35,153 nt of DNA from Coriobacteriia bacterium (GTDB lineage Bacteria; Actinomycetota; Coriobacteriia; Coriobacteriales; Eggerthellaceae). The stretch lies in NCBI GenBank assembly GCA_030526515.1, contig JAUNCQ010000012.1, forward strand, positions 1 to 35,153. Direction: 5' to 3'. Of the stretch, positions 1 to 35,153 are shown piece after piece (within the stretch, counting starts at the first letter, position 1; each line of letters begins with the position of its first letter). The notes below the pieces were generated by a model. It was given only the letters and a program-made list of their open reading frames with translations, ran no database searches and had not been told where the DNA came from. The translations under genes and the position numbers were made by a program.

Positions 1-15
1 ATGTACGGAAAAACG

Positions 16-615
16 TCAGCATCCCCAAGTGTCGACTTTTATTTGACTACATACAAGCAGTAAACCGTTGCTTGGTGATAGGCGTTCAGTCTTCGGGTCA
101 GCCACCGCCCAGGGCTTGATATGACTGGCAACCAGCAACTCAGGAACAGCAAGGCCGGTCACGCAGCACTTGCCGTTGTAGTTCTGGAGCAAGCTGTTCC
201 GAAAGTATTGCTGATTGGCTCTTTCGACCCTTTGCGTCATACGCTCTTTGCCCTCAGGGGGAAGTTCAATCAGGGCGTATCGCACCTCGGGGGTCACCGC
301 CTCTCCATTTAGCACCTCGGTCAAAAGAGAGATAGCCTGGCCCAGATACTCGTCTCCCTGCTCAAGGTATTCTTCCCAAATTAGGGGCTCTAGCTTGCTT
401 CCGTTCGGAAGACCCCTCTGGCCCGCAGCGACGCGGACGGGATCGCATCTTTTCAGATTCTCAATCTTCATCTTTACTGCGCTCGGAGTTCTGCCCAAAG
501 CGCTCGCCAAGCGCTGAATCTCCGGATTTCGGTCGTTGATGCAATTCGACGGCAGAACTCGATACAAGGCAAAAGCCATCATGGTCTCCCGCTTAGTCCA
601 GTTGATGCGAGCCAT
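16..615 (-). pseudogene. HNH endonuclease, truncated at its 3' end
   Basis: The 199-residue product has an N-terminal helical region and the start of an HNH_2-type nuclease fold. C150 and C151 are followed by V-T-G, then the first His (H165 in S-H-I-K-P-W) and the Asn (N183 in S-N-G-L-L-L). Family members continue into a last metal-binding segment (L-x-D-x-x-F-D type). Here the frame leaves the family pattern at about position 54 and ends V-C-S-Q-I-K-V-D-T-W-G-C-stop. The third HNH element is therefore missing and the nuclease is probably inactive. The start is the ATG at 615, which has AGGAGG seven bases upstream. The truncation point lies at the window edge, so a frameshift, deletion or inserted element cannot be told apart. 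Intact members act as restriction-type or mobile-element nucleases. Confidence 0.72.
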
Positions 616-793
616 CAGCGCCTCCTGAGCAAAACGAACGGTTGCCCTGACTGTATCCCGAGCTCCTTCCCTAGCGTCACCTGCCCGAACATCCTCCGGT
701 AGCCGGGCGTTTCCCGAGAGTACCCGGCGACAGTTTCGTCCAAAAGGCTAGACTGAGCAGGTACGCTGTCTGCCAATCGAAGGAGACCCTCCC

Positions 794-1186
794 ATGAAGA
801 GCGTTGCTGTTGTTGCTGCCGTTATCGCGAAAGACGGGAAGATCTTTGCGACCAAGCGCGGCTACGGCGAACAGGCGGGCGGATGGGAGTTCCCGGGCGG
901 CAAGGTCGAGCAGGGCGAGACTCCCGAGGCGGCGCTGGCTCGCGAGATCAAGGAAGAGCTGGACGCCGAGATCGCCGTGGGCGAGCACCTGGTCACGGCG
1001 GAGTACGACTATCCCACCTTCCATCTGAGCATGCGCTGCTACATCTGCGCGCTGGAAAGCGACCACCTGACGCTGCTGGAGCACAGCGATGCCAGGTGGG
1101 TGGATCTTTCCGACATCGACTCCCTGGACTGGCTGCCGGCTGACGTGCAGGTGGTCGATGCCATCAAGGCTATGGGAGTACTGTAG
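794..1186 (+). CDS. NUDIX hydrolase, MutT / 8-oxo-dGTP diphosphatase type
   Basis: This 130-residue protein is the usual size for MutT-like enzymes, which hydrolyse oxidised nucleoside triphosphates to monophosphates and keep 8-oxo-dGTP out of DNA. The NUDIX box runs from G36 to about A58: G-x5-E42-x7-R50-E51-I-K-E54-E55. The usual Gly after E-E-x is Asp57. W-E-F-P-G-G-K just before it is typical of the MutT/CTP pyrophosphohydrolase group, and the late W-L-P-A-D also fits. AAGGAG lies about ten bases before the ATG. The gene is a single cistron between two minus-strand genes. Substrate specificity cannot be read from the sequence, and a general NTP or (deoxy)CTP pyrophosphohydrolase is possible. 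Confidence 0.9.
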   Translation: MKSVAVVAAVIAKDGKIFATKRGYGEQAGGWEFPGGKVEQGETPEAALAREIKEELDAEIAVGEHLVTAEYDYPTFHLSMRCYICALESDHLTLLEHSDARWVDLSDIDSLDWLPADVQVVDAIKAMGVL

Positions 1187-1198
1187 GGGCAAGGCCCC

Positions 1199-1957
1199 CT
1201 ACCAGCTATTGCGGGTGTAGCGACATTTGGGGAAGGCGCTGCAGCCGATAAATTTCCCGCCATCGGACTTGCGGCGACGCTCGACCAAGGCACTACCGCA
1301 GTAGGGGCAAACGTTGCCCGCCTGAACTTGCTTCACCTGGTCAACATGCTGTTTTTGCGCCTCCTTGGTCGAGCCTTCGGCCAGCTTATCCAAAGCCTGC
1401 TCGATGCGCGCATACTCTTCCGGAGAGAGCGGAGCAAACGAATCGACAGCGTCTTCCAGCAACATCTTTCGCAAGTAGCCCACCGTCATCACGCGCTGGC
1501 CAACAGCAGATTCGGGGATCTTCTTCAACTCAGCGCGATTGGAAAAGACAACGTATGAGGAGAATCGCCCCGGCACCACGCCCAGATATGCGGACAGGGC
1601 GTTCACGTGGCTACGGTTTTGGAGGAGAGGGTTGAAGAACTGATTTTTCGCCCCGCCTTTATAGCTGACCGTCCACTTCTGCTGGTCAGCGCTGCCGAAG
1701 ATCCAGCCCTTGTAGTCCTTGGACTCGATAACGTAAAGGCCGCTTTCGTGAAGAAGCAGCACATCGACTTCCGACGTGCTGGTTGCTTTTCCCTGCCGCG
1801 GGACCAAGAGGTTCGAATACACCCGGTGCCTTCCGGGAAGATTAGCCTTTTCGATGGCGCGAACGATGGTCTTTTCATTCAGCCGTCCCGAGAGAACCAT
1901 GCGCTCCCACACCAAGACAGCCACAAACAAAACCAAAACGGGCAAGAAGAGTTCCAC
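1199..1957 (-). CDS. membrane-anchored NERD-domain protein with C-terminal zinc ribbon
   Basis: I chose the GTG at 1957 as start, giving 252 residues. GGAGG sits six bases upstream, and the open frame before it does not look like protein. Residues 2-17 form one hydrophobic segment ([15 protein letters not shown]). Residues 25-165 match the NERD (nuclease-related) fold, with active-site-like E63-V-D65 and I-E78-S-K80 followed by D-Y-K-G-W-I-F-G. The C-terminus is a topoisomerase-type C4 zinc ribbon with C217, C220, C239 and C245. NERD proteins are thought to act on DNA or RNA, and the ribbon suggests nucleic-acid binding near the membrane. A -10-like TACAAT lies on the minus strand at 1991-1996. 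The substrate is unknown. Confidence 0.85.
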
Positions 1958-2414
1958 GATAACCTCCGCAATTGAAACTGATTTGAATCGATTGTAAGGC
2001 GCAGCGCGCAGCCTAGGCCGACACGGGAACCAAAGCGTTACCCGAGCGTATAGCCGTACTGACCTGGGCAATCAAGCTGGAGCAGGACCGAGTCTTCGAA
2101 CACCCACGTACCGGGCCACGCGAGGGACCCGAGCTATGCGCGCATAGGTCCGATTTCTTGCAGCGGGCTCCGGGGCGTCTGCAGGAAAGTCGAGCTATGT
2201 GCGCATAGCTCGGAGCAAAAGGGCCAAATCGGGGTTTCGGAGCTAGCTATGTGCGCATGGGTCGGAAGTTTTGCATCGCGGCCCAAGGCGCCTGCAAGAA
2301 TTCCGAGCTATGCGCACATGGGGCTGGGGTGCTGGATTTCGCCCCGTGCTTCGCCTTATATTTCGTCCCCTTGCTAGTCCGCTGGCGACGCGGGCGATGC
2401 CGCAAGCACAGGCG
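1958..2414. other. 457-base intergenic region holding the repeat array
   Basis: No coding frame with a ribosome binding site was found. The region holds a -10-like TACAAT for the NERD gene (1991-1996, minus strand), the four palindromic repeats, and two copies of the window-wide octamer at 2337-2344 (TTTCGCCC) and 2361-2368 (TTTCGTCC). No clear T-run terminator follows the helicase stop codon. Confidence 0.6.
2131..2323. repeat. four copies of a short palindromic interspersed repeat
   Basis: The core GAGCTATGYGCRCATRGSTC occurs at 2131-2153, 2191-2213, 2241-2265 (with a duplicated AGCT at its left) and 2303-2323. The second copy has perfect nine-base arms, CGAGCTATG and CATAGCTCG. Core starts are 61, 52 and 61 bases apart. 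The sequences between copies 1-2 and 3-4 also match each other (TTGCANCGNG..., GGCGYCTGCARGAA), so the true unit is about 60 bases. The array lies between the 3' end of the helicase gene and the 5' side of the NERD gene. No spacer diversity or cas genes are seen. Confidence 0.8.
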
Positions 2415-5162
2415 CTAGTCGGCCAGGCCGCCGAGGTCCTGGTAGTAGGTGCGCAGGTCATCGCGGAGCTGCTGGCGGATCTGGGTCAGGTCCTCCGGGG
2501 TGAGCTGCTGGAACAGGGCCTGGTTCAGGGCGATGCGCCCCAGGTCCTTGCTGTAATACAGGAAGCGCTTGCGCTCGAACTTTTCACAGGGGTTGGTCAG
2601 CATGTTGGACATCATGGCCTTGCGGTCGTTCAGGCGCGCCTGGGTCAGCTTGCCGGAGGGGCGGTCCAGCGGCAGGCCGGCGTCCAGGCGGGACTGGTAG
2701 AAGGCAATGTAGTCGTCCAGGATTAGGTCCAGGCTGGCCTCGCCCTGGTCGTCCAGGCGGTCCAGCAGGCTGAGCATGAAGGGCATTTTGTACGACAACG
2801 TGTAGTCGCGCTCGGCCAGGAAGTCGAAGAAGTCCTGGCGGATGGTCTGGTCGTTGTGGACCTGCAGGCCCAGCTCCTGGCGGAAGCGGTCCACGTCTTC
2901 GGGGCTGAACAGGTGGACCTTGCGGCTGCCGAAGGCAAAGCTGACCGTGGGCTGGATCTTGCCCGCCTTGATCCACGCGTTCACGCTGCCGGTGCTGACG
3001 AAGTAGTCGCGAGCCACCTGCTCCACGCTCAGGTAGCCTTCGTACTTTTCCGCAAAGCTGAACACGTCCACCTCGGTTATGCGCTCGATGCGCTCATGGA
3101 GGCCATCGACTTCGATGAGGTCGCCGGGGGCGTAGTCCTGACGGAGGATATCGCCGAAGGGGACGTAGCACGGGTTGCGGAAGATGCTGTGCATGCTGCA
3201 GGGGCTGATGGCGGCACCGTAGCTGTCCACCACGTCCACCACGAACACGTTGCGCTTGGCCGGGGTGCGGCGCAGGCCGCGGCCCAGCTGCTGCAGGTAC
3301 AGCACCTTGCTCAGGGTCGGGCGCGCCATGATGAGGATGCCCAGCTCAGGGTAGTCCCAGCCTTCGGAGATCATCTGGCACGCGCACAGGAAGCGGATGC
3401 GCTTGTTGCGGAAGTCGTCCATGATGGCGTCCGGGGCGGTGGCGCCGCGGGACTTGCCGCCGGTCAGGGCCGCCGCGCTGATGCCCGCGGCGTTCAGCAG
3501 GCGGGCCATTTCCCGCGCATGGGCCACGCTCACGCAGAAGACCACGCCCTGCCGCTGGCCCGCTTCACCTTGGGCGAAATAGTCGCGGATCACGTTGACG
3601 ATGAGGTCGTTGCGGGAGGTGACGCGGATGCTCTTTTCCAGGTCGGCGTTGACGTAGTCCTTGCCGTTGATGCGCACGTGGGACAGGTCGATGTTCGTTT
3701 CCACCCGGAACACGTTGGCGCGGGCCACGATTTCCTGCTCCATGGCCTCCTGGAGCGACAGCCCCACCCGGTACGCGCCGAACACGGTTTCCAGCTTCTT
3801 CTTGTCCGGGCGCTGATCGGTGGCGGTCAGGCCCACCAGGTAGGCGGGGTCGAAGTACTGGATGGTGCGCTTGAGGCCGGGGGCCACGGCATGATGGGCT
3901 TCGTCCACCACCAGGTAGTCGTAGTGGTCGGGCGGGAGCTCGCGGTAGTGCCGCTCGGCGTAGGCGTAGGTCTGGATGTGGATGTCCGGCGCCAAATCCT
4001 GCAGCGACGTCTGCACGCGGGCCTGCCAGTCCTGCTGGATGGCGCGGTTCGGCACCAGGATCAGCGCCCGCAGGAGGCCGCCGCGCTCCTGGGCAAAGCG
4101 GCGCAGGTCCTGCTCCACGATCTTGGACTTGCCGCTGGCCGTGGGATACACGATCAGGAAGCTCTTCAGGCCGGCGGCGCGCTGGGCGGATATTTCGTCC
4201 AGGGTCACCTCCTGATGCTCGTACAGCTTGAACGGGCGGTCCACCAGCAGGCCCGCTTCCCGGAAGGCGCTGGGGTCGGGACCGAAGATGGCGCGGATGC
4301 TGTCCTCGAAGCGCTCGGCAAAGCGGCAGTCCTCGGTGCTGAAACGGAAGACCTTGGTGCCCGCCGCCGCGCAGCTGTTCTGCTTCAGGAGCTGCTTGGA
4401 GTATCGGGCCGGGCCCAGGATCTGCGGGTGATGATAGCTGACGCCATTTTCCTCCACGGCAATGCGGCCGGTGGCGGTTTCCACCACGTAGTCCAGGTAG
4501 CGGGTGGAGCCGTCCAGGTCCGTGACGCCGTACTCCTTGGACAGGTACTTGGTGCTGCTGGCTCCGTACACCTGGGCGAAATGCTGCTCGAATTGCAGCT
4601 CCAGGGGCGATGCCTCCGCCAGGTCCGCGCGGTCCGTCGTGCGCGTGGCCGGGACCACGTCCGGCGCGCTGGCGCGGGCAGCGTCCAGGCAGCGGGCGAT
4701 TTCGGCGGCGGTGTTGGGCGCGGCGGGCGCGGCCGGGGCCGCAGGGGCCGCGGGGGCAGCGGGCGCGGGGTCGTCCAGGAAGCGGAAGACGTAGTCGTAG
4801 CGGCTCATGTACGCGTTCTGCTTGGCGGTCAGGTCGGAGTAGCTTATGTCCAGCGTATGCGGGTCATCGCCCGGCGCGCAGATGCCCCGGTCCAGGATGA
4901 TGGCCGTGGTGGGTTTGGGGGCTGCGCCGGGGTTGGAGGCGGCGTCGAGCGCCGCGTCGGGCACGGGCGATGCCACCCGCGCGGGGCTTTCGTCCCCTTG
5001 CTCAGCCGCCGCGAGCACGGGCGACGCCGCCGGCGCGGGCGCCACATCCAGGGGCGCGTTGGCGTAGAAGTAGCTGGCCCCGCCGTTAGCGTAGGTCACC
5101 AATTCCACCAGCTCAAAGTCGCCGGCGGAGGTATGCAGGTGCTGCGGGGCAGGCGTGGTCAT
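2415..5162 (-). CDS. SF2 helicase with N-terminal Vsr/DUF559-like nuclease region and internal HTH
   Basis: I chose the ATG at 5162, which has AAGGAG five bases upstream, giving 915 residues. Residues 132-149 are an Ala-Pro linker. Residues 188-295 look like a small PD-(D/E)XK fold of the Vsr/DUF559 kind: Y-L-D224-Y, then A-V-E236-E-N-G-x-x-Y-H-H, then a helix and V-F-R-F. The helicase core has Walker A P-T-A-S-G-K-S (340-346), DEAH-type V-V-D-E-A-H-H (418-424), L-T-A-T (445-448) and motif VI Q-Q-L-G-R-G-L-R-R (624-632). An excisionase-like HTH lies at about 710-760, followed by an unrecognised helical C-terminus. It is probably a nucleic-acid translocase with a nuclease, plausibly for defence or repair. 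The helicase is certain; the nuclease is inferred from a motif pattern only. No methyltransferase is adjacent. Confidence 0.88.
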   Translation of the reverse strand: MTTPAPQHLHTSAGDFELVELVTYANGGASYFYANAPLDVAPAPAASPVLAAAEQGDESPARVASPVPDAALDAASNPGAAPKPTTAIILDRGICAPGDDPHTLDISYSDLTAKQNAYMSRYDYVFRFLDDPAPAAPAAPAAPAAPAAPNTAAEIARCLDAARASAPDVVPATRTTDRADLAEASPLELQFEQHFAQVYGASSTKYLSKEYGVTDLDGSTRYLDYVVETATGRIAVEENGVSYHHPQILGPARYSKQLLKQNSCAAAGTKVFRFSTEDCRFAERFEDSIRAIFGPDPSAFREAGLLVDRPFKLYEHQEVTLDEISAQRAAGLKSFLIVYPTASGKSKIVEQDLRRFAQERGGLLRALILVPNRAIQQDWQARVQTSLQDLAPDIHIQTYAYAERHYRELPPDHYDYLVVDEAHHAVAPGLKRTIQYFDPAYLVGLTATDQRPDKKKLETVFGAYRVGLSLQEAMEQEIVARANVFRVETNIDLSHVRINGKDYVNADLEKSIRVTSRNDLIVNVIRDYFAQGEAGQRQGVVFCVSVAHAREMARLLNAAGISAAALTGGKSRGATAPDAIMDDFRNKRIRFLCACQMISEGWDYPELGILIMARPTLSKVLYLQQLGRGLRRTPAKRNVFVVDVVDSYGAAISPCSMHSIFRNPCYVPFGDILRQDYAPGDLIEVDGLHERIERITEVDVFSFAEKYEGYLSVEQVARDYFVSTGSVNAWIKAGKIQPTVSFAFGSRKVHLFSPEDVDRFRQELGLQVHNDQTIRQDFFDFLAERDYTLSYKMPFMLSLLDRLDDQGEASLDLILDDYIAFYQSRLDAGLPLDRPSGKLTQARLNDRKAMMSNMLTNPCEKFERKRFLYYSKDLGRIALNQALFQQLTPEDLTQIRQQLRDDLRTYYQDLGGLAD

Positions 5163-5310
5163 GCGGGCTCCTTGGGCTCGCGGGGACGAATCTTCTGGGT
5201 TCATTTTCGCCCTATGATAGGGGCTCATTCGCGCGATTCGACCGATTCGCGAAAATTCGCCCCTGGCCCGCGGCGCCGCCTCGCCAATCCGCCAATCGCA
5301 CACGCGCCAC

Positions 5311-5339
5311 TTGCATTCGCCAGCCATTCCCTATATGAT
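5311..5339 (+). promoter_or_regulatory. promoter of the HigB/HigA-like operon
   Basis: A -35 box TTGCAT (5311-5316) and a -10 box TATGAT (5334-5339) are separated by exactly 17 bases. The -10 overlaps the palindromic operator that follows, and the TTG start of the toxin lies about 24 bases downstream of the predicted transcription start. Confidence 0.7.
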
Positions 5340-5356
5340 TAACCAAATGGTTAATC
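5337..5356. promoter_or_regulatory. perfect palindrome, likely operator for the toxin-antitoxin operon
   Basis: GATTAACCAAATGGTTAATC has eight-base perfect arms around AAAT. It overlaps the -10 box and ends just before the AAGGAG ribosome binding site of the toxin gene. HigA-family antitoxins repress their own operons by binding such palindromes, so autoregulation is the natural reading. Confidence 0.75.
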
Positions 5357-5368
5357 TAAGGAGCCATA

Positions 5369-5707
5369 TTGGAGATACGGTACGCCAACAAGAAAGTTGA
5401 AAAGTACTTCTCTGACTATGGCGTCATGCGAAAGAAGATCGGACTCGAGCTTACCCGCGGCGTGAAAAAGCAGATGGACCGGCTGAGAGCCGCCGACACC
5501 TTCGGCGACTTCCTGTCCCTTGGTCTTGGGCACCCCGAGCAGCTCAGCGGATACGACCGAATCCGATACTCGATACGAGTGAGCGCGAACGCTCGACTAA
5601 TCGTCGAGCCGAACGCCACGACGGACACGTTGAGCATTTGCTCCGAGCTAGAAATCGAAGGGGTGAGCGACTACCATGGCGGCAAAGACAACTGGTATAT
5701 CCCTTGA
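5369..5707 (+). CDS. HigB/RelE-fold toxin, plasmid-maintenance-killer type
   Basis: The 112-residue protein begins at a TTG with AAGGAG about six bases upstream. It has the compact RelE/HigB pattern: an N-terminal strand with Y-A-N-K-K-V-E-K-Y-F, helices with L-T-R-G-V-K-K-Q-M-D-R-L, then L-G-H-P-E-Q-L-S-G-Y-D-R-I-R-Y-S-I-R-V and the final D-Y-H-G-G-K. HigB toxins are ribosome-dependent mRNA endonucleases, and the basic C-terminal half fits. Its 3' end overlaps the antitoxin gene by 32 bases, implying coupled translation. The order toxin then antitoxin is typical of hig-type loci. Activity is inferred from family resemblance. Confidence 0.85.
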   Translation: MEIRYANKKVEKYFSDYGVMRKKIGLELTRGVKKQMDRLRAADTFGDFLSLGLGHPEQLSGYDRIRYSIRVSANARLIVEPNATTDTLSICSELEIEGVSDYHGGKDNWYIP

Positions 5708-6779
5708 CCTCCTGATCCACCCTGGCGAAACGCTTGCCGATGTCCTTGCCGAGCGGGGCATTTCCCAGTCCGCGCTGGCGGTCTGCACCGGCGTTACCCC
5801 GGCTTTCGTCAGCAACGTCATCAGCGGCAAGAAGGACATCTCTGCGAATTTCGCCATGGCCCTGGAGTACGCACTTGGCGTGCCGAAGACGTTCTGGATC
5901 AACCTCCAAGCCAACTACGACGCCGAGCTGCTTGAGGCAACCCAGGCCGAAAGCATCACCGAAAGCGAGTTCGATGCGTACCGGCGCTTGTCGGAAGTTG
6001 CCGTGCGCTGCGAAAAGAACGGGGTGTTCGCCCAGGACAATTCAACCGAGGCCAGAATCATTTCCCTGCGTCGAACGCTCCGCATCAGCAACGTGGCGAA
6101 CCTAGACAAGGCGATCCCCCGCGGCGCTTTCCGCTTGGCGCAGAACCGGAAGCTCGATCCGCTGGTGCTCGGGGCCTGGGTTCGCCTTTGCCAGATTGCG
6201 AACGAAGAAGTCCCCGTCGACGGACCGTTTGATCCGAAGAACCTCCCCCAGCTGATCGGCGACCTCAAGACGCTGATGCTCCAATGCCCGCTCAACGAGC
6301 TTCAAGCAAGTCTGCAGGAAGCACTTGCGGGATTCGGCATTGCCTTCAGCATTGTCCGGCACTTCGAAAAGGCGCCCGTTCACGGCTACGTCGCCAAGAG
6401 GGACGATGGCACGTACACCATGGCGGTAACGATCCAAGACCATTGGGAGGACGTGTTCTGGTTTTCCCTGTTCCACGAAATCGGCCACATTGCCAACTCC
6501 GACGTGAGCCCCCGACAGCGCGAGCTCGTGGATCTTGGCATCGACCAGGCCCAAGAGAACCGCGCCGACGCCTTCGCCCGCAACGCACTGATTGACCCCT
6601 CTGCGTATTCGTCGTTCCTGGCTGCAGGCAAGTTCACGTATTCGGAGATTGAGCGCCTTGCCGACGAGCAGCGCGTGAAGCCCTGCATCGTGGTGGGCAG
6701 GCTCCACCGGGAAGGCATTCTCCCGACGGAGCGCTTTGCCAACCGCCGACCGCGTATCAAGTGGGTGGACGAAAGCTAA
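5676..6779 (+). CDS. HigA-type antitoxin fused to an ImmA/IrrE-like zinc metalloprotease
   Basis: The 367-residue protein has two parts. Residues 8-75 are an XRE/HigA helix-turn-helix (H-P-G-E-T-L-A-D-V-L, then I-S-Q-S-A-L-A-x-x-T-G-V-T-P-A-F-V-S). Residues 225-345 are a DUF955 metalloprotease with H267-E-I-G-H271 and a probable third ligand E294 in Q-E-N-R-A-D-A-F-A. The middle is helical and unassigned. HigA binds HigB and represses the operon, while ImmA/IrrE proteases cut repressors under stress. One chain may therefore combine repression, toxin neutralisation and regulated self-cleavage. HTH-DUF955 fusions are known as a family, so the novelty is modest. The ATG lies inside the toxin gene with only a weak Shine-Dalgarno sequence, consistent with coupling. 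Confidence 0.87.
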   Translation: MAAKTTGISLDLLIHPGETLADVLAERGISQSALAVCTGVTPAFVSNVISGKKDISANFAMALEYALGVPKTFWINLQANYDAELLEATQAESITESEFDAYRRLSEVAVRCEKNGVFAQDNSTEARIISLRRTLRISNVANLDKAIPRGAFRLAQNRKLDPLVLGAWVRLCQIANEEVPVDGPFDPKNLPQLIGDLKTLMLQCPLNELQASLQEALAGFGIAFSIVRHFEKAPVHGYVAKRDDGTYTMAVTIQDHWEDVFWFSLFHEIGHIANSDVSPRQRELVDLGIDQAQENRADAFARNALIDPSAYSSFLAAGKFTYSEIERLADEQRVKPCIVVGRLHREGILPTERFANRRPRIKWVDES

Positions 6780-6821
6780 GGTCTGGATCGTTCGTGCACT
6801 CGTGCGCGGCCGCTCGTGCGC

Positions 6822-6866
6822 TCGTGCGAAGTTTCTGGGTCCCCTCTGGGCGAAAACTTCGCACGA
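6822..6866. repeat. inverted repeat with 13-base arms
   Basis: Arm TCGTGCGAAGTTT (6822-6834) is the exact reverse complement of AAACTTCGCACGA (6854-6866), around a 19-base loop that overlaps a GGGCGAAA octamer. It lies just downstream of the metalloprotease-antitoxin gene. There is no T-run, so a simple terminator is not indicated. Confidence 0.8.
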
Positions 6867-6901
6867 CCGGCACGGCAGCGGCCGATTGGGGCGGCGTCCG
6901 T

Positions 6902-6945
6902 TCGGCCGTGCGAAGTTCCCGGATCGCAAATCTTCGCACGGCCGA
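6902..6945. repeat. inverted repeat with 14-base arms, related to the hairpin before it
   Basis: Arm TCGGCCGTGCGAAG (6902-6915) is the exact reverse complement of CTTCGCACGGCCGA (6932-6945). It shares the GTGCGAAG...CTTCGCAC core with the 6822-6866 hairpin although the rest differs, so the two look like copies of one palindromic element that diverged with arm compensation. Confidence 0.8.
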
Positions 6946-7101
6946 CATGCGGGCCCGGCGCGCCCGCCCCGCCCCACCCGGCCCCGCCCCGCCGACGGGG
7001 TTCCGCAACATGCGTTTTATTTGAAGGCGCCCTACCCCGCCAGGCGCGCGCCCAAAGCGTGCGATAATGGACGAAAACGCGCGTCAACCTCAGGAGACAG
7101 C

Positions 7102-8289
7102 ATGGCTTCCACGGACAACTTCGGCAACCAGATTCGCGACGCGGTGCAGAGCGCCGTCGATTCCCAGGACTACAGCAAGCTGCAGGCCACCATCGAGCAA
7201 TCGATCAACGCCGCCGCCGTCAGCATCGGCCGCGGGCTGGCCCAGGCCCAGACCGGGTTCGAGCGCGCCCAGGCCGAATACGCCCGCGACCGCCAACGCG
7301 CAGAGGAAAAGCGCGCCGCCGAGGAGCGCCAGGCCGAAGAGGCCCGCGCCATGGAGCTGGTCTACGCCGCGCCCGCTGGCCCGCAGGTCCGCGGCGGCGG
7401 CATGCTGGCAGGCGGCATCGTTGCCACCAGCTTCTTCCTGCCCTTCTTCCTTCTTGGCGCGCTTTCCGGAGCAGGCGTCACCGCCATCACGTTCGGCGCG
7501 CTGACCGCCGCCGGCATTGCGCTCATCGTGGCGGGCGCCAAGGAAATCGCCTTCGCCATGCGCTTCAAGAAGTATCGCGGGCTGATCGGCCTGCGCGACC
7601 ACGCCGAGGTCCGCGAGCTGGCCCTGGCGCTGGGCCGCTCCGACGCCGACGTGGTGAAGGACCTGCGCAAGGCCGTGCAGCGCCGCCTGTTCAAGCAGGG
7701 CATGCTGGACGACCGCGAGCAGACCATCATCATGACCGACGAAGCCAAGCAGCTCTACCTGCAGTCCAAGAAGGAGTTCGAATCCCGCCGCCGCCAGGAG
7801 CTCATGGCCGGCTCCGTGAGCCCCCAACCCAGCGCGGCGCCGCTGAGCGCGGACGTGCAGGCGCTGCTGGCCGAAGGCGAGGCCTACGTGGCCAAGATCC
7901 GCCTGGCCAACGAAGCCATTGCCGACCCCGAGGTCACCCGCAAGATCGACCAGATCGAGCAGGTGGTCCGCACCATTTTCGCCCGCGTGGAAGAGCACCC
8001 GGAAGCCGCGGAGGACCTGGGGCAGCTCATGAACTACTACCTGCCCACCACTTCCAAGCTGCTGGACGCTTACCGCGACCTGGACGCCCAGCCCATTCAG
8101 GGCGAAAACATCCTCAAGTCCAAGCGGGAAATCGCCGGCGCGCTGGATTCCCTGGCCGTGGCCTTCGAAAAGCTGCTTGACCAGGTGTTCCGCAGCGTGG
8201 CGTGGGACGTGTCCGCCGACGTGGCGGTCCTCCATACCGTGCTGGCCCAGGAGGGACTTGCCCAAAGCCCCTTCGACATGCGCAAGTAG
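7102..8289 (+). CDS. XpaC-like membrane protein (halogen-hydrolysis / PF10112 type)
   Basis: I chose the ATG at 7102, with AGGAGA eight bases upstream, giving 395 residues. Residues 50-85 are a charged coiled coil rich in Ala, Glu and Arg. Two hydrophobic segments follow at about 101-122 and 124-146, and the rest is helical and cytoplasmic. This layout and the TelA neighbour match the family named after B. subtilis XpaC (5-bromo-4-chloroindolyl phosphate hydrolysis), whose true role is unclear. The two families are often neighbours and linked with envelope stress or toxic-anion phenotypes. It probably forms an operon with the TelA-like gene 146 bases downstream, with no terminator between. 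Confidence 0.78.
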   Translation: MASTDNFGNQIRDAVQSAVDSQDYSKLQATIEQSINAAAVSIGRGLAQAQTGFERAQAEYARDRQRAEEKRAAEERQAEEARAMELVYAAPAGPQVRGGGMLAGGIVATSFFLPFFLLGALSGAGVTAITFGALTAAGIALIVAGAKEIAFAMRFKKYRGLIGLRDHAEVRELALALGRSDADVVKDLRKAVQRRLFKQGMLDDREQTIIMTDEAKQLYLQSKKEFESRRRQELMAGSVSPQPSAAPLSADVQALLAEGEAYVAKIRLANEAIADPEVTRKIDQIEQVVRTIFARVEEHPEAAEDLGQLMNYYLPTTSKLLDAYRDLDAQPIQGENILKSKREIAGALDSLAVAFEKLLDQVFRSVAWDVSADVAVLHTVLAQEGLAQSPFDMRK

Positions 8290-8435
8290 CGCGCAGCGGG
8301 CTCGGGCACAGCGCCCAAGTGCCGCAACCAAGCGCAGCGCCCCGGCACCGCGTCCGAGCGCCGCGCCCCTGAACAGTAACCAAGCCGGGCCGCACCCGCG
8401 GACGGCAAAACCGGACAAGAAAGGCAGGACCCTCC

Positions 8436-9641
8436 ATGACCACCGACCTGACCACCACCCAGGCCACGCCCGAGCTTGAGCTGACCGCCGCCCCCGCGGC
8501 CAACGTGCCCACGCTGACGCTGACCCCCGTGATGGAGGACGCGCCCGCGCCGCAGCCGGCCGCCGTCCAGCTCACGGCCACCGCGGACCAGCTGGCCGCC
8601 ACCCCCAGCATCGACGACAGCGTCCTGACCGACGAAGAAAAGGCCATGGTCAACGACTTCGCCCAGCAGATCGACGTCCGCGACTCCGCCGTGATCCTGC
8701 AGTACGGCGCTGGCGCCCAGAAGAAGATGGCCGACTTTGCCGAGCAGTCCCTGGCCACCGTGCGTACCTCTGATCTGGGCGAAACCGGCGACCTGATCGC
8801 CGGCGTGGTGACCGAGCTGCGCAGCTTCGACGCCACCGAGGAAAAGGGCCTGTTCGGGTTCTTCAAGAAGGGCAAGAACAAGATCGAGTCCCTGCGCGCC
8901 CGCTATGACAAGGCCGAAAAGAACGTCGAAAAGATCGCCGAGGTCCTGCAGGGCCACCAGATCAAGCTCATGAAGGACGCAGCCATGCTGGACAACATGT
9001 ATGAGCTGAATCTGACCTACTTCAAGGAGCTCACCATGTACGTGCTGGCCGGCAAGCAGCGCCTGGCCGAAGTCCGCAACGGCGAGCTGGCCGAGCTGGC
9101 CGCCGCCGCTCAGGCCAGCGGTCGCGCCGAGGACGCCCAGGCCGCCCAGGACCTGGAGGCCATGTGCACCCGCTTCGAAAAGAAGATCGCCGACCTTGAG
9201 CTGACCCGCATGATCGCGCTGCAGACCGCGCCGCAGATCCGCCTGGTCCAGAACAACGAAGTCACCATGGTGGAGAAGATCCAGACCACCCTGGTCAACA
9301 CCATCCCCCTGTGGAAGAGCCAGATGGTGCTTGCCCTGGGCATCGCCAGCACCGCGGAGGCCGTGCGCGCCCAGAACGCCGTGACCGACATGACCAACGA
9401 GCTGCTGCGCAAGAACGCCGAAATGCTGCACACCTCCACCGTCGAGGTCGCCCAGGCATCCGAGCGCGGCGTGGTCGACATTGAAACCCTGCGCAACACC
9501 AACGAAACCCTGATCAAGACCTTCGACGAGGTCATGACCATCCAGGCCGAAGGCCGCCAGAAGCGCGCCGAGGCCGAGGCCGAGATCGCCCGCATGGAGG
9601 CCGAGCTCAAGCAGAAGATGCTGGAGGTCGCCCACCGCTAA
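8436..9641 (+). CDS. TelA-like toxic anion resistance family protein
   Basis: The 401-residue soluble, almost wholly helical protein matches the TelA (PF05816) family. Typical stretches are L-x-F-L-F-G-F-F-K-K-G-K-N-K-like (here G-L-F-G-F-F-K-K-G-K-N-K), then N-V-E-K-I-A-E-V-L, and later N-N-E-V-T-M-V-E-K-I-Q-T-T-L-V-N-T-I-P-L-W-K-S-Q. The first 75 residues are a low-complexity Ala/Thr/Pro leader. TelA proteins are tied to tellurite, nisin and other envelope-stress tolerance, but the mechanism is unknown. The gene is second after the XpaC-like gene and is followed by a strong terminator. Confidence 0.87.
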   Translation: MTTDLTTTQATPELELTAAPAANVPTLTLTPVMEDAPAPQPAAVQLTATADQLAATPSIDDSVLTDEEKAMVNDFAQQIDVRDSAVILQYGAGAQKKMADFAEQSLATVRTSDLGETGDLIAGVVTELRSFDATEEKGLFGFFKKGKNKIESLRARYDKAEKNVEKIAEVLQGHQIKLMKDAAMLDNMYELNLTYFKELTMYVLAGKQRLAEVRNGELAELAAAAQASGRAEDAQAAQDLEAMCTRFEKKIADLELTRMIALQTAPQIRLVQNNEVTMVEKIQTTLVNTIPLWKSQMVLALGIASTAEAVRAQNAVTDMTNELLRKNAEMLHTSTVEVAQASERGVVDIETLRNTNETLIKTFDEVMTIQAEGRQKRAEAEAEIARMEAELKQKMLEVAHR

Positions 9642-9667
9642 GCCGCGCTTGGCATAACGCTCAGGAC

Positions 9668-9695
9668 GAAAGGGAGCTTCGGCTCCCTTTCTTTT
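9668..9695 (+). terminator. intrinsic terminator after the TelA-like gene
   Basis: A ten-base stem GAAAGGGAGC / GCTCCCTTTC closes a TTCG loop and runs straight into TTTT. The hairpin is flanked by inverted octamers: GGACGAAA at 9664-9671 on its left shoulder and TTTCGCCC at 9693-9700 on its right. Confidence 0.9.
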
Positions 9696-9779
9696 CGCCC
9701 AGGGCCGGCCCCTCGGGGCGCGGCCCAACCGGGCCGCCCAATCCGCGCAAGTCGGCGGCGATTTCGCCCACCTGCTCCG

Positions 9780-10394
9780 CTAGACGCGCACGCACCAGGC
9801 GTTCAGCCACTGCTCGTCGCCGCGGCCGGGGCGCACGTCCGCCGTGATGCCGATGCTATCCACGCGCAGCTCCGGAATCTGGCCGATGAGCTGGCGAAAC
9901 TCCCTTTCCGTCAGGTCCGTGAACCAGCGGCCGTTGCGCATGCCCTGGAAGTTGCCCAGCTTGAAGCTCAGGTAGAACGTTCCGCCGGGGCGCAGGGCGC
10001 GGGCGTACTTGGCCACCACGTCCGGCAGCTCCGGCAGCGGCACATGCAGCAGGCTGCTGCATGCCCAGATGCCGTCGAACTGGCCCTGGGGCTCGTACTC
10101 CTGGAAGGTGGCATGGGTCACCTCCAGCCCGGTGAGCTCGCGGGTGGCGGCGCACATTTCCTGGCTGCCGTCCACGGGCACGACCGCGAAGCCGGCGTTG
10201 GTGAAGGCAAGCGAGTCTCGGCCGCTGCCGCAGCCCAGGTCCAGAATGCAACCGCCCTCCGGCAGGCGCCGGGCGAATTCGCCCTGCAGCTGGCCGAACT
10301 CCACGTTCGCAGTGCTTGCCACGAACTTCCCGGCGTTGGTGTTGTAATAGTCCAGCGTCTGCTGCTGGGAGCTGGCGGCGGATACAGCGGTCAT
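9780..10394 (-). CDS. class I SAM-dependent methyltransferase
   Basis: The ATG at 10394, with AAGGAGG upstream, gives 204 residues. Motif I is I-L-D-L-G-C-G-S-G-R-D (50-60), followed by V-V-P-V-D-G-S (the acidic post-strand-2 position), then F-D-G-I-W-A-C-S-S-L-L-H-V and a late L-R-P-G-G-T-F-Y-L-S-F-K, all standard for the Rossmann methyltransferase fold. The leader Y-Y-N-T-N-A-x-x-F is common in a small-molecule subgroup that includes TehB-like enzymes. The neighbouring TelA-like gene makes tellurite or other anion methylation an idea, not a finding. The gene is transcribed away from the ADP-ribosylglycohydrolase gene. Confidence 0.85.
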   Translation of the reverse strand: MTAVSAASSQQQTLDYYNTNAGKFVASTANVEFGQLQGEFARRLPEGGCILDLGCGSGRDSLAFTNAGFAVVPVDGSQEMCAATRELTGLEVTHATFQEYEPQGQFDGIWACSSLLHVPLPELPDVVAKYARALRPGGTFYLSFKLGNFQGMRNGRWFTDLTEREFRQLIGQIPELRVDSIGITADVRPGRGDEQWLNAWCVRV

Positions 10395-10529
10395 GGGCCC
10401 TCCTTTTTCGTCCGCCCCATTGTAGCGCGGCCGCCCGGCCGGGTCGGCCGGCCCTTTCGCCCTGCTCTGCAAGCCGTGCCGCGAGCGTCGCTCACGTTCG
10501 TCCGTCGTGCATCCCACAAACCTCTTGCC

Positions 10530-10547
10530 TGTCCATTCCAGTGGACA
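10530..10547. promoter_or_regulatory. possible operator in the divergent methyltransferase / glycohydrolase region
   Basis: TGTCCATTCCAGTGGACA has six-base perfect arms and lies about 22 bases before a -10-like CATAAT (10569-10574) for the downstream plus-strand gene. It is the only clear dyad in this divergent intergenic region. Function is a guess. Confidence 0.35.
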
Positions 10548-10603
10548 CGCGCCCCACCCGCCATACGGCATAATGAACCAAACACCCGACCGACGGAGGA
10601 ATC

Positions 10604-11680
10604 ATGAGCAAGGATCAACTGCTGGACAAGTTCACTGGCTGCATCATCGGCGGCGCGGCAGGCGACGCGCTGGGCTACGCCGTGGAGTTCATCAGCATGG
10701 ACCGCATCCGCACGGTGTTCGGGTCCCACGGCATTCGCGCCTACGTGCCCGACCCGGCGCGCGGCGTTGCCGTGTTCTCCGACGACACCCAGATGACCCT
10801 GTTCACCGCCGCCGGCGTTTCGACCGCAGCGGCAAAGGACCAGCTCACGGTCGAGGGCATTGCCTCCGCGTGCGGGCGCGAATACCAGGACTGGCTGCAT
10901 ACCCAGGACCCCGGCTTCAAGCGCAATCCGGGCGAAAGCTGGCTGCTGGACATCCCCGAGCTCCACGTGCGCCGCGCTCCGGGCTGCACCTGCATGAGCG
11001 CGCTGGAGGGTCAGCTGGGCTCGACCACGCGCCTGGTCAACAATTCCAAGGGATGCGGCGGCGTCATGCGCGTGGCACCGGTAGGCCTGATCTCCCCGAG
11101 CCGCACGGGGCTGGCCGCCGCCGAGCACCAGGCCCTCCTGGTCCAGGCTGCCGCCGAGTGCGCCGCCCTGACCCATGGCCATCCGCTGGGCTTCATCAGC
11201 GCCGGTGCCTTCGCGTACATCGTGCATCGCTGCGCCTACGAGGTGCCCGCCGACTGCGTCGATCGTCGCGAAAGCCTGCGAGCCATCATAAACGACTGCT
11301 GCGACCAGCTCCCCGACTGGTTCCCCCAGCACCCGGAGCACGCCGCCTACCAGGTCGAGCTGCTGCAGCGCGCCTGCACCCTGGCCGATGACCGCTCCCG
11401 CCGCGCAAACAAGATCGCGCAGCTGGGCGAAGGCTGGGTGGGCGAAGAGGCCCTGGCCATTGCCGTGTACGCTGCGCTCAAGCACGTCAACAGCTTCGCC
11501 GACGCCATCTGCACTGCCGTCAACCACAGCGGAGACAGCGATTCCACCGGCAGCATCTGCGGCAACATCCTGGGCGCCATGCTGGGCAGCGGCCGCATCG
11601 GCAGCAAGTGGACCGCGGACCTGGAACTCGTCGACGTCCTGACCCGTGCCGCCACCGACCTCCACTCCGCCGTCAGCTAA
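10604..11680 (+). CDS. ADP-ribosylglycohydrolase family protein (DraG type)
   Basis: The 358-residue protein begins at an ATG with GGAGG five bases upstream. It has the family's metal-binding signatures: G-G-A-A-G-D-A-L-G (16-24), F-S-D-D-T-Q-M (58-64) that binds the di-magnesium centre, and late H-S-G-D-S-D-S-T-G (about 308-316). These enzymes remove ADP-ribose from arginine or other acceptors and so reverse ADP-ribosylation of proteins or nucleic acids. The divergent methyltransferase may be unrelated. No ADP-ribosyltransferase or macrodomain protein is visible here, so the target is unknown. Confidence 0.92.
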   Translation: MSKDQLLDKFTGCIIGGAAGDALGYAVEFISMDRIRTVFGSHGIRAYVPDPARGVAVFSDDTQMTLFTAAGVSTAAAKDQLTVEGIASACGREYQDWLHTQDPGFKRNPGESWLLDIPELHVRRAPGCTCMSALEGQLGSTTRLVNNSKGCGGVMRVAPVGLISPSRTGLAAAEHQALLVQAAAECAALTHGHPLGFISAGAFAYIVHRCAYEVPADCVDRRESLRAIINDCCDQLPDWFPQHPEHAAYQVELLQRACTLADDRSRRANKIAQLGEGWVGEEALAIAVYAALKHVNSFADAICTAVNHSGDSDSTGSICGNILGAMLGSGRIGSKWTADLELVDVLTRAATDLHSAVS

Positions 11681-11698
11681 CGAGAAGAGCGGCCATAG

Positions 11699-12100
11699 TC
11701 AGAACACTCCCTTTTGAATAAGCTCCTCTTGCTTGCGCTGCAGAAAGAAATCAGAGACAGCCGAAGCAAACCGCTGAATCTCATAGTCCCCCAACGCTGC
11801 AGACTCATCCACGGTGATCAAGGGCAAGAGGAGCTCCCTCGCTTCCGCATACAAAGCCCGAATTCGACGAATCTTCTCTTCGTCCACTCGGCCCCAATCT
11901 CTTGGCGCAAACTCAGCTGGGTCTTCTTTTCGCGGACGCCCTCCAGTCGGAGCGCTCTGAAGACGCGCAACCACATCAGTTTCATTAAGGAGCCAAACAC
12001 CACCAGCCTTTTCAGCAGGAAGCTTTCCATCCGCAATCAGAGCCCGAACACGCGACGGCGTTACTCCCAGAATCTTTGCGCTCTGCGAAACGGTTAGCAT
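11699..12100 (-). CDS. excisionase-type helix-turn-helix DNA-binding protein
   Basis: The ATG at 12100, with AAAGGAGG upstream, gives 133 residues. Residues 1-50 are a MerR/excisionase-like winged HTH (L-T-V-S-Q-S-A-K-I-L-G-V-T-P-S-R-V-R-A-L, then G-K-L-P-A-E-K, W-L-L-N-E-T-D-V). The C-terminal 70 residues are helical and acidic/basic, with no family I recognise. A perfect palindrome sits just upstream of the ribosome binding site, suggesting autoregulation. The gene looks richer in A+T than its neighbours, a hint of transfer. It could be an orphan antitoxin or element-borne regulator, but no partner gene is next to it. Confidence 0.7.
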   Translation of the reverse strand: MLTVSQSAKILGVTPSRVRALIADGKLPAEKAGGVWLLNETDVVARLQSAPTGGRPRKEDPAEFAPRDWGRVDEEKIRRIRALYAEARELLLPLITVDESAALGDYEIQRFASAVSDFFLQRKQEELIQKGVF

Positions 12101-12112
12101 GGCTCCTCCTTT

Positions 12113-12134
12113 ACTATTGCGCTTTCGCAATAGT
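12113..12134. promoter_or_regulatory. palindrome before the excisionase-like gene, likely autoregulatory operator
   Basis: ACTATTGCG and CGCAATAGT form perfect nine-base arms around CTTT, 13 bases upstream of the minus-strand ATG at 12100 and touching its ribosome binding site. A DNA-binding protein made from this gene would be placed to block its own transcript. Confidence 0.6.
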
Positions 12135-12199
12135 TTATCTTCTTTCCATAAGTCGCGAAAGCCGCAGTCGTCGAAAACGGAACATCCCGAACGCAAAGC

Positions 12200-12220
12200 G
12201 GGCCCGGCAATGCCGGGCCC
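12200..12220 (-). terminator. GC-rich hairpin downstream of the secreted protein gene
   Basis: GGGCCCGG and CCGGGCCC pair around CAATG. On the minus strand this lies about 40 bases after the stop codon at 12260 and is followed by GCTTTGCGTT, a weak T-tract. A second small stem AGCCT/AGGCT (12224-12236) lies beside it, ending in an octamer copy TTTCGTCC (12236-12243). Confidence 0.5.
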
Positions 12221-12259
12221 GGGAGCCTACGAGGCTTTCGTCCAAATGTTCAGCTAGAG

Positions 12260-13555
12260 CTACTTGGTCTTGACCGACTTCTTCGCGGACCAAGCGCTGT
12301 AGTACTTCACATCGTTGACCTGCTTGTACGTACGAACCTGCACGTAGTAGCGCTTCTTCGCCTTCAGGTTGTAAACCTTCTTGTAGTAGGACTTTGCGCC
12401 CTTGATGGTCACAGTCTTGGCGGACTTCATGGTCGAGCTAGTGGAGTAGCGAATCTGATAGCCCGTGATCTGGAACGGCATCTTCGCCCACTTGGCCGTG
12501 AAACCCTTGGAGCGCGCGGTAAATCCCGTCAGGCTGGTGCCCTTGGGGTTGATGGAATACGCCGCAGGCTGGGTCGTGCCCACGTAATAGCCGGTACCCA
12601 CCAGCTTCACGCTGGATTTGCCCACGCCGCAGGCCGTGCCCGAGCAAATCTGCACGTTATAGGTCAGGTCGCTGACCTTGGCGCCGTCAAGAGTCATCAC
12701 CTTGGGAACGTTCAGGGTGCCGTTGTAGGTCAGAATGGGCTGACCGAAATCCAGCACCATGCCGTCAATATCGAAGGTGCCGCAACGGAACCACGGCTTG
12801 GACAGGGTCTCAGCCGTCAGATCCGCCTGCTTCTTGCGGCCGGCAGACAGAGCGTCAAGCTTGTCATTGCCGAACCAAGCGCGCATGCCACCAATCTGGG
12901 GAACGCCAGGCAGAATCATGCCGTCCTTCGCGCGAGCAACGAATGCTCCCTCTTTGATGGTCAGCGAGCTGTTGCCGCCCATGTCCACTGCAGCAACCGT
13001 GCCGCCGAACATCGACTGCATGGGAACGCACTCCAGCAGGGCCAGGTCCGAGGTCACCGCAAGGTCTGTGCCCTCAGCCGCCTTGATTCCGCGCGATACC
13101 GCCGCCATCTGCAGACTGCCAGAGACCTTGGAGACATCGTCATCGGTGATGGTCAGCGTCGTGGCGCCCGGATGGTTCATCAGAATGCCAGCGCCGTTCG
13201 TGTTCTCCGGATAAGGCAGCAGTTGGCAATCTCCACGAACCACCACGGTCAGGTTATCCAGCCCGGACTCGATAACAGTGCCCTGGGTGCGCAAGGCCGA
13301 CTGAATAATGCAGTTGTCCAAGACCAGCCTGTTGACGTTTCCGTTTTCCACGCTGGCAGGCTCGAAGCTCACCTTGCCGGTTGCGTTATGCCTGTTTTCC
13401 AGAACGCGCTCCAGCTGCGAGCAGTTGTCAGACGTGACCTGTACGCCCAGGATCTTCAAGTCATAGGTTTCCGCCGCAAACGCCGCCTGCGCCAGCAGAG
13501 GCACCGTGGCCAGAGCCAACGCGCAGGTCGCCAATGTTCGGGTGAGCTTCTTCAT
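12260..13555 (-). CDS. secreted protein with C-terminal fibronectin-type-III-like domain
   Basis: The ATG at 13555, with a purine-rich GGAAGGGGA upstream, gives 431 residues. A Sec signal peptide covers residues 1-27 (M-K-K-L-T-R-T-L then a hydrophobic core ending A-A-F-A). Residues 28-330 are Asn/Thr/Ser-rich with many short alternating strands, possibly a beta-helix or carbohydrate-binding region, but no family is recognised. Residues about 340-431 are an fn3-like domain of the Lys/Tyr-rich kind (F-T-A-K-W, then Y-Q-I-R-Y-S, then K-R-Y-Y-V-Q-V-R-T-Y) that often ends secreted proteins of gut actinobacteria and clostridia. No sortase signal is present. It is probably a surface or secreted adhesin-like protein. 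Confidence 0.75.
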   Translation of the reverse strand: MKKLTRTLATCALALATVPLLAQAAFAAETYDLKILGVQVTSDNCSQLERVLENRHNATGKVSFEPASVENGNVNRLVLDNCIIQSALRTQGTVIESGLDNLTVVVRGDCQLLPYPENTNGAGILMNHPGATTLTITDDDVSKVSGSLQMAAVSRGIKAAEGTDLAVTSDLALLECVPMQSMFGGTVAAVDMGGNSSLTIKEGAFVARAKDGMILPGVPQIGGMRAWFGNDKLDALSAGRKKQADLTAETLSKPWFRCGTFDIDGMVLDFGQPILTYNGTLNVPKVMTLDGAKVSDLTYNVQICSGTACGVGKSSVKLVGTGYYVGTTQPAAYSINPKGTSLTGFTARSKGFTAKWAKMPFQITGYQIRYSTSSTMKSAKTVTIKGAKSYYKKVYNLKAKKRYYVQVRTYKQVNDVKYYSAWSAKKSVKTK

Positions 13556-13604
13556 GATTCCCCTTCCATCGCCTTCACGATACGCCCTCGGGTATTTCGC
13601 CCCG

Positions 13605-13697
13605 CTACAAGAACGCAGGGGCGAAGGTGACCGCTGCGCACACCAACGCGAGCGTGAACACGGTAACCGCCAGCAGCAGCTTCGTATTTGTCTGCAT
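13605..13697 (-). CDS. 30-residue single-pass membrane peptide
   Basis: ATG at 13697 follows GGAAGGAGACGCAC, a good ribosome binding site about eight bases upstream. The product starts M-Q-T-N-T-K and is otherwise one hydrophobic helix of about 22 residues (L-L-L-A-V-T-V-F-T-L-A-L-V...) ending F-A-P-A-F-L-stop. It precedes the secreted protein gene by 50 bases on the same strand, so the two may be co-transcribed. It resembles small membrane proteins or leader peptides, and its function is unknown. The support is the ribosome binding site and the composition only. Confidence 0.5.
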   Translation of the reverse strand: MQTNTKLLLAVTVFTLALVCAAVTFAPAFL

Positions 13698-13834
13698 GTG
13701 CGTCTCCTTCCCCCAGGCGGGGTCCTCCACACCTGCAGTATGCGCGTTTGCCCAGTTCCGCGCATCGCTAGTATTTGTATGTTTTCCCCTTTTCCCAACC
13801 AGCCCGCATTGGTAACAGCTTCAAGTCAGATTGA

Positions 13835-13852
13835 TTGCTATACTTGCTATAC
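13835..13852 (+). promoter_or_regulatory. tandem 9-base repeat in the promoter region of the RelB/PIN operon
   Basis: TTGCTATAC is repeated head to tail with no gap, 22 bases before the antitoxin ATG. Each copy carries a -10-like TATAC sequence. It could be the antitoxin's operator overlapping the promoter. No convincing -35 box is seen. Confidence 0.45.
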
Positions 13853-13873
13853 AACGTCATAAAGGAGGCTCAT

Positions 13874-14215
13874 ATGTCCACGGCAACGCAAATGAACATC
13901 CGGATTCCCTCCTCGCTAAAATCGCAAGGCGACAAGGCTCTTGCATCCATTGGGCTCACCCCATCGGAAGCCGTTCGCTCCCTATGGGAAAAGGCCTCCA
14001 AAAGAGGAGCTGATCTTGATCAGATTTCCCGGGCTCTTTCTCATCAAGACCATCCCGCAACGCCAAAGGAACAAACGTTGCAGCAAGGCTGGCACATCGT
14101 TGACCAATTCATAGAAGAACGAGGGATCGTCATCGACCCCGAAAGCTATCCCAGCGACGAATCTCTCATCGAGGAGTTCTGGACAGAGCGATATCGAGAA
14201 AGGGGATTGGCATGA
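13874..14215 (+). CDS. RelB/DinJ-like antitoxin
   Basis: I chose the ATG at 13874 because AAAGGAGG lies five bases upstream, giving 113 residues. Residues 5-45 show the ribbon-helix-helix pattern of RelB/DinJ proteins (M-N-I-R-I-P-S-S-L-K, then G-L-T-P-S-E-A-V-R-S-L-W). This half dimerises and binds the operator. The acidic C-terminal half probably wraps the toxin. Its stop codon overlaps the PIN-toxin start (ATGA), so the pair is translationally coupled. RelB-family antitoxins usually pair with RelE/YafQ toxins; here the partner is a PIN nuclease. Confidence 0.85.
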   Translation: MSTATQMNIRIPSSLKSQGDKALASIGLTPSEAVRSLWEKASKRGADLDQISRALSHQDHPATPKEQTLQQGWHIVDQFIEERGIVIDPESYPSDESLIEEFWTERYRERGLA

Positions 14216-14721
14216 GCATCGCAACCCCCTTCGGACCCAGCTCTCAACCGCTTCGAATCCTCATCGACACAAACGTCTGGCTGGATAACTACCTCTCCTT
14301 CCGCCCAAACTCAAAGGCATCTCGACTCTTCATTGAGGCCGCATTAAGAAGAGGGGCCGAACTAATCTACCCTGTGCACTGCTTAAAGGACGTATTCTTC
14401 CTAATCCAACGATCATTAAAGAGGGAAAGCTGCGCTTCGGGCTCTCCGACCGAAGAGGACTATCAGTCAATTCAAAGAATCACTTGGTCGTGCATCGACA
14501 ACATGCGAAGCCTGGCAACCGCCGTAGGAGCAGACGAGGCAGATGCATGGACCTGCGCAAAAAGAAAATACGCACTCCCAGATCTAGAGGACAGCATGGT
14601 AGTTTCGGCCGCTGAAAGAGCGCAGGCATCACTAATTGTCACCAACGACGCCCAACTGATTCATCAGTCCCCTCTGGCTGCGTGCACCCCCAAACAAGCG
14701 CTCCTCTTCCTGCAGGCGTAG
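14212..14721 (+). CDS. PIN-domain ribonuclease toxin
   Basis: The 169-residue protein has the PIN acidic set: D19 in I-L-I-D-T-N-V-W, a mid-chain acidic patch at D108-E-A-D111, D127 in D-L-E-D-S-M-V-V-S-A-A, and D146 in I-V-T-N-D. These coordinate metal for single-stranded RNA cleavage. In toxin-antitoxin pairs such proteins cut tRNA or rRNA and stop growth until the antitoxin is replenished. The start overlaps the antitoxin stop by four bases. The locus is richer in A+T than its neighbours, which suggests acquisition. The target RNA is unknown. Confidence 0.88.
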   Translation: MSIATPFGPSSQPLRILIDTNVWLDNYLSFRPNSKASRLFIEAALRRGAELIYPVHCLKDVFFLIQRSLKRESCASGSPTEEDYQSIQRITWSCIDNMRSLATAVGADEADAWTCAKRKYALPDLEDSMVVSAAERAQASLIVTNDAQLIHQSPLAACTPKQALLFLQA

Positions 14722-14772
14722 CCAAACAATACGCTCCCCATCCCATCGCGTAATTGGGCGAAAGGAACTCAC

Positions 14773-15417
14773 ATGCAAGCAATGGTCTTTGACCTGGACG
14801 GAACCGCAATCGACACCATGGACGACCTGGTAGCGCTGACCAATCAGGTGCTACGGGAATTCGGCATGCCCGAGCACACCAAGCCGGAGATCCAAAGCTA
14901 CGTCGGCAACGGCGCCCTGGCCCTGATGATCCAGGCCGTACCGCCGGGAACGCCCCAGGACGTGACCGATGCCGCCCTTGCCCGCTGGAAGGAGCTGAAC
15001 CCCCAGTTCGACCAGCTTTCCGCGCCCTACCCGGGCATGCGTGAAGCGCTCGCGCAGCTGCGCGCCAACGGCGTGCGGCTGGCGCTCCTCTCCAACAAGT
15101 TCGACCACGGCGTGCAGGTCATGATCGACGCGAAGATGCCGAACGAATTCGAAATCGCCCGCGGCGAACGCCCCGACACCCCGCGCAAGCCCGACCCCAC
15201 CGGGCTCCTGAGCATTTTCGCCCAGCTGGACGCCGACCCTGCCCAGTCCGCCTACGTGGGCGACTCCCCCGGAGACATGCAGGTCGCCAAGAACGCTGGC
15301 TGCCTTGCCGTGGGCGTGAGCTGGGGATATCGCAGCGTTCAGGACCTGCAGGATGCAGGCGCGGACGTGATCATAGATCGCGCGGATCAACTGCTCGAAG
15401 TTGCCGGCCTGAAATAG
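14773..15417 (+). CDS. HAD-superfamily hydrolase, phosphoglycolate-phosphatase-like
   Basis: The 214-residue protein has HAD motif I F-D7-L-D9-G-T, a helical cap domain, motif II L-L-S-N-K, a Lys in P-R-K-P-D-P, and motif IV Y-V-G-D-S-P-G-D. These place it with the Gph/PGP-type phosphatases, which hydrolyse 2-phosphoglycolate or other small phosphate esters. AAAGGAA lies six bases before the ATG and overlaps an octamer copy (14756-14763). Substrate is uncertain, and pyrophosphatase PpaX is an alternative. Confidence 0.88.
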   Translation: MQAMVFDLDGTAIDTMDDLVALTNQVLREFGMPEHTKPEIQSYVGNGALALMIQAVPPGTPQDVTDAALARWKELNPQFDQLSAPYPGMREALAQLRANGVRLALLSNKFDHGVQVMIDAKMPNEFEIARGERPDTPRKPDPTGLLSIFAQLDADPAQSAYVGDSPGDMQVAKNAGCLAVGVSWGYRSVQDLQDAGADVIIDRADQLLEVAGLK

Positions 15418-15443
15418 CTCCCCCATTTTCCTCAACTCCTCTA

Positions 15444-15473
15444 TTGACGAACATCTGTTCTGTGGTGTATATG
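15444..15473 (+). promoter_or_regulatory. probable promoter of the XRE regulator gene
   Basis: TTGACG (15444-15449) and TATATG (15468-15473) are 18 bases apart. A small dyad, ATATG-N6-CATAT (15469-15484), overlaps the -10 and may be an operator for the downstream HTH protein. Confidence 0.5.
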
Positions 15474-15509
15474 TTATGTCATATCAACCATGATGGAAAG
15501 GGGTGCGTT

Positions 15510-16157
15510 ATGAGGTACTTCGAAATAGTTGATGGACGAAAGAGAAAGCGCTCCAAGCCTTGCGGCCTGCTTCGCTTTGACGAAGAGAAGCGCGAGTTCA
15601 GCATCACCATCAGCGAAGGCGTCAGCACGGCCGACGTCCCCATGCTCTTCATTCCCTTCGTGGAAAAGGGCGAGCGGGAGATCCCTCCCCAATGGGCGCT
15701 GGTCTGGGTGCAGGAGCGCATCCCGCCCCCGAATCGCCAGAACATCGCAGAGATCCTGCTTTGCAACGGGCTGGAAGAATACGACGAGCTCACCCTGCTT
15801 CTTGCAGGCGAGGGCCGCTGCAGCCAGGATGAGTTCATGGTCCGCGAGGTCTTCCCCGTCGACGACCTCAGCGAAGACGAGACCATGCGCCTGCGCCGTT
15901 CCCGCAAGAAGCGAATCGACTACGCCTACACCCCCGTCGAATCCGCGGCGCTGGTCGAGCTGAAGAAGGAGATCGGCACGCAGGTCCTGCAGGCTCGCCG
16001 CGCGAAGGGCATAAGTCAGACCGAGCTCAGCAGGAAGTCCGGCGTCCCTCAGGCAACCATCAGCAACATTGAGCGAGGACTGGCAAATCCCACGGTAGAG
16101 ACCATAGAGTCGTTGGCGAATTCCCTCGGCGTGCGCGTCCATGTTTCTTTGGGATAG
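15510..16157 (+). CDS. XRE-family transcriptional regulator with unrecognised N-terminal domain
   Basis: The ATG at 15510, with AAAGGGG upstream, gives 215 residues. The last 55 residues are a standard XRE helix-turn-helix (A-R-R-A-K-G-I-S-Q-T-E-L-S-R-K-S-G-V-P-Q-A-T-I-S-N-I-E-R-G). The first 140 residues, rich in strands and including P-P-Q-W-A-L-V-W-V-Q-E-R-I-P-P-P-N-R-Q-N, belong to no family I recognise. They may sense a ligand or bind a partner protein. The promoter dyad suggests self-control. A DUF4160/DUF2442-like toxin-antitoxin origin was considered but cannot be supported. Confidence 0.75.
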   Translation: MRYFEIVDGRKRKRSKPCGLLRFDEEKREFSITISEGVSTADVPMLFIPFVEKGEREIPPQWALVWVQERIPPPNRQNIAEILLCNGLEEYDELTLLLAGEGRCSQDEFMVREVFPVDDLSEDETMRLRRSRKKRIDYAYTPVESAALVELKKEIGTQVLQARRAKGISQTELSRKSGVPQATISNIERGLANPTVETIESLANSLGVRVHVSLG

Positions 16158-16210
16158 CCCACGGTCAAGCGCATACAATAGGGAACGCTGTCCGAAGCGA
16201 AGGAGGCCCC

Positions 16211-16894
16211 ATGCCCACCATGGAAACCATACGCGCCCGCCATTCCGTGCGCCAATATACCGACCAGGCTATTTCAGGCAAGGACCTGGCTGCCGTCCAG
16301 CAGCTCGTCAATCAGACACGGGGCAAAAGCAAGCTGGACATCCAGCTGGTCACCAGCAACCCGGAGGCCTTCAACGTCGTCGCCAACTTCGGCCTGATTC
16401 GCGGTGCGCAAGCGCTGATCGCCTTCGTTGCTGACGGCCGCGATCAGGACCGCACCATCGGCTACTGGGGTCAGCGCCTGGTGCTGGAAGCCCAGGACCT
16501 GGGAATGAACACCTGCTGGTGCGCTGTGTTCTCCAAGCGAAAGTGCAAGGCAACCGTACCTGCAGGAAAGATCGTGCGCGTGATCATCGCCTTGGGCTAC
16601 GGCGTAAACGACGGCAAGGAGCGCTCCACCAAGAGCGTTGAACAGCTCAGCCGCGTCGAATGCGCTCAAGCGCCCAGCTGGTTCGACTCCGTCATGGAAG
16701 CTGCGCAGCTGGCTCCCACTGGCGTGAACCTCCAGAATTTCACCGTGGTGCTGCAGGAAGACGGCCGCACCCTTGACGTCGAATGCTCGGGAAAGGGTCT
16801 GACTGGAATCGATGCCGGCATCGTCATGGCGAACGTAGAGGTTGCCGCAAACGAAGCTGGAGCCGACTGGTCCTTCGCTCACCCCATCAGGTAA
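16211..16894 (+). CDS. nitroreductase-family flavoprotein
   Basis: The 227-residue protein opens with the family signature I-R-A-R-H-S-V-R-Q-Y, the FMN-phosphate contact, and follows the two-lobe layout of the TM1586-type putative nitroreductases (Y-W-G-Q-R-L-V-L-E-A-Q-D-L-G-M-N-T-C-W in the middle, then A-A-Q-L-A-P-T-G-V-N-L-Q). It would use NAD(P)H to reduce nitro compounds, quinones or flavins. GGAGG lies four bases before the ATG, and a -10-like TACAAT lies at 16174-16179. It is followed within nine bases by the PAP2 gene, so the next genes may be one operon. Confidence 0.87.
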   Translation: MPTMETIRARHSVRQYTDQAISGKDLAAVQQLVNQTRGKSKLDIQLVTSNPEAFNVVANFGLIRGAQALIAFVADGRDQDRTIGYWGQRLVLEAQDLGMNTCWCAVFSKRKCKATVPAGKIVRVIIALGYGVNDGKERSTKSVEQLSRVECAQAPSWFDSVMEAAQLAPTGVNLQNFTVVLQEDGRTLDVECSGKGLTGIDAGIVMANVEVAANEAGADWSFAHPIR

Positions 16895-16902
16895 GGTCGC
16901 CC

Positions 16903-17895
16903 ATGGAAATCGAATTTCTCCTTATGCTGCAGAACCTGCGCGCAAACGTACCTGATGCGGTCAACGTGTTCTTCGAGCAGCTGTCCGAAGGCGTAGGCGG
17001 TACCGCGCTGGTGCTGTTCGGCGCCGTGGTGTTCTGGTGCATCGACAAGCGCGCCGGCTACCTGATGACCGTATGCTATCTGGCCAGCAGCGCCGTAAAC
17101 CAACTGATCAAGAACATCGCCTGCGTCTACCGACCCTGGATCCTGGACTCTCGCATCACGCCCGTTCCGCTGGCCCAAGAAGGCGCAACTGGCTATTCCT
17201 TCCCCAGCGGGCACACAACCTGCGCTACCAGCGCGTTGGGCGCCTTCGCCATCTGGCAGCGCAAGCGTCCCTGGCTGGCAGCCATCGCCATAGCGCTCAT
17301 CCTGTTTACGGCAATATCGCGCATGTGGCTGGGCGTGCACATGCCCAAGGACGTACTGACCGCACTGGCCCTGACCACCATCATGGTCCTGACCTGCTGG
17401 AAGATCACGCGCCTGCTGGAAGAGCATCCGGAAAAGGACATTGTCGTCGCCGCGATAGTCGTAGCGTTTTCCCTGGTAGCGCTGGCGTTCTGCACCTTGA
17501 AAACCTATCCCCTGCATTACGATGCCGCAGGCATGCTGCTAGTGGACCCCGAGGACATGAAGGCCGACTGCTTCTCCGCCTTCGGAGCCTTCATGGCCTT
17601 CGGCGTATGCTGGCTAGCCGAACGGCGTTTGATCAAGTTCACCGTTGAAGGAGACCTCAAGACCCGCGTAATTCGCGCCTTAGTGGGAGCAGCCCTGGTT
17701 GCCGGCACCCTCGGACTCCTCTCCCTTGCAGTGAAGCCGCTGCTGCCGGTCTTCGCCTACAAGTTCATCAAGCATGCCTTGCTGGTAGCGCTGGTCGTGC
17801 TGGCCTACCCCGCCTGCTTCATGGAAGCCCGCAAGAAACGCCTTGCGAAGGACTTCGCGCCAGAACTCGCAGCCACCGATCCCGCCGCACGCTAG
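16903..17895 (+). CDS. PAP2-family membrane phosphatase
   Basis: The ATG at 16903 gives 330 residues. All three acid-phosphatase motifs are present: K-N-I-A-C-V-Y-R-P (K-x6-R-P), F-P-S-G-H-T, and S-R-M-W-L-G-V-H-M-P-K-D (S-R-x5-H-x3-D). Several hydrophobic segments surround them and continue through the extra C-terminal 130 residues. PAP2 enzymes dephosphorylate undecaprenyl pyrophosphate or phosphatidic-acid-type lipids at the outer face of the membrane, supporting wall or lipid metabolism. The C-terminal extension is not part of the core and is unassigned. Confidence 0.9.
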   Translation: MEIEFLLMLQNLRANVPDAVNVFFEQLSEGVGGTALVLFGAVVFWCIDKRAGYLMTVCYLASSAVNQLIKNIACVYRPWILDSRITPVPLAQEGATGYSFPSGHTTCATSALGAFAIWQRKRPWLAAIAIALILFTAISRMWLGVHMPKDVLTALALTTIMVLTCWKITRLLEEHPEKDIVVAAIVVAFSLVALAFCTLKTYPLHYDAAGMLLVDPEDMKADCFSAFGAFMAFGVCWLAERRLIKFTVEGDLKTRVIRALVGAALVAGTLGLLSLAVKPLLPVFAYKFIKHALLVALVVLAYPACFMEARKKRLAKDFAPELAATDPAAR

Positions 17896-17903
17896 GAGGA
17901 TCC

Positions 17904-18524
17904 ATGGAAGACTACACCACCATAGAAGGCCAGGCAGAGGCCGAGATCATCGAGAAGAAGAGTCGCTTCATCTGCGCGCTGGCCCACGTTGAAACCGAAG
18001 AGGAAGCCCAAGCCTTCGTCCAGTCCGTACGCGAGAAGCACAAGCAAGCCCGCCACAACGTGTACGCCTGGATCCTACGAGACGGCAACCGCGAGCGTTG
18101 CTCCGACGACGGCGAGCCCCAGAAGACCGCAGGTCTTCCCACCCTGGAAGTCCTGCGCGGAGCCGGCGTCACCGACATAGTCGCCGTCACCACCCGCTAC
18201 TTCGGCGGAACCCTGCTCGGCACTGGCGGCCTGGTCCGGGCATACACCCAAACCGCACAGGCGGCACTTGCCGAAGCAAACGTAGTGCTGATCAGCAGCT
18301 GCGTGGACATTCACATAGCCATGCCCTACGCCTACTACGACAAGATTGCCTACCAGGTAGCCCAGGAGGAGACCCGCGTTCTGGACACCGCCTTCGCCGC
18401 CGACGTGACCATGACCGTGCGCATGCTGGAGGGCTCCGAAGGCCCCTTGCTGGAGCAAATCCGCCAGACCCTGGCCGGTCGCGGTACCGTCGAGGTGAGC
18501 GACCCGCTGCACGCCGCCTTCTAG
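17904..18524 (+). CDS. YigZ/IMPACT-family protein
   Basis: The 206-residue protein has the YigZ signature: K-S-R-F-I near the start, R-H-N-V-Y-A-W, D-D-G-E-P-x-x-T-A-G-x-P, and T-R-Y-F-G-G-T-L-L-G-T-G-G-L-V-R-A-Y. The second half is the DUF1949-type domain. The eukaryotic relative IMPACT restrains GCN2 kinase; in bacteria the job is unclear, though ribosome or translation links have been proposed. TAGGAGG precedes the ATG, and the gene starts only nine bases after the PAP2 stop codon, suggesting an operon. Confidence 0.92.
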   Translation: MEDYTTIEGQAEAEIIEKKSRFICALAHVETEEEAQAFVQSVREKHKQARHNVYAWILRDGNRERCSDDGEPQKTAGLPTLEVLRGAGVTDIVAVTTRYFGGTLLGTGGLVRAYTQTAQAALAEANVVLISSCVDIHIAMPYAYYDKIAYQVAQEETRVLDTAFAADVTMTVRMLEGSEGPLLEQIRQTLAGRGTVEVSDPLHAAF

Positions 18525-18622
18525 GATGGAGCCGCCCCAACCGTTCCATCCCCTTGCTCATCAGCGGTCATGTTGATAGCATCGTTCCTTGTCAACAGAA
18601 GAATTTGAATCAGGAGCAGCAT

Positions 18623-19336
18623 ATGGAGAAGCGCAAGTTCAGCGAAGTGTTTTCCGAGCAAGTCAAGACCGTGGGACTGGGCAAGGCCCTTTCCTGGAAC
18701 CTGTATTGGGAGGCCAACCGGCCTCTGCGCTGGCTGCGCCTGAAGATGGATACCAAGCGCGACCTGCGCATCTGCGGCGTGCCGCTGGAAGGCGGCGACC
18801 TATCCCAGTTCCGTGAGTCCCACGGTGCCACCAACTCCCTGAGCACTCCTTACGGCGCACTGGAAGTGGTGTTGGGCAGCCAGAAGTTCACCGAAGATGA
18901 CGCCATCATCGACATCGGCTGCGGCCACGGTCGCGTACTCGCCTACCTGGTGGACTCCAAGTTCCCCGGCCACATTGCCGGCGTGGAGCTGAACCACGAC
19001 GTGGCCTCTTTCGCCCGCAGCTGGCTCAAGCGCTACCCCGAGGTCGAGCTCATCGAAGGCGATGCCTTCGAGCAGGACCTTTCCCGCTTCAACGTGTTCT
19101 ACCTGTGGAAGCCCATGCTTTCCGACATCTTCAAGCGCTTCGTGGTGAAGCTGGAGCAGGAAGCCGTGCGCCCGCTGACCATGTACTACGTGATGGACTT
19201 CGAAACCGCCACCTTCTTCCAGGATCGCCCCAACTGGCGCGAGATCTCCCGCATGGAGGTACATCGCGTCCATGGCATTCCCGTGTTCAGCCGCCCGCTG
19301 TGCTGCACCGTCTGGGAGTACACCCCTCAGAAATAA
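18623..19336 (+). CDS. class I SAM-dependent methyltransferase
   Basis: The ATG at 18623 follows AGGAG and gives 237 residues. Motif I is A-I-I-D-I-G-C-G-H-G-R-V (95-106), followed by I-A-G-V-E-L-N-H (acidic E after strand 2) and L-I-E-G-D-A-F-E. The N-terminal 85 residues are helical, with a basic W-L-R-L-K-M-D-T-K-R patch that may contact a membrane or nucleic acid. The layout resembles DOT1-like/protein-lysine or small-molecule methyltransferases. Substrate unknown. TTGCTC (18554-18559) and TAGCAT (18577-18582), 17 bases apart, may be its promoter. Confidence 0.82.
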   Translation: MEKRKFSEVFSEQVKTVGLGKALSWNLYWEANRPLRWLRLKMDTKRDLRICGVPLEGGDLSQFRESHGATNSLSTPYGALEVVLGSQKFTEDDAIIDIGCGHGRVLAYLVDSKFPGHIAGVELNHDVASFARSWLKRYPEVELIEGDAFEQDLSRFNVFYLWKPMLSDIFKRFVVKLEQEAVRPLTMYYVMDFETATFFQDRPNWREISRMEVHRVHGIPVFSRPLCCTVWEYTPQK

Positions 19337-19340
19337 AAGA

Positions 19341-19418
19341 AGCGCCGGCCGCTACCGTCGTGCGCCTGATTCGCTGAAAGGGGACGTGCGAATCAGGCAA
19401 CGGCAAAGGCCAGGCGCC
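19341..19418 (-). terminator. large nested hairpin, likely terminator of the small membrane protein transcript
   Basis: The inner stem is perfect over 11 bases: GCCTGATTCGC (19364-19374) with GCGAATCAGGC (19388-19398). Outside it CCGT (19355-19358) pairs with ACGG (19400-19403), then GCGCC-GGCC (19342-19350) pairs with GGCC-A-GGCGC (19408-19417). On the minus strand the structure is followed by TTCTTTTATTT, as expected of a terminator. It is much larger than other terminators here, so an additional RNA role is possible. Confidence 0.6.
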
Positions 19419-19425
19419 TAATATC

Positions 19426-19459
19426 GCGACTTCAAAGGGCCACACTCCTCGGAAGTCGC
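19426..19459. repeat. inverted repeat between methyltransferase and small membrane protein genes
   Basis: GCGACTTC (19426-19433) and GAAGTCGC (19452-19459) form perfect eight-base arms around an 18-base loop. No T-run follows in either direction except a run of A on the plus strand, so this is not a simple terminator. It lies just beyond the stop codon of the minus-strand small gene. Confidence 0.55.
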
Positions 19460-19478
19460 CAAAAAATGGAGGAGAAAT

Positions 19479-19643
19479 CTACAGAATGCCAGCCATGGGC
19501 AGTGCAGCCATGGCGATGCCGCACAGGGATGCCAGTCCGTACTGGGCACGCGGCTTACGGTCGTAGCGCTCGCGGTCCAGCAGGATGACGCCGCCCAGGG
19601 CAACGATAAGACCCACGCCGATCAGAAGAATGTTTGCAATCAT
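19479..19643 (-). CDS. 54-residue membrane protein
   Basis: ATG at 19643 has an AAGGGA-type site about nine bases upstream. The product has a first helix at residues 2-21 (I-A-N-I-L-L-I-G-V-G-L-I-V-A-L-G-G-V), a charged loop D-R-E-R-Y-D-R-K-P-R, and a second helix at 36-54. It is divergent from the CRP/FNR gene, with a regulator-type palindrome placed at -41.5 of its likely promoter. No family is recognised. A two-helix hairpin with a basic loop suggests an inner-membrane accessory protein. Confidence 0.65.
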   Translation of the reverse strand: MIANILLIGVGLIVALGGVILLDRERYDRKPRAQYGLASLCGIAMAALPMAGIL

Positions 19644-19728
19644 TGTTCGTATCCCTTCTATTCGTTGGCTTCGGGTTCCGGAATACGGTGCCTTTTGCAC
19701 CGCTGAAGCATGTTTTGCTGTTAGGGCG

Positions 19729-19734
19729 ACTATA
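19729..19734 (-). promoter_or_regulatory. -10 box for the small membrane protein gene
   Basis: Minus-strand TATAGT gives a predicted start of transcription near 19722, 79 bases before the ATG at 19643. There is no recognisable -35 box at the proper spacing, which is typical of an activator-dependent promoter. The same bases read TATACT on the plus strand (19731-19736) and could serve the divergent regulator gene. Confidence 0.5.
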
Positions 19735-19755
19735 CTGAGGGCTCAAAATGAATTA

Positions 19756-19771
19756 CGTTGTTATGACAACG
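19756..19771. promoter_or_regulatory. CRP/FNR-type palindromic site
   Basis: CGTTGT-TATG-ACAACG is a perfect dyad with the TTGT-N4-ACAA spacing known for FNR/NnrR-class regulators. Its centre (19763.5) is 41.5 bases upstream of the predicted start of the minus-strand small gene, and it lies 60 bases before the CRP/FNR regulator's own start codon. Confidence 0.6.
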
Positions 19772-19830
19772 GATTCACAACTTTTTGCAATCTTTTTTCG
19801 AGGCCCTGACAAAGCGGGAAAGAGGCGGTT

Positions 19831-20499
19831 TTGGACTACCTGTACCTGAAGAGAAGCGTGCTGTTCGAAGGGCTGACCCGCCCCGAGATCGAGGAGATGC
19901 TCCCCTGCCTTGACCCCAAGGTGAGGACCTTCAAGAAGGGCGAGGTCATCTACCGGCAGGGCTCAATCCACCGCCACCTGGGATTGATCTTGGAAGGCGA
20001 CGTGCGCATCGAGCACATCGACGCCTGGGATAACATCACCCTGCTGACCATCATGGAGCAGGGCAAGACCTTCGGCGAGGCCAACGCCGTGCTGGACGAC
20101 CCCCTAGCCGCGGACTTCATCGCCGACCACGACTGCAAGATCCTGTTTCTGAACATCAAGAAGATCATGCAGCCTTGCGCCAAGGGATGCGCGAACCATC
20201 GGCTCATAGCCAGCAACCTGACCAAGCTGCTGGCCCGCCGCAACCTGGAAATGAACCGCCGCGCGTTCATCACCGCGCCCCGCGGCATTCGCACCCGCGT
20301 CATGGGATACCTGTCCCTGGCCGGACACGCCTACGGCGCCGCCGAGTTCGACATCCCCTACAACCGCGAGCAACTGGCCCAGTACCTGGGCGTCGACCGC
20401 TCCGCTCTTTCAGCAGAGCTCAGTCGCATGGCGAAGGACGGACTGATCGAATTCAGGAAGAACCACTTCAAGCTGACGTCCCCGGACCTGCTGGACTAA
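19831..20499 (+). CDS. CRP/FNR-family transcriptional regulator
   Basis: The 222-residue protein starts at a TTG with AAAGAGG five bases upstream. Residues 10-125 are a cyclic-nucleotide-binding-type beta barrel (F-K-K-G-E-V-I-Y-R-Q-G, then L-G-L-I-L-E-G-D-V-R-I, then F-G-E-A-N-A-V). Residues 145-220 are the winged HTH with recognition helix D-R-S-A-L-S-A-E-L-S-R-M (189-200). The cAMP-contact pattern of true CRP is not evident. Four cysteines exist (26, 102, 116, 120), with C116-x3-C120 after the barrel. FNR-like iron-sulfur sensing is possible, but the usual N-terminal Cys cluster is absent. It probably controls the divergent small gene and itself. Confidence 0.9.
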   Translation: MDYLYLKRSVLFEGLTRPEIEEMLPCLDPKVRTFKKGEVIYRQGSIHRHLGLILEGDVRIEHIDAWDNITLLTIMEQGKTFGEANAVLDDPLAADFIADHDCKILFLNIKKIMQPCAKGCANHRLIASNLTKLLARRNLEMNRRAFITAPRGIRTRVMGYLSLAGHAYGAAEFDIPYNREQLAQYLGVDRSALSAELSRMAKDGLIEFRKNHFKLTSPDLLD

Positions 20500-20542
20500 G
20501 CGCAGGCGGGCGAAAGACACGGACGCCGGCCCATTTACGGCA

Positions 20543-20570
20543 CTACAAAACAAACGGGGCTTTCGCCCCG
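20543..20570 (-). terminator. intrinsic terminator of the diguanylate cyclase gene
   Basis: CGGGGC and GCCCCG pair around TTTC four bases after the stop codon (minus strand), followed by TTTGTTTTGTAG. The hairpin's right arm is an octamer copy (TTTCGCCC, 20561-20568). It may also stop the convergent CRP/FNR transcript, but the plus-strand tail ATATTA is weak. Confidence 0.8.
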
Positions 20571-20573
20571 ATA

Positions 20574-21668
20574 TTAGCGACGTGAGCGCCGGTCATGGTT
20601 GGCGCTGGAGTAGAACGCGCGCTTGGCGGCACGCATGCGCTCCTCAGCTGTCTGCACCAGCTTGCTGACAGCGCCCGGCTCCACCGCCTCAGCCGCCAGC
20701 AACGACGCAACGCCCATGGACACCATGCAGCCCTTCTGGCGAAGCTCGGCATCCAGGCGCTCGGCCACCTGCTGGACCTGATCGGCGGAGCGGTCCGTGG
20801 CGAAGGCCAGGAACTCGTCGCCGCCCATGCGATAGGTGAAGTCCAGGCCGAACTCGTCCCGCATGGTTTCAGCCACCAGCTTCAAGGCGGCATCGCCCGC
20901 GGCGTGACCCTTGGAGTTGTTCAGCTCATGCAGGCCGTTCAGGTCGGCATACAGGCAGGTCAGCTGCTCGTTGCAGCGCTGGCCGAGCTCGTCGGCGCGG
21001 GTCTCGAAGTGGTTGCGGTTGCACACGCCGGTAAGCAGGTCCGTGCGGCTGATCAGCTCCAGGCGCTTGGTCTTGGCCAGCGTATCCACGCGAGCACGAC
21101 AAACCACGACCTCGATGACCACGGCAACGAAGCCGAAGGAAATCGTGTTCCACATGTCCACCTTGGCCATTTCCCACGGCTTGCACAGCTCGGTCACTAT
21201 GCACATGGCAGCGCAGGCCACTACCGTCAACAAGCCCAGGTGAAGAGGCCGATCGATGAACAGCAGCGGCGATGCGAACATGATCACGATGAACGTCAGC
21301 GCCGGCATGTCCGGATGCAGGGCGGATAGCGCCATGGATGCGCCGTACATGGCCATCAGATATATCAAGAACAGCGGATGGATGCCTTTCGACGAGCAAC
21401 GGTCCCGCAAGAATCCCGCAAGAAGACCGGCGACCAGGCTCATGATGGCGCAGGTCACGTACACCGGCTGATTGACGGCCGAAAACGTTGGCGCAACGGC
21501 GTTGACCACGCCCAGCACGCCGAAGTAGACCGCACTCAGCAGAGAAACCGCCCGCAGACTGCGCGCGTTTTCCCGCTGGATGGCGCCATCCAGCTCCCGG
21601 TACTGGTCCTTTTCCAGCCCCGCATACAACAAGGTGCGCTTAACCTGATCGGCAAATCCCGTCGACAT
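20574..21668 (-). CDS. membrane-bound diguanylate cyclase (GGDEF protein)
   Basis: The ATG at 21668, with AAAGGAGG upstream, gives 364 residues. Residues 40-190 hold about five to six hydrophobic segments with no named sensor family. Residues 205-360 are the GGDEF domain, with T-D-L-L-T-G-V-C-N-R-N at its start and an intact G-G-D-E-F at 282-286, needed to make cyclic di-GMP from GTP. The R-x-x-D inhibitory site usually five residues before the motif is absent (G-L-D-F stands there), so product inhibition through that site is unlikely. No EAL or PilZ protein is in the window. Confidence 0.93.
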   Translation of the reverse strand: MSTGFADQVKRTLLYAGLEKDQYRELDGAIQRENARSLRAVSLLSAVYFGVLGVVNAVAPTFSAVNQPVYVTCAIMSLVAGLLAGFLRDRCSSKGIHPLFLIYLMAMYGASMALSALHPDMPALTFIVIMFASPLLFIDRPLHLGLLTVVACAAMCIVTELCKPWEMAKVDMWNTISFGFVAVVIEVVVCRARVDTLAKTKRLELISRTDLLTGVCNRNHFETRADELGQRCNEQLTCLYADLNGLHELNNSKGHAAGDAALKLVAETMRDEFGLDFTYRMGGDEFLAFATDRSADQVQQVAERLDAELRQKGCMVSMGVASLLAAEAVEPGAVSKLVQTAEERMRAAKRAFYSSANHDRRSRR

Positions 21669-21797
21669 GGCGCACCTCCTTTCGCCCTCACAGCATCTCT
21701 CAGTCAGGCGTCGGGGCACAATTCGACCCGCACGCCTTCCATTGAGTGGCCATGCTACGGGATTTGTCTCAGGGTTTTTTTCGCAAACAGCGAACCG

Positions 21798-24077
21798 TTA
21801 TTTGATTGATACTTTCAAATGAATAATGCGGGCGGGCGACGCCTTGTAGTTAGCGGTTTCCCGCGCGCGAACGCGTATGGCCAGTTCGTAGGCGCCGCGC
21901 TTCATGCCCTTGTTGGCATAGAAGCCCCCGAGGGAGGTAACGCGAACGTATCGGTCGCGCGTCGTGCTGGATAGCTTCACGTAGCTGCGCTTGCTGGAAT
22001 TCCACTTGCTCAGGGACACCACCTGGAACCGACGCCCCGTGACGCTCTTCAGTCCGAAGAAGTCGTTCAGGCTGCTGATGCGCTTGGTCGTGGACAGCTT
22101 GCCCCGGTATCGGCCAGACGATGCCGCGCGGAACGTCTTCTTGCGAGTCCACCCCTTGGAGGACGAAAGCTCCTGGGACGCCTTGGCCACCGTGACGGAA
22201 AGCTTGACCAGGCTGCGGGAAAGCGGCGTGGTCACCGAGACGGTCCGAGCGCCAGCGACTTTCACGTAGTTCTGGCTAAGCGTGACGTCCTTGGACGAAA
22301 CCGCCCGCGAGCGACCATCGGTGAAGGTCACCGTGCCCGTAACCTGGAGCTTGTGGTACCGACCGTCGTAGGTGAACCGACTCTGCTTCAACTTGACCGA
22401 AAGGCTCTTCACGCCGGTGGACATGGTCTGGGCGGTGCCGCAAACCGTGCAGGTGCGCTTGCTGGTGCCGACCCGATAGGCAGTGGGATCGGCCACGCCG
22501 GTCCAAGCGGACCAGGAGTGAACGTGGGGATCGGGTCCTTTTTCGTCCCGCAGCTCAATGGCCCGCTGCACCGCGGCGGCCGCGTTGACGATTCCCGCGC
22601 TGCCGGTCGCCCCCTCATGGGAGTAGCTGGCAGTGCCCACCGGCGACGCGGTGGCACGCAGGGCCGCGATGGCATCGTCGCAGGTCAGGCCCGGATACGC
22701 GGCGAACATGAGCGCCAGCGTGCCAGTGACCACGGGCGCCGCCATGGAGGTGCCGCTCAGCGTGCCGTAGCTGCCGGCCGAGGTCTTGAGGGTCGAAAGG
22801 AGCTTTTCGCCCGGAGCACTGATGTCCTTGGCCATGTTGTAGTCGGAAAACTTCGAGTTACAGCCATCGGCGCGGACCGAGGTCACCGCCAGGCAGGACT
22901 CGTAGTCGGACGGATACATGTAGTCGGTGCGGGCCACGCCGTTGCGGCCGTTGCCGCCGGCGCACACGCACAGGATGTTGTAGTCGGCGCGGGCCTGGTC
23001 GATTGCCACGTGCATGGCGGCATCTTCCGCCAGCACCTCCTCCCGCACGCTGCCGGTGTAGTCGGACGGATACGCACCCAGGCTCAGGTTGACCAGGCGC
23101 AGGTTGCTGACCTTGCCGGTCGCCACGTAGGACTCCAGCTTGTTCAGCGCGCGGACCACCGTGGCCGTGGACGCGGCGGACCCGGAGTCGCTGAACACCT
23201 TTACCGGCAGGATCTTGGCGTTGTGGGAAACGCCGGCAATGCCCTTGCCGTTGCCCGCCCGCGCGCCGATGATGCCGCTCACGTGGGTGCCGTGGCTGTT
23301 GCTGGCCCCGTCCTGAACGAGGGAGCGAGCCAACGGCGCGTCGTTGTAGGAGTCATAGGCAAGGCTGGCCAGGACGTTTTCGGCCAGGTCCTCGTGATTC
23401 AGGTTGCAGCCGGTGTCCAGCACGGCCACGGTGACGGGCTCAGCGGCGGCATCGCCCCGAGACAGGCGCCAGGCGGCGCGGACGTTGGCCTGGTCCAGAT
23501 AGCCCTGGTTGGACAGCTCGGGATCATTGGGGGTCGCAGGGTCGGAGCCTGCGGTGGGCGAAAGGGGTGCGGGGGTTGCGGCAGTCGCGGCCGTGGGCGC
23601 GGTCGCGAGGTCGGTCCCCTCCCCCAGGTCGTCCAGCGGATAGTACAGGTAGTTGGGCTGCACGTCGGTCACGCCGGGCAGGTTCTGGGCATCCGCCATG
23701 GCCTGGGCCAGGTCGACGTCATCGGGCACGTCGACGACAGCCACTTCGCCCGCCTCTTCCACCAGGTCGAAGCCTTCGGACTGCAGCTCTTTTTCGCCCC
23801 GATTCGTAACCGTTGCCAGCAGCTGGCCGTCCACGTAGCCCACGTCAGGCTGACGGCCCTGGAGCAGCTCGGCGAAGTCTTCCGCGGCGGCATCGGCCAC
23901 GGACTCGGTCGACTCCGCGGCAGCCGCGGCCGTCAACGCAGCCGCAGACCCAGCCCCCAGCTCAGCAGCATGGGCGGTCGCGGGCGCAAGCGGACACAGC
24001 GGCACCATGGCCGCGCATACAACAACGGAAACGGCGGTCCGCGCCGCCCGGGAAATTGCGCCGCAGCTGAAACGCAC
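21798..24077 (-). CDS. secreted subtilisin-like serine protease (S8) with C-terminal cell-surface modules
   Basis: I chose the GTG at 24077, preceded by AAAGGAGG at four bases, over an ATG at 24110 that lacks a ribosome site. The result is 759 residues. A signal peptide ends near A37-H-A. Residues 68-147 look like an I9-type inhibitor propeptide. The catalytic triad is D221 (V-A-V-L-D-T-G), H262 (S-H-G-T-H-V-S-G) and S444 (G-T-S-M-A-A-P), with oxyanion N376. After residue 515 come a short H-S-W...C543-x2-C546 module like those in the protein at 33158-34996, then Lys/Ser-rich beta domains. It is probably an exported protease retained at the wall. Substrate unknown. Confidence 0.93.
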   Translation of the reverse strand: MRFSCGAISRAARTAVSVVVCAAMVPLCPLAPATAHAAELGAGSAAALTAAAAAESTESVADAAAEDFAELLQGRQPDVGYVDGQLLATVTNRGEKELQSEGFDLVEEAGEVAVVDVPDDVDLAQAMADAQNLPGVTDVQPNYLYYPLDDLGEGTDLATAPTAATAATPAPLSPTAGSDPATPNDPELSNQGYLDQANVRAAWRLSRGDAAAEPVTVAVLDTGCNLNHEDLAENVLASLAYDSYNDAPLARSLVQDGASNSHGTHVSGIIGARAGNGKGIAGVSHNAKILPVKVFSDSGSAASTATVVRALNKLESYVATGKVSNLRLVNLSLGAYPSDYTGSVREEVLAEDAAMHVAIDQARADYNILCVCAGGNGRNGVARTDYMYPSDYESCLAVTSVRADGCNSKFSDYNMAKDISAPGEKLLSTLKTSAGSYGTLSGTSMAAPVVTGTLALMFAAYPGLTCDDAIAALRATASPVGTASYSHEGATGSAGIVNAAAAVQRAIELRDEKGPDPHVHSWSAWTGVADPTAYRVGTSKRTCTVCGTAQTMSTGVKSLSVKLKQSRFTYDGRYHKLQVTGTVTFTDGRSRAVSSKDVTLSQNYVKVAGARTVSVTTPLSRSLVKLSVTVAKASQELSSSKGWTRKKTFRAASSGRYRGKLSTTKRISSLNDFFGLKSVTGRRFQVVSLSKWNSSKRSYVKLSSTTRDRYVRVTSLGGFYANKGMKRGAYELAIRVRARETANYKASPARIIHLKVSIK

Positions 24078-24209
24078 GGGGCCTCCTTTGCTCGATCGGT
24101 TGGGCTTCATGGTAGCAAAGGGGGCGCGGGGCTCGGCGGGCGCGGTCCGCAAGCAATTGCCCAACGCGCAAAAACGATAGAATGTGGGGCAACCGACCGA
24201 GGAGGCCCC

Positions 24210-24320
24210 ATGTCCAAGTACGCACGCAGCGACAACTTCTACATCCGCATCATCGTCACCGTGATCATCATCGCGGCGGCCATCTTCTTCGCCATCCAGA
24301 ACGGCGGCTTCGTGTTCTAG
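24210..24320 (+). CDS. 36-residue single-pass membrane peptide
   Basis: ATG at 24210 has GAGGAGG at a good distance. The product begins M-S-K-Y-A-R-S-D-N-F-Y-I-R, then a helix of I, V, A and F residues, and ends N-G-G-F-V-F-stop. A -10-like TAGAAT (24178-24183) lies just upstream. It is divergent from the protease gene and followed by the tRNA terminator region. No family is recognised. The charged head with a single helix is like small envelope-stress or regulatory membrane peptides. Confidence 0.6.
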   Translation: MSKYARSDNFYIRIIVTVIIIAAAIFFAIQNGGFVF

Positions 24321-24341
24321 CAAGGCACCTCCCAGCCCCAG

Positions 24342-24375
24342 AAAAGCAAAAAGGCCTGGGCCGAAGCCCTGACCT
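24342..24375 (-). terminator. intrinsic terminator of the tRNA-Thr transcript
   Basis: Read on the minus strand, AGGTCAGGGC and GCCCAGGCCT pair around a TTCG loop with one mismatch and one G-T pair, followed by TTTTTGCTTTT. It lies 11 bases beyond the encoded CCA end. Confidence 0.85.
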
Positions 24376-24385
24376 GCAGTTTCGC

Positions 24386-24461
24386 TGGTGCTGACGGGGA
24401 GACTCGAACTCCCGACCTACGCATTACGAGTGCGTTGCTCTACCAACTGAGCCACGTCAGC
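24386..24461 (-). tRNA. tRNA-Thr, anticodon CGT
   Basis: The 76-base minus-strand gene folds as a complete cloverleaf: acceptor GCTGACG / CGTCAGC with discriminator A and an encoded CCA (TGG at 24386-24388 on the plus strand), D-loop with GGCTCAGTTGGTAGAGC, anticodon stem ACGCA/TGCGT around loop CTCGTAA, and T-loop TTCGAGT. The anticodon CGT reads ACG threonine codons. Its promoter and terminator are both clear. Confidence 0.97.
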
Positions 24462-24478
24462 ATTACGTGCGTCCCAAG

Positions 24479-24506
24479 ATTATACCAAAGCGCACCCAAC
24501 ATGCAA
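24479..24506 (-). promoter_or_regulatory. promoter of the tRNA-Thr gene
   Basis: On the minus strand TTGCAT (24506-24501) and a consensus TATAAT (24484-24479) are separated by 16 bases. Transcription would start about ten bases before the mature tRNA 5' end at 24461. Confidence 0.85.
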
Positions 24507-24591
24507 GACCTGCCCGCGGGTCGCGCAGCCGATGCGCTATCATGGCCCCATACGAAAAACGCACCAGAATCGCATCACAAGGACGTGCCGC

Positions 24592-26793
24592 ATGGCAAAG
24601 CCCCGCCTCATACTCGACCGCTACCGGCCCACCGCGAAGGCCGGCTCGGGCGGTTTCGCCACCGTGTACAAAGCATGGGACACCCTCATGCAGCGCGATG
24701 TGGCCATCAAGGAAATCAAGCTCTCCGAACTGGACGCCGAGCGCATGGCCCGGCCCAGCATCCTGCTGCCCTGGGAGGAGGAGCCGGTCGAAATCGACCC
24801 CATCTCCGGCGCGGTCATCGACCCGGCCACCGGCCAGCCCCTGCCCCCCGGCGCCCCCATGCCGAACCGAACCCGCCCGGGAGCGCCGGCCCGCCGCGGC
24901 ACCGGCACCGGAACCGCAACCCTGCCCGACCTGGCGCCCTTCCCCAAGGACCCCGCGTTCCTGGGCGGCGGCTACGCCGACGTGCCCGACGACCCCACCA
25001 CCGGCCCGCAGCTCAACGTGGAGCAGCAGCGCTTCCTGAGCCACATCCCCGGCCTGGACGAAGCCCGCACCGCGGCGGCCCTGGACAACCCATGCATCGT
25101 CAGCGTCTACGACCTGCAGATCCAGGACACCACCGCGTACCTGATCATGGAGTTCGTGGAGGGCATGAGCCTGACCCGCTTCCTGCGCGACTTCGAAGAC
25201 CAGCTGACCCTGGACATGATCACCAGCATCTTCGCCGACACCGCCCAGGCCATCCAGGCCGCCCACGCCAACGGCGTCCTGCACCTGGACATCAAGCCGG
25301 ACAACATCCTGATCAACCTCCAGGGCCGCGCCAAGGTGACCGACTTCGGCCTGGCCACCCTGAGCGATGCCGAGGGCACGGGCACCGCCGGCGGCGGCAC
25401 CATCGGCTACATGCCCCTGGAGCAGATGCACCAGCAGCCCCTGGACGCCCGCACCGACGAATGGGCGCTGGCCAGCGTCACCTATGAGATGCTCCTGGGC
25501 GAAAACCCCTTCCTGGCCCACGACCTGGACGGCGCCGCCTGGGCCATCGAAAACGCGGAGCTGGTCCTGCCCCACCTGCTGTGGGACGAACTGGACCCGG
25601 CCATCGACGACGTGCTGTTCTACGGCCTGGACCCGAGCCCGGCCAACCGCTACGAAACCGTCCAGGACTTCACCGAGGAGATGAGCCGCTTCCTGGGCAG
25701 CCCCGACGCGGGCCGCCGCCAGCTGGCCGCTCTGCTGAACGGCCAGGCCGATGACCCGGAGGACCCCGAGCCCGAGGAGCCGGACTACCCCCAGGACCAG
25801 GGCGAAAGCAAGCCCGGCCTGCTGAGCCGCCTGCTCCCCGGCCGCCGCAGCTCCCGAGCCGATCGGGCCGCCCTGCCCGCCGCAGCCGCAGCCGCCGACG
25901 ACCCCGGCTGCCCGGACGCGAACCCGGCCGCAGCAGCCGCCCCGGCCCCGGCCCGAACCGCCGCCCTACCCCCGAGCCAGCGCTTCGACCCCCTGGCCCT
26001 GCAGGTGGGCAGCCGCGTGACCGGCGCCGTGCTGTGCCTGTTCCTGAACGGCTTCAGCCTGATGAACCTGCCCCGCATAGACGCCTTCCCGCCGGAGCTC
26101 ATGTGGTTCCTGCTGGCCGCGGGCCTGGTAGCGAGCCTGATCCGCCCCCACCTGGGCGCCCTGGCGGCCTACCTGATCCTGGGCTTCAGCCTGTGCGTCA
26201 ACGGCGCGCCGGCCTTCGGCATCCTGCTCATTGCCGCCACCGTCCCCTGGTGGTGGCTGGTCGCCCGCCCGGCCGATGCCCCCGCGCACTTAGCCCTGGC
26301 CTTCCCGGTCCTGGGCGGCGTGGCGCTTTCGCCCGTAGGAGCATGCCTTTGCGGCCTGTTCCTTTCCCCGGGACGCGCCGTGGCCACCACCGCGCTGGGC
26401 ACCCTGGCCTGCCTGGGACTGGCATGCCTGAGCACGCTATCGCTCACCGGATGGGACGCCGTCACCAACTTCCTGCTGCCCAGCGCCCTGGCCGAGGTCC
26501 AAGTCAACATCATGGCCATGGTCACCACCCCCGGCACCTGGACCACCGCCGCCAGCTGGCTGCTGGCCGCCGCGGTGCTGGCGCTGTGCTGCATGCCTCG
26601 CTGGCGCTGGCTGGCCCTGGTCGGCGCAGTCCTGAGCGCCCTGGTCCTGGCACTGGGCCCAGTGGCCGCGCAGCTGGTCAGCACCAGCCTGACCAGCCTG
26701 CAGCCCAACCCCTACGAAATGGTCCCCGCCGCGGTGGCCTTCGTGGTGTGCGCCGCCACCTGCTGCATGGAGGTCCCCCACCGCAAGCCCTAA
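24592..26793 (+). CDS. transmembrane Ser/Thr protein kinase with N-lobe insertion
   Basis: The ATG at 24592 follows AAGGA and gives 733 residues. The kinase domain has the glycine loop A-G-S-G-G-F-A-T-V (17-25), A-I-K40, a candidate helix-C Glu near 157, H231-L-D233-I-K-P-D-N, and D251-F-G. About 100 residues rich in Pro, Gly and acidic groups (about 50-150) separate strand 3 from helix C, an unusual insertion. The catalytic loop reads H-L-D instead of H-R-D, so it is a non-RD kinase. After a Pro/Glu-rich linker (385-465), residues 475-733 hold many hydrophobic segments. There are no extracellular PASTA repeats. It probably senses something through the membrane part and phosphorylates envelope or signalling proteins. 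Confidence 0.9.
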   Translation: MAKPRLILDRYRPTAKAGSGGFATVYKAWDTLMQRDVAIKEIKLSELDAERMARPSILLPWEEEPVEIDPISGAVIDPATGQPLPPGAPMPNRTRPGAPARRGTGTGTATLPDLAPFPKDPAFLGGGYADVPDDPTTGPQLNVEQQRFLSHIPGLDEARTAAALDNPCIVSVYDLQIQDTTAYLIMEFVEGMSLTRFLRDFEDQLTLDMITSIFADTAQAIQAAHANGVLHLDIKPDNILINLQGRAKVTDFGLATLSDAEGTGTAGGGTIGYMPLEQMHQQPLDARTDEWALASVTYEMLLGENPFLAHDLDGAAWAIENAELVLPHLLWDELDPAIDDVLFYGLDPSPANRYETVQDFTEEMSRFLGSPDAGRRQLAALLNGQADDPEDPEPEEPDYPQDQGESKPGLLSRLLPGRRSSRADRAALPAAAAAADDPGCPDANPAAAAAPAPARTAALPPSQRFDPLALQVGSRVTGAVLCLFLNGFSLMNLPRIDAFPPELMWFLLAAGLVASLIRPHLGALAAYLILGFSLCVNGAPAFGILLIAATVPWWWLVARPADAPAHLALAFPVLGGVALSPVGACLCGLFLSPGRAVATTALGTLACLGLACLSTLSLTGWDAVTNFLLPSALAEVQVNIMAMVTTPGTWTTAASWLLAAAVLALCCMPRWRWLALVGAVLSALVLALGPVAAQLVSTSLTSLQPNPYEMVPAAVAFVVCAATCCMEVPHRKP

Positions 26794-27017
26794 AGCCAGG
26801 GGACGAAAGCCCCGCCCGGCACCGCCGCGCGCATCGCCGCAGGCGCCTCCCGGCGCCCCGCGTCGCCGCGTCCCACCAGCCCATTCGCCCCACGCAGCGA
26901 ACCATAACAGCTTGGTGTCGGAACCCGCCCATTGGGCGCTTCCCCATGTCGTATTGACGAACAACGAGTATGCTTTTCCCTGTACGTTTCTACCCATGAC
27001 CAGAATGCCGAGGACCC

Positions 27018-28634
27018 TTGTTCGGATCGCGAAAAAAGAACGCTGCCGCCTCCCCCGCCGCCCTGCTTGACGCGGCCCAGGCCCAATCTGCCCGGACCTT
27101 CACCACGCTGATCCGGGAGGAAGACCTGTATCCAGTGTACGTGCAGCCCTCTTTCGCCCGAGCCTTCGGCATTGACCCGGAGCGCTTCCAGGCCGACCCC
27201 GAGTCCCTGTACAACGCGGTGTGCCAGGACGACTACTACGCCGTCCGACAGCGCTTCCGCGAATGGGACCGCGCCGGCAGCCTGCGCTTCCACACGTACC
27301 TGACCCCCTGCGACGGATCCGACGGCTACCACGTGCTGGTCAACGCCGAATCCGTGCTGGACGGCACCCACATCCTGCTGGAGATCATGGACGTGGAGCC
27401 CGAAGAGCAGCGCCGCAAGCAGCTGCTGGAAGACGTGGCCCGCATGGAAAAGGAATCCCGCTCCACAATGAGCTTCCTAAACAACATGAGCCACGAAATC
27501 CGCACGCCCCTCAACGGCATCCTGGGCATGCTGGCCCTGGCCCGCATCCACGCCGACGAGCCCGCGCTGCAGGAATCCGACCTGGACAACGCCACCGAGC
27601 TCAGCCGCCTGCTGCTGGGCCTGGTCAACGACATCCTTGACATGTCCCGCATCGAAAGCGGCAAGGTCGAGCTGGAGTCCATCCCCGTTGACCTGCACGC
27701 CTTCGGCCAGAGCCTGCGCTCCATGTTCGAGGAGCAAGCCCGCACCAAGGGCGTCCACTTCAGCGTCAACCTGGAGGACGTGGAGCATCGCTTCATCCTG
27801 GGCGACGAGCTGCGCCTGAGCCAGGTCCTGGTCAACTTCATATCCAACGCCCTGAAGTTCACCGAAGCGGACGGCTCCGTGACCGTGACCTTCAAGGAAA
27901 TGTACAACACCTCCAGCAATGCCCACTTCATGCTGCGCGTGCAGGACACCGGCAAGGGCATGAGCCCGGAGTTCGTCAAGAACATCTTCAAGCCCTTCGA
28001 GCAGGAAAGCGCCGGCACCGCCCGCAAGTACGGCGGCAGCGGCCTGGGCATGTCCATTGCCGACAACCTGATCAAGCTCATGGGCGGCAACATCGTGGTC
28101 GACTCCCTGCTGGGCCAGGGCTCCACGTTCAGCGCGTACGTGTCGCTGCCCATTGCCGACCCCAATGAGTGGGATCTTTCCGCCCTGCAAGCGGCAGCAC
28201 AAGGGGACCAAGCAGCCGAGGAGTCTTCCTCCCTTGCCGGCTTCCGCCTGCTGCTGGCCGAAGACAACGACCTCAACGCGGAAGTTGCCATGGGCCTGCT
28301 GGAGATCGAGGGCGCCGAGGTCGTGCGCGCCGCCGACGGCTACCAGGTCATCGACGCCTTCCAGGAAAGCGAGCCCAGCTTCTACGACGCCATCCTCATG
28401 GACATCCAAATGCCCAACCTGGACGGCTGGGAGGCCACCCAGAAGATCCGCGCCCTGGAGCGCCCCGACGCCCAGGACATCATCATCCTGGCCCTTTCGG
28501 CGAACGCCTTCGCCGAAGACGGCCGCCGCTCCCTGGAGGTCGGCATGAACGGGCACCTGAGCAAGCCCATTGATTTCGAAAAGCTGGGGCGCACCCTGAA
28601 TGCGCTCGTGAAGACCAAGTCACGCGAAAGGTAG
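27018..28634 (+). CDS. soluble hybrid histidine kinase (PAS-like, HisKA, HATPase, receiver)
   Basis: The 538-residue protein starts at a TTG with GAGGA upstream. Residues 25-130 look PAS-like and are followed by a short coil. The kinase core has H159 in N-M-S-H-E-I-R-T-P-L-N-G, N-box I-S-N-A-L-K-F (275-281), D310-T-G-K-G and G-G-S-G-L-G-M (339-345). A fused receiver follows, with acidic E415-D416, phosphoacceptor D462 in L-M-D-I-Q-M-P, and a late S-K-P-I-D. No membrane segment is present, so it senses a cytoplasmic cue or a partner, possibly the kinase upstream. No cognate HPt or output regulator is adjacent. The MoxR gene begins ten bases after its stop. Confidence 0.92.
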   Translation: MFGSRKKNAAASPAALLDAAQAQSARTFTTLIREEDLYPVYVQPSFARAFGIDPERFQADPESLYNAVCQDDYYAVRQRFREWDRAGSLRFHTYLTPCDGSDGYHVLVNAESVLDGTHILLEIMDVEPEEQRRKQLLEDVARMEKESRSTMSFLNNMSHEIRTPLNGILGMLALARIHADEPALQESDLDNATELSRLLLGLVNDILDMSRIESGKVELESIPVDLHAFGQSLRSMFEEQARTKGVHFSVNLEDVEHRFILGDELRLSQVLVNFISNALKFTEADGSVTVTFKEMYNTSSNAHFMLRVQDTGKGMSPEFVKNIFKPFEQESAGTARKYGGSGLGMSIADNLIKLMGGNIVVDSLLGQGSTFSAYVSLPIADPNEWDLSALQAAAQGDQAAEESSSLAGFRLLLAEDNDLNAEVAMGLLEIEGAEVVRAADGYQVIDAFQESEPSFYDAILMDIQMPNLDGWEATQKIRALERPDAQDIIILALSANAFAEDGRRSLEVGMNGHLSKPIDFEKLGRTLNALVKTKSRER

Positions 28635-28644
28635 TTGAGAGCTC

Positions 28645-29583
28645 ATGATCGTCGAGCAATCGCGCAACATCGTCAAGGAAGTGGGCAAGGTCCTGGTTGG
28701 TAAGGACGAAATCATCTCCAAGGCCCTCATGGCAATCTACTCCGGCGGCCACATCCTGCTGGAAGACTGCCCGGGCGTTGGCAAGACCACCCTGGCCATT
28801 GGCATTTCCAAGGCGCTGGGCCTTTCCACCAAGCGAATCCAGTTCACCCCGGACACCATGCCCTCTGACATCATGGGCTTCACCGTGTACAACAATGAAA
28901 CCCACGAGTTCGAGTACAAGCCCGGCGCGGCTTTCACCAACCTTCTTCTGGGTGACGAAATCAACCGTACCTCCCCGAAGACCCAGTCCGCACTGCTGGA
29001 GGTCATGGCAGAAGGCTCCGCCACCGTTGACGGCGTGACCCACCAGCTGCCCAAGCCCTTCGTCTGCATTGCCACCCAGAACCCCATGGGCTCCGCCGGT
29101 ACCCAGCCGCTGCCCCAGAGCCAGCTGGACCGCTTCGCCGTGCGCCTGTCCATTGGCTACCCCGACTTCGAAAACCAGGCCCGCATCCTGGAAACCCGCG
29201 GCGCCAGCGCCCCCTTCGAAACCATCAACCAGGTCATGAACGAAGACGAGCTGCTGGCCACCCAGAACTTCATCGACTCCATCACCATGTCCCGGTCCAT
29301 CATCGAGTACATCGTGAAGCTGTGCGAAGGCACCCGCAGCCACCGCCTGGTGGACCTGGGCGTGAGCCCCCGCGGCATGCTGAGCATGAGCCGCATGGCC
29401 CGTGCCTGCGCCATTGTCATGGACCGCGACTTCGTGGTGCCGGAGGACGTGCAGCGCGTGTTCGTTGACTCCTGCGCCCACCGTCTGGTGCTTTCGCCCC
29501 AGGCACGTGTTGAGGCCATGACCGACATTGACGTGTGCAAGGAGGTCCTTGCCTCCGTGGAGCCCCCGGCCCTGGGTGCATAG
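28645..29583 (+). CDS. MoxR-family AAA+ ATPase
   Basis: The 312-residue protein has Walker A G-V-G-K-T-T (44-49), Walker B L-L-G-D104-E105-I-N-R, sensor A-T-Q-N146-P, and the MoxR-typical P-S-D-I-M-G-F and lid region (S-P-R-G-M-L-S-M). MoxR ATPases act as chaperones that help assemble or activate partner complexes, commonly the DUF58 and transglutaminase-type proteins encoded beside them. The gene starts ten bases after the histidine kinase stop codon and continues into the DUF58 gene with an 18-base gap, so an operon is likely. Confidence 0.95.
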   Translation: MIVEQSRNIVKEVGKVLVGKDEIISKALMAIYSGGHILLEDCPGVGKTTLAIGISKALGLSTKRIQFTPDTMPSDIMGFTVYNNETHEFEYKPGAAFTNLLLGDEINRTSPKTQSALLEVMAEGSATVDGVTHQLPKPFVCIATQNPMGSAGTQPLPQSQLDRFAVRLSIGYPDFENQARILETRGASAPFETINQVMNEDELLATQNFIDSITMSRSIIEYIVKLCEGTRSHRLVDLGVSPRGMLSMSRMARACAIVMDRDFVVPEDVQRVFVDSCAHRLVLSPQARVEAMTDIDVCKEVLASVEPPALGA

Positions 29584-29601
29584 CTCGGCCACGCTTCGCC
29601 C

Positions 29602-30765
29602 ATGACAGCACAACGCGCAGCATATGCGGCCCTGCTGGTCGCAGCCGCCTTCTACTTTGCGGTGGCCAACAACCGGGAAAGCCTGGTACTCCTGGTCGTG
29701 GTCGTCATGCTCCTGGCGGCGGACGCCATCATGGCCCTGATCGCCCGCCGAACCATGCGGGTGACCCTGGACATGCCCCGCACCTGCACACGCGGCGCGA
29801 TGCTGGACCTGACCGTTGACGTGGACCTGCCCAAGCCGGTGGTCTACGGCATGCTGTCCCTGCGCGTGGTCATCACCAACCGCCTGCTGGGCGCCACCCG
29901 CAGCATCCTGCTGAAGTCCGCCTTCAAGAAGCTGGGCGGCTCCAACAAGAAGATCTGCGTGGACGCCCGCCACTGCGGCGCCATCACCGTGAGCTGCGAC
30001 GGCGGCACCGTGACCGGGCCTTTCGGCCTGATCAGCCTGCCCATTTCCCTGAACGACCAGCACGAGCTGCTGACCTACCCGCAGAAGAAGGACCTGGCCG
30101 TGATCCTGGCGTCGTCCCCCCAGGCCCAGCTGTCCAGCTACACCTACGACAACCGCAAGGGCTCCGACCCCACGGAAATCTTCGACATCCGCGACTACGC
30201 CGACGGCGACTCCCTGTCCACCGTCCACTGGAAGCTTTCCGCCAAGGCGGGCTCCCTGGTGGTGCGCGAGGCAAGCCGCCCCACCGGCTTCGACACCCTG
30301 GTCCTGCTGGACACCTTCTCCGACTCCGACATGGAAACCGTCGGCGGCGACCAGGCCGACGACGTCTTTGCCCTGGCCCGCTCCATTTCCGCGGAGCAGG
30401 CGGCCGACGGCCTGGCCCACGACTTCGCCTTCCCCAACGGCGACCACCTGGAGGTCTGCCAGGTGGAAACGCCGGTCCAGACCACCCAGGCCCTGGAGCT
30501 GGCCCTGCGCGTGCCCCTGCCCCAGGATCCGGGCCACGGCCTGGAGCTGCTGCTGCGGTCCCTGACCTTCGAGTACACCAAGGTCATCTGCGTGGCATCG
30601 TCCCTGAGCCGGGCGGCGGCCATGGAGCTTTCGTCCCAATGCGACCTGAGCGTGGTGAACGTTTCCCGCAGCTCCAAGTCCGTGTCCACGGAAAGCGGAC
30701 CGTACTCCATAGTCACCATCCCGGTCGGCTCCTTCATGCGTGAAATAAGGAGCGTGACGGTCTAG
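29602..30765 (+). CDS. DUF58-domain membrane protein
   Basis: The 387-residue protein has two N-terminal hydrophobic segments (about 8-22 and 28-48) and then a long soluble domain. The DUF58 signature G-S-D-P-T-E-I-F-D-I-R-D-Y-A-D-G-D...V-H-W-K (187-211) is intact. Members carry a VWA-like fold downstream and are co-encoded with MoxR, for which they are thought to be clients. The last base of its stop codon is the first base of the next gene's GTG (30765). Confidence 0.93.
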   Translation: MTAQRAAYAALLVAAAFYFAVANNRESLVLLVVVVMLLAADAIMALIARRTMRVTLDMPRTCTRGAMLDLTVDVDLPKPVVYGMLSLRVVITNRLLGATRSILLKSAFKKLGGSNKKICVDARHCGAITVSCDGGTVTGPFGLISLPISLNDQHELLTYPQKKDLAVILASSPQAQLSSYTYDNRKGSDPTEIFDIRDYADGDSLSTVHWKLSAKAGSLVVREASRPTGFDTLVLLDTFSDSDMETVGGDQADDVFALARSISAEQAADGLAHDFAFPNGDHLEVCQVETPVQTTQALELALRVPLPQDPGHGLELLLRSLTFEYTKVICVASSLSRAAAMELSSQCDLSVVNVSRSSKSVSTESGPYSIVTIPVGSFMREIRSVTV

Positions 30766-33104
30766 TGGCATTCAAGTTCAAGCTCAACAGGACGAAAGAC
30801 CCGAAGGCCCCCAAGCCCGTGTTCGAGTCCATGGAGGCGGAGGAGATCTACGCCAAGCCCAAGAGCGAGCGCCTGACCCAGTTCCTGCGGTTCGTGGACT
30901 GCCTGATCCTGGCGGTGGTGACGCTGGTGGTCGTTAGCGCCAGCCTGGCCAACTGCCTGTCCGCCAACGCGCTGCTGGTGTGCCCGGCCGCTGGCATTGC
31001 CGCCGTGCTGCTGACCGCCGGCCTGGCCGTGGTGCTGCGCAAGGAGCAGCTGACCATCCTGATTCCCGCGGTGGGCCTGGGCCTGTGCGTGCTTTCGGTG
31101 GCGGTGCTGCCCGAGGTGCGCATGAATTTCGTCCTGATGATCAACACCATCCTGGGCGCCTTCAACCAGACGTTCTCCACCTACGTCCCGCTGCTGGGCA
31201 AGGTCTTGGGCCAGCCCTCCAGCCCGCTGTTCGCCGCGGTGTTGGGCGTGTTCACCGGCCTGGGCGCGTGGCTGATTGCCCAGTACGACCGCACGCTGCT
31301 GCTCCTGGGGTCCCTTGCCGTGACCAGCTGCTTCCTGCTGGCCCTGGGCCTGGGCCTGGGCTGGGTCGTTGCGGCGGCGCTGTGCCTGGGCATGTTCGGG
31401 TCCTTTTCCGTCCGCGTCACCGGGCACCGCCAGATGTCCGCCCTGCCCGGGTTCGCCCTGGGCGTGATCGTGCTGGCCTTTGGCTCCACGTTGTTCTTCA
31501 CCATGTCCTTCACCGGGTCGCCCCAGGTGGACGCCGCCCGCGCCGGGCTGGTGGCCGCCGTGGACCAGGTCCGCTACGGGTCCGACACCCTCCCCCAGGG
31601 CCAGCTGGCCAACGCCGCCGGCATGAACCAGGGCAAGGACAGCCGGCTGGAGGTATCGACCGCTGGCAGCATGCCCGACAAGCTCTACCTGAAGGGCTTT
31701 TCCGGCCACACCTACGCCAACTCCGCCTGGGCTCCCCTGGACTACCAGGCCTACGAGGGCGAATGGAAGGGCTTGCACGAATGGCTCGCCAAGCGCGGCT
31801 TCGACGAGGCCACGCAGTACGGCGCTTTCGTCCAGCTGAAGAACGACTCCGCGACCACGTCCGACGTGCAGGTCAAGGTCACCGGCGCCGACCGCCGCTA
31901 CGTGTACGCGCCCTATTCGCTGCACGGGCTCATGCAGGACGCCGTCAGCACCACGCGGGAGGGCGTGCTCCTTTCCGACCGCCCCCTGGGCAGCCGCGAC
32001 TACGCCTTCGACTACCTGCCCGCCTCCGACCCGCTGCAGGAATCCTCCGAGCTGAAGAAGTACACCGATGCCGCCCGCTCGTTCAAGGACGCAGAATCGG
32101 TGTACCGTTCCTACGTCCACGAGCACTACCTGGACGTGGACGAAAAGACCCGCGCGTTCATCACCCAGAAGTTCTACGGGGACGAAACCTGGTCCGCGGA
32201 CGACACCTCCCTGAACACGGTGGTGTCCCGCGTGCGCATCATGCTCAACTCCATGGCAAGCTACTCCGACAAGCTGGACATGAGCTCTTCGAGCGGCGAC
32301 GCCATGCAATGGTTCCTCAGCGACGGGCGAAAGGGAAACAGCGCCTTCTTCGCCACCGCCGCGGTGCTGGCCCTGCGGGTCCAGGGCATTCCCGCCCGCT
32401 ACGCCGAAGGCTATCTGCTGGAGCGCGACACGCTTGACGGCGCCGGCGCCGCCACGCTGACCGCCAAGGACGCCCATGCGTGGGCGGAGGTCTACCGCGA
32501 CAACATGGGCTGGGTGCCCGTGGAGTTCACCCCCGGCTTCTACCAGGAAAACGTGTCCGTGGGCAAGGTGGTCCCGGTCACCCAGAAGCAGGGCGCCGGC
32601 AACGACGGCAACGTGTCCACCGATGCGGTGGCCGGCTCCGTCAACGAATCCGGCCAGGAGGAGCCCGAGCAGGCGGGACCGAGTCCGCTGGTGGTGCTGC
32701 TGGCCCTGGTGGTGCTGGTGCTGCTGGCCCTGGGCGCGGTGGAGCTGCGCCGTGCGCTGGTGCTGGGCAAGCGTCGCCGGGACTGCGAATCCGACGACCA
32801 GGCCGTGGCCATTGCCGCCTGCTGCGACGCCATCCAGGCGGCGGTGCAGACCGCGGGCATCCCCTTCGACAAGGCGCGACCTTTCGCCCACGCGGAGCAG
32901 ATCGCCGAAGCGTTCGAAGGCTTTGCCCCGGACGAGGTCACCCGCGGCCTGCAGCTGATCCAGAAGTACTACTTCGGCCAGAAGGACCTGCGCCCCCATG
33001 AGATGCGCACCGTCCGCCGCGTGACCGAGCTGCTTGAAATCAACGTTCCAGAAACAAAGGGAGTCCGCAACACCGCCAAGCGTCGCTGGAAATATATGCT
33101 TTAG
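30765..33104 (+). CDS. membrane transglutaminase-fold protein with Ser at the catalytic Cys position
   Basis: The 779-residue protein starts at a GTG overlapping the DUF58 stop, with AAGGAG 13 bases upstream. Several hydrophobic segments lie between 40 and 250, then a large extracytoplasmic region, one helix at about 645-665, and a cytoplasmic tail (a DUF4129-like region). The transglutaminase core shows G-N-S526-A-F-F-A...G-I-P-A-R-Y-A-E-G-Y, H571-A-W-A-E-V-Y and G-W-V-P-V-E587-F-T-P-G. Active relatives usually have Cys where S526 stands and Asp or Glu near 587. A Ser codon (AGC) is clear in the DNA. The protein may be catalytically dead, structural, or use altered chemistry. TgpA/MoxR/DUF58 clusters are known from many bacteria. 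Confidence 0.88.
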   Translation: MAFKFKLNRTKDPKAPKPVFESMEAEEIYAKPKSERLTQFLRFVDCLILAVVTLVVVSASLANCLSANALLVCPAAGIAAVLLTAGLAVVLRKEQLTILIPAVGLGLCVLSVAVLPEVRMNFVLMINTILGAFNQTFSTYVPLLGKVLGQPSSPLFAAVLGVFTGLGAWLIAQYDRTLLLLGSLAVTSCFLLALGLGLGWVVAAALCLGMFGSFSVRVTGHRQMSALPGFALGVIVLAFGSTLFFTMSFTGSPQVDAARAGLVAAVDQVRYGSDTLPQGQLANAAGMNQGKDSRLEVSTAGSMPDKLYLKGFSGHTYANSAWAPLDYQAYEGEWKGLHEWLAKRGFDEATQYGAFVQLKNDSATTSDVQVKVTGADRRYVYAPYSLHGLMQDAVSTTREGVLLSDRPLGSRDYAFDYLPASDPLQESSELKKYTDAARSFKDAESVYRSYVHEHYLDVDEKTRAFITQKFYGDETWSADDTSLNTVVSRVRIMLNSMASYSDKLDMSSSSGDAMQWFLSDGRKGNSAFFATAAVLALRVQGIPARYAEGYLLERDTLDGAGAATLTAKDAHAWAEVYRDNMGWVPVEFTPGFYQENVSVGKVVPVTQKQGAGNDGNVSTDAVAGSVNESGQEEPEQAGPSPLVVLLALVVLVLLALGAVELRRALVLGKRRRDCESDDQAVAIAACCDAIQAAVQTAGIPFDKARPFAHAEQIAEAFEGFAPDEVTRGLQLIQKYYFGQKDLRPHEMRTVRRVTELLEINVPETKGVRNTAKRRWKYML

Positions 33105-33157
33105 TCCGAAAAATTTCGTACTGATCGACGAATTTCGAGGAGAAGAGGATTTCCTGC

Positions 33158-34996
33158 ATGTTCGGAAAAAGGGTGTTGTGCGCCGTTCTGGCGCTGGGTC
33201 TGATGAGTTGCGTCAACGTGACGGCAGCGTTCGCCGCCGACGACGCCCAGCCGCAGGCTCCCTCCCCCACCAAGGCTCGCGAGGGACAGAGCATCTACGA
33301 CCTGGGCAACGGCGTGTATTCCACGGTCCCCGACCTGTCCATTGATCTGTATGCTCTGGGCGAAAACCCCTCCTATGGCCTGTCTGACCTGGACTTTGAG
33401 CTGTACAGGCTTACCGAGGACGGTGAGGGCTTCGAGCCCCTGCCCGCATCTGCATACACCTTCAAGGGCTGGTGGGAGGATCCGGACCAGTTCATCGGCT
33501 GGGGCGCAAGCCTGGTCACCAGCATGTGCACGAAGGTTTCCTCTGACCCCACCGCCGGCCCTGTTACGAAAGGCACCTACGCGGTGATCTTCGAGTCGGA
33601 AGAATACGGTGATTTCGGCCTGGCGCTGACCGTGACCGACAGCCGCATTGACCTGTCCCAGTGCCAGGGCCAGGACACCGCCCGTCGCCACATACTGGAG
33701 GACGGTCAGGAGCTGAAGCCCGAGGACGTGAAGGTCGAGCTGTTCGAGACCGCCGCGGACTACGGCAACGACATCCCCATGGACGAATGCTGCTACGAGT
33801 TCGACCACTGGGAGGAGTACATTCCCGAGCTGGACGAGTTCTGGGCCCTGGATGAAGGCCAGAACCCCGCCTGGGACGGCCGCTTCCACATGGTGTTCCG
33901 CGGCAAGGAAAACGCCACCGGCACCCTGGGCGTGAACGTGTACGTGTACAGCAATAAGAACCTGAAGGCCTACGACTACGCCGCCCTGGACGTGTTCGAC
34001 AACAAGGGCAACCCGGTGACCCTGGAGGACGTCAGCGTAAACATTGGCCTGCGCACCAGCGGCGAAAACAAGCTGCTGTCCAACATGCTGGATCAAAGCG
34101 CCTACAAGTTCGTCGGCTGGTACACCAGCGCTGGCAACCCGCAGCTGATCTCCGAGGATCCCCAGAAGGGCCCGTCGGAGCCGGGCGATTACCTGGCTCG
34201 CTTCGAGGGTGTTTCGCCCTATTACGATACCCTTGACGCTGCATTCGGCATTAAGGAAGCACCTGCTCAGCTGCCTGACCGATGCTCTGCCGGCGTGCAC
34301 AGCTACAAGTACGTGGCCTTCGTGGGCGGCGAGTGCCCGGTCAACAAGAGCGTAATGCGTCGCTGTTCCGACTGCGGCAATCAGGTCGAAAGCGATTCGT
34401 CCCACAACTGGACCGTGCGCGTGGTTGCCGCCACCTGCACCCAGCAAGGCTACGAGTTCCATGAGTGCGCATGCGGCGTCACCTCCAAGGACAACTTCAC
34501 CGACGCCGTGGGCCATGACTGGCGCACCGTGAGGGCCAATCCCACCTGCACCCGCGCTGGCTACACCTACAAGAAGTGCCTGGAGTGCGAGACCACGACC
34601 CGCAAGGTTCCGGTTGCCGCCAAGGGCCACGTCTGGAAGTGGACCGTGAGCAAGACCGCCACGGCTTCTCGCACCGGCGTGTTGAAGGGCACCTGCTCCA
34701 CCTGCAAGAAGACCACCAAGAAGACGATCGCCAGCGCCAAGGTGGCCAGCGTCACCATGAAGGCCGGCAAGAAGGCCGTGGTGAAGTGGAACTCCGTTGC
34801 TGGCGCCACCTCCTATCGCGTGATGTACAAGCGCGCTGGCGCTGCCAAATACACGACCGTGAAGGTCACCGGCACCGCCAAGACGCTGAGCAAGCTGACC
34901 GCTGGCAAGAAGTACGTGGTGAAGGTGAAGGCGTATCGCGGTACGACCCGCATCTCTAGCGGCAAGGCGTTTACCACCAAGGCCGCCCGCCGCTAG
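33158..34996 (+). CDS. secreted multi-domain surface protein with repeated Cys modules and fn3-like end
   Basis: The ATG at 33158 follows GGAGAAGAGG and gives 612 residues. A signal peptide covers residues 1-26 (L-A-L-G-L-M-S-C at 11-18 also resembles a lipobox, so lipoprotein anchoring is possible). Three related domains lie at about 45-160, 161-255 and 260-365, each ending in a G-x-Y-x-x-x-F/V-F-type strand (K-G-T-Y-A-V-I-F; G-D-Y-L-A-R-F). Four short H-x-W/Y...C-x1-2-C modules start at 381, 416, 453 and 491. Residues 529-608 are a Lys-rich fn3-like domain. It follows the transglutaminase-fold gene by 53 bases and is a plausible envelope partner. No LPXTG motif is seen. Confidence 0.82.
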   Translation: MFGKRVLCAVLALGLMSCVNVTAAFAADDAQPQAPSPTKAREGQSIYDLGNGVYSTVPDLSIDLYALGENPSYGLSDLDFELYRLTEDGEGFEPLPASAYTFKGWWEDPDQFIGWGASLVTSMCTKVSSDPTAGPVTKGTYAVIFESEEYGDFGLALTVTDSRIDLSQCQGQDTARRHILEDGQELKPEDVKVELFETAADYGNDIPMDECCYEFDHWEEYIPELDEFWALDEGQNPAWDGRFHMVFRGKENATGTLGVNVYVYSNKNLKAYDYAALDVFDNKGNPVTLEDVSVNIGLRTSGENKLLSNMLDQSAYKFVGWYTSAGNPQLISEDPQKGPSEPGDYLARFEGVSPYYDTLDAAFGIKEAPAQLPDRCSAGVHSYKYVAFVGGECPVNKSVMRRCSDCGNQVESDSSHNWTVRVVAATCTQQGYEFHECACGVTSKDNFTDAVGHDWRTVRANPTCTRAGYTYKKCLECETTTRKVPVAAKGHVWKWTVSKTATASRTGVLKGTCSTCKKTTKKTIASAKVASVTMKAGKKAVVKWNSVAGATSYRVMYKRAGAAKYTTVKVTGTAKTLSKLTAGKKYVVKVKAYRGTTRISSGKAFTTKAARR

Positions 34997-35004
34997 CGCG
35001 GGGG

Positions 35005-35051
35005 TTGGCGCTGGGCGCCGAGCGGCGGCCGCGGTGGGCCGCGAGCGCCAA
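35005..35051. repeat. inverted repeat downstream of the surface protein gene
   Basis: TTGGCGCT (35005-35012) and AGCGCCAA (35044-35051) are perfect eight-base arms enclosing a second palindromic GGCC-rich core. No T-run follows, so this is not the terminator, which lies about 45 bases further on. Confidence 0.5.
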
Positions 35052-35094
35052 GCCGCGAGCTCCACAGGACCGCAAGCACATAGACCTCCCAAGC

Positions 35095-35125
35095 AAGGCC
35101 GCCCCTCTGGGGGCGGCCTTGTTGT
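35095..35125 (+). terminator. intrinsic terminator of the envelope cluster
   Basis: AAGGCCGCCCC and GGGGCGGCCTT form an 11-base stem around TCTG, followed by GTTGTG. It is the first good stop signal seen after the kinase gene at 24592, consistent with one long transcription unit, although internal promoters are possible. Confidence 0.8.
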
Positions 35126-35153
35126 GCTGGGCGTGGGGCGCGAGGGCGCGGGG

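Follow-up and report, generated by a model that had tools for sequence, protein, structure and literature searches.

Predicted class II operator of an HcpR-type regulator upstream of a small membrane protein gene in a Coriobacteriia bacterium

The window, a stretch of 35,153 nucleotides from a Coriobacteriia bacterium of the family Eggerthellaceae, contains a dyad between a CRP/FNR-superfamily regulator and the divergent gene of a 54-residue membrane protein. That this dyad is the predicted operator of the adjoining HcpR-type regulator is strongly supported by comparison with orthologous loci. As a whole, the best explanation, which we consider probable, is a class II activation of the divergent promoter by the HcpR-type regulator, combined with autorepression, with the small membrane protein as the present target. 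The comparison shows the operator, its spacing, the orthology of the regulator, the missing hcp gene and the coding status of the small open reading frame. To the original prediction, the analysis adds the type of the regulator, the replacement of its target and a candidate sensor site. The features of the promoter region are the following.

19756-19771, no strand assigned: operator dyad CGTTGT-TATG-ACAACG with the core GTTGT-N4-ACAAC; orthologs keep the arms but not the loop
19729-19734, minus strand: -10 hexamer TATAGT of the small-protein promoter
19722, minus strand: predicted mRNA start of the small protein, calculated from the -10 position
19731-19736, plus strand: second -10 hexamer, TATACT, which overlaps the first and reads towards the regulator (start predicted at about 19743), likewise in two relatives
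19654-19659, minus strand: Shine-Dalgarno-like AGAAGG of the small protein, read from the sequence, with similar AAGGA-type stretches in the same two relatives
19479-19643, minus strand: 54-residue protein in which two hydrophobic segments flank DRERYDRKPR, its gene served by the promoter predicted to be activated

Operator dyad and divergent promoter

The letters at 19756-19771 are CGTTGTTATGACAACG, with the dyad centre at 19763.5, and TATAGT lies on the minus strand at 19729-19734 (ACTATA on the plus strand), both as originally described. Prediction of the start at 19722 from the usual -7 spacing after the -10 hexamer bears out the earlier placement of the box centre at -41.5. A TTGACA-like -35 hexamer is absent at 16-18 bp spacing from the minus-strand -10, and no sigma-70 promoter pair was found on either strand in 19300-19900, in agreement with the earlier statement that no good -35 is present. 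With a dyad at about -41.5 of the predicted start and no functional -35, the promoter has a class II arrangement. Similar to known class II CRP/FNR promoters, the -10 is intact.

The motif TTGTN4ACAA has one exact match in the window and four in the 2.42-Mb genome. In a Markov model based on the 187-bp intergenic region, p is about 0.004 for this motif and about 0.046 for any perfect 6+4+6 dyad; on its own, the dyad is only moderately improbable. On the minus strand it also scores as a terminator-like hairpin, at chance level. We regard the dyad as more than chance because its arms and its spacing to the -10 are conserved across relatives.

The original prediction had proposed a comparison of the intergenic region in related species, which revealed that the dyad arms, the -10 and the spacing are kept and the loop has diverged. 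In genome G001 of the same genus, CGTTGTCAAAACAACG stands at an equal distance from the regulator start as in the window, with identities of 12/12 in the arms, 1/4 in the loop, 14/14 in the -10 region and 9/18 in the spacer, the spacing being unchanged. Genome G033, from another genus of the family, has CGTTGTAAATACAACG and TATAGT at the spacing of the window. In both genomes the same dyad and spacing precede the same small protein.

Ortholog loci with a good dyad, picked irrespective of the -10, numbered 27. On the divergent strand, TANNNT occurs exactly 23 bases past TTGTN4ACAA in 25 of them, compared to an expectation of 0.48 at that offset and to a maximum of six over all offsets in 5000 shuffles. 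Since the loci are related, shuffling gives no strict test, yet most of the regulators are 35-50% identical and the intergenic regions are otherwise unalike. The remaining two loci have TATACC at the -10 position. In the regulator direction, TANNNT at this offset was found in none of the 27 loci. The exact offset in 25 loci strongly supports the earlier proposal of a class II operator for the divergent promoter, and the predicted binding site is conserved in distantly related anaerobic bacteria.

Regulator, recognition helix and candidate sensor site

The features of the regulator gene are the following.

19831-20499, plus strand: CRP/FNR-superfamily regulator of HcpR type (cNMP_binding and HTH_Crp_2), TTG start
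19906-19908, plus strand: codon of Cys26, a member of the all-or-none quartet
20176-20199, plus strand: Cys116-x3-Cys120-x2-His123, the other three quartet residues, located in the loop that leads into the long C-helix
20398-20436, plus strand: recognition helix, covarying with the operator

The regulator matches PF00027 and PF13545 above cut-off. Its AF2 model has a pLDDT of 89 and finds its best structural matches among CRP/FNR proteins, with Z of about 21. Relatives of the regulator are present in many anaerobes. As read from the divergent open reading frame, the divergent gene in 30 of 41 ortholog loci is either hcp, for the hybrid cluster protein, an enzyme of nitric oxide defence, or frdX, for the ferredoxin that partners it, and the regulator is assigned to the HcpR type because the divergent gene of its orthologs is mostly one of these two. 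By this assignment, which is named after ortholog gene neighbourhoods, it is designated HcpR type by descent rather than classed as a functional HcpR; the regulator tree comprised orthologs alone. Downstream, a membrane diguanylate cyclase with a GGDEF domain (20574-21719) is convergent with the regulator and adjoins it in G001 too, and a Peptidase_S8 (Subtilase-family) protein with a long C-terminal region lies at 21798-24323.

Positions 180 and 181 of CRP have been tied to operator bases (PMC1274295). In the recognition helix RSALSAELSRMAK, Arg190 and Ser191 align by eye with Arg180 and Glu181 of CRP. Orthologs with the helix DRSAL or DRSAM mostly have GTTGT or GTTGC half-sites, and five Lachnospiraceae/Clostridia regulators with the helix ERTNM have GTGGT half-sites. 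This covariation of the arms with the recognition helix speaks for the dyad as the site of the regulator itself, and counts as one event since the ERTNM regulators form one clade. The dyad TGTGGT-N4-ACCACA was observed upstream of the regulator with an ERTNM helix at L006, L007, L008, L011 and L015, and CGTTGC-N4-GCAAC dyads at L010, L029, L046 and L047.

The residues Cys26, Cys116, Cys120 and His123 occur all together in 28 of the 41 regulators and are all missing from the remaining 13. No regulator has an incomplete set, and the pattern needs two changes on the tree of 38 regulators. Cys116 and Cys120 are placed by the AF2 model in the loop preceding the long helix. The quartet suggests a Cys3-His metal or Fe-S sensor site. 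The cluster cysteines of FNR are the N-terminal Cys20, Cys23 and Cys29 plus Cys122, whereas the window regulator has no cysteine before residue 26. In addition, FNR recognizes TTGAT-N4-ATCAA, and the half-sites TTGAT of FNR and TGTGA of CRP both differ from GTTGT here. The box had been described as having the TTGT-N4-ACAA geometry of FNR/NnrR sites; its reading as a predicted CRP/FNR-superfamily operator holds, but the assignment to FNR was rejected, as both the half-site and the cysteine pattern mismatch.

Small membrane protein and missing hcp

In the window genome and the two relatives, the small protein occupies the position of hcp under the same promoter. It has 54 residues in the window genome and 52 in G033, with two predicted helices and the charged segment DRERYDRKPR between them. 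With a dN/dS of about 0.2, the comparison shows the small open reading frame to be protein-coding and under purifying selection. No Pfam or NCBIfam family matches it. It was found divergent from the regulator in the window genome, G001 and G033, with no other convincing case among 395 genomes of the order; weak matches in other genomes fall within long frames and were regarded as chance hits. A hairpin, CGGTGCCTTTTGCACCG, lies at 19686-19702 within the 5' UTR predicted for the small protein; G001 and G033 seem to carry hairpins of different sequence at a similar place.

A search of the genome for the palindrome at -41.5, as originally suggested, recovered the 19756-19771 site and no second convincing one. 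The class II pattern matches this site with no mismatch and the same dyad in the other direction with one; further matches have at least two mismatches, with totals below those of the reversed-pattern control. A second exact GTTGTN4ACAAC, on contig 56, was rejected as a target: it lies within a coding frame of 398 residues and has no -10 at the 23-base offset. Dyads with two mismatches number 260 in the genome and were examined among those listed, and weaker additional targets are possible. The small protein is apparently the only strong target of the regulator. In genome G029, frdX adjoins the regulator, and the hcp gene located elsewhere has its own exact class II box. Further class II boxes (L146, L147 and L154) precede other genes in G029 and G011, some of them encoding membrane proteins. 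In genomes that keep hcp, the regulon is perhaps wider.

The regulator was not found together with an intact hcp in any of the three genomes: the model TIGR01703 has no match in the window genome or G033, and matches only short broken pieces in G001. The window genome is a draft of 93 contigs and 96% complete, so that part of the evidence for the absence of hcp comes from G033, which is 99% complete. In contig 122 of G001 (L093, 1-1028), frdX adjoins two short hcp pieces with a stop present and the middle missing, which may reflect hcp decay in the genus or contamination (G001 is 8% contaminated). The frdX gene is kept, unlinked to the regulator; in the window genome (contig 74), the examined stretch at frdX has no dyad at up to two mismatches. 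The regulators of the small-protein trio form one clade (96/85) within the starred set of six, and the other regulators nearest to them are hcp-linked. Although it has no outgroup root, the tree therefore speaks for a target that was lost and replaced. A change of signal may have accompanied the change of target. Among the three genomes the nitrite reductase NrfA was found in G033 only, which argues against a shared nitrite physiology.

Proposed wiring and comparison with known systems

The -10 is symmetric (AGTATACT), with TATACT in the regulator direction overlapping the divergent TATAGT, and thus places the box within the probable 5' UTR of the regulator. In 20 of the 27 loci, a plus-strand TANNNT is found at a distance of 16-24 bases from the box. 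The distance from the box to the regulator start codon ranges from 14 to 288 bases across loci; in G033, L005 and L027 it is 14 bases, which leaves no room for a promoter, so that the regulator transcript there has to start in or upstream of the box. The 14-base gaps, together with the overlapping -10s in the window, G001 and G033, argue for the earlier claim that the box lies inside the regulator transcript. In an engineered bidirectional promoter of E. coli, transcription is activated one way and blocked the other way by CRP at -40.5; with CRP at -60.5, where the block could be dissected, it is caused by polymerase competition (PMC12825309). The overlapping -10s, the box in the 5' UTR and this behaviour of CRP make activation with lowered regulator transcription the simplest model, and a wiring in which the small protein is activated and the regulator repressed is the likeliest here.

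We infer the signal, the sign of regulation, the autorepression and the function of the small protein as follows. A signal, most likely nitric oxide or a related redox stress, would charge the regulator, perhaps through the Cys3-His metal or Fe-S site. The charged dimer would bind the dyad at -41.5 and activate the -35-less divergent promoter in the class II manner. Through the shared symmetric -10, polymerase would be drawn to the divergent side, and this and the occupied 5' UTR would lower transcription of the regulator. Relatives would commonly use this wiring for hcp or frdX-hcp, and the genus of the window and one related genus would drive the 52-54-residue membrane protein instead.

The dyad might be an operator through which the divergent promoter, or transcription in both directions, is repressed by the regulator. 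Its overlap with the place of the -35 fits such a role, and many CRP/FNR proteins repress from positions overlapping the -35. However, there is no -35 here to occlude, and a steric repressor would not need the exact spacing seen in 25 of 27 loci. In addition, frdX and hcp of C. difficile are activated through HcpR, with an approximately 200-fold induction by nitric oxide that is lost in the hcpR mutant (PMC12915319). We consider repression of the divergent promoter unlikely. A role in autorepression only, with the divergent spacing as an inherited by-product, would agree with the box in the probable 5' UTR of the regulator, but it is the distance to the divergent -10 that is fixed, whereas that to the regulator start varies, and the unlinked hcp of G029 bears the same class II box; we give this role very little probability.

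Hardly more probable is a fossil site of lost hcp control beside an incidental small open reading frame. The missing hcp and the unlinked frdX left alone would suit such remnant wiring, but the arms and the -10 are perfectly kept while the spacer and the loop have diverged, and the small protein is under purifying selection and occurs in two genera. A chance palindrome or a transcription terminator is extremely unlikely: the p of about 0.046 and the chance-level hairpin score would allow it, but it is contradicted by the conserved arms, the changing loop and the fixed spacing.

A more specific proposal is possible but doubtful, namely that after the loss of hcp an HcpR-type regulator, sensing through a Cys3-His site that is possibly Fe-S, was re-tasked to a single target, the 54-residue membrane protein, which took on a function in nitrosative or redox defence. 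If true, it would represent a minimal stress circuit of one regulator and one small protein. Apart from this proposal, the locus links a small orphan membrane protein with a stress regulator of known type and so offers a direct way to study its function. It clearly exemplifies how a target can be replaced while the class II promoter is conserved, with the operator, spacing and symmetric -10 kept and the gene different. For many anaerobes, it also indicates where their HcpR-type regulators may sense metal.

Similar to C. difficile HcpR (PMC12915319) and HcpR2 (PMC1274295), the protein is a CRP/FNR regulator whose orthologs adjoin frdX or hcp, and its operator is a dyad with an N4 loop; it also shares a serine at the CRP-181 position with the HcpR2 proteins of C. 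difficile and C. thermocellum. Ser-181 HcpR2 proteins have been reported with motifs other than the HcpR2 consensus GTAAC-N4-GTTAC (PMC1274295), from which GTTGT-N4-ACAAC differs as well. Unlike HcpR systems, the window genome has no detected hcp, and the divergent gene encodes a 54-residue membrane protein. P. gingivalis HcpR senses through heme (PMC12750200), with Met68 implicated in the heme binding, whereas the group of the window regulator carries the Cys3-His set and may differ in its sensor. The derivatives of the E. coli acrA/acrR promoter with CRP (PMC12825309) resemble the present locus in a symmetric -10 usable both ways and in one-way activation by CRP at -40.5; here, however, the side that would be blocked holds the gene of the regulator itself, and many genera share the layout.
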